This document shows, piece after piece, positions 1 through 64,000 of a stretch of 64,000 bases of DNA (positions are counted from its first letter, which is position 1; each line of letters begins with the position of its first letter). The notes below the pieces were generated by a model. It was given only the letters and a program-made list of their open reading frames with translations. It was not told the DNA's origin and made no database searches. The translations under genes were made by a program, and so were the position numbers. Location: NCBI RefSeq assembly GCF_000981765.1, contig NZ_CP010975.1, positions 1 through 64,000 of the forward strand, given 5' to 3'. The stretch is from Kangiella geojedonensis (lineage in GTDB: Bacteria; Pseudomonadota; Gammaproteobacteria; Enterobacterales; Kangiellaceae).

Positions 1-1392
1 ATGTCTAGCAGCATGTGGCGAAACTGCCTGCAACGACTACAGTCAGAACTCTCTGTTACAGAGTTTAATACTTGGATAAAACCTCTCCAGGTTCGTGAAA
101 CCGATAAAGAAATGGCTTTGTTTGCGCCTAACCCTTTTTTCGTCGATTGGATCCGTCAGCAATACCTTGATCGCATTACTGAGTTTGTTACCAGCAAAGA
201 AGATAGCAACCAAATGCATATCTCTTTACACGTTGGAAATGCTCAAATAGCGGAGTCCGCATCTACTCAAGGCACTAATAATACGACGCAAGCTTCTACA
301 AAGCCGACGGTTAATCACATTGCTTCAACGCCTGTTAATAATAATCGTTCAAACGCATCGTCTAACTTCCCTCAGAACAATCTTAATAATAAGTTTACTT
401 TTAATAATTTTGTAGAAGGTAAGTCGAATCAATTAGCTAGAGCAGCTGCGGAGCAGGTAGCTGAAAACCCTGGTATTTCCTACAATCCTTTATTGATATA
501 TGGTGGCGTTGGTTTAGGTAAAACGCATTTAATGCATTCTGTGGGTAATCTCATTCTAAAAGATAAACCTGATTCAAAAATCGTTTATCTTCACTCTGAG
601 CGCTTTATGGCTAATATGGTCAAAGCGTTACAAAGCAATAGTATGGATGCCTTCAAAAATTATTACCGTTCCGTCGATGCTTTATTAATTGATGATATTC
701 AGTTTTTTGCCAATAAAGGGCGTACTCAAGAAGAGTTTTTCCACACCTTTAATAATCTCATTGAGAAAAATAAACAGGTCATTATTACCTGTGATCGCTA
801 TCCTAAAGAAATTGAAGGTCTTGAAGAGCGTCTTAAGTCTCGCTTTGGCTGGGGGTTAACTGTTGCTATTGAGCCGCCTGATTTGGAGACTCGAGTCGCC
901 ATTTTGATGAGCAAAGCCAATCAATCCAATATCGAGCTTCCTCATGAAGTCGCCTTCTTTATAGCTAAACGGATCCGTTCTAACGTTCGCGAGCTTGAAG
1001 GAGCCCTGAAGCGCGTTATCGCCAATGCACAATTTACCGGTAGATCAATCACTCTGGATTTTGTTAAAGATGCCCTGAAGGACTTAATAGCAGCTCAAGA
1101 TAAATTGATTTCTATCGATAATATACAAAAAACTGTCGCTACCTATTACAAGATTAAGGTTTCTGATCTATTATCTAAAAGACGGAGTCGGTCAATAACG
1201 CGGCCACGTCAAATGGCAATGACTTTAGCAAAAAAACTGACCAACCATAGTTTGCCAGAAATTGGTGATGCATTTGGTGGACGAGACCATACCACTGTAT
1301 TGCATGCTTGCCGAAAAATAGATGAATTAAAAAGTGAAAGTGTTGATATTGAAGAAGATTACTCTAATCTATTAAGGACTTTATCAACATAA
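1..1392 (+). CDS. dnaA: Chromosomal replication initiator DnaA
   Basis: DnaA is the AAA+ initiator that binds DnaA boxes at oriC and opens the origin. The 463-residue protein has the usual plan: N-terminal domain I (about 1-80), a variable Asn/Ser/Thr-rich linker (about 85-130), an AAA+ core with Walker A GGVGLGKT at 168-175 and Walker [10 protein letters not shown], and a C-terminal DNA-binding domain with the signature [12 protein letters not shown]. It is complete, and the window begins at its ATG, so its promoter and any upstream oriC lie outside. It heads the dnaA-dnaN-recF-gyrB series found at many bacterial origins; dnaN starts 31 bases after its stop. Confidence 0.98.
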
Positions 1393-1423
1393 TAAATTAT
1401 TGGGTTTCATTAAGGGTATTCTT

Positions 1424-2527
1424 ATGCGTTTTACCATGACTCGTGATCAACTATTATCACCACTACAGTTGGTGAGTGGAGCTGTTGAAAAAAGACAAAC
1501 TTTACCAATTTTGTCCAATGTTTTGATGGTTGTTGATGATAGTAAGCTCTCACTAACTGCGACTGATCTTGAGATAGAGCTCAAAGCTCAGGTTGAGTTA
1601 GAAGGCGAGTTTGAGCCTGGTGAAATAACGGTACCCGCGCGCAAATTGCTTGATATCATTAAAAGTCTTGGAGACGGTGAGAACGTTAAGTTGGAGATGG
1701 GGGAAAATCGCTTAAGGGTATCAACTCCAGGAAGTCGTTTTAACCTATCGACAATGCCAGCCAATGAATTCCCAAATTTAGAAGAAACAGCCAGTTTAGC
1801 ATCATTAACAGTTTCTCAGCACACACTAAAAGAACTTATAGAAAAAACTCAATTTGCAATGGCGCAACAAGACGTTCGTTATTACCTCAATGGTATGCTA
1901 TTTGAGTTTGATGAAGATACCCTCACATCAGTCGCTACCGATGGGCATCGATTAGCACTATCTCGTGAATCGGTTAAGTTGGAACTTGATGAGCGTGTCA
2001 ATGCTATCATTCCAAGAAAAGGCGTCTCTGAATTAGGACGACTACTTGATCATACGGACGAGGCCTTAACCCTAAGTCTTGGCACCAACCATATTAAAAT
2101 CACCAATTCAGACTATGCTTTTACTTCAAAGTTGGTTGATGGCCGTTTCCCAGAATACGATAAGGTTCTTCCTCGCAATGGCGACAAAATTGTCATTGCT
2201 GATCGTGAAGTACTGAAGGAATCTTTATCACGAGCTTCTATCCTTTGTAACGAAAAATTCCGTGGTGTCCGCCTCATGCTCTCTGATGGGCAAGTTCGTT
2301 TACACGCGAACAACCCAGAGCAAGAAGAAGCGGAAGTTGAATTTAGTGTTGACTACCAAGGATCAGATCTTGAAATAGGTTTCAACGTCAGTTATATGAT
2401 TGACGTTATGAACACTATAAAAACTGAGCAAGTTAAATTGACCTTTATTGATGCTAACAGCAGTACTCTTATCGAAGAAGTCGATGGTGGTGAGAGTATG
2501 TATGTCGTTATGCCAATGAGACTTTAA
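1424..2527 (+). CDS. dnaN: DNA polymerase III beta sliding clamp
   Basis: The beta clamp is the ring-shaped processivity factor that holds DNA polymerase III and other clamp users on DNA. The ATG at 1424 gives 367 residues beginning MRFTMTRDQLL, matching the usual clamp N-terminus (E. coli has 366), and an AAGGG ribosome site sits just upstream. An in-frame TTG at 1400 would add eight residues that do not resemble the family, so I reject it. The C-terminus ends in the clamp-like YVVMPMRL. It lies between dnaA and recF on the same strand and is probably cotranscribed with them. Confidence 0.97.
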   Translation: MRFTMTRDQLLSPLQLVSGAVEKRQTLPILSNVLMVVDDSKLSLTATDLEIELKAQVELEGEFEPGEITVPARKLLDIIKSLGDGENVKLEMGENRLRVSTPGSRFNLSTMPANEFPNLEETASLASLTVSQHTLKELIEKTQFAMAQQDVRYYLNGMLFEFDEDTLTSVATDGHRLALSRESVKLELDERVNAIIPRKGVSELGRLLDHTDEALTLSLGTNHIKITNSDYAFTSKLVDGRFPEYDKVLPRNGDKIVIADREVLKESLSRASILCNEKFRGVRLMLSDGQVRLHANNPEQEEAEVEFSVDYQGSDLEIGFNVSYMIDVMNTIKTEQVKLTFIDANSSTLIEEVDGGESMYVVMPMRL

Positions 2528-2572
2528 TTGTACTTTAGAGCTCTGCTGATTGGTTATAGCGTTGTATAACTC

Positions 2573-6144
<3,572 letters not shown>

Positions 6145-6154
6145 TTTATCACCA

Positions 6155-6186
6155 TGAAAAAAAGGGGCTTTTTAGCCCCTTTTTTG
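6155..6186. terminator. Bidirectional rho-independent terminator between gyrB and the PPK2 gene
   Basis: The stem AGGGGCT / AGCCCCT has a small TTTT-type loop, an A-run on the left and a T-run on the right. It therefore works for gyrB on the plus strand and for the convergent kinase gene on the minus strand. Confidence 0.9.
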
Positions 6187-6193
6187 TTGATGT

Positions 6194-7090
6194 TTAAATA
6201 ATTAGCTGAGAACGGTATTCTTGAAGTTTGCTGCTTGTGTCATCATCCAGCGATGGATACTCGATATCCAGGCTGTTTAGGGTTTGTAGGATGATATCAG
6301 ACACCGTTGCTCGCATGGCAGGCTTGTTATCGGCGGGTATGCAATACCAAGGGGCCCATGGAGTAGAAGTGCTTCGTAAACAGTCCTCATAAGCTTCCAT
6401 ATACTTATCCCACAACTGACTTTCTTTTAAGTCACCCGCTGAAAATTTCCAGTTCTTGTCGGGTCTATCAATACGATCTTTAAACCGTCGGTGTTGTTCT
6501 TCCTGTGAAACATTAAGGAAAAATTTCCGTATAACGGTACCGTTAGCAACAAGATGATGTTCATGATCGTTAATGGATCGGAAACGTTGTTGCCATAAAT
6601 CGTTTTTTTCATGGGATTTCGATGTGGAAAGTTGGCTTTGATAATCAAAAGGTAATTGTTGGGAGCCTAAATACTGAGGATGAACTCTTACAACAAGAGT
6701 CTCTTCATAATAGCTCCTATTAAATATACCGATTTTCCCACGTTGTGGCAGTTGCTTGGTCGTGCGCCATAAAAAATCATGGTCAAGTTCACGTTTGGAG
6801 GGTTGTTTAAAGCTTGATACTTGAAAACCAGCAGGGTTTACGCCTTTAAATACATGGCGAATAGTACTATCTTTACCTGCCGCATCCATGGCTTGAAAGA
6901 TAAAAAGGATTGAGTACTTGTTATGAGCATACAGTTTTTGCTGTGTCTCATAGAGCTTTTTACGATTGGATTTATAAATCTTTTTATAGTGAGACTTTTT
7001 GTTTAAATTATCGAACGAGGTTTTCATGTTGTGTAACTTGAAAGAGTTATCGAAAGGAACTAGGCAAGGGTGCTCTGTCATTGAAAACAT
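6194..7090 (-). CDS. ppk2: PPK2-family polyphosphate:nucleotide phosphotransferase
   Basis: PPK2 enzymes move phosphate between inorganic polyphosphate and nucleotides. The 298-residue, single-domain protein shows a Walker A-like AMDAAGKDSTIRH, a Walker B-like IGIFNRSYYEETLVVRVH and the lid segment DRIDRPDKNWKFSAGDL, all typical of one-domain PPK2 proteins. The first ATG is supported by AGAGG five bases upstream. Whether it prefers AMP, ADP or other nucleotides cannot be read from the sequence. It is a single gene, convergent with gyrB and divergent from dodecin. Confidence 0.9.
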   Translation of the reverse strand: MFSMTEHPCLVPFDNSFKLHNMKTSFDNLNKKSHYKKIYKSNRKKLYETQQKLYAHNKYSILFIFQAMDAAGKDSTIRHVFKGVNPAGFQVSSFKQPSKRELDHDFLWRTTKQLPQRGKIGIFNRSYYEETLVVRVHPQYLGSQQLPFDYQSQLSTSKSHEKNDLWQQRFRSINDHEHHLVANGTVIRKFFLNVSQEEQHRRFKDRIDRPDKNWKFSAGDLKESQLWDKYMEAYEDCLRSTSTPWAPWYCIPADNKPAMRATVSDIILQTLNSLDIEYPSLDDDTSSKLQEYRSQLII

Positions 7091-7144
7091 AAAAACCTCT
7101 TAATAATAACTATGAATATTTTACAAATGTTAAACACTAGTACC

Positions 7145-7172
7145 TTGTTTATACAGGAAAAATACGTAATAT
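7145..7172 (+). promoter_or_regulatory. Candidate sigma-70 promoter of dodecin
   Basis: TTGTTT (7145-7150) and TAATAT (7167-7172) are separated by 16 bases and lie about 40 bases before the dodecin ATG. Only the match to the consensus supports it. Confidence 0.45.
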
Positions 7173-7213
7173 GAAAAGGGATAAATAAATCATTAATAAC
7201 AAAGGAGAGTCAT

Positions 7214-7417
7214 ATGTCAGTAGCCAAGGTTACCGAAATAATTGTTGAATCAGAAAAAAGTTTTGAAGATGCTGTGGTTCAAGGTGTGAAACGTGCGAAC
7301 AAAACCTTAGATCAAGTCAAAGCGGCTTGGGTAAAAGAGCAGCAAGCCGTTATCGAGAATGGCGATGTAGTAGGTTTTAGAGTTGTATTAAAAGTTACGT
7401 TCTTATTAAAGGATTAA
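7214..7417 (+). CDS. Dodecin, flavin-binding storage protein
   Basis: Dodecins are about 70-residue proteins that assemble into hollow 12-mers and bind FMN/riboflavin or CoA, probably buffering free flavin. The 67-residue sequence has the family pattern: VAKVTEIIVESEKSFEDAV, then the helix GVKRANKTLDQVKAAWVKEQQA, then two strands ending in FRVVLKVTFLLKD. The flavin-stacking Trp is present in AAWVKEQ. AAAGGAGAG precedes the ATG. It is a single-gene unit ended by a hairpin terminator. Confidence 0.93.
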   Translation: MSVAKVTEIIVESEKSFEDAVVQGVKRANKTLDQVKAAWVKEQQAVIENGDVVGFRVVLKVTFLLKD

Positions 7418-7440
7418 GTGATAAGTATAAGACCAGCTAT

Positions 7441-7467
7441 AAAAAGGTGCTATAAGGCACCTTTTTT
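7441..7467. terminator. Rho-independent terminator after dodecin
   Basis: AAAGGTGC-TATAA-GGCACCTTTTTT. The flanking A- and T-runs suggest it also ends the convergent YjgR gene. Confidence 0.9.
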
Positions 7468-7483
7468 ATATGCCTAATATTAA

Positions 7484-8983
7484 CTACTTGCTACCAGTCA
7501 AAGATCCTAATATACCTCTGAGTAATTTTTTTCCAAGGTTAGAACCAAGAGTTCTGGCCAAAGTTTTTAAGAAAGTTTCACCAATACCTTGGCGGTTGGA
7601 TTTTCGAGAAGAACTACGGCTTGCTTTTTTCTTAGCAGCTTTAGCCTTTTCTTCTTTCTCGCGGAGGCGCTTTGCTTCCTCCATTTCTTTTTGTTTGCGT
7701 TCTTCTAATTTCTGTTCCTTTGCCAAAAGTATTTCATAGGCAGACTCGCGATCGACAGCCTTATCGTAAACACCGTGAACAGGAGATTGTTGAAAAACTT
7801 TTTTTCGTTCAGCACTTTTTAGTGGCCCAATACGAGATTCTGGTGGGCAAATAAGCGTTTGTTGAACAATACTGGGACGGCCTTTGTCATCTAACACGGA
7901 GACTAACGCTTCACCAACGCCAAGCTGTGTGATGAGTGATTCAGCATCAAGATGAGGGTTAGGGCGGAATGTTTCGGCAGCGGTTTTAACGGCTTTAAAG
8001 TCTCTTGGAGTAAAAGCACGCAAAGCATGTTGAATGCGATTGCCTAGTTGTCCCAAGACATCATCAGGGATATCAGTGGGGTGCTGAGTAACAAAGAAGA
8101 CACCTACACCTTTAGAACGGATAAGGCGAACCACTTGCTCAATGCGATCGAGCAAGGCTTTTGGCGCACTCTCAAAAAGCAGGTGAGCTTCATCGAAAAA
8201 GAACACTAAACGGGGTTTATCAGGATCGCCCACCTCATCCAGCTCTTCGAATAACTCAGATAGAAGCCAGAGAAGGAAGGTCGAGTAAATGCGCGGGTTA
8301 AGCATCAGCTCTTTGCTGTGTAGGATGTTAATAAAACCCCGGCCGGATGTATCAGTACGCATCAGGTCTTGAATATTGAGAGCTGGCTCACCAAAGAACT
8401 GATCACCACCTGAGTTTTCGAGCACCAGCAACCGCCTAACGATAGCGGCGACACTTTGCGGGGAGACATTTCCATACTCACGCATAATCTCTTTGCGGTT
8501 ATCACTTAGCCAGTTTAGCATTGAACGTAAGTCTTTGATGTCTAATAACAAAAGACCCTGTTCATCGGCAATATCAAAAGCAATATGAAGGACACCTTCT
8601 TGAGTGTCATTGAGCTCAAGAAGGTTAGCCAGAAGGATCGGCCCCATTTCAGAAATAGTCGTACGTACGGGGTGTCCATGCTTACCGAAGACATCCCAAA
8701 AAATGACGGGGTTATCATGAGACTGATAGTTCTCGATGCCAATCTTCTCAATGCGCTCGTCAATTTTTGGATGCGAGCCAGCCGCCGCTGAAACGCCAGA
8801 TAAGTCACCCTTTACATCAGCGGTAAATACCGGCACCCCCATCTTGGAAAACCCCTCTGCTAATACCTGCAGAGTGACCGTTTTACCTGTACCCGTGGCA
8901 CCGGCGACTAGACCATGACGGTTAGCCATCTTTGGATTAAGGACAATGTGTTCTTTCTTTGGATTACCACCGATTAATAGCAT
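7484..8983 (-). CDS. yjgR: HerA-like ATPase, YjgR/DUF853 family
   Basis: This 499-residue protein belongs to the YjgR (DUF853) branch of HerA/FtsK-like P-loop ATPases. Walker A is GATGTGKT near the N-terminus, Walker B is [12 protein letters not shown], followed by the sensor-like [11 protein letters not shown]. The tail from about residue 420 is Lys/Glu- and then Lys/Ser-rich (coiled-coil, basic) and ends in a short Gly/Leu-rich segment. HerA relatives translocate DNA, but the role of YjgR itself is not established. The gene stands alone after the ubiK hairpin. Confidence 0.88.
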
Positions 8984-9055
8984 AATTCTGAATTGTTATG
9001 TTCCCTGTACTCAGATTATACAATCGACGGTAAAAGGCAAGTGAGGATATAAGCA

Positions 9056-9103
9056 AAGCCGACTTAAAGTGTAAAAGATATTACATTACCTTTGAGTCGG
9101 CTT
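9056..9103 (-). terminator. Long hairpin downstream of ubiK
   Basis: AAGCCGACT (9056-9064) pairs with AGTCGGCTT (9095-9103). The stem continues as AAAG/CTTT, and an inner TGTAA/TTACA can stack on it. It lies just after the ubiK stop on the minus strand. The following T-run is poor, so it may be a weak terminator or an mRNA-end-protecting structure. Confidence 0.55.
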
Positions 9104-9116
9104 AGTGTTAGCAAGA

Positions 9117-9356
9117 TTATCGATTTTCCAGCTCTGACAATTTCTTTTCGAGCTCTTCTAGTTTTTGGCGGGTTCTTAACAAAACTTGAGTTTGGGTATC
9201 GAATTCGTCACGTGAAACCAAGTCGAGTTTACCCAGTTGGGTTTGTAAAACTTGCTTAAACTGTTTACTCATCTCATCTTTGGCAGTTTTTAGTCGTTCA
9301 GGTACTGCGTCCGATAATTTCTTTGCAATGTCGTCTAACTTCTTTGGATCAACCAT
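9117..9356 (-). CDS. ubiK: Ubiquinone biosynthesis accessory factor UbiK (BMFP/YqiC family)
   Basis: UbiK binds UbiJ and lipids and supports the soluble ubiquinone-hydroxylating complex under aerobic conditions. The 79-residue protein matches the family: MVDPKKLDDIAKKLSDAVPE, an amphipathic helix, then the C-terminal coiled coil RTRQKLEELEKKLSELE. It ends the pepQ-yigZ-sirB2-ubiK minus-strand series, 24 bases after sirB2. ubiC and ubiA are found elsewhere in this window at 48201-49626. Confidence 0.9.
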   Translation of the reverse strand: MVDPKKLDDIAKKLSDAVPERLKTAKDEMSKQFKQVLQTQLGKLDLVSRDEFDTQTQVLLRTRQKLEELEKKLSELENR

Positions 9357-9380
9357 GATTCACCTACTATCGAGAATTAA

Positions 9381-9743
9381 TTACCAAAGGGGTGGTTTGG
9401 TACGTGCTAAATAAAGAATGGTGGCAAAACTGGCGATTGCAAGGGTAAACATGATTCCTCGTAAGCCTTTGCTCTGAGTCTTAAAAGTAACGATACCAAA
9501 ACCAATGTAGAGCACAATCATGACTATCTTAGCAATAATCCATGGTTGAAACACAGCACCGTACCAAGTTGCCCATAAAGCGATACCTGTACCGAGAAGT
9601 AATGTATCAATGATGTGCGGTGTAATCTTGACCCACTTTTTTTGTAGAGCTGGACTTTGTTTAAATAGCCAAACACTGCGAAGTAAAAAGCCAAGAATAG
9701 TGATGATGGCTAAGGTCATGTGAATATGTTTAAGCGCTGTCAT
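9381..9743 (-). CDS. SirB2-family membrane protein
   Basis: A 120-residue integral membrane protein with four predicted helices, starting MTALKHIHMTLAIITILGF. It fits the SirB2 (invasion gene expression up-regulator SirB) family by length, the early His residues and the final Trp-rich end. Its biochemical role is unknown. The start overlaps the end of yigZ by 14 bases, indicating translational coupling. Confidence 0.8.
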   Translation of the reverse strand: MTALKHIHMTLAIITILGFLLRSVWLFKQSPALQKKWVKITPHIIDTLLLGTGIALWATWYGAVFQPWIIAKIVMIVLYIGFGIVTFKTQSKGLRGIMFTLAIASFATILYLARTKPPLW

Positions 9744-10407
9744 GATCTACCTTAATTGTAAGTTGCTGTTTATTTTCATAGGCCTCAACGGAAGCCAGAA
9801 AAGAATTCAGTTGCTCAGACGGCAACTGTGACATTATAACGACTTTGTCGGAGAATTGTTCTTTGATATCTTGAGCTTGATGTTCTTCAAGTAAGTACCG
9901 TATTTGATTTTGCAGATCGTAGGATACCTCTATTTCAACAGCGGTTGTATAAATACGTTGGTGAGTACTTACTATGCTTAAAGCTTCTTTAACTCCTCCA
10001 CTATAAGCTCTAGCTAAGCCACCTGTCCCAAGTTTTGTGCCGCCATAATAGCGAGTGACCACGGCGGTAATATCACCAAGTCCAGAGTGGGTGAGCACAT
10101 TGAGCATGGGCATACCTGCAGTGCCGCTAGGCTCGCCATCGTCAGAACAAGCCATTAGCGTTGTACTATCAGGGTTACCGACAATATAGGCCCAGCAATG
10201 GTGGGTGGCGTCGGGTTCGTCGGAGTTCAGTTGCTTGATAAATGCCTTTGCTTGTTTAACGGAAGGCGTAAAAACAATTCGAGTGGTGAAGCGACTTCCC
10301 TTGATGATTTCTTCAAAAATGCAGGGTTGGTTAACCGGATGGTTTGGAACTCGATAGGAAGGGGGAGCGGCCGCAGGCTTATCCTGCGGCGCTGTAGGTT
10401 TACTCAT
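9730..10407 (-). CDS. yigZ: YigZ/IMPACT family protein
   Basis: The 225-residue protein carries the UPF0029/IMPACT signature: GSRFTTRIVF, HHCWAY, the SDDGEPSGTAGMPML block, and VVTRYYGGTKLGTGGLARAY. A C-terminal ferredoxin-like domain follows. In eukaryotes IMPACT influences GCN2; the bacterial role is unclear. The first 25 residues are a Pro/Ala-rich extension. It starts three bases after pepQ, the same pairing as in E. coli (pepQ-yigZ). Confidence 0.92.
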   Translation of the reverse strand: MSKPTAPQDKPAAAPPSYRVPNHPVNQPCIFEEIIKGSRFTTRIVFTPSVKQAKAFIKQLNSDEPDATHHCWAYIVGNPDSTTLMACSDDGEPSGTAGMPMLNVLTHSGLGDITAVVTRYYGGTKLGTGGLARAYSGGVKEALSIVSTHQRIYTTAVEIEVSYDLQNQIRYLLEEHQAQDIKEQFSDKVVIMSQLPSEQLNSFLASVEAYENKQQLTIKVDHDSA

Positions 10408-10410
10408 TGC

Positions 10411-11733
10411 TTATTTTAAATAAGCGCGAGTTAAGTTGCGGTGGCCTGTTTCGGTTACCGCAATATCGTCTTCAATACGAATGCCGCCATACGGTCGGAA
10501 CTCTTCGATACGATCCCAATTAATGCTTGAACCATGCTCGCTGGTCTTTAGATCGGCAAGTAACGACTTGATGAAATATAGCCCTGGCTCAATGGTTAAG
10601 ATCTGGTTCTTTTCGATCGGACGGGTATTACGTAAGAACGGATGTTCTTGTGGTGGCGGCGCTGGATCGCCATCAGCGTTGGACTGGTGTCCACCTACAT
10701 CGTGTACCTGTAGACCAATTTGATGACCGAGGCCATGCGGGAAGAAGGTGCGTGTAACGCCATTTTCTAGCATAGACTCAGGGCTCATGTCGCAGATCTT
10801 GTATTGATTCAATACTTTAGCGATTTCTAGGTGAGTATCGACATGAAGATCAACGTAAGACTGACCTGGTTTGACGCGATCAACCACACTAAGGTGCAAC
10901 TGCTCCATGGTGTTGATCAAATCAGCAAACTCGGTATTTTTATCAAAAGCGTAGGTACGCGTAATATCCGCATCATAACTGTTGTAGCGCGCACCGGCGT
11001 CAATTAAGAAGGTGCGGTGTTCGCTTGGGCGCTCAGTATCGTAATGCATGTAGTGCAAAATCGAGGCATTTTCATTGAGCGCTACGATACTGTTATAAGG
11101 AAGTTGTGCTTCGTGATGGCCGCTTGCTAGCAAGTAGGCTAGGTGAATCTCAAGCTCGGAACCTTGGTTATAAAACATATCGCGAGCAGCCATGTGGCCC
11201 ATCGCAGCACGTTTGTTGGCTAGCGCTGAACATTCAATCTCATAATCGGTTTTGATCGCACGGTGCCAATTAATTTCATTAATTAAATTACCAGGATTGA
11301 TAGCGTCAAAGTCTTCATCTAAAAATGGGTAGGCCATTTCACCAATGAAGGCGATGGTGCCGCTGGATGGCATAAAAGCGCGAACTTCATCTTTTTTGCG
11401 CATCATCTTGATGTCGAAGTGCTCAACCCAGAAACCATCAGGGTCACCAGCAACTTTATGCCAGAAATCAACGGGTTGGTAATAACACAGGGTGCGCTCG
11501 CCCTTCGCCGAAATAATAATCGTACTGTCGTGCAGATCCGAGTGCGGAACGAAGCTGTTAAAGTGGAAGTTCGATTTAAACGGGTAGGACATATCGTCCA
11601 AGAAAATACCGTGCAGTGAGCCAGCTGGAATTAACAAGTGGTCAAAACCGTGGCGCTGCATCGCGTCTTGGTAACGCTTGGTAATCGTGTCAATGTGCTC
11701 AGAGAATAAAGGTTTTAGCTCTGCGTCAGTCAT
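10411..11733 (-). CDS. pepQ: Xaa-Pro dipeptidase (prolidase) PepQ
   Basis: PepQ is a dinuclear-metal peptidase that cleaves dipeptides with C-terminal proline. With the ATG at 11733 it has 440 residues (E. coli 443). The C-terminal pita-bread fold has metal ligands in LIDAGARYNSYDADITRTYAF, HGLGHQIGLQVHD, and the terminal GIRIEDDIAVTE. A TTG at 11766 could extend the N-terminus by 11 residues but looks unlike the family. It is divergent from fadBA, as in E. coli, and leads the pepQ-yigZ-sirB2-ubiK series. Confidence 0.93.
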   Translation of the reverse strand: MTDAELKPLFSEHIDTITKRYQDAMQRHGFDHLLIPAGSLHGIFLDDMSYPFKSNFHFNSFVPHSDLHDSTIIISAKGERTLCYYQPVDFWHKVAGDPDGFWVEHFDIKMMRKKDEVRAFMPSSGTIAFIGEMAYPFLDEDFDAINPGNLINEINWHRAIKTDYEIECSALANKRAAMGHMAARDMFYNQGSELEIHLAYLLASGHHEAQLPYNSIVALNENASILHYMHYDTERPSEHRTFLIDAGARYNSYDADITRTYAFDKNTEFADLINTMEQLHLSVVDRVKPGQSYVDLHVDTHLEIAKVLNQYKICDMSPESMLENGVTRTFFPHGLGHQIGLQVHDVGGHQSNADGDPAPPPQEHPFLRNTRPIEKNQILTIEPGLYFIKSLLADLKTSEHGSSINWDRIEEFRPYGGIRIEDDIAVTETGHRNLTRAYLK

Positions 11734-12054
11734 ATCACTACCATAAAAATTTGAGACAATAAGCAATCATTATTTCAGATCGGGCCGTGAGGGGGCAAGG
11801 AAAGAATGGGTTAATCAAGCAAAGTTATTGCTTGGGATTGGCTCAAAGGATGATTGTTGATTTTGTGACCAAAGCGATAGCAAGAGCTTTTGTTACGTCA
11901 AAAAGTTCGCTATGATTGGTCAGACCAGATAGAGCCGTAGAGATGTGTTGTGACCTCTGGGCGGGTTGAAGTACACTGGATTGCCCTAATCTACTTTAAT
12001 CAGAACGGTCAGAAGTTCAATTCCATCATCTGATAACCAAAACGGAGAAACAGA
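11734..12054. other. Intergenic control region between pepQ and fadB
   Basis: This 321-base divergent region has no open frame I would support. It contains the FadR-like operator at 11915-11930 and a weaker related sequence at 12003-12018 (GAAC-N8-GTTC). ACGGAGA lies shortly before the fadB ATG. Confidence 0.6.
11915..11930. promoter_or_regulatory. FadR-like operator
   Basis: The sequence ATTGGTCAGACCAGAT contains the symmetrical core TGGTC-N-GACCA, the hallmark of FadR operators. FadR is the acyl-CoA-responsive GntR regulator that represses beta-oxidation genes in gammaproteobacteria. Its position about 125 bases before fadB makes the assignment sensible. FadR itself is not in the window. 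Confidence 0.7.
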
Positions 12055-15409
<3,355 letters not shown>

Positions 15410-15417
15410 AAACTCAA

Positions 15418-15443
15418 CAAAGGCTTCTTCGGAAGCCTTTTTA
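15418..15443. terminator. Rho-independent terminator after fadA
   Basis: AAAGGCTTC-TTCG-GAAGCCTTTTT: a nine-base stem with a UUCG-type loop and a T-run. The flanking A's mean it can also serve the convergent small gene on the minus strand, whose stop codon lies in it. Confidence 0.9.
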
Positions 15444-15572
15444 ATGATGCGGGCGTTTTGTTTTGGCTTTGTGTTTGTAAGAGAAGATAGATTTTCCTGT
15501 AACGCCAGCATAGCCAACAATGACAATAAACACGCAGATAACACTAACGAATAACCAGCTGAAAAGAGACAT
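15441..15572 (-). CDS. Small single-pass membrane peptide (43 residues)
   Basis: This short frame encodes MSLFSWLFVSVICVFIVIVG followed by YAGVTGKSIFSYKHKAKTKR and PHH. It is one clear membrane helix (about 5-23) and a very basic C-terminal tail (several Lys/Arg/His), a classic N-out/C-in small membrane protein. An ideal AGGAGG site lies six bases before the ATG, the best ribosome site in the neighbourhood, so I regard it as real. The stop sits in the fadA terminator. I do not recognise the family. It stands between convergent fadA and the end of rep. Confidence 0.7.
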   Translation of the reverse strand: MSLFSWLFVSVICVFIVIVGYAGVTGKSIFSYKHKAKTKRPHH

Positions 15573-15678
15573 GGTACACCTCCTGTGACCTTTACCAATG
15601 ATTTAATATTGCCGATAAACAAGGAGATAAGCAAGAGGCAGTTTGTAATAAATTGAAAAAGAAAATAAAAGGGCTATG

Positions 15679-15707
15679 TAGACGACAGCACGTAAGAATG
15701 ACGTCTA
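15679..15707 (-). terminator. Possible weak terminator at the end of rep
   Basis: TAGACG pairs with CGTCTA across the rep stop codon. On the minus strand a T-rich stretch follows (CCCTTTTATTTTC). The stem is short. Confidence 0.35.
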
Positions 15708-17729
15708 GTCATTGAATAAGGATTTGAGCATCGAAAAATTATCATCGGCTAATTCTTTTTGTTCAGACTCTGTTAGTGGCTGACGCTTGGCATCCCAATC
15801 AAGATCCTCTTCCGGAATTTCTTCTAAGAAACGACTCGGCTCGCAGTTAATGACTTCACCAAACTTATTACGTTTTTTACACAGCGTAAAGACTAATGTT
15901 TTTTGCGCACGAGTGATTCCAACATAAGCGAGACGACGTTCTTCTTCAATATCATCATTTTCGATACTGGATTTATGAGGTAAAAACTCTTCTTCCATGC
16001 CAACCAAATAAACATGGTTGAACTCAAGACCTTTTGCCGCATGAAGCGTCATTAATTGAACTTGATTGGCGTTTTCTTCCTCTTCTTCATTCCGATCCAG
16101 CATATCCCGCAACATGAGGTTGGTGACGGCTGCGGCGAAAGGGTTTTCATCATGTTCATTTTCATCAACATACTTTTCAACCCAACCCAGAAGCTCTTGA
16201 ATATTGTTCCATCGAAATTCTGCAGCTTTTGGCGTGCTTGAGGTTTCGTGCAACCAAGAGTGATAACCAATTTTCGCTATAAGCTCATGAATAACACCCA
16301 AGCTGTCTCCACGCTTGGCGTTATCAGCGGCGCGTGAAATAGTATCGACAAAACGACGAACAGAATCTAAACCTTTGCCAGCTAGGTACTGCTCTAAGCC
16401 CATCTCGAAAGAAGCGGCATACAAACTAATATGACGTTTTTGCGCATAGGTTCCTAACTGCTCAAGAGTCGTAGGCCCTATCGAACGACGAGGGGTGTTC
16501 GCAATTCGTAAAAATGCATTGTCATCGTCTTCATTCGCCAGTAATCGTAGGTAAGCCATGATATCTTTAATCTCAGAGCGACCAAAGAAAGAGGTGCTGC
16601 CTGAAATTTTATAAGGAACTTTGTTAGCTATTAATGTTTTTTCAAAAAGCTTCGCCTGATGGTTGCCGCGATACAGAATTGCAAAGTCTGAATATTTTCC
16701 GTTTTTAGTTTTTACTTTTCGAGAAATGATCTCAGTGACTACTTTTTGTGCTTCGTCATCTTCATTAGCACAAGTTACTACGCGTAGAGGGTCGCCGTAA
16801 GGTTTGTCCGACCAAAGTTTCTTTTCAAAAACGTGAGGGTTGTTATCAATGAGAACGTTAGCAGCTTTAAGGATTCGCCCATAGGAGCGATAGTTTTGCT
16901 CAAGTTTGGTTACTTGTAACTTCGGGAAATCCTTAGCAAGTTGATCAAGGTTTTCAGGTCGTGCGCCACGCCATGAATAAATCGACTGATCATCATCACC
17001 AACCACGGTGAAGTTACCGAACTGTCCGACCAAGTATTTAATTAATTCATACTGACTAGTATTGGTATCTTGATACTCATCAACTAAAAGGTATTTAATT
17101 TTATTCTGCCACTTTTCTCTGACTTGTGGATTGTCACGAAGAAGCAAGGTAGGAATTAAAATCAAGTCATCAAAATCAACCGCATTATAGGCCTTCATGC
17201 TACGAGCGTACTTTTCATACACTTTAGCAAACACTAAAAGCTCTTGAGTATTGGCTTGGGCTATAGCTTGTTCTGGCAGGACTAAGTCATTTTTCCAGTT
17301 AGAAATTTGATTCTGCAATTGCGAGAGTAATGCTTTATCACTTTCAGCTTCTTTGAAGCCTAAATCTTTGAGAAGGGCTAAACTGTCTTGATCATCGAAA
17401 ATAGTAAAATTCGACTTCATACCAAGAGTTTTATACTCTCGGCGAATGAAGTTAAGACCAAAGTTGTGAAATGTTGAGACGGTAAGTCCCTTGGTGGCGT
17501 TTTGACCAGCGATCTTGCTAACACGTTGTTTCATTTCACGCGCTGCTTTATTGGTAAAGGTTACCGCTACAATATTGCGCGCTGGAATCTGGCGCTCTTT
17601 AATCAAGTAAACGATTTTGCGAGTAATAACGCTTGTTTTACCACTGCCCGCACCAGCTAACACCAATAGCGGACCAGAGGTATTTAAGAGTGCTTGTTGT
17701 TGACGTTGATTGAGTTGAGGTAAAGACAA
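15705..17729 (-). CDS. rep: ATP-dependent DNA helicase Rep
   Basis: Rep is a 3'-5' superfamily 1A helicase that helps forks pass protein roadblocks and restart. The 674-residue protein (E. coli 673) matches Rep more closely than UvrD: Q-motif LNQRQQQALL, Walker A AGAGSGKT, VAVTFTNKAAREM, DEYQDTN, GDDDQSIYSWRGA, LEQNYRS, QLMTLHAAKGLEF and EERRLAYVGITRAQ. It is a stand-alone minus-strand gene between fadA and the sulfur module. Confidence 0.96.
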   Translation of the reverse strand: MSLPQLNQRQQQALLNTSGPLLVLAGAGSGKTSVITRKIVYLIKERQIPARNIVAVTFTNKAAREMKQRVSKIAGQNATKGLTVSTFHNFGLNFIRREYKTLGMKSNFTIFDDQDSLALLKDLGFKEAESDKALLSQLQNQISNWKNDLVLPEQAIAQANTQELLVFAKVYEKYARSMKAYNAVDFDDLILIPTLLLRDNPQVREKWQNKIKYLLVDEYQDTNTSQYELIKYLVGQFGNFTVVGDDDQSIYSWRGARPENLDQLAKDFPKLQVTKLEQNYRSYGRILKAANVLIDNNPHVFEKKLWSDKPYGDPLRVVTCANEDDEAQKVVTEIISRKVKTKNGKYSDFAILYRGNHQAKLFEKTLIANKVPYKISGSTSFFGRSEIKDIMAYLRLLANEDDDNAFLRIANTPRRSIGPTTLEQLGTYAQKRHISLYAASFEMGLEQYLAGKGLDSVRRFVDTISRAADNAKRGDSLGVIHELIAKIGYHSWLHETSSTPKAAEFRWNNIQELLGWVEKYVDENEHDENPFAAAVTNLMLRDMLDRNEEEEENANQVQLMTLHAAKGLEFNHVYLVGMEEEFLPHKSSIENDDIEEERRLAYVGITRAQKTLVFTLCKKRNKFGEVINCEPSRFLEEIPEEDLDWDAKRQPLTESEQKELADDNFSMLKSLFND

Positions 17730-17804
17730 GGGTGCGCAAGTTTCTTATTAAAGTTGGCGGCAAGTTTAGCAACTCACCGCTAAATAGCGCAATGAAAATT
17801 AAGT

Positions 17805-18674
17805 TTATTCAACAGAAAAAGGAAGTTTCAAATACTTACGACCATTCGATTCGCTTTCAGGGAAGTTGCCTGCTCGAATATTGACCTGTAATGAAGGGTA
17901 GATGAGGCGCGGCACATTTAGGGTGCTGTCGCGTTTATTTCTGAGTTCGGCATAGGCTATAGGATTGCCTCCCGATTGTTTGAAATGAACATTATTTTTT
18001 TGTTCAGCTACGGTGGTTCGGGCAACTGCTTCCCGATCCTTGGGGTAGTCGTGGCACAGCCATAAATTATAGTTTTCGGGAAAAGAAGTTAAAAAGGTTA
18101 AACTGTCAAAAAGTTTTTCCGCACTTCCCCCGGGGAAGTCGCAACGCGCTGTTCCAAGATCAGGGTGGAAAAAAGTATCGCCAATAAAAATGTTACCTGC
18201 AATTTCATAACTCATACTATCGTCAGTATGACCTGGAGTGGGGTGAGCGACAAAGTGACTTTCACCTAAAGCAAGGGTGTCGCCCTGATGCATCAAAATA
18301 TCAAATTGGCTGCCATCGACAGGTAAATCTAAATTGAGACTTGTGGCAAAATGCTGCTGGACATCTTTAATGCCAGCGCCAATCACAATCTTCCCTCCGA
18401 GGGTTTGTTTGATATATTGTGCAGCCGTCAAATGGTCAGCATGAGCATGGGTTTCTAGAATCCATTCTAGCTTTAACTGGTGTTGTTTAACGTGTTCAAT
18501 CAGAGCTTTGGCAGACTCGTAATGAGCTTGGCCAGAAGGTAAGTCAAAATCAAGAACCGGGTCGATAATCGCACAAACCTGAGTCACAGTATCGGTGACT
18601 ATATAGCTCCAGGTGCCAGTATCTTGATGATAAAAAGGTGTAATATTGATCGTATCGGCATTTTTTACTGACAT
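17805..18674 (-). CDS. MBL-fold persulfide dioxygenase-like hydrolase (Blh/ETHE1-like)
   Basis: The 289-residue metallo-beta-lactamase-fold enzyme has metal ligands in ETHAHADHLTAA and HPTPGHTDDSM, and the GDTFFHPDLGTARCDFPGG block typical of ETHE1/Blh persulfide dioxygenases, which oxidise glutathione persulfide to sulfite. The C-terminal PYPSLQVNIRAG-like segment (here YPSLQVNIRAGNFP) is characteristic of the BigR-linked Blh subgroup. It is divergent from the YeeE genes across a 76-base region with a perfect operator-like repeat, and close to the BigR/SqrR-like sensor, which supports a sulfide-detoxification role. Confidence 0.88.
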   Translation of the reverse strand: MSVKNADTINITPFYHQDTGTWSYIVTDTVTQVCAIIDPVLDFDLPSGQAHYESAKALIEHVKQHQLKLEWILETHAHADHLTAAQYIKQTLGGKIVIGAGIKDVQQHFATSLNLDLPVDGSQFDILMHQGDTLALGESHFVAHPTPGHTDDSMSYEIAGNIFIGDTFFHPDLGTARCDFPGGSAEKLFDSLTFLTSFPENYNLWLCHDYPKDREAVARTTVAEQKNNVHFKQSGGNPIAYAELRNKRDSTLNVPRLIYPSLQVNIRAGNFPESESNGRKYLKLPFSVE

Positions 18675-18713
18675 AAATGAAGTAACGATTGAAAAAGTGA
18701 TATAAGAATAATA

Positions 18714-18731
18714 TATTAGAAAAAACTAATA
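18714..18731. promoter_or_regulatory. Inverted repeat, candidate operator for the ArsR-type persulfide sensor
   Basis: TATTAG-AAAAAA-CTAATA is a perfect 6-6-6 inverted repeat located between the divergent persulfide-dioxygenase and YeeE genes. AT-rich dyads of this sort are known for BigR/SqrR-type repressors. A half-site TATTAG recurs at 20301-20306 upstream of the ArsR gene itself. Confidence 0.6.
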
Positions 18732-18750
18732 ATCAAACCTTGGTGATTGT

Positions 18751-19170
18751 GTGGAATTTCAGTGGCAAGCATTGACTGGCGGTATACTGATTGGTCTGTC
18801 CGCAGTTTTACTGTTTATGAGCATGCGTAAAATCGCTGGTATCAGCGGCATGGTAAAGCAGGTGTTGCGTGGCAGTGGTAAGGGCGCTGAGCGCTGGTGG
18901 CCATTAGTGTTCATAGTAGCCTTAATGTTGGGCACTTGGATATACAGTGCTGTGTTTAGTGTCGAATCATCGCTAAGAGAGGGTTATCCGAAGGAGCTTC
19001 TTGTGGCGTCAGGATTACTGGTTGGTTTTGGAACCTATATCGGCAAAGGCTGCACCAGTGGACACGGAGTTTGCGGCATCGGGCGCTTATCAAAACGATC
19101 AATTGTTGCGACTGTTGTCTTTATGTTGTGTGCTGTGATTACCGTTGCTGTGATGGGAGCTGTGTCATGA
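18751..19170 (+). CDS. YeeE/YedE-family sulfur transporter, first half
   Basis: A 139-residue membrane protein with about four helices and the motif GKGCTSGHGVCGIGRLSKRS, diagnostic for the YeeE/YedE (DUF395) family; YeeE proper carries thiosulfate through conserved Cys residues. It begins with GTG at 18751. The family occurs either as one long protein or as two adjacent halves, as here (PmpA/PmpB-like arrangement in BigR operons). Its stop overlaps the start of the second half as ATGA. Confidence 0.85.
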   Translation: MEFQWQALTGGILIGLSAVLLFMSMRKIAGISGMVKQVLRGSGKGAERWWPLVFIVALMLGTWIYSAVFSVESSLREGYPKELLVASGLLVGFGTYIGKGCTSGHGVCGIGRLSKRSIVATVVFMLCAVITVAVMGAVS

Positions 19171-19571
19171 AGAAACTAATAACAGCTTTGATTTGCGGTA
19201 CCTTGTTTGGTTTTGGTCTCGCCATGTCACAAATGATTGATCCGGATAAAGTTCAGGGTTTTCTGGATATTTTTGGTGACTGGGATCCAACGCTGGCGTG
19301 GGTGATGGGCGGAGCTTTATTAATATCCATACCAGGCTTTGCTCTGTTACTGACTAAAGACGAAAAAGCTCACATTAAACAAGGCGTGATAGACAGCAAG
19401 TTATTAGTCGGGAGTGCGCTCTTTGGCGTAGGCTGGGGCTTGAGTGGTTATTGCCCTGGGCCAGCGTTAAGTGTGGCCCCACTGATTATCACTGAACTAT
19501 TGTGGTTCTTAATTCCACTGATAGTGGGCATGGTTCTGGCTGGCGCCATTTTTGGTAAAGAGCAAGACTAG
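19167..19571 (+). CDS. YeeE/YedE-family sulfur transporter, second half
   Basis: From the ATG at 19167 this gives 134 residues starting MKKLITALICGTLFGFGLAM, with four helices and the conserved GLSGYCPGPAL motif. A longer reading from 19071 runs through the preceding gene in another frame and gives an implausible Cys-rich start, so I reject it. The four-base ATGA overlap with the first half implies coupled synthesis, and the two halves likely form one channel for thiosulfate or a related sulfur species. Confidence 0.87.
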   Translation: MKKLITALICGTLFGFGLAMSQMIDPDKVQGFLDIFGDWDPTLAWVMGGALLISIPGFALLLTKDEKAHIKQGVIDSKLLVGSALFGVGWGLSGYCPGPALSVAPLIITELLWFLIPLIVGMVLAGAIFGKEQD

Positions 19572-19581
19572 AGTCGCTAAC

Positions 19582-19965
19582 TTAGCAGCTAGATACTTCT
19601 CCATTCGAGCTTTGCCACTGTTTGAAGCCACCAGCAACAGAGGCTACCTTGCTAAATCCAATGTGTTGCAAGGCTAACGCAGCACAAGCAGAACGACCAC
19701 CAGAAGCACAATAGAGATACACAGGTACCTGCTGTGCTTCTTCTTGCGATAGATCTTTAAATTGTGGCAAGTCAAAAATCTTAAATTCAAGGACTCCCCG
19801 AGGTAAGGGTGTTGCGTTTGGAATAATGCCTTGTTGATGCTCTTGAGGTTCACGGACATCTAGTAACACAGCGTTTGTGAGGTCAGTTTGTTTCAGTTGA
19901 TCGATGGTAATTTCAGAAATTTGTGACTTTACAGACTGTAGGTAGTCGATAACGCAAGGTTTCAT
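19582..19965 (-). CDS. Rhodanese-like sulfurtransferase
   Basis: A single rhodanese domain of 127 residues with DVREPQEHQQG and the active-site loop CASGGRSACAAL, in which the first Cys would carry the persulfide. I place the start at the ATG at 19965, which overlaps the stop of the ArsR gene as ATGA and has AAGGA nine bases before it; an ATG two codons earlier (19971) is also possible. It is cotranscribed with the ArsR sensor and probably handles persulfide sulfur with the neighbouring dioxygenase. Confidence 0.87.
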   Translation of the reverse strand: MKPCVIDYLQSVKSQISEITIDQLKQTDLTNAVLLDVREPQEHQQGIIPNATPLPRGVLEFKIFDLPQFKDLSQEEAQQVPVYLYCASGGRSACAALALQHIGFSKVASVAGGFKQWQSSNGEVSSC

Positions 19966-20282
19966 GAGCATTCGTCCTTACAAAATAGTTTATGCAATAA
20001 GTGAATAATTTGAGCAGCTTCATTTGATGATAAGCTGTAATAGATCGTTTGCGAGTCGCGGCGAGTGGTAACAAACCCTTCTTTGCGTAATAGTGCGAGG
20101 TGTTGCGACAATGCTGACTGGCTTAAATCTGGGAGCAGGTTATTAAGCTGGCCAACAGAAAGTTCTTCTTCATGCAAAATACATAAAATCAATAACCGTT
20201 GTTCATTTGATATATTCTTCAAGAAACGAGCAGCTTCAGCCGAATTTTTTTGCATTGCATCGGTAATGTTTGAAACGTTCAT
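19962..20282 (-). CDS. ArsR-family persulfide-type sensor (BigR/SqrR/YgaV-like)
   Basis: A 106-residue winged-helix repressor: SNEQRLLILCILHEEELSVGQL, recognition helix LSQSALSQHLALLRKEG and the wing TTRRDSQTIYYSL. Cys34 in the first helix and Cys101 near the C-terminus sit where BigR and SqrR have their redox pair, which forms disulfide or polysulfide links and releases DNA. No metal-binding CxC is seen. It is coupled to the rhodanese gene and divergent from nothing; a TATTAG half-site lies upstream. Confidence 0.87.
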   Translation of the reverse strand: MNVSNITDAMQKNSAEAARFLKNISNEQRLLILCILHEEELSVGQLNNLLPDLSQSALSQHLALLRKEGFVTTRRDSQTIYYSLSSNEAAQIIHLLHKLFCKDECS

Positions 20283-20354
20283 TGAGATTCCAGCCTATAA
20301 TATTAGTCTTATTTTGCCTTAGTGCGCGTGTTTTCGCAATTTTAAGCTTGACCC

Positions 20355-21818
20355 TCACAAGGGATTAAAGTCAGCTAAGGACTTAAGAGTCTTGCCTGTA
20401 TTTTTGGGTCGAAACTCACCAGAGCTTTGATCAAAATCATAATCCTTGGACCAAGCTTCTGCGTTTTCAATAACTTTCAGAATTGAGTCGACCAAAAAAT
20501 GGGCCTCTTGGTCGGTGTTCGTTGGGTGGAGCGAAACCCTAACCCAGCCAGGTTTATCGGTTAGATCTCCTTGATCAATTCGATTGGTGATTTCATGGCT
20601 TTGTAGCTGATCGACGCCGAGTAACAGATGACCATAGGTGCCTGCGCAAGAGCAACCCCCTCGGCTTTGTACCCCAAACCGATCATTAAGTAAACGCACC
20701 AGTAAATTATGATGAATACCAAGAACATAAAAAGAAACGATACATAAGCGGTCGTCTTGTTGATCCTCAAGAATTCGGATGTCAGGGTGTTGTCGTAAAC
20801 CCTGTAGTAAGATCTTAACCAGCTCTTCTTCACGTGCTTGTATTTTATCGACCTGCATTGCGTCTTTAAGTTTGATCGAAAGAGCAGCCTTAATGGTTTG
20901 CAAAAAAGCAGGTGTACCACCATCTTCACGGGCCTCAATATTGTCAAAGAATCGATGCTCGCCCCAGGGATTGGTCCAAGACACGGTGCCGCCCCCCGGT
21001 TGATCAGGGACTTTGCAGTCGTAAAGCTTGTCATCGAAAATCAAAATGCCACTACTACCAGGGCCACCTAAGAATTTATGTGGGGATAAGAATATTGCGT
21101 CTAAGCGCTGCTCAGGGTTTGCAGGGTGCATGTCGATATCAACATAAGGCGCTGAAGCTGCAAAGTCGATAAAGCAAAGACCATCATACTGATGCATGAT
21201 CTCAGCCATCTCGTGATAAGGGGTGGTAATACCCGTGACATTGCTACAGGCAGTGAATGATCCAATTTTGACCGGGCGATCTTTATAGTGCTCTAGTAAG
21301 TCTCGCATATGCTGTAAATCGGGGCGTCCTTCGTCAGTCGATCGAACGATCTCTAAGGTCACTTCACACTCATGCCATGTGGTTTGGTTGGAGTGGTGCT
21401 CCATATGGGTGACTAAGACTAGCGGCTTTTCATGCTCTGCAATCTGTAGCCGTTCGCGCCACTTTTCTGGCACTCGCAAGCCCAACATACGTTGGAATTT
21501 GTTAATGACCAGAGTCATTCCTGAACCCGCGGCGATTAAGACATCACTATCATAAGCGTTAACGTGTTGCTTAATGATTCTTTGAGCATCATGGTAAGCC
21601 TCGGTCATTGTAGTGCCAGTCAGTGTCGTTTCGGTATGCGTATTAGCTACATAAGGCCCTAATTCATGACTGATAAAATCTTCAATAGGACGGTATAAAC
21701 GACCACTTGCAGTCCAGTCAGCATACAAAATGTTGCTATTATGGCTCGACTCAGAGTAATCGTGAGATTGTCCAATAATGTGTTCTCTGAAACGAGAAAA
21801 ATGGTCTGTTAAGCTCAT
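20355..21818 (-). CDS. Class V aminotransferase-fold PLP enzyme (cysteine desulfurase-like)
   Basis: A 487-residue fold-type I PLP enzyme. The Lys in LSPHKFLGGPGSSG is the expected PLP anchor; other marks are NTHTETTLTG, AAGSGMTLVIN, and the C-terminal SRGGCSCAGTYGH, where Cys residues occupy the region of the desulfurase active-site loop. The length exceeds IscS (about 404). The substrate is not known; relatives are annotated only as class V aminotransferases. It lies just before the sulfur module on the same strand as its sensor, which makes a sulfur role plausible but unproven. Confidence 0.8.
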   Translation of the reverse strand: MSLTDHFSRFREHIIGQSHDYSESSHNSNILYADWTASGRLYRPIEDFISHELGPYVANTHTETTLTGTTMTEAYHDAQRIIKQHVNAYDSDVLIAAGSGMTLVINKFQRMLGLRVPEKWRERLQIAEHEKPLVLVTHMEHHSNQTTWHECEVTLEIVRSTDEGRPDLQHMRDLLEHYKDRPVKIGSFTACSNVTGITTPYHEMAEIMHQYDGLCFIDFAASAPYVDIDMHPANPEQRLDAIFLSPHKFLGGPGSSGILIFDDKLYDCKVPDQPGGGTVSWTNPWGEHRFFDNIEAREDGGTPAFLQTIKAALSIKLKDAMQVDKIQAREEELVKILLQGLRQHPDIRILEDQQDDRLCIVSFYVLGIHHNLLVRLLNDRFGVQSRGGCSCAGTYGHLLLGVDQLQSHEITNRIDQGDLTDKPGWVRVSLHPTNTDQEAHFLVDSILKVIENAEAWSKDYDFDQSSGEFRPKNTGKTLKSLADFNPL

Positions 21819-21914
21819 AGGGTTAACAAAGTGACAATATTAATAACTTCTAATATACATCAATGGTTGTCCTATAGGCAAGCCTAATAGTCGTTGGTTG
21901 GAGTAGTTGGTTAG

Positions 21915-22397
21915 CTAGAATGAAGAGGTGGCATTATAACTCTTGATGCCATCAGGTCTTAAACCTTTACCCATACGGATGTGTAAAATAACTTCTGTTG
22001 TTAGCGCTGGCTCTGATGGTTTGAACTGGTTTTTAAACTGTGGGTTAGAGTAGTTAGATTGTTGGCATTTATCTTGGCTGCATTCGGTTCGTTGGATCCT
22101 GTTAGTTTTAGAATTAACGAGTTCTTCAATCACCAGATAGCGTTGAACAATGACAAACCAGTCAAATTGCATGCGTTGAGTCAGTAAGCGGGAATGATCG
22201 AGAGCAAGAGCTTCTGCTTCATCAGGGCTGTTATGGAGAATTTTGTAATGGACACGGTACAGATTGTCCGTAACTTCAGTTGCGTATGGACCCTGGCCTA
22301 CTGAGTGAGTAGGGTGATAACGGTATTGTGACGAACAGCCAGCGATCAATAATAAAACACCGAGAAGAGCCGTTCGAAAATTGAGAGGCGCGCACAT
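21915..22397 (-). CDS. Lipoprotein of the ECF sigma operon, unknown function
   Basis: Starting at the ATG at 22397 it has 160 residues: MCAPLNFRTALLGVLLLIAGC is a lipoprotein signal with lipobox LIAGC. The mature part has no domain I recognise; it contains RTECSQDKCQQ, a possible disulfide, and a C-terminal segment TTEVILHIRMGKG. The start overlaps the anti-sigma stop as TAATG, so it is translationally coupled and is the third gene of the sigma/anti-sigma operon. It may sense or relay the envelope signal, which is inference from position. Confidence 0.75.
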   Translation of the reverse strand: MCAPLNFRTALLGVLLLIAGCSSQYRYHPTHSVGQGPYATEVTDNLYRVHYKILHNSPDEAEALALDHSRLLTQRMQFDWFVIVQRYLVIEELVNSKTNRIQRTECSQDKCQQSNYSNPQFKNQFKPSEPALTTEVILHIRMGKGLRPDGIKSYNATSSF

Positions 22398-23119
22398 TAT
22401 TGAGACTGCCAATGATTATCAATGGCTTCATTCTCTTGAGAGCGATTAAGGAATGAGCCTTTGAGCGTGGAATCGAGCAAGGCATCCAGTTCGGGGTGAA
22501 CTGAAGCGGTGCGATAAGTATCTGGGCTGCTAGCGTCAGTAGGAAGCCTTGAGTGGAGTTGCCAAGAGTTTCCGGTGTTGCATGCGATGTTAATATGGGC
22601 TTCAGCCGCTGAGCGTAAAGTGAAAAGACGACAGTAATCATCTTTTGTATTAATGAAACTGGCTTGAATGTTGAGATCCCACTGAGAATCTAAAGTAAAA
22701 ACTTGATCGCTAGGCTTTTGGGTTAAATGTTGAGAAATTGTATCCCAATCAGGATTATATGAGCCGGGACTTGACCCTAAAAAAACACCGATAGTGACGC
22801 CAAACGTCAGAATAAATACGGCAGCAATCGCAATGTGCTCTCGAACAGAATGACTGGCTTTGCGCCAAAAAGACATCTCTATAACGTTTGACGGTGAAGA
22901 AGACTGACTTTTAGCCATTAATTGTTCGGTTGATTGTGGTAACGGTTTACCATCAATCGCATGCACAGTTGAACTGACTAGGTGATCGACCATAGTTAAT
23001 TCAGCAACTCTATCGGAAATAGTTTCGTCGTTCGCGATAAGGTCTCGAATGGCATCCATTTCTTGTGCTGGAAGCTCGTTATCAATGAATGCACACAGCT
23101 GTTGATCAGTAATCGTCAT
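22397..23119 (-). CDS. Anti-sigma factor, single-pass membrane protein
   Basis: A 240-residue protein with a cytoplasmic N-terminal domain (ITDQQLCAFIDNELPAQEMDAI, typical of anti-sigma domains, but without the zinc HxxxCxxC motif), one membrane helix at about 95-115, and a 120-residue periplasmic domain. It overlaps the sigma gene by four bases. The expected role is to hold the ECF sigma factor at the membrane until an envelope signal releases it. Confidence 0.85.
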   Translation of the reverse strand: MTITDQQLCAFIDNELPAQEMDAIRDLIANDETISDRVAELTMVDHLVSSTVHAIDGKPLPQSTEQLMAKSQSSSPSNVIEMSFWRKASHSVREHIAIAAVFILTFGVTIGVFLGSSPGSYNPDWDTISQHLTQKPSDQVFTLDSQWDLNIQASFINTKDDYCRLFTLRSAAEAHINIACNTGNSWQLHSRLPTDASSPDTYRTASVHPELDALLDSTLKGSFLNRSQENEAIDNHWQSQ

Positions 23120-23622
23120 GCGAATATCCTCATATCTTGATCCTTAAACCAATTAACCATAGCAACACGAGCACGAGAAATACGGCTCATTACGGTTCCA
23201 ATCGGGATGTCTAGAGTGCTAGCGACTTCTTTATAGCTTAAACCTTCAACCACAACCAAAGACAAAATAGATCGAAGTTCTTCAGGCATTTGATTCATTG
23301 CACGTTGAACTTGGGCAATGGTAATCTGGTTGGTAATGATTTTATCACCATCAACTGCTGATTCTTGAAGTTCGGGTTTTTGAGTGGCGTCTTGACGAAC
23401 TTTACGAGAGCGGTATTCATCTATCCACAAATTACGACAAACTCGGAAAGCCCACTTAGTAAGGTGGACATCATCAGGAACGCCTTTATCTAAAATACGC
23501 TCTAAGGTATTCTGCATTAGATCATCAGCATCATGATCGGATCCTGTTAGCGAAAACGCAAAGCGTCTGATCGCTGGGATCAACTCTTGAAGCTCTTTGT
23601 TCATCGAGAAACTTGTACTCAT
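23116..23622 (-). CDS. ECF-type RNA polymerase sigma factor
   Basis: A 168-residue sigma factor with region 2 (FAFSLTGSDHDADDLMQNTLERI, WAFRVCRNLWIDEYRSRK) and region 4 (MPEELRSILSLVVVEGLSYK, EVASTLDIPIGTVMSRISRAR) and nothing between. It is followed by its anti-sigma factor and a lipoprotein. Upstream lies a promoter-like motif shared with the divergent subtilase gene, which suggests autoregulation. The subgroup cannot be fixed without a search. Confidence 0.92.
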   Translation of the reverse strand: MSTSFSMNKELQELIPAIRRFAFSLTGSDHDADDLMQNTLERILDKGVPDDVHLTKWAFRVCRNLWIDEYRSRKVRQDATQKPELQESAVDGDKIITNQITIAQVQRAMNQMPEELRSILSLVVVEGLSYKEVASTLDIPIGTVMSRISRARVAMVNWFKDQDMRIFA

Positions 23623-23639
23623 ATTGGTATTAACCGTTA

Positions 23640-23661
23640 CACCCTATAACAAGAAGACGTT
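23640..23661 (-). promoter_or_regulatory. Candidate ECF promoter of the sigma operon
   Basis: On the minus strand: AACGTC, seven bases, TATA, two bases, GTG (equivalently AAC, 16 bases, GTG). AAC is the usual core of an ECF -35 element. The same arrangement with the same spacing occurs at 23711-23732 in the opposite direction before the subtilase. Confidence 0.55.
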
Positions 23662-23710
23662 TCAACTCCAGATTTTATTCAAAGAAATTGAGAATTTTTT
23701 ACAGACAAGG

Positions 23711-23732
23711 AACGTCATTATTATATAAAGTG
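23711..23732 (+). promoter_or_regulatory. Candidate ECF promoter of the subtilase
   Basis: GGAACGTC (the GG at 23709-23710 included), then TATA and GTG at exactly the spacings seen on the opposite strand at 23640-23661. GGAAC is a typical ECF -35. The subtilase ATG follows 27 bases later. Confidence 0.55.
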
Positions 23733-23758
23733 ATGATTAATGTAATTTAGGAACATGT

Positions 23759-25114
23759 ATGAATCGATATATCATATTCAGCGCACTATTGACCGTATTG
23801 TGTACGGAGGGCAATGCTGCAGCGGATATAGGGAATAAAGCGCTAGAAAGTATTAACAATAAAATTCTTAATGAATCGATAATAAAAGATAAAATAAAGC
23901 ACGATAAGGAGTTTTATAAAGAGTTGCCGAGAGAAGTGGTGGGGGAGATTAATCAAAGCTTAAACAGAATTGATGCTGTGGCGGAAACGACCATTAATCC
24001 CTTGAAGCAAGACGTTGCTGTTACCGAAATAAAAAACACCATAGGGCAAACTGTCTATGTGGAGGTTGAAGTTGAAGATGGTTGGCGTGCTATAGACAGG
24101 GAGTGGTTGATTACAGTTAACAGTGACGAGGTGAGATTGTTAGAAACGCTAGGGGCGGAGATAAAGGAGCACCAAAAATTAGATAATCTAGAGTTATTAG
24201 TCGTTAGGTTCAAGATTCCCAGTAACCAGAACGAAAAAGATATTATTGAGCAACTACCTGAGCGATTGAAGAAGCAACTGGGAAGAAATCATGTGTATGA
24301 AGCCAGTCAAAGCCATAGTAATGGGGATGATAAAGCACAGGGAAATAAAATTCTTGATAGTGTTTGCAATAAGCCCATAAAGGTTGGCATGATTGATACG
24401 GCTATAAATACTAATCACCCAACGTTTAAAGCAGTAGACATCAAGCAAAAACAGTTCATGCAAGAAGCAGTTAAAACGCCTACAGCTCATGGTACTGCAG
24501 TGGCCAGTTTACTAGCAGGAAAGGATCAGCTGACTCCCTTATTGTCTCAGGCAACCCTGTATGCCGCGTCGGTATTTTACCCTCGTAATAATTACTCGCA
24601 GGGGGCGCCATTAATTAATTTGATAAAGGCGTTAGACTGGTTAGCAGGCGAAAATGTGGAAGTCATCAATATGAGCTTAACGGGACCTGAAAATCCTATT
24701 TTAGAGGCTGCGATTAATCAGGCTTTAAAACAAGATATTACAATAGTCGCTGCGGCAGGCAATGAAGGTCCTGCTGCATCACCACGTTTTCCAGCGGCGT
24801 ATAAAGAGGTGATAGCGGCAACGGCGGTTGATAGTAACAATGATATCTACCGCTGGGCAAACCAGGGAGAGTATATAGATTTTTCAGCGTTGGGCGTTCT
24901 AGTTAAAACTGCAAGAGTAAGTAACGGCAGTAGTTATGAGTACGGTTTGGAAAGTGGAACGTCAATTGCAACGCCAGTAGTAACGGCTAAAGTGGCCTGC
25001 CAAATTGTTAAAGACAAAGCGAAGAAAACTATAATCAGCAACTTAGAATTAGAAGCTATTGATTTAGGAGAGCCTGGAAGGGATCCTGTCTATGGTTATG
25101 GTAAATTAGAATAA
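23759..25114 (+). CDS. Exported subtilase (S8 family serine peptidase)
   Basis: A 451-residue secreted peptidase. Signal peptide about 1-21 (MNRYIIFSALLTVLCTEGNA), a 170-residue charged N-terminal region likely acting as a propeptide or inhibitor, then the catalytic domain: Asp213 (VGMIDTA), His244 (AHGTAVAS), oxyanion Asn335 (AAAGNEG) and Ser402 (SGTSIATP). No C-terminal sorting domain is visible; the protein ends soon after the fold. It is divergent from the ECF operon and shares its promoter motif, so it is probably a member of that regulon. Confidence 0.9.
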   Translation: MNRYIIFSALLTVLCTEGNAAADIGNKALESINNKILNESIIKDKIKHDKEFYKELPREVVGEINQSLNRIDAVAETTINPLKQDVAVTEIKNTIGQTVYVEVEVEDGWRAIDREWLITVNSDEVRLLETLGAEIKEHQKLDNLELLVVRFKIPSNQNEKDIIEQLPERLKKQLGRNHVYEASQSHSNGDDKAQGNKILDSVCNKPIKVGMIDTAINTNHPTFKAVDIKQKQFMQEAVKTPTAHGTAVASLLAGKDQLTPLLSQATLYAASVFYPRNNYSQGAPLINLIKALDWLAGENVEVINMSLTGPENPILEAAINQALKQDITIVAAAGNEGPAASPRFPAAYKEVIAATAVDSNNDIYRWANQGEYIDFSALGVLVKTARVSNGSSYEYGLESGTSIATPVVTAKVACQIVKDKAKKTIISNLELEAIDLGEPGRDPVYGYGKLE

Positions 25115-25158
25115 AAAAGCATCCTTGCTAAAGGGGAAGTCTCCATAATTGACTCTGT

Positions 25159-26055
25159 TTATAGCTCTACCTTGAAAAGTAGACTAATTTCATTAGCACT
25201 ATAATCAGCTGATTCAAAGTTAGAGCTTGATTCAGTACTTTCTAACTGAGTGGCCAATGCAAACTTTGGCGTAAAATAGTAATCCCAAGCTAAGCGAAAA
25301 GTGTTACGACTATCCTCTCTAACTTGGCCAATGTCTGGGAGTTGCGCTTGATACTGTCGATCAAAATAACGCCAATGTAGTTGTAATCGGTGATTATCAT
25401 TAGCGCCAAATTTACTGGATAAAGTTGCACGATAGTTGTCACCGTCATAACTGTATTCTGCCGAACTAGCAGCTTCCTCGTCCGCAGAGTAACCTATGGA
25501 AAAGAAACTTTTTCCTTGGTTGAAGAAAAAATAAGCATCAAGCCCTAGAGCATCGTTGGTAGCATCACGCTCTGGAATAGAATCAAATGTTTTATCAATG
25601 GTTATAGCTTCAGCTCGAACGAAAATACTGTTGTTAAATAATTTGGAGAGATAAAAACTGTCGCGACTCATATCTAAAAAGTTGTCACCGGCTAGTTCAG
25701 CATTAATGTCATGATGACTAGCACCGACTGTAAGAACAGTAAAGTCGTAAGCAATATCACCAAATAGACGATGGACTCTTAAATCAAAGTCGTCACTGTC
25801 TTGGTAATCTGTATCAGACAAATTATAACCTGCCTGGACGTTTAAGTTGTCCGCAACAATCCAGTCGCCGCTTACATCTAAAGATAAATATCGAGCTGTA
25901 TCACCATTGTTGTTAAGCTGATCAATTTCTTCTACGACCAACTCTGAGTTGTAAACGATCCCGGCTTCGGCAGTAAGCTCATACTCTGACTGAATATCTG
26001 CCAGAGCTGCATGACTAACAGCCAATATCGGTAAAGGTAACAAAAGCTTTTTCAT
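25159..26055 (-). CDS. Outer-membrane beta-barrel-like protein, unknown function
   Basis: A 298-residue exported protein: signal peptide MKKLLLPLPILAVSHAALA, then nearly continuous short amphipathic strands with alternating aromatic and polar residues (for example FFSIGYSADE, HRLQLHWRYFDRQY, TFRLAWDYYF). This is the look of a 12-14-strand outer membrane barrel, resembling surface-lipoprotein assembly modifier (DUF560/Slam) barrels, but the terminal residue is Leu rather than Phe or Trp. It is downstream of the Ala/Ser-rich gene, separated by an intrinsic terminator. Confidence 0.7.
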   Translation of the reverse strand: MKKLLLPLPILAVSHAALADIQSEYELTAEAGIVYNSELVVEEIDQLNNNGDTARYLSLDVSGDWIVADNLNVQAGYNLSDTDYQDSDDFDLRVHRLFGDIAYDFTVLTVGASHHDINAELAGDNFLDMSRDSFYLSKLFNNSIFVRAEAITIDKTFDSIPERDATNDALGLDAYFFFNQGKSFFSIGYSADEEAASSAEYSYDGDNYRATLSSKFGANDNHRLQLHWRYFDRQYQAQLPDIGQVREDSRNTFRLAWDYYFTPKFALATQLESTESSSNFESADYSANEISLLFKVEL

Positions 26056-26073
26056 GAATAGCTCCTTTGGGAC

Positions 26074-26101
26074 AAAGAAAGAGGCCAGATGAGCTGGCCT
26101 C
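26074..26101 (-). terminator. Intrinsic terminator/attenuator between the Ala/Ser-rich gene and the barrel gene
   Basis: On the minus strand GAGGCCAG and CTGGCCTC form an eight-base stem with a five-base loop followed by TTTCTTTG. It lies after the Ala/Ser-rich gene and before the barrel gene, whose ATG is at 26055. Partial read-through would give much more of the first product than of the second. Confidence 0.75.
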
Positions 26102-26112
26102 AGAATTAAACA

Positions 26113-26946
26113 TTATTGATCGATAGGTAAGCGATCTTTAATACTATCGATGATGTTTTCATCAACTGCATCTTTCACTGAAGTGCTAATTTCAGCACCG
26201 ATTGCAGATTCAACATTAGCTTCTACTGATTTATTGACGCTGGTTGAAACTTCGGCATTGATTGACGCGTCAGCCGAAACATCAGTGTTTTGATTAACAT
26301 TTGACAAGGTGTCATTTGCCGTTTCCAAAGCGCTAGAGGCAGCATTAACCCCTGCGGTGGCAGCTTGATTAGCATTTGTGCTGGCGCTTTGAGTAGCTTC
26401 AGTAGCGACAGAAAGAGTACTCGTAGTATTTTGCTCTAGGCTACTTTCTGCATTGCCTTCGGCACGCCCTTCTGTGCTAGCTTCATTATTATCTTCAGCA
26501 GCGTTACTATCATCGCCTGCTGATTCCATCGCTCCACTATTATTGCTTGCTTCTATAGCGGTATCCAAACCAAGAGAAGCTGCTGTATTTGCTTTACCTG
26601 AAGTATTATTGGTTGCATTGGCGACGGTGTTTACTCCTGATTGGCCTTCAGCTTGAACAGAGCTATTGATATCTGTTGCTTGCTCTTGGGTTTCATTTTG
26701 CGCTGTATCGCCCGTTGAGATAACCGTTGCTTGTGCCTGTGATGCTGCTTCAGATGAAGCTGTAACGCCAGACTGAGCTGTCTGATTTGCCTGTGCCGTA
26801 GTTGATTGAGTTGTTTGGGTAGCCGTTGAAACATCCACTGAGGATGAGGTGTTGGCCTCTGCGTCAGCACCTGCCTCTGCAGATAGAGTGACTTGGCTTG
26901 TAAGTGCTAATGCAGCGAAAATAGTAGAATACTTAAAAATTGTCAT
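26113..26946 (-). CDS. Exported acidic Ala/Ser/Thr/Asn-rich low-complexity protein
   Basis: A 277-residue protein with a signal peptide (cleavage probably after LSA at 21-23). The mature part has no Phe, Tyr, Trp, His or Cys and only a few Lys/Arg, and is strongly acidic. It contains loose repeats around GV (60-61, 104-105, 199-200) and a clear tandem 20-residue repeat at 229-248 and 249-268 sharing AE(V/I)STSV. The codon usage keeps a long open frame and the signal is good, so it is a real gene. No family recognised; the composition suggests an extended, matrix or surface protein. Confidence 0.75.
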   Translation of the reverse strand: MTIFKYSTIFAALALTSQVTLSAEAGADAEANTSSSVDVSTATQTTQSTTAQANQTAQSGVTASSEAASQAQATVISTGDTAQNETQEQATDINSSVQAEGQSGVNTVANATNNTSGKANTAASLGLDTAIEASNNSGAMESAGDDSNAAEDNNEASTEGRAEGNAESSLEQNTTSTLSVATEATQSASTNANQAATAGVNAASSALETANDTLSNVNQNTDVSADASINAEVSTSVNKSVEANVESAIGAEISTSVKDAVDENIIDSIKDRLPIDQ

Positions 26947-27039
26947 AATAGACCTCTCTGTTATTTATTCGACATTCGCAAAGGTGACGGCTGAGGAGAG
27001 GTATTTATTCAAAGAGGTAGTGAAAAATGTGAACTGGTT

Positions 27040-28560
27040 CTAAGGAAGTTGAGCCAGATAGCGCTCCATTTTTCGATAGCTCAGCGTTTCACTGATGTGC
27101 TTGGGTTCTATTAAGGGAGATTGCTCGAGATCAGCTATAGACCGAGATACCTTTAAAATACGGTGGTACGATCGTGCTGATAAGTTAAGTCGAGTTAACG
27201 CTTGGGTCAGTAATTCTTTGGAGCCTTTACCAAGCGCACAATATTCATCAACTTCAGAAGCTTCTAATTGACCGTTAAGTTTGCCTTGGCGATCGAGCTG
27301 ATACTTTTGACTGGCTTTGACTTCCTGTCGGATATCATTGCTGCTACGTTGTGTTTGTTTTCTACCGTTTAACAGTTCATCTTGGGAAAGTAGCGGGACT
27401 TCGACCTGCATATCGATACGATCTAACAAAGGCCCTGAAATCTTACTCAAGTAGCGACGAATATTATCCGGTGTGCATCGACAGTGCTGTTTAGTATTAC
27501 CAAAGTGACCACAAGGGCAGGGGTTGGTCGCGGCTAACAATAAAAAGTCAGCAGGGTATTCCGCTTGATGGTCAGCCCGAGAAATAGTGACACGGCCTGT
27601 CTCGAGCGGTTCGCGTAAATTATCCAAAACTTGTCGAGAAAACTCAGTAAGCTCATCAAGAAACAGCACGCCTTTATGAGCAAGACTAATTTCTCCAGGC
27701 TTCGGATGACTGCCACCCCCGATAAGTGCGGGAGCTGAACAAGAATGGTGAGGATCCCTATACTTGCGAGTGAAAAACTGTTGAGCGTCAAAGCCTAGGT
27801 GGCTGACCGAATAGATCGATGCTGATTCTTTTGCCTCGGTTTCTGACATTGAAGACAGAATGGTCGGCATTCTAGAGGCCAGCATGCTTTTGCCTGTGCC
27901 AGGCGGACCGATAAACATTAAATGATGCTTGCCACTGGCCGCAATCGTCATGGCGCGTTTAGCAGACTCCTGCGCAATAACGTCAGACATATCCACAGAA
28001 AAGTGATGACCATTCAATGAGGCATTTGAGCGGCAATCTGATAATGGCTGGTTGTAGCTCAGGCTGTGGCATACCTGTAATAAATGCTCCGCAAATTGTG
28101 AGCGATTAGAAGGAACTAAACCGGCTTCGTCAGCATTATCTTTCGGAACAACGAGTGTTCGTGTTGCTTCAGTGCAAGCTAATGCGACGGGCAGGGCGCC
28201 TTTAACAGGGCGTAACTCCCCTGTTAAAGCCAGCTCACCGATAAATTCAAACTTGGATAATTGTTCTGCGGGTATTTGTTCTGATGCCGCCAAAATCCCC
28301 AAAGCAATCGGTAGGTCAAAGCGACCGCCGTCTTTGGGCAAGTCAGCAGGCGCAAGGTTAATGGTGATACGCCGAGCGGGAAACTCGAAGTTAGAATTGA
28401 TAATAGCACTACGAACCCGATCCTTACTTTCTTTAACAGCTGCTTCCGGTAAGCCAACAATGTTCAAACTCGGTAAACCATGAGACAGGTGTACTTCAAC
28501 CGTAACTAACGGCGCCTCGATCCCCATTCCCGCGCGGGAAAAAACTACAGCGAGTGACAT
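27040..28560 (-). CDS. yifB: YifB-family Mg-chelatase-like AAA+ ATPase (ComM-like)
   Basis: A 506-residue protein with an N-terminal Lon-like domain (GLPSLNIVGLPEAAVKESKD), a Mg-chelatase AAA+ domain with Walker A GPPGTGKS and Walker B GVLFLDE, and a zinc-like Cys set CPCGHFG...CRC. The family includes ComM, a hexameric branch-migration helicase used in natural transformation. Length is standard. The ribosome site AAGGA just before the ATG can pair with an upstream TTGTCCTT. Confidence 0.93.
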   Translation of the reverse strand: MSLAVVFSRAGMGIEAPLVTVEVHLSHGLPSLNIVGLPEAAVKESKDRVRSAIINSNFEFPARRITINLAPADLPKDGGRFDLPIALGILAASEQIPAEQLSKFEFIGELALTGELRPVKGALPVALACTEATRTLVVPKDNADEAGLVPSNRSQFAEHLLQVCHSLSYNQPLSDCRSNASLNGHHFSVDMSDVIAQESAKRAMTIAASGKHHLMFIGPPGTGKSMLASRMPTILSSMSETEAKESASIYSVSHLGFDAQQFFTRKYRDPHHSCSAPALIGGGSHPKPGEISLAHKGVLFLDELTEFSRQVLDNLREPLETGRVTISRADHQAEYPADFLLLAATNPCPCGHFGNTKQHCRCTPDNIRRYLSKISGPLLDRIDMQVEVPLLSQDELLNGRKQTQRSSNDIRQEVKASQKYQLDRQGKLNGQLEASEVDEYCALGKGSKELLTQALTRLNLSARSYHRILKVSRSIADLEQSPLIEPKHISETLSYRKMERYLAQLP

Positions 28561-28563
28561 TCC

Positions 28564-28615
28564 TTGTCCTTGATACTAATAATAAGTGGAATATAAAGAT
28601 TAAATATAAGGACAA
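28564..28615 (-). promoter_or_regulatory. Inverted repeat covering the yifB ribosome-binding site
   Basis: TTGTCCTT (28564-28571) and AAGGACAA (28608-28615) are perfect eight-base complements. On the yifB mRNA the copy nearest the ATG contains the AAGGA ribosome site, so pairing would hide it. The loop is 36 bases and AT-rich. Confidence 0.4.
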
Positions 28616-28839
28616 ACATATATATTATCTTAAAAGCTTGTAAGAAATGGCTGAAAAAATTGTACGAGCGGTGAATAAAACTTGTACTAACACTGATAAG
28701 TATTAAAGTAAAAATTGAGCAGTGAGTATATAACACAAAATTTAAAGGTCTAGGTAATCTAGGTACGGGCTTAATTAAGAAGTGTTATACCGTGAAGATG
28801 GAGCTCATACACATATAGCAAAGTGGAAAAGGAGATACT

Positions 28840-29466
28840 ATGAAAAACAATGGATGGAATTTGTTAGAAATGTGCAAAGTAGAATTAAGTAAAGTGCAAA
28901 AACTGGCTTTGCAACGAATACAAGAGGAAGATGAGGAGATAATTACTTTCTTAGCGAAAAAAATAGACAAGGAATGCGGTAATAAGCGTAATGATGAATA
29001 TTACCAAAAGGGCTGCTTCGCTCTTAAGCAGTATTATGCTACAGCTGTGTTGGATCCAATACATGTCCATGCAATTTCATCAGAGTTGGATAACTTCTGG
29101 CACGCGCACATACTGGATACGGTGAGCTATAATATGCTTTGCGAAGATTTGGGAGTTTACATGCATCATGATCCTTTAAACCCCGAAGATAAGTCAAAGT
29201 ATGACGAGGTATTGAGTGCGTATAAATACACTAGAGAAACGGTGTTGGAGAAGTTGTTTGGCGAGGAGAATCTAGACTCGCACTTTCACCCTGTTGAGAC
29301 CAGAGCGGTCTGCTTGCACGACGTGGATAGGATAAAAGCAGATGTTTTATTGAATGACTCTCCTTTCAATGAAAATACAGAAATGCTAAAGATAAAGTCT
29401 AAATATGGTCACAGAGCAAGAAGGTCAGAACTTCTTCACTCTTTGACTAAAAAAGTACCCTACTAA
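28840..29466 (+). CDS. GRDP-like protein (glycine-rich domain-containing protein-like family)
   Basis: A 208-residue soluble protein without signal peptide. The central HAISSELDNFWHAHILDTVSYN...CEDLGVYMHHDP matches the conserved block of the GRDP-like (PF07173-type) family, known from plants, fungi and some bacteria; the conserved His and Trp look like a metal or catalytic site, but the activity is unknown. GGAG lies before the ATG. The gene is monocistronic and has AT-rich flanks. The assignment rests on this motif alone. Confidence 0.7.
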   Translation: MKNNGWNLLEMCKVELSKVQKLALQRIQEEDEEIITFLAKKIDKECGNKRNDEYYQKGCFALKQYYATAVLDPIHVHAISSELDNFWHAHILDTVSYNMLCEDLGVYMHHDPLNPEDKSKYDEVLSAYKYTRETVLEKLFGEENLDSHFHPVETRAVCLHDVDRIKADVLLNDSPFNENTEMLKIKSKYGHRARRSELLHSLTKKVPY

Positions 29467-29474
29467 AAAGCGCT

Positions 29475-29526
29475 CAGGGTTAGAATCTGTTAAGTTTTAA
29501 TTCTATGGTTTTAACCCTGCTTTATT
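29475..29526 (+). terminator. Hairpin after the GRDP-like gene
   Basis: CAGGGTTA pairs with TAACCCTG (29512-29519), with an inner AGAAT/ATTCT pairing, followed by CTTTATT. A plausible but imperfect rho-independent terminator. Confidence 0.5.
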
Positions 29527-29638
29527 ATCCGAATGTATTAGGACTAGACTCTGCCCTCAATTATCTGACGCCAATTATTAGTTAGTGGTCAATATAACTC
29601 CCTGCTGATATCTGTGCTTCTAGTGCTAGACTAGGAGA

Positions 29639-30061
29639 ATGGATAAGACGTTCCTATTTCAAATACTTGCTGATGTGACTTTATTACTGCATGTTATCGT
29701 GGTGTTATTTGTCGTTATTGGTTTAGTGTTGATCATTATTGGAAATTTGCTCCACTGGAGTTGGGTGAACTCGTTATGGTTTCGCTTAGCTCACTTAGTG
29801 ATTATATTATTGGTGGTAGCAGAAGCTTGGCTGGGATTTACTTGTCCGTTAACAACCTTAGAGCTATGGTTTAGAGACATGGCCGAGGACGATACTTATG
29901 CTGGTGGATTTATAGCGTATTGGTTACAACAATTGTTATATTGGGATTTTCCAAGCTGGGTATTTACAACCCTGTATACGGTGTTTGCAATTTTGGTGGT
30001 CGGTATCTGGATCCTATATCCGCCTGGGATACAAAATAAAGAGCAAAATAGTGAGTCATAA
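29639..30061 (+). CDS. DUF2784 membrane protein
   Basis: A 140-residue protein with four hydrophobic helices and the family pattern ADVTLLLHVIVVLFVV, the AWLGFTCPLTTLE block and PSWVFTTLYTVF, ending in YPP. Function unknown. AGGAG lies very close to the ATG. It is followed by a GNAT gene one base after its stop. Confidence 0.82.
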   Translation: MDKTFLFQILADVTLLLHVIVVLFVVIGLVLIIIGNLLHWSWVNSLWFRLAHLVIILLVVAEAWLGFTCPLTTLELWFRDMAEDDTYAGGFIAYWLQQLLYWDFPSWVFTTLYTVFAILVVGIWILYPPGIQNKEQNSES

Positions 30062-30062
30062 A

Positions 30063-30581
30063 ATGACTATAAGGTCGGTTTTAAAAAAGGAGAAACAGGT
30101 TTTAGGGAAGTTGATGGTCGAGGTTTATTCTAGCCTGCCTGGATTTCCTACACCGGATGAGCAGCCTGAATACTATAAGATGCTAGCGAATGTTGCTGAT
30201 CTTGCTGATAGCTCGAATACTGAGGTCTTGGTGGCAGTTAGTGGAGAGAAAATATTGGGTGGTGTGGTGTATTTTTCGGACATGGCTCAGTATGGCTCTG
30301 GTGGAACGGCTACCCAACAAAAAAATGCCTCAGGATTTCGTTTGTTAGCTGTAAGTGAAGAAGCTCGTGGATTGGGTGTAGGCAAAGCACTGACAAATTA
30401 CTGTATAGGAAAAGCGAAAACAGACGGTAATAAAGAATTAATTATCCATACCACAGAAGCCATGAAGCTGGCTTGGGGTATGTATGAAAAGCTAGGTTTC
30501 AAGCGATCAATGGATTTAGATTTTCTACAAAAGGGGTTCCCAGTCTTCGGCTTTAGACTCTCGCTACAGTCGCATATATAG
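30063..30581 (+). CDS. GNAT-family N-acetyltransferase
   Basis: From the ATG at 30063 the protein has 172 residues: N-terminal TIRSVLKKE, then the acetyl-CoA motif A FRLLAVSEEARGLGVGKALTNY (R-x-x-G-x-G/A loop present) and MYEKLGFKR. The substrate cannot be predicted. Translation from an upstream in-frame codon (29985) would run through the preceding gene and is unlikely. It is coupled to the DUF2784 gene. Confidence 0.83.
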   Translation: MTIRSVLKKEKQVLGKLMVEVYSSLPGFPTPDEQPEYYKMLANVADLADSSNTEVLVAVSGEKILGGVVYFSDMAQYGSGGTATQQKNASGFRLLAVSEEARGLGVGKALTNYCIGKAKTDGNKELIIHTTEAMKLAWGMYEKLGFKRSMDLDFLQKGFPVFGFRLSLQSHI

Positions 30582-30655
30582 TTGTTTTAATTGTCTTTTT
30601 TTAGCGATTAATATAACGTTATCAAAGCGATAACTTATATAATGCAGAGGTAAAG

Positions 30656-31201
30656 ATGACAATAAAAGATAATAGCCAACGTTATGGACAGGTCAGTCGT
30701 TTACTGCACTGGGCAATGGCTCTGTTGATTTTGTGGCAATTTATGAGCGCAGGAGCACACTTCCTTTTTGATGAAACCGCGGTTGAGGCATTTTTCTGGC
30801 CAACTCACAAGCCTGTAGGTTTCTTAATATTAATTCTCGCAGTCATTCGTGTCATCTGGGCGTTAGTGAATGTCGTTAATAGACCAAAAGCCGTTACACT
30901 GATTTCTAAGTTGGGTCATATCAGTCTATACCTACTTTTATTAGCTATCCCTATCGTAGCTTTACTACGACAGTATGGTTCTGGACGCTCGTTTGAGCCA
31001 TTCGGGATACCTGTATTTTCTGGTTTCGAAGGTGAAAAAATAAAGTGGATGACGGATCTTGGAAGTAATTTTCACAGCACCTTAGGCTGGATCTTGTTAG
31101 CGCTTATTGTTGGGCATATTGCTATGGCGGTATGGCATCGAAAGAGTAAAAACCAACAAGACGTATTGCCCAGAATGTGGGGAAAAAGTCATAAGGGGTA
31201 A
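30656..31201 (+). CDS. Cytochrome b561-type membrane protein
   Basis: A 181-residue four-helix membrane protein with conserved histidines for two b hemes: LLHWAMALLILWQF, PTHKPVGFL, LGHISLYLL and HSTLGWILLALIVGH. This is the CybB/YceJ-like di-heme b561 family that passes electrons between quinol and periplasmic partners, including superoxide. No partner gene is adjacent, so the electron donor is unknown. Confidence 0.88.
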   Translation: MTIKDNSQRYGQVSRLLHWAMALLILWQFMSAGAHFLFDETAVEAFFWPTHKPVGFLILILAVIRVIWALVNVVNRPKAVTLISKLGHISLYLLLLAIPIVALLRQYGSGRSFEPFGIPVFSGFEGEKIKWMTDLGSNFHSTLGWILLALIVGHIAMAVWHRKSKNQQDVLPRMWGKSHKG

Positions 31202-31264
31202 CTAGAAAGAAAAGATGGATCCCCTTATCATGATGGCAAGCTTATCATTCACTTGGAGTATTAC

Positions 31265-32449
31265 TTGAAAGCTATTGTTGGTGCACTTGGCGCTTTATGT
31301 ATGCTGACCTTATCAATACCGGTTAACGCTGCCGCAGAAACCGTTAGCATAGCGGTAACCAGTACAGACTGGGCATTGTTGATTGTTTATATTCTTGTGG
31401 CGTTATTGTTCTCATTTGTATGCTCTATCGCTGAGGCAGTTTTATTAAGTATTACGCCGTCCTACATCGAGCACTTGCAACAAGAGCAACCAAAGCGTGC
31501 TGCGTTGTTAAAAAAGTTACGTTTGGATAATGTCGATCGTTCATTAGCAGCGATTTTAACCTTAAATACCATCGCGCATACCGTAGGCGCGATCGCGGCT
31601 GGGGCGAAAGCAACGGTGGTATTCGGTAATACCTGGATTGGTTTGTTTTCTGCTTTAATGACATTAGCCATCTTATTCTTTTCAGAAATCATTCCCAAAA
31701 CCATTGGGGCCGTCTATTGGGAAAAGTTAGCGCCCGTTACCGCTGTATTTGTACGCTGGCTAACCAAGGTTTTATACCCTTTAATTTGGGTATCAGAAGG
31801 ATTGACGAAGCTTATCTCTAAAGGCAAACAGCAACACATTTTTAGCCGAGAAGAATTTTTAGCAATGGCAGGTTTAGGTAAGAAAACGGGCGACATTGAT
31901 GAACATGAATCACGAATCATTGATAACTTATTTCGATTAGGCTCATTAAAGGCAAAAGATATTATGACGCCACGTCGAGTTGTTCATTACCTACAAGAGA
32001 ACGACAAAATTAATGATGTGTTCGATCATGTCGTCAGCACCAAGTTTTCAAGAATTCCGGTATACAGTCAGGACATTGATGATATTACTGCTTTCGTGCT
32101 GAAAGATGACGTTCTGATGGCTCAAGCCCAAGGCCAAGAGAATTGGGAGCTAAAACAATTACAACGTGAAATGATTTGTGTATTGGATGAAATGACTTTG
32201 CCGAACCTACTCGAAACCTTACTTAACCAGCGACAGCACATTGCTTTAGTGGTGGATGAGTATGGTGATACGCGAGGTCTGGTCACTTTAGAGGATTTAG
32301 TAGAAACCTTGCTCGGGATGGAAATCATGGATGAAGTCGATGAGGTCCGAGACATGCAAAAGCTGGCCAGAGAACAATGGCTACAGCGTGCCCAGAAAAG
32401 GGGGCTCTTGGTTGATGAGTTAGAAGAGAAAAAAGAGAGTGATGAATAA
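31265..32449 (+). CDS. CNNM/CorB-type membrane protein (DUF21 plus CBS pair)
   Basis: The protein of about 394 residues has three or four N-terminal helices of the DUF21 domain (SFVCSIAEAVLLSITPSYIE, FSEIIPKTIG) followed by a CBS pair with IMTPRRVV and FSRIPVYSQ and a third CBS-like unit LVVDEYGDTRGLVTLEDLVETLLG. The C-terminal CorC/HlyC domain is absent. These proteins are Mg2+ transporters or their regulators. I prefer the TTG at 31265 as start, since GGAG sits six bases before it and the product begins with an export-like helix; TTG at 31253 is the alternative. Confidence 0.85.
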   Translation: MKAIVGALGALCMLTLSIPVNAAAETVSIAVTSTDWALLIVYILVALLFSFVCSIAEAVLLSITPSYIEHLQQEQPKRAALLKKLRLDNVDRSLAAILTLNTIAHTVGAIAAGAKATVVFGNTWIGLFSALMTLAILFFSEIIPKTIGAVYWEKLAPVTAVFVRWLTKVLYPLIWVSEGLTKLISKGKQQHIFSREEFLAMAGLGKKTGDIDEHESRIIDNLFRLGSLKAKDIMTPRRVVHYLQENDKINDVFDHVVSTKFSRIPVYSQDIDDITAFVLKDDVLMAQAQGQENWELKQLQREMICVLDEMTLPNLLETLLNQRQHIALVVDEYGDTRGLVTLEDLVETLLGMEIMDEVDEVRDMQKLAREQWLQRAQKRGLLVDELEEKKESDE

Positions 32450-32533
32450 TGTGTAAAAAAAGCTGACATTGTGACCTTTGCCTTTGACAAGGCTTGTGAT
32501 AAGGTTAAGTGGAGGGGGTTCATCTGGAAAAAA

Positions 32534-34552
32534 ATGTCAATACACAGTCTTATTCCACCAGTTGTTAACGCGGGTATAAGAAAAACAGCGGATTCTAATT
32601 TACCTGCTAATTTACCAGCGAAAAAGCGTACTGCTCATCTTAAAAGCATTTTCTTAGGATTATTGTCAGTCATAGTCCTGCTACTCATTGACATTAGCCA
32701 AGTATCTGCCGCTGAGCCAAATAACAAAGAACAGCAGCGGAAGTTTGATGAGCTGTTTCAGCAAGCTGAAAACCAAGAAACTGATCTTACAACGATTTAT
32801 GAACTGGTGTTCTTCCTCGAGTCTTTACGAAAAGCCATTCCTGAAGGTGATGATGTCAGAAAAAGACAGTACCAATATTATGTCTGTCTTGCGGGTTACG
32901 GGCCTGACTTCGATGCTTCAGAACAGTCGATACAAGCGTTAATCAAAGAAGCTCAATCAGCAGATGACCGAATAGCAGAGGCTCGGTTTAATTATTGCTT
33001 AACCCATTATTACCTTACACAATCAAACTGGAAAGGAGGTATATCCTCGGCTACGGAAGGCGTGTCGATTGCTCGAAATCTTGATAAGCCACTATTGCTG
33101 GCAGAAATATTAGCGCTTAGATGTTCCATCGCTTCTTTAATTGGCCAGTACGCTAACTCTTTGTCAGATTGTTTAGAAGCCAAAGAACTTTATGAGAGCG
33201 TTAAAGGAGATCAGGCTGGAAAGCCAGTGTTATTTGATATTGGTGTTGCCTACCGCCGAGTGGGTTTTTACGATAAAGCTTTAGAGTACTTTGAAGATGC
33301 AAAAACATTTGCGGAAGACCATGACCTTGACCTAGGCGTTATTCAAGCATTAACTCAAATTAGCTATATTTACCACGCCCAAGGAGACTATCTGAAAGCA
33401 CTCGAGATACAAAATTCAGCGTTAGAGATCGCTGATGAGAAAAGTATCTTTATTGAAAATGGGAATATTCATACCGCCAAAGCAGGAACTTTAAATGAAT
33501 TGCATCGTTTTGACAGTGCCTTACTAGAATTAGAAAGAGCGGAAAATCAATTTGCAAGGTATGGGACGACTGATACCTTAGAAAATATAGAGCTAGAGGC
33601 GGGAATTGCAAGAAGTGGTTTAGGAGAGTATGAGAAAGCTGAGCAACATTTTGAAACGGCAGAACGCTTAATGCTTGAGAGCGGTAATGAGCGCTATTTG
33701 AAATGGTTATACGAAGCTCGAGCTGAAAACTATAGAGCTCTAGGTCGGGATAAGGACGTCGTTGAAGCACTAAGAAAGTATAAGGAAATAACCGAAAAGT
33801 TAAATTTAGAACAAAATAAACAGCAGACCATTATTTTACGGTATCAGTTTGATAATGAACGTCAAAAGATTGAAAACCAGCGATTAATAGCTGAGAAAGA
33901 ATTGAAAGCTAGAGAGTTAGAAAACCTAAAAGCAGTAAAAAATTGGCAAACATTAGCGATGATTTTGGGGCTCTTGTTAACGGCTATATTAGTAGTGTTT
34001 ATTATTAAACAAGCGACTCACTCTCGTCGTTTAGCAAAATTAGCCCTAACAGATAGTCTTACTGGGATTGCAAATCGGCGGCATATTGAACAACATGCCA
34101 AAGATGTTATCGAGCAGACAGTAAAAGAGAACAGAAGTGCCAGTATTATTGTTTTCGATATTGATCACTTTAAGGAAGTTAATGATAAATACGGACATGG
34201 CGTGGGTGATGAGGTTCTCAAAGTATTAGCAAAGTTTTGTGAGGAAGCATTAAGAAGGGAAGATAGGTTAGGGCGTTACGGGGGAGAGGAGTTTGTTGCG
34301 GTACTGCCAAATGCAAAGCTCGAGGATGCATATCAGGTGGCTGAGCGCCTAAGAGAAGGAACAGAAAGTCTTGATATTAAAGTTAGAGAGTATCATGTCA
34401 GAGTTACCATCAGCTTAGGAGTGGCTGAGTATGACGTCGAGGAATCACTAGACTCCTTGGTGAAACGGGCTGATAAAGCTTTGTACATAGCGAAACGTTC
34501 AGGAAGAAATAATACTCAAAAAGCGAAAGGGAAAGGTTTGGATAAAAAATAA
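32534..34552 (+). CDS. TPR-containing diguanylate cyclase (GGDEF)
   Basis: From ATG 32534 the protein has 672 residues: a hydrophobic segment near the N-terminus, an extended periplasmic region with tetratricopeptide-type helices (about 100-440), a coiled coil, a membrane helix (TLAMILGLLLTAILVVFII) and a GGDEF domain. The active site is GGEEF, with RRED exactly five residues before it, an intact inhibitory I-site, so it should make cyclic di-GMP with product feedback. A GTG at 32471 is an alternative start. It follows the CNNM-type gene by about 80 bases. Confidence 0.85.
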   Translation: MSIHSLIPPVVNAGIRKTADSNLPANLPAKKRTAHLKSIFLGLLSVIVLLLIDISQVSAAEPNNKEQQRKFDELFQQAENQETDLTTIYELVFFLESLRKAIPEGDDVRKRQYQYYVCLAGYGPDFDASEQSIQALIKEAQSADDRIAEARFNYCLTHYYLTQSNWKGGISSATEGVSIARNLDKPLLLAEILALRCSIASLIGQYANSLSDCLEAKELYESVKGDQAGKPVLFDIGVAYRRVGFYDKALEYFEDAKTFAEDHDLDLGVIQALTQISYIYHAQGDYLKALEIQNSALEIADEKSIFIENGNIHTAKAGTLNELHRFDSALLELERAENQFARYGTTDTLENIELEAGIARSGLGEYEKAEQHFETAERLMLESGNERYLKWLYEARAENYRALGRDKDVVEALRKYKEITEKLNLEQNKQQTIILRYQFDNERQKIENQRLIAEKELKARELENLKAVKNWQTLAMILGLLLTAILVVFIIKQATHSRRLAKLALTDSLTGIANRRHIEQHAKDVIEQTVKENRSASIIVFDIDHFKEVNDKYGHGVGDEVLKVLAKFCEEALRREDRLGRYGGEEFVAVLPNAKLEDAYQVAERLREGTESLDIKVREYHVRVTISLGVAEYDVEESLDSLVKRADKALYIAKRSGRNNTQKAKGKGLDKK

Positions 34553-34976
34553 GCAGAAAATGTCAGATCAAGGGAATGATAATATTCATATATTCACTTC
34601 ATTAAAAATCATTTAAACCTTATAAATATAGGGTTTAAAGAATGTGTTCAAAAGATAGATAAAATAAATATCTTTAAAATCATAGGCTTATACCATTCTG
34701 TTAATATCTTAAACACCATTAATAAAAATAAAACCTATACTAATCAATGATTTATAAGGGAAACAATGTAATAGATACCTAGGACAGAAGAAGTGATAAA
34801 AAAAGATATATATAAAATATTTAAATAAATCAGTAAGTTAAACTGGATGCGATGTGTTGAAAAACTAAAAATGAGAGACGACTTTTATCGTCAAAAAGGA
34901 TGACTCTTAGTAACACATTGAAATATAAATTATTGATAATCTAATTGTGTCGAGTGATTAATTGAGGAGACACAAA
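34553..34976. other. AT-rich gap with a folded RNA candidate before the DUF4870 gene
   Basis: This 424-base gap is very AT-rich with no supported frame. Its 3' part (34852-34918) can form nested stems: ATGTGTT (34852-34858) with AACACAT (34912-34918), and inside it GACGA (34877-34881) with TCGTC (34888-34892). GAGGAG lies before the ATG. The rest shows nothing I can name. Confidence 0.45.
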
Positions 34977-35480
34977 ATGACTAACGAACATGACAAAAAA
35001 ACTGATGGTTCTGAAGAAGAGCAGGGTAAACCTCAGGCATCAGAGCAGGAATCAAAAGCAAATGAACAGTCTTCGGAGCCACAAGATGACAATGTGGTTG
35101 ACGGCGAAGCAGAAGTGCTGAGTAGCGAAGTTGCAAGCCCAGAAGAGAAGAACTGGGCGATGCTGAGTCATATCGCAGCGTTTGCAGCATTAATACCGCT
35201 TATACCTTTGATAGGTATGGTTCTGGGGCCGCTATTTATATGGTTGTTCAAGAAAGAAGAGATGCCACTAGTCGCGCAAAACGGTATAGAAGCCTTAAAC
35301 TTTAATATTTCAATGTTTATCGCCTACTGTGTAGCGTTTGTACTGTGCTTTATCTTAATCGGTATTCCAATTATGGTCGGATTGATTATTTTCCACTTTA
35401 TTGTGACTATCTTGGCGGCAATCAAAGCCAGTGAAGGTGGTGTCTACAAATACCCATTTTCAATGAAGTTAGTGAAATAA
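34977..35480 (+). CDS. DUF4870-type membrane protein with acidic N-terminal tail
   Basis: A 167-residue protein: residues 1-55 are a Glu/Asp/Gln/Ser-rich disordered tail, then the DUF4870-like membrane domain (NWAMLSHIAAFAALIPLIPLIG, GPLFIWLFKKEEMPLVAQNGIEALNFNIS) with three or four helices and short C-terminal segment. The family is widespread and without a known role. Start at ATG 34977, preceded by GAGGAG; an upstream TTG at 34962 is less likely. A strong terminator follows. Confidence 0.82.
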   Translation: MTNEHDKKTDGSEEEQGKPQASEQESKANEQSSEPQDDNVVDGEAEVLSSEVASPEEKNWAMLSHIAAFAALIPLIPLIGMVLGPLFIWLFKKEEMPLVAQNGIEALNFNISMFIAYCVAFVLCFILIGIPIMVGLIIFHFIVTILAAIKASEGGVYKYPFSMKLVK

Positions 35481-35525
35481 CGCTCTCTCTAAACATATCG
35501 TTTAAAAAGATTTTATAACTTACCA

Positions 35526-35548
35526 GGGCGGCTTCGGCCGCCTTTTTC
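35526..35548 (+). terminator. Rho-independent terminator after the DUF4870 gene
   Basis: GGCGGC-TTCG-GCCGCC with a T5 tail; six G/C pairs closed by a UUCG loop. Confidence 0.93.
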
Positions 35549-35577
35549 TATTAAGTCTAAAAAACAGACAAAGACCA

Positions 35578-35606
35578 TAGATGTGAAAGACTAAAATCTC
35601 TATAAT
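35578..35606 (+). promoter_or_regulatory. Promoter of the thi operon
   Basis: A perfect -10 TATAAT (35601-35606) lies just before the riboswitch with a poor -35 (TAGATG, 35578-35583) at 17-base spacing. Transcription would begin near 35613, exactly where the aptamer starts. Confidence 0.55.
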
Positions 35607-35612
35607 GGCTAC

Positions 35613-37714
<2,102 letters not shown>

Positions 37715-37722
37715 TAGTGACG

Positions 37723-38787
37723 ATGAAACTCGCGGTTGTGGGAGCCGGAATTGCAGGGCGATTGCTTTCGTGGCGATTGTCAAAGCTTGGCTATGACGTA
37801 GAGCTCTTTGATAAACAAAAAAAGGGTGAGCAGCAAGCTTGCTCTTTTGCTGCGGCTGGGATTTTATCGCCTTTAGCAGAGCTTGAAATGGCGGAGCTTG
37901 ATATCTACACCTTGGGCAACCGTTCAATGACTCTATATCCGCGATGGTTATCAGAACTGTCAACGCCAGTTTTTTTCCAACAAAAAGGCTCTCTAGTCAC
38001 CGCCCATGGTAGTGACAAAGTAGAGTTAGAACATTTTTACCGTGTGGTAAAAAGAAAAGTTGGTACAAAAGACTCAGAGCAAGCATTAATAGAAAAAATA
38101 TCTGTAAGTGAGAAAGAAGACGATCTTAGCCATTTAGGTGAAGGCTTGTTTTTACCTACGGAAGGTCAGATAGATCCCATAGAGTTAATGGACAGTCTGT
38201 TTAATGATCTGAACAAAGCTAAAAACGTTAAGATCCATAATGGGGTAACCATTAACCATATTGCTAATCATAAGGTGGAAACACAAGATGGTGATAAAGC
38301 ATTTGATTGGGTCTTTGATTGTCGTGGTTTAGGGGCACAAAGTGATCTCCCGTTACGTGCAGTACGAGGCGAATTGATATGGTTAAAGGCACCTGATGTT
38401 GAAATTAAGCATTTAACACGGTTAATACATCCGCGCTATAAAATCTATGTGGTGCCTCGGCCCGATAATGTTTATCTAGTTGGTGCCACAGAGATCGAAA
38501 GTGAAGACTATAGTCCGGTATCGGTGCGCTCAAGTTTGGAGCTATTATCAGCGGCGTACAGTGTTCATCGCGGGTTTGGTGAGGCAAGAATTATAAAAAA
38601 CGTGGTTAATTGCCGCCCAGCGTTACCTAATAATTTACCCTTAATAAAAACGGAAAATGGTCTTACACAAATTAATGGTCTTTACCGTCATGGCATTTTG
38701 TTAGGACCAGCTGTGGTAGAAAAAGCAATTGAAGCATTTGTGCAGGAAACGAAGCAAGACGTAAGAAAGGTTCAGTATGCAAATTAA
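37723..38787 (+). CDS. thiO: Glycine oxidase ThiO-type FAD enzyme
   Basis: ThiO oxidises glycine to the imine that feeds the thiazole synthase. The protein of about 354 residues has the FAD-binding VVGAGIAGRLLSWRLSKLGYD at the N-terminus, FAAAGILSPLAE, and the GATEIESEDYS and RPALPNNLPLI segments of D-amino-acid-oxidase-type enzymes. It sits between thiC and thiS, overlapping thiS by 11 bases, which makes the thiamine role secure. A GTG at 37717 is the alternative start. Confidence 0.9.
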   Translation: MKLAVVGAGIAGRLLSWRLSKLGYDVELFDKQKKGEQQACSFAAAGILSPLAELEMAELDIYTLGNRSMTLYPRWLSELSTPVFFQQKGSLVTAHGSDKVELEHFYRVVKRKVGTKDSEQALIEKISVSEKEDDLSHLGEGLFLPTEGQIDPIELMDSLFNDLNKAKNVKIHNGVTINHIANHKVETQDGDKAFDWVFDCRGLGAQSDLPLRAVRGELIWLKAPDVEIKHLTRLIHPRYKIYVVPRPDNVYLVGATEIESEDYSPVSVRSSLELLSAAYSVHRGFGEARIIKNVVNCRPALPNNLPLIKTENGLTQINGLYRHGILLGPAVVEKAIEAFVQETKQDVRKVQYAN

Positions 38788-38974
38788 AGTGAATGATGAA
38801 GTGTTGGATATTGAGCAAGGTATGACCTTGGCACAATTTATTGAATGGTTTAAACAAGATGGTAATTTTGCGGTGGCTGTTAATATGGAGTTTGTACCGC
38901 GTTCTTTATATTCGGAAACTGCATTAAAGGAAAACGATAAGGTGGAAATTGTTCAGCCGATGCAGGGCGGCTAA
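38777..38974 (+). CDS. thiS: Sulfur carrier protein ThiS
   Basis: A 65-residue ubiquitin-like protein ending in the required Gly-Gly (QPMQGG), which is adenylated by ThiF and thiocarboxylated to carry sulfur to ThiG. It overlaps the end of thiO. No thiF gene is visible in the window. Confidence 0.95.
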   Translation: MQIKVNDEVLDIEQGMTLAQFIEWFKQDGNFAVAVNMEFVPRSLYSETALKENDKVEIVQPMQGG

Positions 38975-39280
38975 AATTTTAAATCGCCTAACCGTCGTTA
39001 GAACCTTGTTAAAATTGTTTTTTGTTTTAGTCATTTGCTAGAGCAAACTCCTGCAACAATAAGCAATTTTTCCGCGTTTTAACTTAGTTTAAACAATTTA
39101 AAGTGAGTTATCAGAAATGCTTTGTGAAAACCATTTTCTAGAATGTCTTTCCAGTATGGTTTTATTATTTAATTAGGTAGTAACCGTCTAGTAGAAGATC
39201 GCTGAGAAGCGAAACCTGTTGTTAAGTAAAAATAAAGGTATCAAAGTTTTGTTGAGAATATACCAAGTAAAGGTAAATAC
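38975..39280. other. Gap between thiS and thiG
   Basis: A 306-base AT-rich gap within the thi cluster. I see no supported frame. It has a weak CTAAC/GTTAG stem just after thiS and a clean hairpin TCGCT-GAGA-AGCGA (39199-39212, GNRA-type loop) about 70 bases before thiG. This suggests that thiG may have its own promoter and leader; there is no second TPP aptamer. Confidence 0.5.
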
Positions 39281-40063
39281 ATGCTGAAAATCGGTGGTAA
39301 AGACGTTAACAGTCGACTGTTTTTAGGGACGGCACTTTATCCGTCACCGCAAATTATGCTGGATGCTATTAGAGCATCTGAAGCAGAGGTCGTCACTGTG
39401 TCCGTTCGTCGAGAAGGACAAGGGGGTGAAAATTTCTGGAAGCAAATTAATCAGTTGGATTGCCACTGGCTACCGAATACTGCTGGCTGTCATACGGTTA
39501 AAGAGGCAGTAACCACCGCAGAAATGGCGCGTGAGTTGTTCCAAACCAATTGGATTAAGCTGGAAGTGATTGGTGACGAATACAATTTACAGCCAGATCC
39601 TTTTCGGCTACTTGATGCGACAAGGGAGCTAGTGAAGCGTGGATTCGAGGTGTTCCCTTATTGCACGGATGATTTAGTACTGTGTCAGCGTTTATTAGAC
39701 GCTGGTTGCAACATTCTTATGCCTTGGGGAGCGCCGATTGGTACAGGACGAGGCCTGAGCGATCCTTATGCACTACAAACATTGCGACAACGATTACCAG
39801 ATATTCCCATGGTGATTGATGCCGGTATTGGTTTACCATCACATGCGACTCAAGCGATGGAGATGGGCTTTGATGCTGTACTACTGAATACAGCAGTAGC
39901 GCAAGCAGAAGACCCCGTGAATATGGCTGCTGCTTTTAAAGAAGGGGTAACGGCTGGTCGTCGAGCGTATGAGGCTGGCGCTATGCCTGTGCGTGATATT
40001 GCGAAACCAAGCACCCCAGTTTTAGGGACACCTTTTTGGCAACAAGATAAAGGCGACGTTTGA
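39281..40063 (+). CDS. thiG: Thiazole synthase ThiG
   Basis: ThiG joins deoxyxylulose phosphate, the glycine imine and ThiS-borne sulfur into the thiazole. The 260-residue TIM barrel has the Schiff-base Lys in [17 protein letters not shown], the phosphate-binding [12 protein letters not shown] and the [19 protein letters not shown]-type motif. Its stop overlaps the next start as TGATG. Confidence 0.96.
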
Positions 40064-41562
40064 TGTCGGACTGTGTTAAGCCAGTAGTATGGACGGTGGC
40101 AGGTTCTGATACGGCGGGTCTTGCAGGTCAGGTTGCGGATATAAGAGCGATGGAAGCACTGGGTGCTCACCCTTGTATGGTAACCACCGCCGTGACGGCA
40201 CAAAATAATCAGCAAGTGATAGCGATTAACCCCTTAAATTACGAACAAATTCACTCTCAATTTGAAGCTCTTAAGACGGTATTTCCGGCAACTGCGATTA
40301 AGGTGGGTATGATTCCTACGCTAGAAGCTTTTCAAGCGGTAATGGACTTTGTTAAAGGGTATGAAGGAAGTGTGATTGTTGATCCGGTACTGGCCAGTTC
40401 ATCGGGTAAACCATTAGTGGATGATGGCGTCACCAAAAGATTTTCCTCATTGCTACCTAAAATACGCTTAATAACACCGAATATTCCTGAGTTGAGTTTG
40501 CTAACAGGCTTGTCCGTGACTGATGAGTCATCCATAAAAAAAGCTGCAAATCGACTGATTGAACTTGGTGCCTCTGCGGTTTTAGTTAAAGGTGGCCACG
40601 CTGATAATGTTATTGGCGCTAGTCCGAAGTATGTTCATGACTATTTTGTTAGTGCAGAACAAAGCTTCTGGCTACACAATAAAAAGCAAAAAACCATCAA
40701 CACCCGTGGCACCGGTTGCGTGTTAGCGTCTGCAATAACGGCTGCCTTGGCACACAATTACTCATTAGAAGATGCGGTGGTGCTCGGAAAGATGTTGTTA
40801 AATCAAGGGCTACGCCACGGCTATAGTTTGGTCGGTGAGCCAGATTTACAAAAAGGGCCATTGAAACCGTTAAATTGGCCGAGCGAAACTCGGGATGTGC
40901 CTTTATTGACGGCAACCATGGATGAGCCAGTGAGCTATCAGTTTCCAGCCTGTACTGAGTTGGGTGAGCTAGGACTGTATCCAGTAGTGGATAGGGCCAG
41001 TTGGTTGGAGCGCTTGTTGCCCCTAGGCGTGACTACTATCCAGTTACGAGTGAAGGATTTGACGGGTGATGCGTTAGAGCAAGAAATTGTTGAAGCAGTC
41101 TCTATAGCTAAGAAATACGCCGCTCGACTTTTTATTAACGATTATTGGCAATTAGCCATAAAACACCAAGCATATGGTGTCCATCTTGGGCAAGAGGATT
41201 TAGCCGAAGCCGATCTTAGTGCCATTGCTCAAGCGGGACTTCGTTTGGGGTTGAGCACGCATTGTTATTATGAAGTGGCGCGTGCTCATGCCATAAAGCC
41301 GAGTTATTTGGCCTGTGGTCCGGTTTATCATACTGATAGCAAAGATATGCCTTGGATTCCTCATGGTATTGATAATTTAATGAAGTGGATGGACTTATTA
41401 CCGGATTATCCGTGGGTGGCGATTGGTGGAATTAATTTAGAGCGTTTTCCTGAAGTGGTGCAGACAAAGGTCTCTGGAGTCGCGATGATTTCAGCTATCA
41501 CACAAGCAGATGACCCCGAAGCTGTGACTAAAACAATGATGGCGATGTTCGACCATGGATAA
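40063..41562 (+). CDS. thiDE: Bifunctional HMP(-P) kinase / thiamine phosphate synthase (ThiD-ThiE fusion)
   Basis: A 499-residue fusion. The N-terminal part (about 1-265) is the ribokinase-fold ThiD (VAGSDTAGLAGQVADIRAM, ITPNIPELSLL, NTRGTGCVLASAI). The C-terminal part (about 295-499) is the TIM-barrel ThiE (TTIQLRVKDLTGD, LFINDYWQLA, GVHLGQEDL, GPVYHTDSKDMPW, VAIGGINLERF). One protein thus phosphorylates the pyrimidine and joins it to the thiazole. The ATG at 40063 overlaps the thiG stop. Confidence 0.94.
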   Translation: MSDCVKPVVWTVAGSDTAGLAGQVADIRAMEALGAHPCMVTTAVTAQNNQQVIAINPLNYEQIHSQFEALKTVFPATAIKVGMIPTLEAFQAVMDFVKGYEGSVIVDPVLASSSGKPLVDDGVTKRFSSLLPKIRLITPNIPELSLLTGLSVTDESSIKKAANRLIELGASAVLVKGGHADNVIGASPKYVHDYFVSAEQSFWLHNKKQKTINTRGTGCVLASAITAALAHNYSLEDAVVLGKMLLNQGLRHGYSLVGEPDLQKGPLKPLNWPSETRDVPLLTATMDEPVSYQFPACTELGELGLYPVVDRASWLERLLPLGVTTIQLRVKDLTGDALEQEIVEAVSIAKKYAARLFINDYWQLAIKHQAYGVHLGQEDLAEADLSAIAQAGLRLGLSTHCYYEVARAHAIKPSYLACGPVYHTDSKDMPWIPHGIDNLMKWMDLLPDYPWVAIGGINLERFPEVVQTKVSGVAMISAITQADDPEAVTKTMMAMFDHG

Positions 41563-41905
41563 TTTCTTATTCGAAGAGTCTGAGGTGGTTCAATTTATCG
41601 AACCAGCGCAATTAAAACAGTGGCTGTCACAAGGGGATGCGCCGCTGATCATCAATGTTACGGGGGAAGAGTCGGCGCTTGAAGAGTGTTCGTTAAATGC
41701 CGACAAGCCACTTTCCGTGCCTATAACTGAGTTTGCCAGCGTTATTAATGAGTTAGATCCTGACCAGCCTACGGTTGTGGTGTGCCAGCTTGGCCAGAAA
41801 AGCTTTAATGCGGCGCAGCGTTTAATTGAGTCCGATTATAGCTGCGTGTTTAGTTTGCACGGCGGTTTAGAGGCGTGGAAAAGAATGCTGGAAGGAAGCC
41901 AGTAA
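41555..41905 (+). CDS. Rhodanese-like protein in the thiamine operon
   Basis: A 116-residue rhodanese-fold protein with an active-site loop VVVCQLGQKSFNAAQ (a Cys is present) and the terminal SLHGGLEAWKRM. It overlaps thiDE by eight bases, so it belongs to the operon. Since neither ThiI nor ThiF is seen here, it could be the persulfide donor to ThiS; this is an inference from position. A catalytic-domain Asp-Arg-like motif is degenerate (NVTGEES). Confidence 0.82.
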   Translation: MDNFLFEESEVVQFIEPAQLKQWLSQGDAPLIINVTGEESALEECSLNADKPLSVPITEFASVINELDPDQPTVVVCQLGQKSFNAAQRLIESDYSCVFSLHGGLEAWKRMLEGSQ

Positions 41906-41980
41906 GATAAAAAATGTAACATTTCAGCGCTAGCCAGAGCCCTTCAGCTGACTATAATAAGATTCATAAAAGGAGATAAT

Positions 41981-42475
41981 ATGTCAGAAAAACAATCACT
42001 TATCGATGCTAGGCCAGAAGAATCCAAAAGGTTACACCCCGACTCCATTAAGGCATCAAGAATTAGTCATGGAATTTTTGCTATTCTTTTAATGGTTGGC
42101 GGCTGTGTGGTCTCTTTTATTGCTTCAAGCTGGTACTTGTTATTAATCATCACAGCAGTAGTCTTGTTGATATTTTTAACCGGCTTTATTTGGGCAAGGA
42201 AGTCGTATCAGTATACTTGGTATTGGCTGACTGAAGAGGGGTTGTATATTCAGCGTGGTGTTTTGTGGCGTCGAAAAACGCTAGTGCCACGAAACCGAAT
42301 ACAACACACCGATGTAGGGCAGGGGCCATTACAACGAAAATTTAGCTTAGCGAAGTTAGTGGTTTATACCGCAGGTACACGGGATGCCTCAGTACCACTG
42401 GATGGTTTAGAGTTTGGAGTGGCTAACGAGCTTAGAGAGCAATTGCGACAAGATGGCGACGATGATGCAGTCTAA
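41981..42475 (+). CDS. bPH2-domain membrane protein, YdbS-like
   Basis: A 164-residue protein with two membrane helices (about 30-75) followed by one bPH2 domain (ARKSYQYTWYWLTEEGLYIQ, RNRIQHTDVGQGPLQRKFSL, ASVPLDGLEFGVANELREQL). It is the small partner of the following YdbT-like protein, as in the YdbS-YdbT pair. Function unknown. GGAGA precedes the ATG. Confidence 0.87.
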   Translation: MSEKQSLIDARPEESKRLHPDSIKASRISHGIFAILLMVGGCVVSFIASSWYLLLIITAVVLLIFLTGFIWARKSYQYTWYWLTEEGLYIQRGVLWRRKTLVPRNRIQHTDVGQGPLQRKFSLAKLVVYTAGTRDASVPLDGLEFGVANELREQLRQDGDDDAV

Positions 42476-43964
42476 GGAAGAACGGAAGCTTCATAAAGCA
42501 TCGCCGATATTTATTCTGCTGGATAATATCAAAAAAATTATCTTTCCAGTATTGATTGCATTAGTCGGGCCTGGTGGAAGTTACTGGGAATATATTGCGC
42601 TAGCCATTGCCTTATTAGTGAGTTTGGCGTCTGTGATTCAATATCGCTTTTATCGGTATTGGTTAGAGCCAAATCAAATCCGCGTTAAGGAAGGCATCTT
42701 GTTTCGTAATGAGCGCCAGGTACCTTATAAGCGTATTCAAAATTTAAATCTGACGCAAAATCCTTTGCATCGAATTCTCGGCGTAGTGACGGTTCAACTG
42801 GAGTCGGCGTCTGGCGGAAAGCCGGAAGCGGTGATTAGCGTTGTCGATATGGAGGCAGTTAAAGAGCTTAAGCGCTTAGTCCATGGTGCGGATGAAACGG
42901 TTCAAGAAGATGTTCAGCCAGAAGAAGGGGCACAAACAAAGCCATCCTTGTTGAGTTTGCCGTTTTCTGAAATTGTACGATATGGAGTGATTACCAATAA
43001 AGGACTGGTGATTCTTGCCGTCGTATTTGGTTTTTTATCCCAGCTAAGCGATGGGGCTTTAAAAGATTATATCGAACACAAAATTGTGGCTTTTGCTAAC
43101 TGGGTTACCGCAAGCTTTGATAGTGTCTTGGGTGACTTTGGTGCATTAACCATTGTGGTTTATGGCTTAGTGCTGGCAGTACTGGGGCTTGTAGGTCTAT
43201 GGCTATTGTCTATTACGTTTGCCTTGTTCAAGCTGCATGACTTTGAGCTGTTGAAAAATAAAGGCAAGCTACAGGCGACCATGGGGTTGTTAACGCGAAT
43301 GCAAGCGACGATACCAATGTCCCGCATACAAACGCTAACCGTTCGGAACTCACTACTGCATCGCTGGTTTAAAAGGTTAACCATCAGTGTTGAAACTGCT
43401 GGTGGCGTTAATCACGAGAATCAAGGGCTTGCGATTAAAGAGATTGCGCCTTTAATCAATCAGCAACAACGCGCCAAGATGCTCAGAGACATTCAGCCGG
43501 ATGTTTCGTGGCAAGCCATCGAGTGGTTAGGAATTGAGTCGCGAGCGGTTAGAAGGATTACCAAAAAGCTGTTATTAGTCAGCGCTATAGTGTCGGCACC
43601 TTTGGCTTTCCTGCATTGGGGGTGGACCATTCCTGCATTTACCGTTTTCTCCACTCTAGGTTACTTGTATGCCCGAGCTTATGTAAAAAATACAGCTTAT
43701 TGTCTTGATCAAGACATGATTGGCTTCAAAAGTGGTGTTATCTTCAAAAAAGAGACTTACGTACGCCTAAGTAAAATTCAAACGGTTCAAGTCAAAGAAA
43801 GCCTCTTTGATCGCCGCTATGGCATGGCTAAATTAGAAGTTGATACGGCTGGAGCGATAGTGGGTGCACACCATGTCGATATTCCTTACATCATGCTACA
43901 AGATGCGATGCGAATACAAAATAAATTAGTGGAGCGTGTGAGTAGCAGGCAGTTTGTTTGGTAA
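42453..43964 (+). CDS. bPH2-domain membrane protein, YdbT-like
   Basis: A protein of about 503 residues with three repeats of a two-helix membrane segment plus bPH2 domain (YRYWLEPNQIRVKEGILFRN, then FALFKLHDFELLKNKGKLQA, then AYCLDQDMIGFKSGVIFKKE). It overlaps the YdbS-like gene by 23 bases when started at the ATG at 42453; other nearby ATGs (42462, 42465) are possible and none has a strong ribosome site. Confidence 0.85.
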   Translation: MATMMQSKEERKLHKASPIFILLDNIKKIIFPVLIALVGPGGSYWEYIALAIALLVSLASVIQYRFYRYWLEPNQIRVKEGILFRNERQVPYKRIQNLNLTQNPLHRILGVVTVQLESASGGKPEAVISVVDMEAVKELKRLVHGADETVQEDVQPEEGAQTKPSLLSLPFSEIVRYGVITNKGLVILAVVFGFLSQLSDGALKDYIEHKIVAFANWVTASFDSVLGDFGALTIVVYGLVLAVLGLVGLWLLSITFALFKLHDFELLKNKGKLQATMGLLTRMQATIPMSRIQTLTVRNSLLHRWFKRLTISVETAGGVNHENQGLAIKEIAPLINQQQRAKMLRDIQPDVSWQAIEWLGIESRAVRRITKKLLLVSAIVSAPLAFLHWGWTIPAFTVFSTLGYLYARAYVKNTAYCLDQDMIGFKSGVIFKKETYVRLSKIQTVQVKESLFDRRYGMAKLEVDTAGAIVGAHHVDIPYIMLQDAMRIQNKLVERVSSRQFVW

Positions 43965-44002
43965 TCAATCAGCGGATTTTAGTGCTCCTCTCTTATAAAC
44001 TC

Positions 44003-44099
44003 GGCCAGCGTATCAAAGCTGGCCTGATCAATGTTAGAATAAGCGCAATCTGTAATAGACTCAGCCGCTAGAACTATCCACAGCAAGCTTCTGGCTGAG
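44003..44099 (+). other. Leader of kbl with two hairpins
   Basis: GGCCAGC (44003-44009) pairs with GCTGGCC (44018-44024), and CTCAGCC (44060-44066) pairs with GGCTGAG (44093-44099) with an additional AGAA/TTCT inside. There is no T-run after either, so they are not obvious terminators. They lie in the 164-base leader before kbl. No match to the glycine riboswitch was seen. Confidence 0.4.
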
Positions 44100-44128
44100 C
44101 AAGAATTGAGTAATGAATAAGGTGCCCC

Positions 44129-45325
44129 ATGAATAAAGATTTCTTAAGTCATCTTCAAACACAAATTGAAGAAGTAAAAAGTGAAGGCTTATATAAGAAA
44201 GAACGCGTCATCGATTCGCAGCAGGCTGCGGATATCCACGTCACATCTGGCGAAAGTGTGCTGAACTTTTGTGCCAACAATTACCTTGGCCTGGCTAACA
44301 GTCCTGAGTTAATCGAAGCGGGCAAAGCCGCGCTTGATAAACAAGGTTATGGTATGGCGTCAGTGCGCTTTATTTGTGGTACTCAAGATGTTCATAAAGA
44401 ATTAGAACGTCGTATCAGTGACTTCCTTGGGATGGAAGACACGATTCTTTATTCTTCCTGTTTTGATGCAAACACGGGCTTGTTCGAAACGATTTTATCG
44501 AAGGAAGATGCGATTATCTCAGACTCACTGAATCATGCTTCGATTATTGACGGCGTACGCTTGTGTAAAGCGATGCGTTATCGCTACAGCAATAATGATA
44601 TGGCGGATTTGGAAGAGAAACTCAAGCAGGCTGATGCAGATGGCGCGCGTTACAAATTAATTGTGACCGACGGTGTGTTTTCAATGGACGGCATTATTGC
44701 CGATTTAGAAAGCGTCTGTGACCTTGCGGATAAATACAATGCATTAGTGATGGTAGATGATTCACACGCAGTAGGTTTTATTGGTGACAAAGGTCGCGGT
44801 ACCCATGAGCATTGTGGCGTGATGGATCGTGTCGACATTATTACAGGTACTTTAGGTAAAGCACTAGGCGGTGCTTCAGGTGGTTATACTGCTGCACGCA
44901 AAGAAATTGTGGAATGGCTGCGCCAGCGCTCTCGTCCTTATCTATTCTCAAACACGCTAGCACCAGTCATTGCGTCGGCCAGTTTACGTGTGTTGGATAT
45001 GTTAGAGAGTGGCGACGAATTACGTCAAAAATTAAAGCGTAACAGTGAATACTTCCGTGAGAAGATGACTGTACTTGGCTTTGACCTAGTCCCAGGCGAG
45101 CACCCGATTATTCCGGTGATGTTGGGCGATGCGTCGTTAGCCAGTAACTTCGCTGACAAAATGCTGCAAGAAGGCATTTACGTTATCGGCTTCTCATTCC
45201 CTGTGGTACCAAAAGGGCAGGCGAGAATTAGAACGCAAATGTCAGCCGCACACGACATCGAACATATTGATCGCGCGATTGCTGCTTTTGAGAAAGTGGG
45301 TAAAGAATTGGGCGTGATTAGCTAA
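44129..45325 (+). CDS. kbl: 2-amino-3-ketobutyrate CoA ligase (glycine C-acetyltransferase)
   Basis: Kbl splits 2-amino-3-ketobutyrate with CoA into glycine and acetyl-CoA in threonine breakdown. The 398-residue PLP enzyme has [11 protein letters not shown], the Schiff-base Lys in [14 protein letters not shown] and [10 protein letters not shown], like the E. coli enzyme of 398 residues. It leads kbl-tdh-elaA-rhomboid-glpE; tdh follows after 19 bases. Confidence 0.96.
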
Positions 45326-45344
45326 TTAAAGATACGAGATTATT

Positions 45345-46370
45345 ATGAAAACATTGAGTAAGGCTAAAGCGGAAAAAGGAATTTGGATGGTTGACCATCC
45401 TAAGCCAGAGCTTGGGCACAATGATGTGTTGATTAAAATTAAGAAGACCGCAATTTGTGGCACTGATATGCACATTTACCACTGGGATGAGTGGGCGCAG
45501 GAGACAATTCCTGTGCCGATGACAGTGGGCCATGAATATGTCGGTATCATTGAAGAAGTTGGTCAAGAAGTGAAAGGTTTTCAAGTTGGTGATCGCGTTT
45601 CAGGTGAAGGCCACATTACTTGCGGTTACTGCCGAAATTGCCGCGCAGGCCGTCGTCATTTATGTCGCAACACCGAAGGTGTTGGTGTTAATCGCCCCGG
45701 AGCTTTTGGTGAGTATTTAGTGATTCCCGCTGAGAATGCTTACAAGATCCCCGACGATATTTCAGATGATGTCGCGTCAATTTTAGATCCCTTTGGTAAT
45801 GCGGCGCATACCGCCTTGTCATTTGATCTGGTTGGTGAAGATGTTTTGATTACCGGCGCGGGTCCTATTGGAATTATGGCTGTCGCTATTGCTAAACATG
45901 TTGGTGCTCGTCACGTTGTCATTACAGACATGAACGATTATCGCTTGGATTTGGCTAAACAGATGGGAGCGACTCGTACCGTTAACGTCACTCAAGAAAA
46001 GCTTGAGGATGTGATGGATGAACTGGGCATGAAAGAAGGCTTCGACGTAGGTCTTGAAATGTCTGGTGCACCTCCGGCTTTTGCATCCATGTTAAACACC
46101 ATGAATCATGGCGGTAAAATTGCTATGCTCGGAATCCCTTCTAGCGATATGGCGATAGATTGGAACCAAGTGATATTCAAAGGTTTAGTCATTAAAGGCA
46201 TCTATGGTCGTGAGATGTATGAAACCTGGTATAAGATGATTGCAATGCTACAGTCGGGATTAGACTTGTCGCCCGTGATTACCCACCGTTTCGACATTGA
46301 CAAGTTTGAAGAAGGTTTCGAAACCATGGCAGGCGGGCAGTCAGGTAAAGTGGTTTTAAGCTGGGATTAG
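45345..46370 (+). CDS. tdh: L-threonine 3-dehydrogenase
   Basis: Tdh oxidises L-threonine to 2-amino-3-ketobutyrate with NAD+. The 341-residue medium-chain dehydrogenase has catalytic zinc ligands in [17 protein letters not shown] and GHEYVG, a structural zinc set [15 protein letters not shown], and the NAD-binding [18 protein letters not shown]. Its substrate is supplied to Kbl just upstream. Confidence 0.96.
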
Positions 46371-46380
46371 TCGCGGGTTA

Positions 46381-46839
46381 ATGGAATCAATCGATGTCAC
46401 TATTAAAAGCTGGGCAGAGCTCGATACTCTCGAGTTATACCAGCTTTTGCAACTTCGCTCCGAGGTGTTTGTGGTGGAGCAGGAGTGTGCTTACCAAGAC
46501 TTGGATGCGCAAGATTTTGAGGCGATGCATCTAACAGCTAAGGCACCAAGCCATAAGGCGTTAATGGCTTATGCCCGAATCTATACGACGGTGATTAACA
46601 AAAAAGAGTATGCGGCTATCGGTCGGGTATGTACTGCTAAGACATATCGAGGACAGGGTATTTCGCGTCAGTTAATGGATCACGCCATTCAATACATCAT
46701 CCAAAATCTGGAGCTACCAATTACGGTTAGTGCGCAAGCTTATCTAAAAGAATTTTATCACTCGCTGGGCTTTGAAACGGTTTCGGAACCTTATCTCGAA
46801 GATGGCATCCCACATATTAGAATGGTTAGAGAGACGTAG
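46381..46839 (+). CDS. elaA: ElaA-family GNAT acetyltransferase
   Basis: A 152-residue GNAT protein of the ElaA type: LLQLRSEVFVVEQECAYQDLDAQD, then motif A AIGRVCTAKTYRGQGISRQLMDH and QAYLKEFYHSLGFE. The acetyl acceptor is unknown. It begins ten bases after tdh and appears to be in the same operon. Confidence 0.88.
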   Translation: MESIDVTIKSWAELDTLELYQLLQLRSEVFVVEQECAYQDLDAQDFEAMHLTAKAPSHKALMAYARIYTTVINKKEYAAIGRVCTAKTYRGQGISRQLMDHAIQYIIQNLELPITVSAQAYLKEFYHSLGFETVSEPYLEDGIPHIRMVRET

Positions 46840-46842
46840 CAT

Positions 46843-47457
46843 ATGTTGCAGGATTTTTTGGCAAGAGCGGGATGGATGACCAAATTGTTGGTCGCCATTA
46901 GTATCATTGTTAGCGTCGTAACGCTATCTGGGACTAATGGGGTAACAGGATACTTAGCCTTTGACTGGGAGTTAATTCTACAAGGGCAAGTACACCGCCT
47001 CGTCACACCAATATTATTACACTTTATGGTTGGCTCACTTCCTATCCATCTGATTTTCAACATGATGTGGTTGTGGGAGCTGGGTGGTGCCATTGAAAAA
47101 GAACGCAGTCCCTGGTACCTACTCGGCCTTGTCTTAATTATCGGCATTGCTTCGAATATGGGGCAGTATTTTGGCGAATACTTGGTGGAAGGTTATGTTG
47201 ATCCCCGTTATTTGTTTGGCGGAATGTCTGGTGTAGTGTTTGGCTTGCTGGGCTTCATCTTTATGCGGCGCAAGTTTGATCCTTTTTTCCGTGTACCATT
47301 ACACCCTGGCATTATGCAGTTTATGATGATCTGGTTAGTGCTAGGTTTTGTACTAAACTCGACAGGGATGATCGGTATTGCCAATGCAGCGCACCTTATT
47401 GGATTGGTGTCAGGTGGAGCGCTTGGCGTTATTACAGCTAAGATAAAAGCATTTTAA
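46843..47457 (+). CDS. Rhomboid-family intramembrane protease
   Basis: A 204-residue, six-helix membrane protein. The catalytic Ser is in GGMSGVVFGLLGF (GxSG) and the His in ANAAHLIGLVSGG; HLIFNMMWLWELG is the helix-2 motif. The N-terminal cytosolic domain of E. coli GlpG is missing. It is followed by glpE, so the order is glpG-like then glpE, the reverse of E. coli. Substrates unknown. Confidence 0.87.
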   Translation: MLQDFLARAGWMTKLLVAISIIVSVVTLSGTNGVTGYLAFDWELILQGQVHRLVTPILLHFMVGSLPIHLIFNMMWLWELGGAIEKERSPWYLLGLVLIIGIASNMGQYFGEYLVEGYVDPRYLFGGMSGVVFGLLGFIFMRRKFDPFFRVPLHPGIMQFMMIWLVLGFVLNSTGMIGIANAAHLIGLVSGGALGVITAKIKAF

Positions 47458-47476
47458 GGTTAAATAAAAGGCATTT

Positions 47477-47788
47477 ATGAGTTTTAAGCGTATTAGTATT
47501 GATGATGTTAACCGTATGAGTGAAGAGCAATCGATTCATGTGATCGATATTCGTGATCCCCAGTCCTTTGCTGCAGGTCACATGCCTAAGGCGGTCAATA
47601 TTAACAACCAAAATGCAAACGATTACATTGAAAACACAGACAAGAAAACGCCACTAATTGTGGTTTGTTATCATGGCCACAGTAGTCAGCCAGCGGCGCA
47701 ATATTTCGCTGCCCAAGGTTTTGAAGATGTCTACAGCATGGATGGCGGCTTTGAAGTATGGAAGCTAAACAACCCCGTTGAAGTTTAG
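47477..47788 (+). CDS. glpE: Thiosulfate sulfurtransferase GlpE
   Basis: A 103-residue single-domain rhodanese with the active-site loop CYHGHSSQPAAQ (E. coli GlpE is CYHGNSS...) and SMDGGFEVW. Length and sequence fit GlpE. It accepts sulfane sulfur from thiosulfate; the physiological acceptor is unclear. It ends the operon that begins with kbl. Confidence 0.9.
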   Translation: MSFKRISIDDVNRMSEEQSIHVIDIRDPQSFAAGHMPKAVNINNQNANDYIENTDKKTPLIVVCYHGHSSQPAAQYFAAQGFEDVYSMDGGFEVWKLNNPVEV

Positions 47789-47806
47789 TCGCCTCGTTAA
47801 AAAAGT

Positions 47807-48040
47807 TTAGGCTGAAAAAGAATCTAAAGCATCATCCGTCAATTCTGTATTGAGTATTTCACCTGCCCGAACCAAGTTTTCTTCATCAACCATTAGAGGC
47901 ACTTCGCCAATGGCTGAGCCGTAAGTGCTGTGGAAGCCATCATGTAAAAGAGTGGCTTCAATGCCATGGGCTTCTAATAAACCTTTAGCGATATGAGCTT
48001 GCATAGTATCTGTATAACTAGCAACAACAGCTAACGCCAT
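47807..48040 (-). CDS. DUF2007 small protein
   Basis: A 77-residue protein with the DUF2007 pattern ASYTDTMQAHIAKGLLEAHGI, HSTYGSAIGEVPLMVDEENL and ILNTE. Function unknown, sometimes named putative signal-transducing protein. It is monocistronic and convergent with glpE, and divergent from ubiC. Confidence 0.83.
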   Translation of the reverse strand: MALAVVASYTDTMQAHIAKGLLEAHGIEATLLHDGFHSTYGSAIGEVPLMVDEENLVRAGEILNTELTDDALDSFSA

Positions 48041-48200
48041 ATAAAACTCCTTCTTACTCTTACTATAATTTCATTAAGACATGGGCGCGGACTTTTTTCA
48101 AGCGAGCAAACCAGCTGAAAGGGCTAATTTATGAACTAGGGTTTAGACAATGAATCCAGTACAATAGTTGCAATTCTAGCCCTACGTGGAAATATAACGG

Positions 48201-48743
48201 ATGGATTTTAAGGCATGGCGTCGTGCCACCGATGACGTAATCCGTGAGCTACCGTATCAAGTAGCCGAATGGGTTGCTGAGTTTGGTTCACTGACCCAGA
48301 AACTCAGCCACTATGTTGATGAGGTGCGCTTAGACCTACTAAAAGAAGCCACAGAGCAGCCAACTCAAGCAGAATTACAGTTGTTGGAATTGAATCCAGC
48401 AACGCAAAGTCAGGTTAGAGAAGTTGTATTGCATGGTCCTGATAAGCCTTGGATTTACGCTCGGACGGTGGTTCCAGTATCCGAAAGTGAGTTGATCCTT
48501 GATTTGGGCACGACACCACTTGGCAGCATATTGTTTACCTCAAGTGAATTACGGCGCGTGTCATTAGAGGTTATGCAAATCGATCCAGAACACCGACTGT
48601 ATCAGCAGGCAAGAGAGTATATTGAGATAGAGAGTAACCCGTCGGACTTATGGGCGCGGCGTTCTCTGTGGGCCAATAGAGCAGCAGATAAAAAACTACT
48701 ACTGTTAGAAGTATTCTTACCGGATTCACCACTTTATAAATAG
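48201..48743 (+). CDS. ubiC: Chorismate pyruvate-lyase UbiC
   Basis: UbiC makes 4-hydroxybenzoate and pyruvate from chorismate, the first step of ubiquinone ring synthesis. The 180-residue protein has WIYARTVVP, LGTTPLGSILF and the C-terminal WARRSLWANRAADKKLLLLEVFLPDSPLY of the family. It is seven bases before ubiA. Confidence 0.93.
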   Translation: MDFKAWRRATDDVIRELPYQVAEWVAEFGSLTQKLSHYVDEVRLDLLKEATEQPTQAELQLLELNPATQSQVREVVLHGPDKPWIYARTVVPVSESELILDLGTTPLGSILFTSSELRRVSLEVMQIDPEHRLYQQAREYIEIESNPSDLWARRSLWANRAADKKLLLLEVFLPDSPLYK

Positions 48744-48750
48744 ATAACTC

Positions 48751-49626
48751 ATGAAACTGATTCTAAAAAAAGAACACTGGCCATATTACGCACAATTGAT
48801 GCGCCTTAACCGCCCCATTGGAACCTATTTATTGCTTTGGCCGACCTTGTGGGCATTATGGATTGCGGCAGAAGGCATCCCAAACTGGTGGGTTTTGGTG
48901 GTGTTTTGTCTTGGCGTATTTTTAATGCGATCGGCAGGTTGTGTTATTAATGATTATGCTGATAGAGACTTTGATGCTCATGTTGAGCGCACCAAACAAC
49001 GTCCCCTTGCGCAAAATAGAATTACCTCAAATGAAGCGCTGACTGTGTTTTTAGTGTTAGTGTTGGTAGCTTTAGGACTGGTGTTAACGCTCAATTGGTT
49101 AACCATTGGCTTAAGCGTCGTCGCTTTAATGTTGGCGGCGATGTACCCTTTTATGAAACGTTATACCTATTACCCGCAAGCGGTACTAGGAGCGGCATTT
49201 TCTTGGGGAATACCGATGGCATTTGCAGCAATAACAGGTGAGGTGCCAAATTTGGTATGGCTCATTTATATTTCGACCTTACTGTGGGTGCTGGCATACG
49301 ATACGCTTTATGGCATGGTCGATAGAGACGATGACTTAAAGCTGGGTTTAAAATCAACGGCGATACTGTTTGGTGATATGGATCTTATGCTGGTTGGCAT
49401 GATTCAGGGCATGTTTTTATTGGGTATGCTCTTAGTCGGTCAACAACTAGAACTGTCTTGGTACTATTTTTTAGGATGGGGAATTGCAACGGGCTTGATT
49501 GTGAGGCAGATGTGGCGTTGTCGCAAGCGTCATCCTAAAGAATGCTTCAACGCCTTTCTTAATAATAACTACGTGGGTCTAGTCCTGTTCCTCGGACTGG
49601 TGTTCCACTACTGGTTGGGCGGTTAA
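48751..49626 (+). CDS. ubiA: 4-hydroxybenzoate octaprenyltransferase UbiA
   Basis: UbiA attaches the polyprenyl chain to 4-hydroxybenzoate in the membrane. The 291-residue protein has about eight helices and both Asp-rich motifs NDYADRDFDAHVERTKQRPL and DTLYGMVDRDDDL. Its last 48 bases overlap the end of convergent plsB on the other strand, so the final 15 codons of each are read in opposite directions. Confidence 0.95.
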   Translation: MKLILKKEHWPYYAQLMRLNRPIGTYLLLWPTLWALWIAAEGIPNWWVLVVFCLGVFLMRSAGCVINDYADRDFDAHVERTKQRPLAQNRITSNEALTVFLVLVLVALGLVLTLNWLTIGLSVVALMLAAMYPFMKRYTYYPQAVLGAAFSWGIPMAFAAITGEVPNLVWLIYISTLLWVLAYDTLYGMVDRDDDLKLGLKSTAILFGDMDLMLVGMIQGMFLLGMLLVGQQLELSWYYFLGWGIATGLIVRQMWRCRKRHPKECFNAFLNNNYVGLVLFLGLVFHYWLGG

Positions 49627-52107
49627 CTGCTTGGTTTGCTGCAAGCTACGAGAGGCTTGCTGCAGGCCTTGCTGTACGGGAACGCTGAGCAAACTCATCA
49701 CCGTATTATAAAGTAAACGGCATGCTTCCGTAGGCCGCATACCAGCACCTTCAGTATGGTCCACCCAGTCCTCGTCTTTTAGTACTTTCACTAGATTTCT
49801 GAATAAATTCTTATCGAAAAACTCAGGAGCATTGATGCCATGAAGGGCTGCAATACGCTGTGCGAGTTTCTGGCTCTCTTGCTCCAGTTCTGCGCGACGA
49901 AGTGTATCGCCATCTTGCAAACTGTGAAGCAAGGTTAAGCTGATGGCGTAGCGTTGTAGCGCGGGCTGGACCGCTTGCGCTAACGTCATTAAACGTGACC
50001 AATTAGGATCCTCATCCGCAGGCGAGGTTAATGTGTCATTCGATTCGTTGAGCAAGCCAAGCGTTACCAAACTGTCAATAACGGTGTTGATTTGTTGATC
50101 CAGTTCATCATAGCTCCAACGAATATAGAGCTCTTGATAAAGAAATGGATAAACTAATTTCACCAGATCAGAAACTTGTGTGCGACTGACATCATCATGA
50201 CGCTGGAAAATGGCTGCAATCAAAGACGGCAGGGCATAAATATGCAAAATGTTATTGCTGTAATAAGTCGATAAAATTGCTTCATCACCCTCAATAAACA
50301 CAACGTCGCCAGCAGGATCGGATAGTTCTTGAACCATGCCAAGTTTTATCGCCGTATTGAGTAGTTCAAGCCCGCTATGTTGAGGCAGGTTGGTGTAAGA
50401 ACTGTAAGGAGCCGATTTAGCTAGAGTTATTAACATATCAAGGTGTGAGATCAACTCCTGTTTATCCATCGCCTGGCGTGGAGTGGCCAACAAACTTAGG
50501 CTGACTAAACAAACGCTATTAACGCTGGCTGAAGCATTGATTCGACGATTAATTTCATCGCCTAAAGCCGTGACTGTATTGGAAAGCCAGTCAGGACGAT
50601 CCTCTTGATTAACGGAAGACTGTTGCCAATCAATATTGCGTTGCTCAAGGAAATCTTGAAGTTTTAATGGTTCTCCAAAGTTTAGATACACTTTGCCATA
50701 AAAACGTTTTAGGGCTTTGCGGACGCCGAGCAATTGTCCGAAAGACTCTTTTTGTTTGCTTTTGCCGCGCAGTTCGCCGACATAACTTTTACCTTCGAAC
50801 ATACGTTCGTAACCGATATACACGGGAACGAAAAGAATTGGCTTTTTAAGGCCACGCAACAAACTTTGTATGGTCATCGCGAGCATACCCGTTTTCGGGG
50901 TAAGAAGACGCCCCGTGCGACTACGACCACCTTCTTGGAAATATTCTACTGGCGTGCCTTTATTAAATAAGCGGTACAAGTATTCATTGAATACCGCAGC
51001 ATAAAGACGGTTACCACGGAAACTACGACGAAGGAAGAATGCACCACCGCGTCGAAGTATTGAGCCTACTGGCCAGAAGTTAAGATTAATACCAGCGGCA
51101 ATGTGAGGAGGCGCTAGACCTTCATGGTATAGCTGATACGACAGTAATAAATAATCGGCATGGCTACGATGGCAAGGGACATAAATGATTTCATGATCTT
51201 TGGCCATCTGACGCACTTGCTTTAAATTATTCACTTCGATACCAGCATAAATTTTATACCAGACTCTGGTCAGTATGCTGGAGAGAAAGCGGATCATTCG
51301 AGGACTGAAATTAGCAGCAATTTCTTTAACATATTTGCCAGCTTCTTTATTTAAATCCTGCTCGCTGCGTTTCCCTTTCCCGATTTCTTTTTGGATAACC
51401 TGTTGAACAGAGTCAGAAGCAACAATGCCGTCGATAAGTTCTCGACGATTTTCGGTGCGAGGTCCAACAGTTGCGACCCAGGCTCGGTTAAAGTGGACAC
51501 GCAGAATTCGACTAAGTTTATGAGCATTGCGCTTCGGCTCTACATCAAGATCAAGCTCTGGTGATGTCAGTGCGATTGGTTGGCCATATTGCAACAAACA
51601 TTGGCGACCAGAAAAAAGAATAATTAAAAACTTACCAAAACGTCCAGACTCTTCTATGCTGGAAATAAAGTAGCGGAAAAAAGAGCGCTCTTTACCGGGG
51701 TTTCTTCCCCAGTAAACCGATACTGGAACCAGTTTGTAATTGATGTCTGGGTTGCCCTTTTGCGCTTTTAAGAGTTTAACGAGGCTTTGTTTATGGTCGT
51801 CATTGACCTTTTTACGACGAAAAATACTGGGACGTTTATTTAAAAATAGACAACTGCCTTTAGCAGGAATATTCAGGTTGTGATCGGTTGCTTTTCCGAC
51901 AGGAAGCCCAAGCTGTTCACCTTGTCTTCGAAGCAACTCAATGGAAGTCATGGATTGAGTGCGCAAGACATAGATAAGGTGGTCCTGTTCGGAAAGGTGA
52001 AATTCGGATACAGGATCAGAAGGAGCACGTTTTTCGCGTACCAATAACTTTAGCGGTAAGCGAAGAACTGCTAATGAAAAGCTTTTAAGGCTTGAAGACA
52101 GAGACAT
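49579..52107 (-). CDS. plsB: Glycerol-3-phosphate 1-O-acyltransferase PlsB
   Basis: PlsB transfers an acyl chain to sn-1 of glycerol 3-phosphate, the first step of phospholipid synthesis, at the inner membrane. The 842-residue protein has the HX4D motif VPCHRSHADYLLL and the GGAFFLRRSFRGN, EGGRSRTGRLL and LFVPVYIGYE blocks. ubiC-ubiA-plsB (convergent) is the E. coli order. It is preceded on the same strand by exosortase-associated genes, with only 16 bases to the decarboxylase. Confidence 0.95.
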   Translation of the reverse strand: MSLSSSLKSFSLAVLRLPLKLLVREKRAPSDPVSEFHLSEQDHLIYVLRTQSMTSIELLRRQGEQLGLPVGKATDHNLNIPAKGSCLFLNKRPSIFRRKKVNDDHKQSLVKLLKAQKGNPDINYKLVPVSVYWGRNPGKERSFFRYFISSIEESGRFGKFLIILFSGRQCLLQYGQPIALTSPELDLDVEPKRNAHKLSRILRVHFNRAWVATVGPRTENRRELIDGIVASDSVQQVIQKEIGKGKRSEQDLNKEAGKYVKEIAANFSPRMIRFLSSILTRVWYKIYAGIEVNNLKQVRQMAKDHEIIYVPCHRSHADYLLLSYQLYHEGLAPPHIAAGINLNFWPVGSILRRGGAFFLRRSFRGNRLYAAVFNEYLYRLFNKGTPVEYFQEGGRSRTGRLLTPKTGMLAMTIQSLLRGLKKPILFVPVYIGYERMFEGKSYVGELRGKSKQKESFGQLLGVRKALKRFYGKVYLNFGEPLKLQDFLEQRNIDWQQSSVNQEDRPDWLSNTVTALGDEINRRINASASVNSVCLVSLSLLATPRQAMDKQELISHLDMLITLAKSAPYSSYTNLPQHSGLELLNTAIKLGMVQELSDPAGDVVFIEGDEAILSTYYSNNILHIYALPSLIAAIFQRHDDVSRTQVSDLVKLVYPFLYQELYIRWSYDELDQQINTVIDSLVTLGLLNESNDTLTSPADEDPNWSRLMTLAQAVQPALQRYAISLTLLHSLQDGDTLRRAELEQESQKLAQRIAALHGINAPEFFDKNLFRNLVKVLKDEDWVDHTEGAGMRPTEACRLLYNTVMSLLSVPVQQGLQQASRSLQQTKQLTAQPVVEHQSEEQD

Positions 52108-52123
52108 AAGTTAACGTAACCTA

Positions 52124-53350
52124 TTAAAGTAATAATTGTATAGGGTGAGGGTGACTTAGAAAGTCACGAGGGCTAGCGCTGAAGCCGTATGCACCAGATT
52201 GGTAAACTCCAACCAGGTCGCCAATAGTCGCTTTAGGTAGCTCTATGTTGCTGCCCAGAATATCAAGCGGCGTACAAAGTGGCCCAACAACGTCGACAAC
52301 CTCAACTTCAGTTGCATCCATCTTGTTGACCACCGCTAAGGGGTAATTCTTTCGAATCACTTGTCCAAAGTTGCCCGAGGCGGCAAGGTGGTGATGGAGG
52401 CCGCCATTGGTAACCAAGAAGCGTTTACCGCGTGATAGTTTGACATCAGTAATTTCACAAAGATATATACCGGCATTGCCGACGAGATAGCGCCCGAGTT
52501 CCAAAATAAACTCACAGTCACCAAACTTGCTTATATAGTTTTGGCGCAACGATTTAAGGTTGTCCGCTATCGGTTCCAGCTCCAGTTCAGTATCACCCGG
52601 GAAGTAGGGAATACCAAAGCCCCCACCAATATTAAGGTGTTGGATATCAATCTTGTATTGCTCAATCAGGCGCTCGACCAAGTCGAAAATATTGTTATGA
52701 GCACTGATAATGGATTCTGGACGAAGGTTTTGTGAGCCCGTAAAGATATGAAGGCCTTTTAATTGAAGGCGCGTGTCACGCAGTAAATCGAAGGTATCAC
52801 TTAATTGTTCAACATCAATCCCAAACTGTTGCGAGCCACCACCCATCTTCATACCTGAAGACTTGAGCTCAAAGTCTGGGTTCAATCTTAAGGCAATATT
52901 GGCATCGGTATCTAGCTCCTCTGTGAGCTTGATGATACGTTTTATTTCAGTCTGAGATTCGACATTGATCGTAATGCCGCTGGCTAACGCCATGGTTAAC
53001 TCTTTGACCGATTTTCCGGGCCCAGCAAAGCTCAGGTTATCGGCTCCGGTTGAGCTGGCTAACGCCAACGCGAGCTCTTGACCCGAAGCGACATCCAGCC
53101 CGTCAACTAAAGTGGAGACATGACTGACCAACGAGGGTAGCGGGTTTGCTTTAATGGCGTAATGCAGACTGATATCTGGGAAATGATGACGTAAACGCTC
53201 CACATTAGCGTTAATAACGGCTTTATCATAGACGTAACAAGGTGTCTGACCGGCAATTTGCACCACCTGACTTACTGTTTTACCTGCAATCAATAACTCG
53301 CCATCGCGTTGCGAAAACTGAGTCATGGGCGCATGTTTCTTTGTTGTCAT
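52124..53350 (-). CDS. PLP-dependent decarboxylase, exosortase A system-associated
   Basis: A 408-residue alanine-racemase-fold type III enzyme related to diaminopimelate/ornithine decarboxylases: Schiff-base Lys in HYAIKANPLPSLV, GLDVASGQEL, GGGFGIPYFPG and C-terminal VGPLCTPLDILG and SGAYGFSASPRDF. It matches the subfamily found with exosortase A and AMP-ligase genes in exopolysaccharide loci (TIGR03099-like). Its substrate is unproven. It follows the ligase by 44 bases. Confidence 0.88.
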   Translation of the reverse strand: MTTKKHAPMTQFSQRDGELLIAGKTVSQVVQIAGQTPCYVYDKAVINANVERLRHHFPDISLHYAIKANPLPSLVSHVSTLVDGLDVASGQELALALASSTGADNLSFAGPGKSVKELTMALASGITINVESQTEIKRIIKLTEELDTDANIALRLNPDFELKSSGMKMGGGSQQFGIDVEQLSDTFDLLRDTRLQLKGLHIFTGSQNLRPESIISAHNNIFDLVERLIEQYKIDIQHLNIGGGFGIPYFPGDTELELEPIADNLKSLRQNYISKFGDCEFILELGRYLVGNAGIYLCEITDVKLSRGKRFLVTNGGLHHHLAASGNFGQVIRKNYPLAVVNKMDATEVEVVDVVGPLCTPLDILGSNIELPKATIGDLVGVYQSGAYGFSASPRDFLSHPHPIQLLL

Positions 53351-53394
53351 GAGTTAACCTTATTTGTACTTTCAGAGCGATGTCTGCAATAGGC

Positions 53395-54975
53395 TTAGAC
53401 TGTGGCTAAATATCCAAACTCTTGCTGTAATGCTTTGCGATCAATTTTACCGTTAGGATTACGCGGTAATTGATCGACAAACTCAATATACTTTGGTTGC
53501 ATAAAGTTCGGTAGTTCCTGCTGGCAGAAGCGTTTAATGGCCTTCACGGTATTCTCATCAGGTGAAACCTTATCAGCAGGCTTTATTGCCAATAGCACAG
53601 CTTGCCCTAATTGTTCATCAGAAATACCCATTGCGACGACTTCGTCAATTAACTCGAGATGATACAGCGTATCCTCAAGCTCAGCGGGACTAATTCGATA
53701 ACCTGAGCATTTTATCATATCGTCGCGACGACCGATAAAATAAAGAAAGCCTTGCTCATCACGCTTTACGGTATCTCCAGACCAAACGGCAACCTCAGGG
53801 AGGTGGTTGTTGTTCGTTGCCAGAGGCTTAAATCGTTGCGCGGTTTTTTCCGGTGCATTCCAGTAGCCCAAGCTGACATGAATACCACGGTGTACAAGTT
53901 CTCCAGCTTCATTAGGATCACACTCAGAGCCATCCTCACGAAGCACCAAAATTTCAGCATCCGGAATGGCTTTGCCCATGGAGTGAGGGCGTTGATCCAG
54001 TTCTGACGGGGCTAAATAGGTTGAGCGGAAAGCTTCAGTAAGACCGTACATTAGGAAGGGCGCGGTGTTGGGTAGTGCTTTACGAAGTAGCTGGAGTGTA
54101 GTTTCTGGCATGGCGCCACCGCTATTAGTAATGTAGCGTAGCGTCTGCTGAGTGGACTCCGGCCAGTCGAGGTTGGCGAGTTGTACCCATAAAGGCGGTA
54201 CTGCGGCTAGGCCGGTGACCTGATGTTTTTCAACCTGACGAATAACGTCGCGCGGTAATAAATACTCCATCAGAACAACTTTGGCTCCGACCAGCAAAGC
54301 GGTCGTGACCTGACTGAGCCCATAGTCAAAACTCAAAGGCAAAACCGCAAGAATAATATCATCAGCGTTATTCTCGAGATATTGGCTGACACTTTTGGCT
54401 CCGGCGATAAGGTTCTGGTGGGATAAGCAGACACCTTTAGGTTGGCCGGTAGAGCCTGAAGTATAAAGAATCGCAGCAAGGTCTTTAGAAATTCGTCGTC
54501 GTGATGGCTGCTGCGTCACTTCAGGAAGCTGTGACCAGTAATGGGTTGTAAGCGTCTGAGGCTCTGAAAATTTTGTTGACTCATCGACCAACAAAAGGTG
54601 ATCCAAATCCTCGCAATCCGAATAAATGCTCTGTAATATCGTCCCGCGCTGTGCGCTGGTAATCAGAAGTTGGACATTGCAGTCCTGCAAAATATAGCTA
54701 ACTTGAGCTGGCTTTAGCAGAGGGTTGATAGGAACAAACACAAGGCCCGCACGACTGGCAGCAAAAAAACTGATGACCGCTTCGACTTGTTTGGGTAAGT
54801 AGACGCCAATACGGGTGTTGGGCTCTAACCCAAGCAGCACTAGAGCACTAGCCAAGCGATCAATGGCTTGATCCAGCTGCTGATATGTCAGTTGTTGCTT
54901 ATTGTCATCAATCGCAAAATTATGTGCGAAATGCAGACTGCTTATAGAAACAATATCATCGAACTGGCAAAGCAT
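53395..54975 (-). CDS. Acyl-CoA ligase (AMP-forming), exosortase A system-associated
   Basis: A 526-residue ANL-superfamily enzyme with P-loop AAILYTSGSTGQPKGV, VLPLSFDYGLSQV, MYGLTEAFRS, SGDTVKRDEQG and the C-terminal Lys motif PRNPNGKIDR. It resembles the TIGR03098-type ligases linked to exosortase A. It heads the minus-strand group with the decarboxylase and plsB. The acyl substrate is unknown. Confidence 0.87.
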   Translation of the reverse strand: MLCQFDDIVSISSLHFAHNFAIDDNKQQLTYQQLDQAIDRLASALVLLGLEPNTRIGVYLPKQVEAVISFFAASRAGLVFVPINPLLKPAQVSYILQDCNVQLLITSAQRGTILQSIYSDCEDLDHLLLVDESTKFSEPQTLTTHYWSQLPEVTQQPSRRRISKDLAAILYTSGSTGQPKGVCLSHQNLIAGAKSVSQYLENNADDIILAVLPLSFDYGLSQVTTALLVGAKVVLMEYLLPRDVIRQVEKHQVTGLAAVPPLWVQLANLDWPESTQQTLRYITNSGGAMPETTLQLLRKALPNTAPFLMYGLTEAFRSTYLAPSELDQRPHSMGKAIPDAEILVLREDGSECDPNEAGELVHRGIHVSLGYWNAPEKTAQRFKPLATNNNHLPEVAVWSGDTVKRDEQGFLYFIGRRDDMIKCSGYRISPAELEDTLYHLELIDEVVAMGISDEQLGQAVLLAIKPADKVSPDENTVKAIKRFCQQELPNFMQPKYIEFVDQLPRNPNGKIDRKALQQEFGYLATV

Positions 54976-55118
54976 TCGTATTCCGTTATTATGAAATAAA
55001 TGAACTAAAGCGCATTTTAGCGGTTTAAGACAACTGCGTCAGCTAATCACAAGAAAAATTACTATCACCAAAATAAGGTTGGAGATGGTATTGAGAGCAA
55101 GATAGAGAAGGACAATTC

Positions 55119-56252
55119 ATGAGACTGATCTGGTACATCGTTATTTTATTCATAGCTTACGGCTCTTTGTACCCGTTTAACTTTGATTTCTCACGACCCT
55201 TGCCAGCGGATTTAGGAGCATGGTTGCTTAATTGGCAACAAAGAACCATTCGCTCTGACGTGATTGCCAATATCTTGTTGTTTATCCCTTACGGCTTCTT
55301 TGGAGCGCTTACCGTACAGCAAAAACAGCGGCGCTATACCTTGGTGTCCATTTTGTTAATGCTAGCGATAGGTATTGTCTTTGCATTTTGTTTGCAGTTT
55401 ATTCAGTTTTATTTACCGTCACGGGTTTCTCATGCTGCGGATGCCTTGCTGAATGCTATTGGCATCTTGATTGGTATTTCACTGGCTGCTTATTCAAATA
55501 GTCAGCGCATACAGCGAATGATTCCAGAGAGCTTGAGGCTTGGCATCTCGCCGGCGTTTTTAGTCTTATTTCTTTGGATTGGCTGGCAGTTTTTCCCTTA
55601 TATCCCAGTATTTGAAACCAAACAGTTTGGACAGAGTTTAGATACCATCGTTAAAAGCACTTGGTCATTATCAGTATGGTTGCAACATGTGTTGTTTTGG
55701 TTAGTGTTTTATCATCTAGTCCAGCGCGTATTAGGTAAAGAGTACCGTTTAAGCTTTATCGCCTTAGTCTCGGTGTTTGTCATTATCATCAAATTAGCCA
55801 TGTACCGCTCACAAATGGGCTGGAGCGAAATTACTGCTGTGCCTTTGGCCATGTTGCTGCATCATCATTTAAGTCGACAGTGGATGGTGCCACTCATTGC
55901 AGTGAGTAGCGTTGCGCTATTGTTATGGAGCAGTTTGTTCCCGCTTAACTTTAAGCATGATATCAACAATTTTCAGTGGTTGCCGTTCGATGACTTCTTA
56001 AAAGGTTCAACGTGGTACAACTTAAGCGAACTGATTGAAGAAACCTTATTATTGGCGTCGGTTGGATATTTTTGTGCAAAGTGGTGGCGGAATTATCATT
56101 GGGCTTCCAGCCTTTTGGTGGTGTTGTCGATTGGCATAACGGTCATGCAGTTATTTATTGTGGATAAGAAGCCGGATATCACCTTGTTTGTGATGGCGCT
56201 TGTGGTTGGAATTTTGTTGGTAAGGCTAAAGTCGATTAGTCGTGTCGGCTGA
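55119..56252 (+). CDS. VanZ-like membrane protein
   Basis: A 377-residue integral membrane protein with about ten helices; the N-terminal YGSLYPFNFDF, DVIANILLFIPYGFFG, and HAADALLNAIGILIG are the VanZ-like block. VanZ-like genes commonly occur beside exosortase A genes. It is divergent from the AMP ligase. Function unknown. The second half repeats the LFPLNFKHD theme and may be a second VanZ-like unit. Confidence 0.85.
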   Translation: MRLIWYIVILFIAYGSLYPFNFDFSRPLPADLGAWLLNWQQRTIRSDVIANILLFIPYGFFGALTVQQKQRRYTLVSILLMLAIGIVFAFCLQFIQFYLPSRVSHAADALLNAIGILIGISLAAYSNSQRIQRMIPESLRLGISPAFLVLFLWIGWQFFPYIPVFETKQFGQSLDTIVKSTWSLSVWLQHVLFWLVFYHLVQRVLGKEYRLSFIALVSVFVIIIKLAMYRSQMGWSEITAVPLAMLLHHHLSRQWMVPLIAVSSVALLLWSSLFPLNFKHDINNFQWLPFDDFLKGSTWYNLSELIEETLLLASVGYFCAKWWRNYHWASSLLVVLSIGITVMQLFIVDKKPDITLFVMALVVGILLVRLKSISRVG

Positions 56253-56265
56253 AATCCCTTTCAGC
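56248..56265. terminator. Hairpin between convergent VanZ-like and hemerythrin genes
   Basis: GCTGAAA-TCCC-TTTCAGC, seven base pairs, overlapping the VanZ stop. There is no clear T-run, so termination is uncertain. Confidence 0.3.
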
Positions 56266-56288
56266 GCTATATCGGTATAATGGCCTAA

Positions 56289-56813
56289 CTAAGGCTGGTA
56301 TAAGGTATATAATTCGTTTTCTTCCAACGATACTCGGTGCGTTAACACTTCACCAACTTGCTGATAATCATTTGGGAAATGCTTCTGTAAAATTTTCATG
56401 TCGTGTGGTTTGGAGTAACGCTTACAGAATTTAACAACAGCATGAGCAATATCGTTCATTTCTGTACGGAAATCTCGAACCAGATCCATCGAAGTACTAT
56501 CGTCGGACAGGTTTTGTTCGAGATAGACATAAAACTTAACGTTTTCCTTCAGCAGGTGTGCTTGAAAGTCGCGCTTAAACTGTGTGACTAAGTCTGCAAG
56601 TTTCTGTGGATTGTTGGCTTGATAGCCCAGCTCCCACATTTGCCCAAATAATGTCACGAGGTGGCTGTGATCATTTTTTAAATTGTCGACCAATCCTGGG
56701 TCAAATTGAATACCTTTTTTGTTTGGCGCAGCACTTGGCTTTGGTCGAGGTGGAGACACTGGCTCTTGTTCAACCTTCGGTCTCTTAGTAAAAAAATCTT
56801 TAATAAACCCCAT
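56289..56813 (-). CDS. Hemerythrin-domain protein
   Basis: A 174-residue cytosolic protein. After a Pro-rich linker, a four-helix bundle has candidate iron ligands in NDHSHLVTLFGQM, FQAHLLKENVKFYVYLEQ, and THRVSLEENELYTLY, the spacing of bacterial hemerythrin domains that bind di-iron and O2 or NO. It is divergent from the DUF3050 gene. Role may be oxygen or nitric-oxide handling; this is inference. Confidence 0.8.
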   Translation of the reverse strand: MGFIKDFFTKRPKVEQEPVSPPRPKPSAAPNKKGIQFDPGLVDNLKNDHSHLVTLFGQMWELGYQANNPQKLADLVTQFKRDFQAHLLKENVKFYVYLEQNLSDDSTSMDLVRDFRTEMNDIAHAVVKFCKRYSKPHDMKILQKHFPNDYQQVGEVLTHRVSLEENELYTLYQP

Positions 56814-57173
56814 CGTACGATCCTCAGCTAATTAAGAAATATTGAATTTATTTGTCTTAGTATTCTCCTAGTAGACACTAAAAATAAAGTATTTTCAATC
56901 TCTATAAGCCATTAATAAATAAGGAAATAATGCGCATTTGCATTATGCAGTATTGCATAAGCATCAATTCAAATTTGCAGAAAATCCTGAATAATCAAAA
57001 TTAATGATAACCAAGTCATAAAAAAATAAAAAAATAGTCCTGTAATTATAGATTTTTTCTAGGTGGTGTGATTACTAGATAGAGAAGACTTAAAAAAGTA
57101 TTCAGGGAAAATTATAAAGTCATATCTGCATCATCTGATGGGAGATGAATGCAAACCACTGTGAGGAGCCACC
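56814..57173. other. Divergent AT-rich control region with palindrome
   Basis: This 360-base region between hemerythrin and the DUF3050 gene has no supported frame. It holds TTATGCA-GTAT-TGCATAA, a perfect seven-base inverted repeat at 56943-56960 that resembles an operator, with a partial third TGCA copy just upstream. GAGGAG lies before the downstream ATG. Confidence 0.5.
56943..56960. promoter_or_regulatory. Inverted repeat TTATGCA-N4-TGCATAA
   Basis: A perfect dyad, located in the divergent region between two possible di-iron proteins. Its regulator cannot be named from the sequence. Confidence 0.45.
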
Positions 57174-57926
57174 ATGTTAAATGAAAAGTTAAAAGATACA
57201 TTAGAAGTATTGAACGACGATCTATCGGATCATAAAGCGTATAAATCTTTAGATAGCCTTTCCAGCGTTCGAACATTTATGGAGTACCATATCTATGCGG
57301 TTTGGGATTTCATGAGTTTATTGAAGTCGCTACAACAACGCCTGACATGCGTTGATGTGCCGTGGGTAGAATCAAAACAAGATCCAGAAGTTGTTCGTTT
57401 TATTAATGAAATTGTTATTGGCGAAGAGAGTGATCTTGATCCGGACGGTCATGCCATTAGCCATTACTCCCTGTATTTAAAAGCGATGGATGAAGTGGGC
57501 GCAGATACTAGCCGCGTTAAAGAATTTATACGAACGCAGGACATGAGCTTAATTCCTGAAGGTGCGCGTGAGTTTGTTGAGTATAATTTGAAAACAGCGC
57601 GTGACGGTACGGACGTCGAAGTCGCCTCAGCCTTTTTGTACGGCCGTGAAAAACTAATTCCAGATATGTTCACGGCGATTAAAAACGTCATGTCAGAGGA
57701 AAAAGTAGATTGCCCCACTTTGATTTATTACCTAGAGCGTCATATCGAGCTGGATGGTGATGAGCATGGTCCGTTAGCTGAGAAATGTCTACAAGCACTA
57801 TGTGGTGAGGATAAAGCCAAGTGGCAAAGTGCCGAAGACGTCGCTGTAACGAGTTTAAAACTGCGCTCAAAGCTGTGGGATGCCGTCCACGACGCCATTC
57901 ATAATAAGCAAGAGAAAGCTGCGTAA
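57174..57926 (+). CDS. DUF3050 protein, heme-oxygenase-like fold
   Basis: A 250-residue helical protein. FMEYHIYAVWDFMSLLKSLQ, EIVIGEESDLD, SHYSLYLKAM, EVASAFLYGREKLIPDMF and ERHIELDGDEHGPLAEK carry Glu and His residues in the order seen in heme-oxygenase-like di-iron oxidases (HDO), a fold known for several oxygen-activating enzymes. DUF3050 has no defined reaction that I know of. GAGGAG precedes the ATG. Confidence 0.78.
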   Translation: MLNEKLKDTLEVLNDDLSDHKAYKSLDSLSSVRTFMEYHIYAVWDFMSLLKSLQQRLTCVDVPWVESKQDPEVVRFINEIVIGEESDLDPDGHAISHYSLYLKAMDEVGADTSRVKEFIRTQDMSLIPEGAREFVEYNLKTARDGTDVEVASAFLYGREKLIPDMFTAIKNVMSEEKVDCPTLIYYLERHIELDGDEHGPLAEKCLQALCGEDKAKWQSAEDVAVTSLKLRSKLWDAVHDAIHNKQEKAA

Positions 57927-58035
57927 TCTAGAATTACCGTTTGATAAGTTGAAGAGCAGGGAAGCTTTCGACGCTAAAATAGAAGTCGTGATAAAGATTC
58001 TGTAGAATGGTCAAAAACTTTACGATAGACCTATT

Positions 58036-58713
58036 ATGCAAAATATTGTTATCGCGCCTTCTATCCTCTCTGCCGACTTCGCGCGCCTAGGCGAAGAAGT
58101 TGAAAACGTCCTTAAAGCTGGCTCTGACTGGGTTCACTTTGATGTTATGGACAATCACTATGTCCCAAACCTGACCATTGGCCCTATGGTTTGTCAGGCT
58201 TTGCGTGACTATGGTATTCAAGCGCCTATCGATGTTCATTTAATGGTTGAGCCCGTAGACCGTATCATTCCTGATTTTGCAAAAGCGGGCGCAACTTATA
58301 TCAGCTTCCACCCAGAAGCTTCCAAGCATGTCGACCGAACCATTGGATTGATTAAAGAACATGGCTGCAAAGCGGGTGTGGTATTAAACCCTGCGACCCC
58401 TGTGAGCGTACTTGAGTACATTATTGATAAAGTCGATTTGGTTTTATTGATGTCGGTTAACCCAGGTTTTGGTGGTCAAAGCTTTATCCCCTCAACCTTG
58501 CGCAAGTGCCAACAGGTTCGCCAACTGATTGACCAAACGGGTCGAGATATTCGTCTTGAGATTGATGGTGGTGTGAAGATTGATAATATTGAAGAAATTG
58601 CAGCTTGTGGCGTTGATACGTTTGTCGCGGGTTCTGCTATTTTTAACACCGATGATTATCAAGCAACGGTGAAACAGATGAAGGACAATGCTGAGAAAGG
58701 CGCTTCACGATAA
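58036..58713 (+). CDS. rpe: Ribulose-phosphate 3-epimerase
   Basis: Rpe interconverts ribulose 5-phosphate and xylulose 5-phosphate in the pentose phosphate pathway. The 225-residue TIM barrel has [52 protein letters not shown] and [11 protein letters not shown], including the metal-binding His and Asp residues. gph follows after two bases. Confidence 0.96.
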
Positions 58714-58715
58714 TT

Positions 58716-59405
58716 ATGACATTACTGCAATCGCCCCAACTGGTTATTTTTGACCTTGATGGGACGCTCGTCGATAGTGCCACGGACATTCAGATCGCGG
58801 CCAATAATACCTTTGAAGAATTAGACTTACCACAACAACCGCTGAACCAGGTAAAACGCTGGATCGGTGGTGGCGCGCAAGTCTTTGTGGAGCATGCGCT
58901 GGACTTTTTTGGCAAGTCAGAATGGTACGATCAAACCTATCGATTATTCATGCAGTTTTATCGTGCCTTGCCCGCAGATCGCTCGGTGATGTTCGACGGT
59001 GTTCAAGGGTTTTTAGATTATCTCAAAGTGGCTGGAATAAAGATGGCAGTGGTCAGTAACAAGCCGCATGAGCTTATAGACCCTATCTTGAAACACCTTA
59101 AGCTGGATGATTATTTTGAGTTGGTGTTAGGCGGCGATAGTTTGGTAGATAAAAAACCAAGCGCTGAACCGCTACTGCATGTTTGTCGCAACTTGGGCAT
59201 CCAGCCAGAAAACAGTTGGATGATCGGGGATTCGTCGAAAGATGCACAAGCAGCGGTGAATACCGCGATGCCGTTTGTTGGCGTTAGCTACGGTTATGCC
59301 TTAATGGCGAGTGATATTAGGCCTCAGGAGATTCCCCACACTGTGGTCGACAGTTTAGAGGCGTTAATTCCGATGATATCGGTGGGAGAAGACGTTTATG
59401 CGTGA
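58716..59405 (+). CDS. gph: Phosphoglycolate phosphatase
   Basis: Gph removes phosphate from 2-phosphoglycolate, for example from DNA repair. The 229-residue HAD enzyme has nucleophile motif FDLDGTLVDSA, SNKP, KKPSAEPLLH and GDSSKDAQAA. It is coupled to rpe, the common gammaproteobacterial order. Confidence 0.93.
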   Translation: MTLLQSPQLVIFDLDGTLVDSATDIQIAANNTFEELDLPQQPLNQVKRWIGGGAQVFVEHALDFFGKSEWYDQTYRLFMQFYRALPADRSVMFDGVQGFLDYLKVAGIKMAVVSNKPHELIDPILKHLKLDDYFELVLGGDSLVDKKPSAEPLLHVCRNLGIQPENSWMIGDSSKDAQAAVNTAMPFVGVSYGYALMASDIRPQEIPHTVVDSLEALIPMISVGEDVYA

Positions 59406-59428
59406 GGGAGCAATGCCGAAGGTGATCT

Positions 59429-60280
59429 ATGCGTAAAGTATGGTGGATATTTGCAGCCTTAATGATTTTGGCGACGTTAGCTCATTACGCTAGCGACCAA
59501 GTGGCTATTGAACAGTGCATTGAGATCGGTGGTAGTTTCCATTATGACGATGATTATTGCTCGCTAAAGGACCGCTATGAGGGCGACACGGGTTTTGTGG
59601 CGAATCACTGGCCACTAATAACGATGCTGCTGCTGAGTTTAGGCTTCGGTATTGGCACTATCATCATTAAGTCACCACCAGCTAGCCGCAAAAAGCTATT
59701 GATGGTGGATAATTATGACTCGTTTACCTACAACCTAGTGCAGTATTTTGGCCAACTAGAGCTGGATGTTCTAGTTAAACGGAATGACGAATTGACTGTT
59801 GAAGAAGTTAAGGAATTAAAACCTGACTATATCGTAATTTCACCAGGCCCCTGTACGCCGAATGAATCGGGTGTGACGCTGGATATTCTGCAAAAACTAG
59901 CCACAGACTATCCAATCTTAGGAGTGTGTTTAGGGCACCAAGCCATGGCTCAGGTCTTTGGAGGCAAAGTGATTCAGGCTAAGCAAGTGATGCACGGTAA
60001 AACTTCGCCAATCTATCACAAGGATAGCGGCGTGTTCGCAGGCTTGCCAAATCCGCTTGAAGCAACGCGCTATCACTCTTTGATTGTTGATGAACCAAGC
60101 CTACCAGAAGAGTTCGAAATTACTGCTTGGACCGAAGATGAAGAAGGCGAGCTGGAATACATCATGGGCATTAAACACAAAACCCTAAAGCTAGAAGGCG
60201 TCCAGTTCCACCCCGAATCGATTTTGAGCGAGAAAGGGCATCAGCTACTGAAAAATTTTATAAATAACAAGGAAATTTAA
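59429..60280 (+). CDS. TrpG/PabA-type glutamine amidotransferase fused to an N-terminal membrane anchor
   Basis: A 283-residue protein. Residues 1-81 are an extra segment: helix about 4-18, a soluble loop with Cys30 and Cys44, and helix about 62-80. From 90 on is a normal TrpG/PabA amidotransferase with [26 protein letters not shown], nucleophile Cys167 in GVCLGHQ, and His261/Glu263 in FHPES. AAGGTG precedes the ATG at 59429, while the internal Met92, where ordinary TrpG begins, lacks a ribosome site. So the fusion looks real. It sits where Pseudomonas-type orders have trpE-trpG-trpD-trpC, but no such partners are found. It may serve folate (PabA) instead. Confidence 0.85.
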
Positions 60281-60282
60281 AC

Positions 60283-60996
60283 ATGAAAGTTGTAATAGGC
60301 ATATTATTAACGTTGTTAAGCGTGTCAATTGATGCTGCGCCTCAGGGAAGACATATATTTGTTGAAGGAGAAGGTGTTTACACTGCCACGCCTGATAGTG
60401 CAAAAATTAAGCTGAAGTTAGAGTTCAAGGGAAATACAGCATTAGGCGCAAAACAAGCCGCGGATAGTGCATTTAAAGACTTTGTCAGTGGAATTGGAGA
60501 GTTTGATATAGCAGAAGATGACTTTTCATCCTCCAAGGTTGTAACCCGAGTTAATACAGATTATGACCTAGAAGGGAGAAGAGTTAATGATGGATATATT
60601 GCGACTCGTGGTATTACGCTTACACTGAATAATTTAGAGCAACTTAACATATTTTTGGATTATGCACTTTCAAAGGGAGTTAAAGAAATCCGAGATGTTG
60701 ATTTAAAGTCCAGCAAAGAGAAAGAGTATCAAGCAAAGGCTAAAGAAATGGCGATCAAAAGCGCTATTTCAGAAGCCAAAGATACTGCTGAAATGTTCGG
60801 TATGGTATTAGGCTCTGTTTATAGTATTAATTCGAATTATTCGGATAGCTATGACTTTTATTCGTTTGATAAAGAGGCGGTCGAAAAAATAACAGTAACG
60901 GCTTCGAGAATGCCGAAAGAGATGAATCAATATTTAAAAGCTAAAATAAATTTTTCGGCAAGTATCGAAGCTATCTTTGATTTAGAGAAACCCTAA
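60283..60996 (+). CDS. SIMPL-domain (DUF541) exported protein
   Basis: A 237-residue protein with a signal peptide (MKVVIGILLTLLSVSIDA) and the SIMPL/DUF541 pattern: FVEGEGVYTATPDSAKIKLKL, TRVNTDYD, GYIATRGITLTLNN, and repeated KAKEMAIKSAISEAKDTAEMFG. Such proteins are oligomeric and periplasmic, with unclear function. It follows the TrpG fusion by two bases, so it is cotranscribed with it. Confidence 0.88.
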   Translation: MKVVIGILLTLLSVSIDAAPQGRHIFVEGEGVYTATPDSAKIKLKLEFKGNTALGAKQAADSAFKDFVSGIGEFDIAEDDFSSSKVVTRVNTDYDLEGRRVNDGYIATRGITLTLNNLEQLNIFLDYALSKGVKEIRDVDLKSSKEKEYQAKAKEMAIKSAISEAKDTAEMFGMVLGSVYSINSNYSDSYDFYSFDKEAVEKITVTASRMPKEMNQYLKAKINFSASIEAIFDLEKP

Positions 60997-61024
60997 AACA
61001 AAAAAGCCCTGCAAATGCAGGGCT
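60997..61024 (-). terminator. Rho-independent terminator of crp
   Basis: On the minus strand AGCCCTGC-ATTT-GCAGGGCT followed by TTTTTG. Eight base pairs. It lies between convergent crp and the SIMPL gene. Confidence 0.9.
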
Positions 61025-61057
61025 GAATTACGACAAAATATATATGCTTAGCAGCGC

Positions 61058-61693
61058 TTAGCGAGCGCCGTAGATCACCATGGTCTTTCCTTTAACATGG
61101 ATATGATCTTGCTCTTCAAGTGCTTTCAACACTCGACCAACCATTTCACGAGAACAACCAACGATACGGCTCAACTCTTGGCGAGTGACTTTAATCTGCA
61201 TGCCGTCAGGGTGTGTCATAGCGTCTGGTTCTTTCGCTAACTCTAACAAAGCGTGTGCTACACGGCCTGTGACGTCTAGGAAAGCCAAATCACCGACTTT
61301 GCGGCTGGTCTTTTGCAGACGGTTAGCTAATTGTGTTGCTAATTTGAATAAAACGTCTGGGTTTTCTTTCGTCAATTGACGGAATTTTTCGTAGCTGATT
61401 TCCGCAACTTCGCACTCGGTTTTGGTTCTTACCCATGCCGTACGATCATGCTCGTCAGTGAATAAGCCCATTTCGCCGAAGAAGTCGCCAGGGTTTAGGT
61501 AAGCAAGTACTAACTCACGGCCTTCGTCGTCTTCAATCAATACCGTAACCGAGCCTTCTAGCAAAAAGTACAGGGTATTCGACGAGTCGCCAGCGTAGAT
61601 AAGAGTGCTTTTAGTAGGGAAACGGCGCCTCTGACAATGATTCAGGAACCACTGAATGGTCTCGTCTTGAGCCAAATGATAAGGTAACGCCAT
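61058..61693 (-). CDS. crp: Cyclic AMP receptor protein CRP/Vfr
   Basis: A 211-residue CRP-family activator. The cAMP pocket is [10 protein letters not shown]...[17 protein letters not shown] and the dimer helix contains [17 protein letters not shown]; the recognition helix is [26 protein letters not shown], close to E. coli CRP. It likely controls carbon use and other functions through cAMP. It is next to an OsmC gene, as vfr is in Pseudomonas. Confidence 0.94.
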
Positions 61694-61820
61694 ATATTAT
61701 TTCCTATTTTGTTGTAATCTTTCAAAATATAGCATGAAATCTTAGTGCCGTGCCTCTTTAAAATCAAATTTGTTGTGGCACTATATAGCCTCTAAAAGTT
61801 CAAACTGGGTCACAAATCAC

Positions 61821-62219
61821 ATGAAAGTAACTGTCGACTGGGTCAACGACCTCAATTTTATTGGTAAAAACAGCAAAAGACAAAACGTTATGTTCGGTGG
61901 GGAAGGCGATTACGTCTCGCCAATGGAGAATTTATTGATGTCGATCGGAGCCTGCTCATCGGTTGATGTGGTCATGATTCTGCAAAAAGCACGCCAAAAC
62001 ATTACCGGTTGTCACTGTGAAGTTGACTCAGAGCGCGCCGATGAGCCACCCCGCCGTTTTACAGGTTTAAAGCTTAAATTCGTAGTCCGAGGCAAAGATT
62101 TATCGACCAAGCAAGTCAAAAAAGCCGTGGACCTATCGGTAGAAAAGTACTGTTCGGTCATGCACTCGCTGGATCCCAATATGCCGGTGGAGACCAGCTT
62201 CGAAATCGTGCCAGTCTAG
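61821..62219 (+). CDS. OsmC-family protein
   Basis: A 132-residue OsmC/YhfA-like protein with SPMENLLMSIGACSSVDVVMIL (first Cys) and the later EKYCSVMHSLDP (second Cys), the peroxidatic pair of thiol-dependent peroxide reductases. The ATG at 61821 gives the normal N-terminus MKVTVDWV; an earlier in-frame TTG at 61770 would add a non-conserved extension. It is divergent from crp. Confidence 0.87.
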   Translation: MKVTVDWVNDLNFIGKNSKRQNVMFGGEGDYVSPMENLLMSIGACSSVDVVMILQKARQNITGCHCEVDSERADEPPRRFTGLKLKFVVRGKDLSTKQVKKAVDLSVEKYCSVMHSLDPNMPVETSFEIVPV

Positions 62220-62237
62220 TTAAGGAGTCATTGCAGT

Positions 62238-62642
62238 ATGAATCGACCAGCACAACACCTCGGGATGCGCCACTTAGCGCTATTTGTCGATGACTTAGCC
62301 GCCGTAGAGCACTTCTACGTCGAATTGCTCGGTATGGACGTCGAATGGCGTCCCGACGAGGATAATGTCTACTTAACCTCAAAAGGCCACGACAACCTCG
62401 CGCTGCACCGTAAGCAGCCCGATTTAAACACCGCCGGTGGCCAAAAACTCGATCACCTTGGTTTTATCATGAATAACGCTGAAGAAGTGGACCAGTGGTT
62501 TGAGTTTTTAAAGCATCATGGTGTACAAATGCTCACAGAGCCAAGACGGCATCGCGATGGCGCGACCAGTTTCTACTGCATGGATCCGGATGGAAATCGA
62601 GTGCAGATGATTCACCACCCACCAATCGTATCTAGCATCTGA
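62238..62642 (+). CDS. VOC-family (glyoxalase-like) metalloprotein
   Basis: A 134-residue vicinal oxygen chelate protein with two beta-alpha-beta3 units: MRHLALFVDDLAAVEHFYVE and LDHLGFIMNNAEEVDQWFEFL, with His residues at the expected metal positions and FYCMDPDGNRVQMIHHP at the end. The substrate is unknown. It lies 18 bases after the OsmC gene. Confidence 0.85.
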   Translation: MNRPAQHLGMRHLALFVDDLAAVEHFYVELLGMDVEWRPDEDNVYLTSKGHDNLALHRKQPDLNTAGGQKLDHLGFIMNNAEEVDQWFEFLKHHGVQMLTEPRRHRDGATSFYCMDPDGNRVQMIHHPPIVSSI

Positions 62643-62748
62643 TCGTCGGCAGTGCATTGCCTAGAACAAAAGCTAAACTGGTTAACCGTTAGAGTAATAA
62701 ATTTAAAAAACAATTATCTAAAAATTAACAAGGAAAAGGAGATAAAGT

Positions 62749-63408
62749 TTGAAAAAAATCATTATGTTGTTGTTAGGAGTTGCTTTAATAGCTGGAGTCA
62801 CCGTTTTGTTAGTGAAGCCTAAGGAATCCAATAAAGAGACAGAGCAAACAAAAAATAAGGTAGCGATTAATGAGGCTACGGATGATAAAGCTGCGAACTT
62901 TATGCCCAGCTCTAATAACGCAGATAATGTTCACAAGACGACTAAAAAAGAGAGTTCTAACGAGCAAGAAGAAAGGTTATACACAAAGAAAGAGCTAGAT
63001 GCTGCGGTGAGCAAAGCTGAGGTAGAAATGGCTGAAAGAGTGTTGAGGGAGACAATGTCTGAAGACGAAATCACAGAAACTGCAGAATCAGTGGTCGATG
63101 CCTTCGAAAATAGTAACCAAACGCCCGAAAGCAACGCTAAGCAAGCAACAATTAATAACTATATCCATGATAACGGTATTTACGACAAGCTAGCTGAAGA
63201 AGGTGTCATATTCTCTGGAGTAGAATGCAGAGAAGCCGCCTGTAAACTGAACTTCGAAGTAAGCGATACAGACGATAATATAAAACGCAGAATGCCCAAA
63301 ATGCTTTCTATTGCGACTGAATTTGCCGATTTTGAGCTATTAAAAGATATGGAAGCGATTATTACTAATGACTTCGAGGGAAGGAGTTTGCAGTACTACT
63401 ATTACTAA
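62749..63408 (+). CDS. Membrane-anchored hypothetical protein with charged linker
   Basis: A 219-residue protein starting with TTG, supported by AGGAGA. One N-terminal helix (IIMLLLGVALIAGVTVLLV), then a long charged Glu/Lys/Asn linker with coiled-coil tendency (about 75-120), and a small C-terminal domain with CREAACKLNFEVSD, a likely periplasmic disulfide, and the YYYY tail. I do not recognise the family. Nothing nearby explains its role. Confidence 0.7.
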   Translation: MKKIIMLLLGVALIAGVTVLLVKPKESNKETEQTKNKVAINEATDDKAANFMPSSNNADNVHKTTKKESSNEQEERLYTKKELDAAVSKAEVEMAERVLRETMSEDEITETAESVVDAFENSNQTPESNAKQATINNYIHDNGIYDKLAEEGVIFSGVECREAACKLNFEVSDTDDNIKRRMPKMLSIATEFADFELLKDMEAIITNDFEGRSLQYYYY

Positions 63409-63469
63409 TCATGGAAAACCTCGAAGTCGCTTTCGCTTCTTCGAGGCTACGCTTGCTATGAAATTCAGT

Positions 63470-63889
63470 TTATTCGTTCGGAATACCATCCCAGCCAGAA
63501 CGATCCCAGACCTTCTGCACGCGTGCCCAAGTTTCATCTGTCATGCGATTTTGCCAAACGCCTGCCAGTAGAGATGCAAATTTGGGATCTTCTTTGGCGC
63601 GATTCTCGACATTGACAATAAATTCTTCATTGTTGGTGGCAAGGTAATCTTCAAGAGGACCTGCTGCTAAAACGGCGAGAACTGATATTGGAGGATCTTT
63701 GTGTAGTATAGTTAAAATGATATCCCAAAGTTGATCGGGAGCACGAACGGTAAGTGATAAAATTAAGTCATCTGCCCATGAATAGGGTGATTCGTCTAAA
63801 GCAGGAAGCTGATTAAGTTCATAATCAAATGGTTGTTCATTTTCCTTTATAAAATCGTGAGCAATAGTTTCTAACTCTATTTCTGTCAT
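63470..63889 (-). CDS. DUF6869-like protein
   Basis: A 139-residue soluble acidic protein with a conserved-looking block LAAGPLEDYLATNNEEFIVN, VENRAKEDPKFASLLAGVWQ and NRMTDETWARVQKVW. This pattern is like DUF6869, a family of unknown function. The upstream gene on this strand is the end of aroE, 14 bases away, so the two probably share a transcript. Confidence 0.72.
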   Translation of the reverse strand: MTEIELETIAHDFIKENEQPFDYELNQLPALDESPYSWADDLILSLTVRAPDQLWDIILTILHKDPPISVLAVLAAGPLEDYLATNNEEFIVNVENRAKEDPKFASLLAGVWQNRMTDETWARVQKVWDRSGWDGIPNE

Positions 63890-63903
63890 AAGTCGGAGCT
63901 ATT

Positions 63904-64000
63904 TTATAGCTTGATAGTTGATGTATCCGGATACTTCCCAGTCCAAAGTCCAAAGGATTCTGCACCTTGTTCAATCAACATGCCTAGCCCATGAAATTGG
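63904..64000 (-). CDS. aroE: Shikimate dehydrogenase AroE, C-terminal end only
   Basis: On the minus strand the last 97 bases end an open frame translating to QFHGLGMLIEQGAESFGLW and then TGKYPDTSTIKL. The GLGML-xx-QGA-x-SF-x-LWTG-x-PD pattern is the C-terminal helix signature of AroE, which reduces 3-dehydroshikimate. The gene runs off the window edge; only about 32 codons are visible. It precedes the DUF6869-like gene by 14 bases. Confidence 0.75.
   Translation of the reverse strand, partial: QFHGLGMLIEQGAESFGLWTGKYPDTSTIKL

Follow-up and report, generated by a model that had tools for sequence, protein, structure and literature searches.

The genome of the marine bacterium Kangiella geojedonensis is a single contig of 2.5 Mb. 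The window analyzed here (the first 64,000 nucleotides of contig NZ_CP010975.1) contains six adjacent genes, which encode an ECF sigma factor, an anti-sigma factor, a lipoprotein, a secreted subtilase, an outer-membrane β-barrel and an exported protein rich in Ala and Ser. A preliminary description of this DNA proposed that they make up a stress- or signal-triggered pathway, in which the subtilase processes a surface or matrix protein that passes through or associates with the barrel. Do these genes form one system and, if so, what might it do at the cell envelope? The open literature, to which our search was confined, yielded no description of the gene set. The six-gene envelope module is apparently undescribed so far, although its sigma–subtilase core may be mentioned in the large ECF reclassification, a subscription paper.

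Layout of the locus

As the preliminary description had it, every gene of the set is present and intact, and a check of the window found all six reading frames open. The genes for the lipoprotein, anti-sigma factor and sigma factor form a minus-strand run in which gene ends overlap or touch. The subtilase gene is divergent from this sigma operon. It is followed by the barrel and Ala/Ser-rich genes, again on the minus strand, with the Ala/Ser-rich gene the first of the two. The features are as follows.

21915..22397, minus strand: outer-membrane lipoprotein of the CC0125/CC1285 family (NF047637; lipobox LIAGC followed by S; ATG overlapping the anti-sigma stop as TAATG)
22397..23119, minus strand: anti-sigma factor with one transmembrane segment (21-sequence alignment; overlaps the sigma gene by 4 bases)
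23116..23622, minus strand: ECF sigma factor (Pfam Sigma70_r2 and r4_2 above cut-off)
23656..23680, minus strand: sigma-type promoter of the sigma operon, by motif, GAATAAA...CGTC, GAATAAAATCTGGAGTTGAAACGTC
23692..23717, plus strand: sigma-type promoter of the subtilase gene, by motif, GAATTTT...CGTCA, GAATTTTTTACAGACAAGGAACGTCA
23759..25114, plus strand: secreted subtilase (PF00082; catalytic residues aligned to subtilisin BPN')
25159..26055, minus strand: 14-stranded outer-membrane β-barrel (AlphaFold2 model)
26081..26101, minus strand: GC-rich hairpin and T-rich tail between the exported-protein and barrel genes, a probable partial terminator
26113..26946, minus strand: Ala/Ser-rich exported protein (signal peptide, composition)
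26985..27010, minus strand: sigma-type promoter of the exported-protein and barrel operon, by motif, GAATAAA...CGTCA, GAATAAATACCTCTCCTCAGCCGTCA

The lipoprotein most likely starts at the ATG at 22397, which overlaps the anti-sigma stop codon, rather than at the alternative TTG at 22412.

A promoter motif shared across the module

The sigma operon and the subtilase gene had been described as sharing a promoter motif. The motif is real, and is read at 23680–23656 on the minus strand and at 23692–23717 on the plus strand. A third copy, missed in the preliminary description, precedes the Ala/Ser-rich gene (27010–26985, minus strand). The pattern GAATWW-N13-16-CGTY was sought up to 200 nt upstream of the genes at 23 loci from 22 genomes, with expected counts obtained from shuffles. 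It was found before the exported-protein gene at 21 of 23 loci (0.17 expected), before the sigma gene at 21 of 22 (0.16 expected) and before the subtilase gene at 14 of 22 (0.21 expected). None of the 23 barrel genes carries the motif ahead of its own start, and flanking genes gave 0/13. Two subtilase promoters, those of G036 and G230, fall just beyond the 200 nt limit; at the loci of the Sphingomonadales, the subtilase gene lies downstream of the barrel gene on the same strand. The two exceptions among exported-protein genes are G189, which has a one-base variant, and G607, which has neither the motif nor sigma genes in the stretch read. When the intergenic regions were aligned, a single motif emerged, read in three directions.

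Since the motif is missing before the barrel's own start at all of these loci, the barrel gene appears to be served from the promoter of the exported-protein gene. The hairpin that separates the two genes has an equivalent in the other Kangiella genomes from which the complete interval was taken. If it acts as a partial terminator, as is probable, more exported protein than barrel would be made. The K. geojedonensis genome was searched with the exact pattern GAATWW-N15-CGTCA only; of nine occurrences, two are module promoters, and each of the remaining seven overlaps an open reading frame. The case for placing the barrel–exported-protein pair in the sigma regulon is strong, though indirect, and the six genes very probably constitute a small ECF sigma regulon, as judged from these motifs. 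Because the motif resembles the general ECF consensus, other ECF sigma factors could also read the promoters.

Conservation and synteny

A family sample of 40 genomes, 20 of them in the genus Kangiella, was used to follow the genes in close relatives. The anti-sigma, subtilase, barrel and Ala/Ser-rich genes are side by side in all eight Kangiella carriers; orthologues of the anti-sigma factor, the barrel and the Ala/Ser-rich protein were found in none of the 12 other Kangiella genomes (two assemblies incomplete). The block lies mostly between comM and an aminotransferase gene, in a few cases with insertions. In Kangiella G019, the interval from comM to the lipoprotein gene retains only the final stretch of the anti-sigma gene, as if the sigma, subtilase, barrel and exported-protein genes had been deleted together.

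Strong barrel and strong anti-sigma matches coincide in exactly 13 of the 247 genomes of the order, from three families. These 13 are syntenic with the exception of Pleionea mediterranea (G036), where the sigma/anti-sigma/lipoprotein/subtilase block lies on one contig and the exported-protein/barrel pair on another. Despite this separation, the motif is kept at both parts. The gene order is preserved in G069, G230, G239, G125 and G189, as well as in two Pseudocolwellia and in Erythrobacter, Qipengyuania and Sphingomicrobium, the last three being Sphingomonadales (Alphaproteobacteria). In a phylum sample of 398 genomes, the full set is present in G592, and G607 combines the barrel with a low-complexity exported partner, with no sigma genes nearby. 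The other full-length anti-sigma matches in that sample whose loci were read belong to a sigma/anti-sigma/subtilase core without the barrel. Conservation of the gene set extends far beyond chance, to several families and two classes.

The proposal of a common pathway would suffer if relatives carried the sigma–subtilase part without the barrel pair. No such separation was seen in the order, where the association holds in 13/13 both ways; it was seen, in the stretch examined, in distant Alphaproteobacteria only. Because many Alphaproteobacteria carry the core with no barrel nearby, the subtilase can have other targets. Six genes, two of them without a named function, can be viewed as one probable regulon that has a defined promoter and is found repeatedly in both Gamma- and Alphaproteobacteria. 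A single anti-sigma gene would then give experimental access to what the barrel, low-complexity protein and subtilase each do.

Sigma factor, anti-sigma factor and lipoprotein

In Pfam, the sigma factor matches Sigma70_r2 (PF04542, 41.9 bits) and r4_2 (PF08281, 60.8 bits), both above cut-off, and it also matches TIGR02937 (77.9 bits; cut-off 42.9). With Sigma-70 regions 2 and 4 only, it is an ECF sigma factor. The anti-sigma factor of the window has no match in Pfam. Of the two families typical of class I membrane anti-sigma factors, RseA_N is matched at E 0.1 by 12/21 of its relatives and zf-HC2 by 14/21, and relative L120 passes the cut-offs of both. A cytoplasmic, sigma-binding N-terminus is predicted, followed by one transmembrane segment (near residues 95–115, from sequence) and a periplasmic domain. 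Across the 21-sequence alignment, the invariant residues of this domain are C163 R164, A179 C180, W186 and Y202 T204 A205. The periplasmic part shows weak similarity to DUF5061 (17 kDa antigen) in 8/21 sequences, and the family profile found no credible sequence relative in the PDB. The lipoprotein scores 58.5 bits against NF047637 (cut-off 40) and has the lipobox LIAGC, which places it in the CC0125/CC1285 family. Its alignment contains the invariant lipobox Cys and two further Cys residues. A search of the literature on the CC0125 lipoprotein returned nothing relevant.

The barrel

The AlphaFold2 model of the barrel (13 sequences, mean pLDDT 92.1, pTM 0.82) has 14 strands. The first strand starts at residue 22, directly following the signal peptide, and the model has no periplasmic domain and no plug. 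The nearest solved fold is CymA (Z 22.0, rmsd 3.1, 264 residues aligned), and OmpG gives Z 20.4; FapF and Slam are absent from the best solved-fold matches. The family profile found no credible sequence relative in the PDB. BBP2_2 is matched by 19 of the 21 barrel family members. The window barrel has no match to PF04575 (Slam translocon barrel) at E 0.1, and its syntenic relative in G189 scores 43.1 bits against that family (cut-off 22). The C-terminal half is weakly similar to EpsL (TIGR03014) at 45.4 bits, far below the cut-off of 275, and relatives are also weakly similar. Of the 23 near-invariant residues, 18 map to extracellular loops or to the outer third of a strand (hypergeometric P 0.0003); in a circular-shift control, 24 of 276 shifts reach the observed information difference. 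Residues conserved across classes gather toward the presumed outer side, although the enrichment is only moderate.

The exported partner

The Ala/Ser-rich protein has no match in Pfam or in other family-profile searches. It has a signal peptide and a net charge of about −30, and beyond residue 25 it lacks Cys and aromatic residues altogether. Hydrophobic residues occupy each fourth position in the final ~45 residues, and the C-terminal (I)KDRLPLDR is conserved in Kangiella. The structural model consists of long helices, at low confidence (mean pLDDT 48.6), and lends little weight to the earlier view of a matrix-like protein. A β-type amyloid or solenoid was also considered, and was set aside given a model that is all helix, albeit at low confidence.

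A four-residue hydrophobic repeat is present in the last 90 residues of all 15 gammaproteobacterial exported partners (autocorrelation 0.61, 0.59 and 0.60 at lags 4, 8 and 12; shuffle sd 0.027). Partners from the Sphingomonadales are Glu/Ala-rich with an 11-residue period, and that of G592 is rich in Asp and Glu and strictly periodic at four residues (0.86). The sequences differ from locus to locus; what they have in common is a style, comprising a signal peptide, acidity, a near absence of aromatic residues and, often, tetrad hydrophobics. In G125, the slot is occupied by a lipoprotein with ten DUF5666 repeats (DUF5666x10), as would be expected if the barrel serves variable cargo.

The subtilase

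The subtilase matches PF00082 in Pfam with 119.4 bits (cut-off 21.8). Its layout is a signal peptide, a helical linker, an I9-like propeptide (about residues 95–185, delimited by eye) and an S8 catalytic domain (residues 205–448). In the alignment, D213, H244, N335 and S402 correspond to the catalytic Asp/His/Asn/Ser of subtilisin BPN' and are invariant in nine relatives. Judged by this Asp/His/Ser triad and the oxyanion Asn, the protein is a member of peptidase family S8. No relatives were found among the viral contigs searched. The subtilases of G592, G125 and the Sphingomonadales have an N-terminus with a four-residue hydrophobic repeat like that of the cargo (autocorrelation 0.42 to 0.78). 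This strict repeat, which some species have in cargo and protease alike, poses a structural puzzle.

Comparison with known systems

The Fap system of Pseudomonas consists of the barrel FapF, the protease FapD and the subunit FapC, and the protease is needed for secretion (PMC5557850). Like the module, it clusters the genes for an outer-membrane barrel with those for a dedicated protease and for an exported low-complexity protein of high abundance. However, the FapF barrel has 12 strands, a plug and a periplasmic coiled coil and forms trimers, and FapD is a C39 cysteine protease (PMC5557850), whereas the module has a 14-stranded barrel without a periplasmic domain, an S8 protease, an ECF sigma factor and a partner modeled as helical rather than amyloid-type. 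Type XI secretion (Slam/DUF560, PF04575) also pairs a 14-stranded barrel with variable exported cargo (PMC8406197), and the G189 relative passes the cut-off of that barrel family. In contrast to that system, the module barrel has no N-terminal periplasmic TPR domain, the window barrel does not match PF04575, and the partner has no TbpBBD domain (no Pfam match; modeled as helical). The module may be somewhat like both systems in its working, yet it fails the defining features of each.

Three further comparisons concern the regulator and the fold. ECF group 54 sigma factors occur in a subtilase/CHAT context and were described without an anti-sigma factor (PMC8999054); the subtilase neighbor is shared, but the module has a conserved one-pass anti-sigma factor. 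The module barrel shares its 14-stranded fold with CymA and OmpG (Z 20 to 22), but identity is only 7 to 10% over about 260 residues and the gene context is different; a common fold shows no function. CymA and OmpG are passive monomeric porins. Cell-surface signaling of the FecI/FecR kind uses a FecR-type regulator and a 22-stranded TonB-dependent receptor, whereas the module gave no FecR match in Pfam and its barrel has 14 strands and no plug.

A proposed mechanism and its alternatives

The part of the preliminary reading that links the six genes has stood up, given their synteny and co-occurrence and a barrel pair that keeps the sigma promoter even when unlinked, as in Pleionea; the trigger and the processing step are retained here as proposals. 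We suggest that the module is an ECF sigma regulon that amplifies itself and is driven from three promoters. In this scheme, the anti-sigma factor would sense an envelope or surface signal through its periplasmic CR...AC...W...YxTA domain, perhaps together with the lipoprotein, and free the sigma factor. The sigma factor would then transcribe its own operon, the divergent subtilase gene and the exported-protein and barrel operon, a step for which the sequence evidence is strong. The acidic, helix-forming low-complexity protein may cross or dock on the 14-stranded barrel to give a surface or outer-membrane-linked structure. Because the pair is adjacent in every lineage, even apart from sigma genes, the barrel is likely to be a dedicated partner of the exported protein. 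The propeptide-controlled subtilase would mature or trim this structure, and its N-terminal extension with the cargo-type repeat would, in some species, tether it there. Taken as a whole, the probable reading, on balance, is a sigma regulon under its own control by which a surface structure of barrel plus cargo is built and trimmed. A narrower version is possible but tentative: a TPR-less, Slam-related 14-stranded barrel would move or hold interchangeable acidic tetrad-repeat cargo at the surface, and a repeat-bearing subtilase would in some species be recruited to process it. If the barrel does export or hold the low-complexity protein, Fap, curli and type XI would be joined by another outer-membrane pathway for repetitive proteins. 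The recurrence of the module in distant bacteria opens a possible new route of surface assembly or secretion to experimental test.

The similarity of the barrel to the porins CymA and OmpG raises a different prospect, a periplasmic stress module in which a simple monomeric porin, an acidic periplasmic protectant or spacer and a quality-control subtilase are co-induced without a joint structure. Acidic, aromatic-poor, helical exported proteins have a composition seen in protectant proteins, and the sigma operon is autoregulated according to its promoter motif. Against this, no lineage separates the barrel gene from the exported-protein gene, the orphan pair of G607 being no exception, and the near-invariant barrel residues lie largely on the outer side (with the circular-shift result given above). 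We consider such a module rather unlikely.

The subtilase might instead act mainly on the periplasmic domain of the anti-sigma factor or on the lipoprotein, tuning the signal, with the barrel pair a mere output. This would account for the alphaproteobacterial genomes that have the sigma/anti-sigma/divergent subtilase core without the barrel, and subtilase control has been proposed for ECF54 sigma factors (PMC8999054). That proposed case has no anti-sigma factor, however, and the signal peptide of the subtilase predicts a soluble exported protease; moreover, in G592 and the Sphingomonadales its N-terminus is like the cargo and unlike the anti-sigma factor. A regulatory loop of this kind is unlikely as the main role.

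Less likely still is a polysaccharide-linked module, comprising an EpsL-like exopolysaccharide barrel, a matrix-bound exported partner and a matrix-remodeling subtilase. The weak EpsL similarity of the barrel and its relatives and the prevalence of BBP2_2 in the family hint at it, but the EpsL score is far under its cut-off and no polysaccharide genes adjoin the module in the loci read. Finally, that the six genes are neighbors by chance, for which the unlinked barrel pair of Pleionea might speak, can be rejected as extremely improbable in view of the gene order conserved across several families and two classes, the exact coincidence of barrel and anti-sigma matches within the order and a promoter common to all lineages.

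Genomic context and variants of the module

The genes that adjoin the module in the window are conserved and probably represent a separate, sulfur-related operon set:

18751-21818, YeeE/YedE-like transporter halves, a rhodanese, an ArsR-type regulator and a class V aminotransferase

In the Kangiella genome G019, the sigma, subtilase, barrel and exported-protein genes appear to have been jointly deleted between comM and the lipoprotein gene (L107, ~9900-10330), leaving an anti-sigma gene remnant of 39 codons. Alphaproteobacterial loci (L185-L192) carry the sigma/anti-sigma/subtilase core with the barrel absent nearby; at L188 and L191, an exported protein with GGTLGG repeats adjoins the subtilase.

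At the locus of G125, a genome of the same order that keeps the module gene order, the exported-protein slot beside the barrel is filled by a lipoprotein with ten DUF5666 repeats (L102:4784-7333), the gene for which has the sigma-type promoter (GAATWW-N13-16-CGTY). The subtilase encoded there bears a long VEDD repeat. A strict four-residue hydrophobic repeat of the DDDL/DDEV type was observed in exported proteins and in subtilase N-termini, as exemplified by L183:9903-10646, where it spans 200 residues.

The genome containing the window has 21 PF00082 matches in total. Beyond the window, six genes for secreted subtilases of 375-768 aa form a tandem array on a single strand (83245-94620, L202), apparently a recent family expansion. 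A separate kind of ECF cluster is found within the same family as K. geojedonensis (L066, L067 and L068 in G002, G010 and G013, respectively). It comprises a pair of large exported proteins together with a distant sigma factor and what is probably an anti-sigma factor; its subtilase shares 32-39% identity with that of the window.
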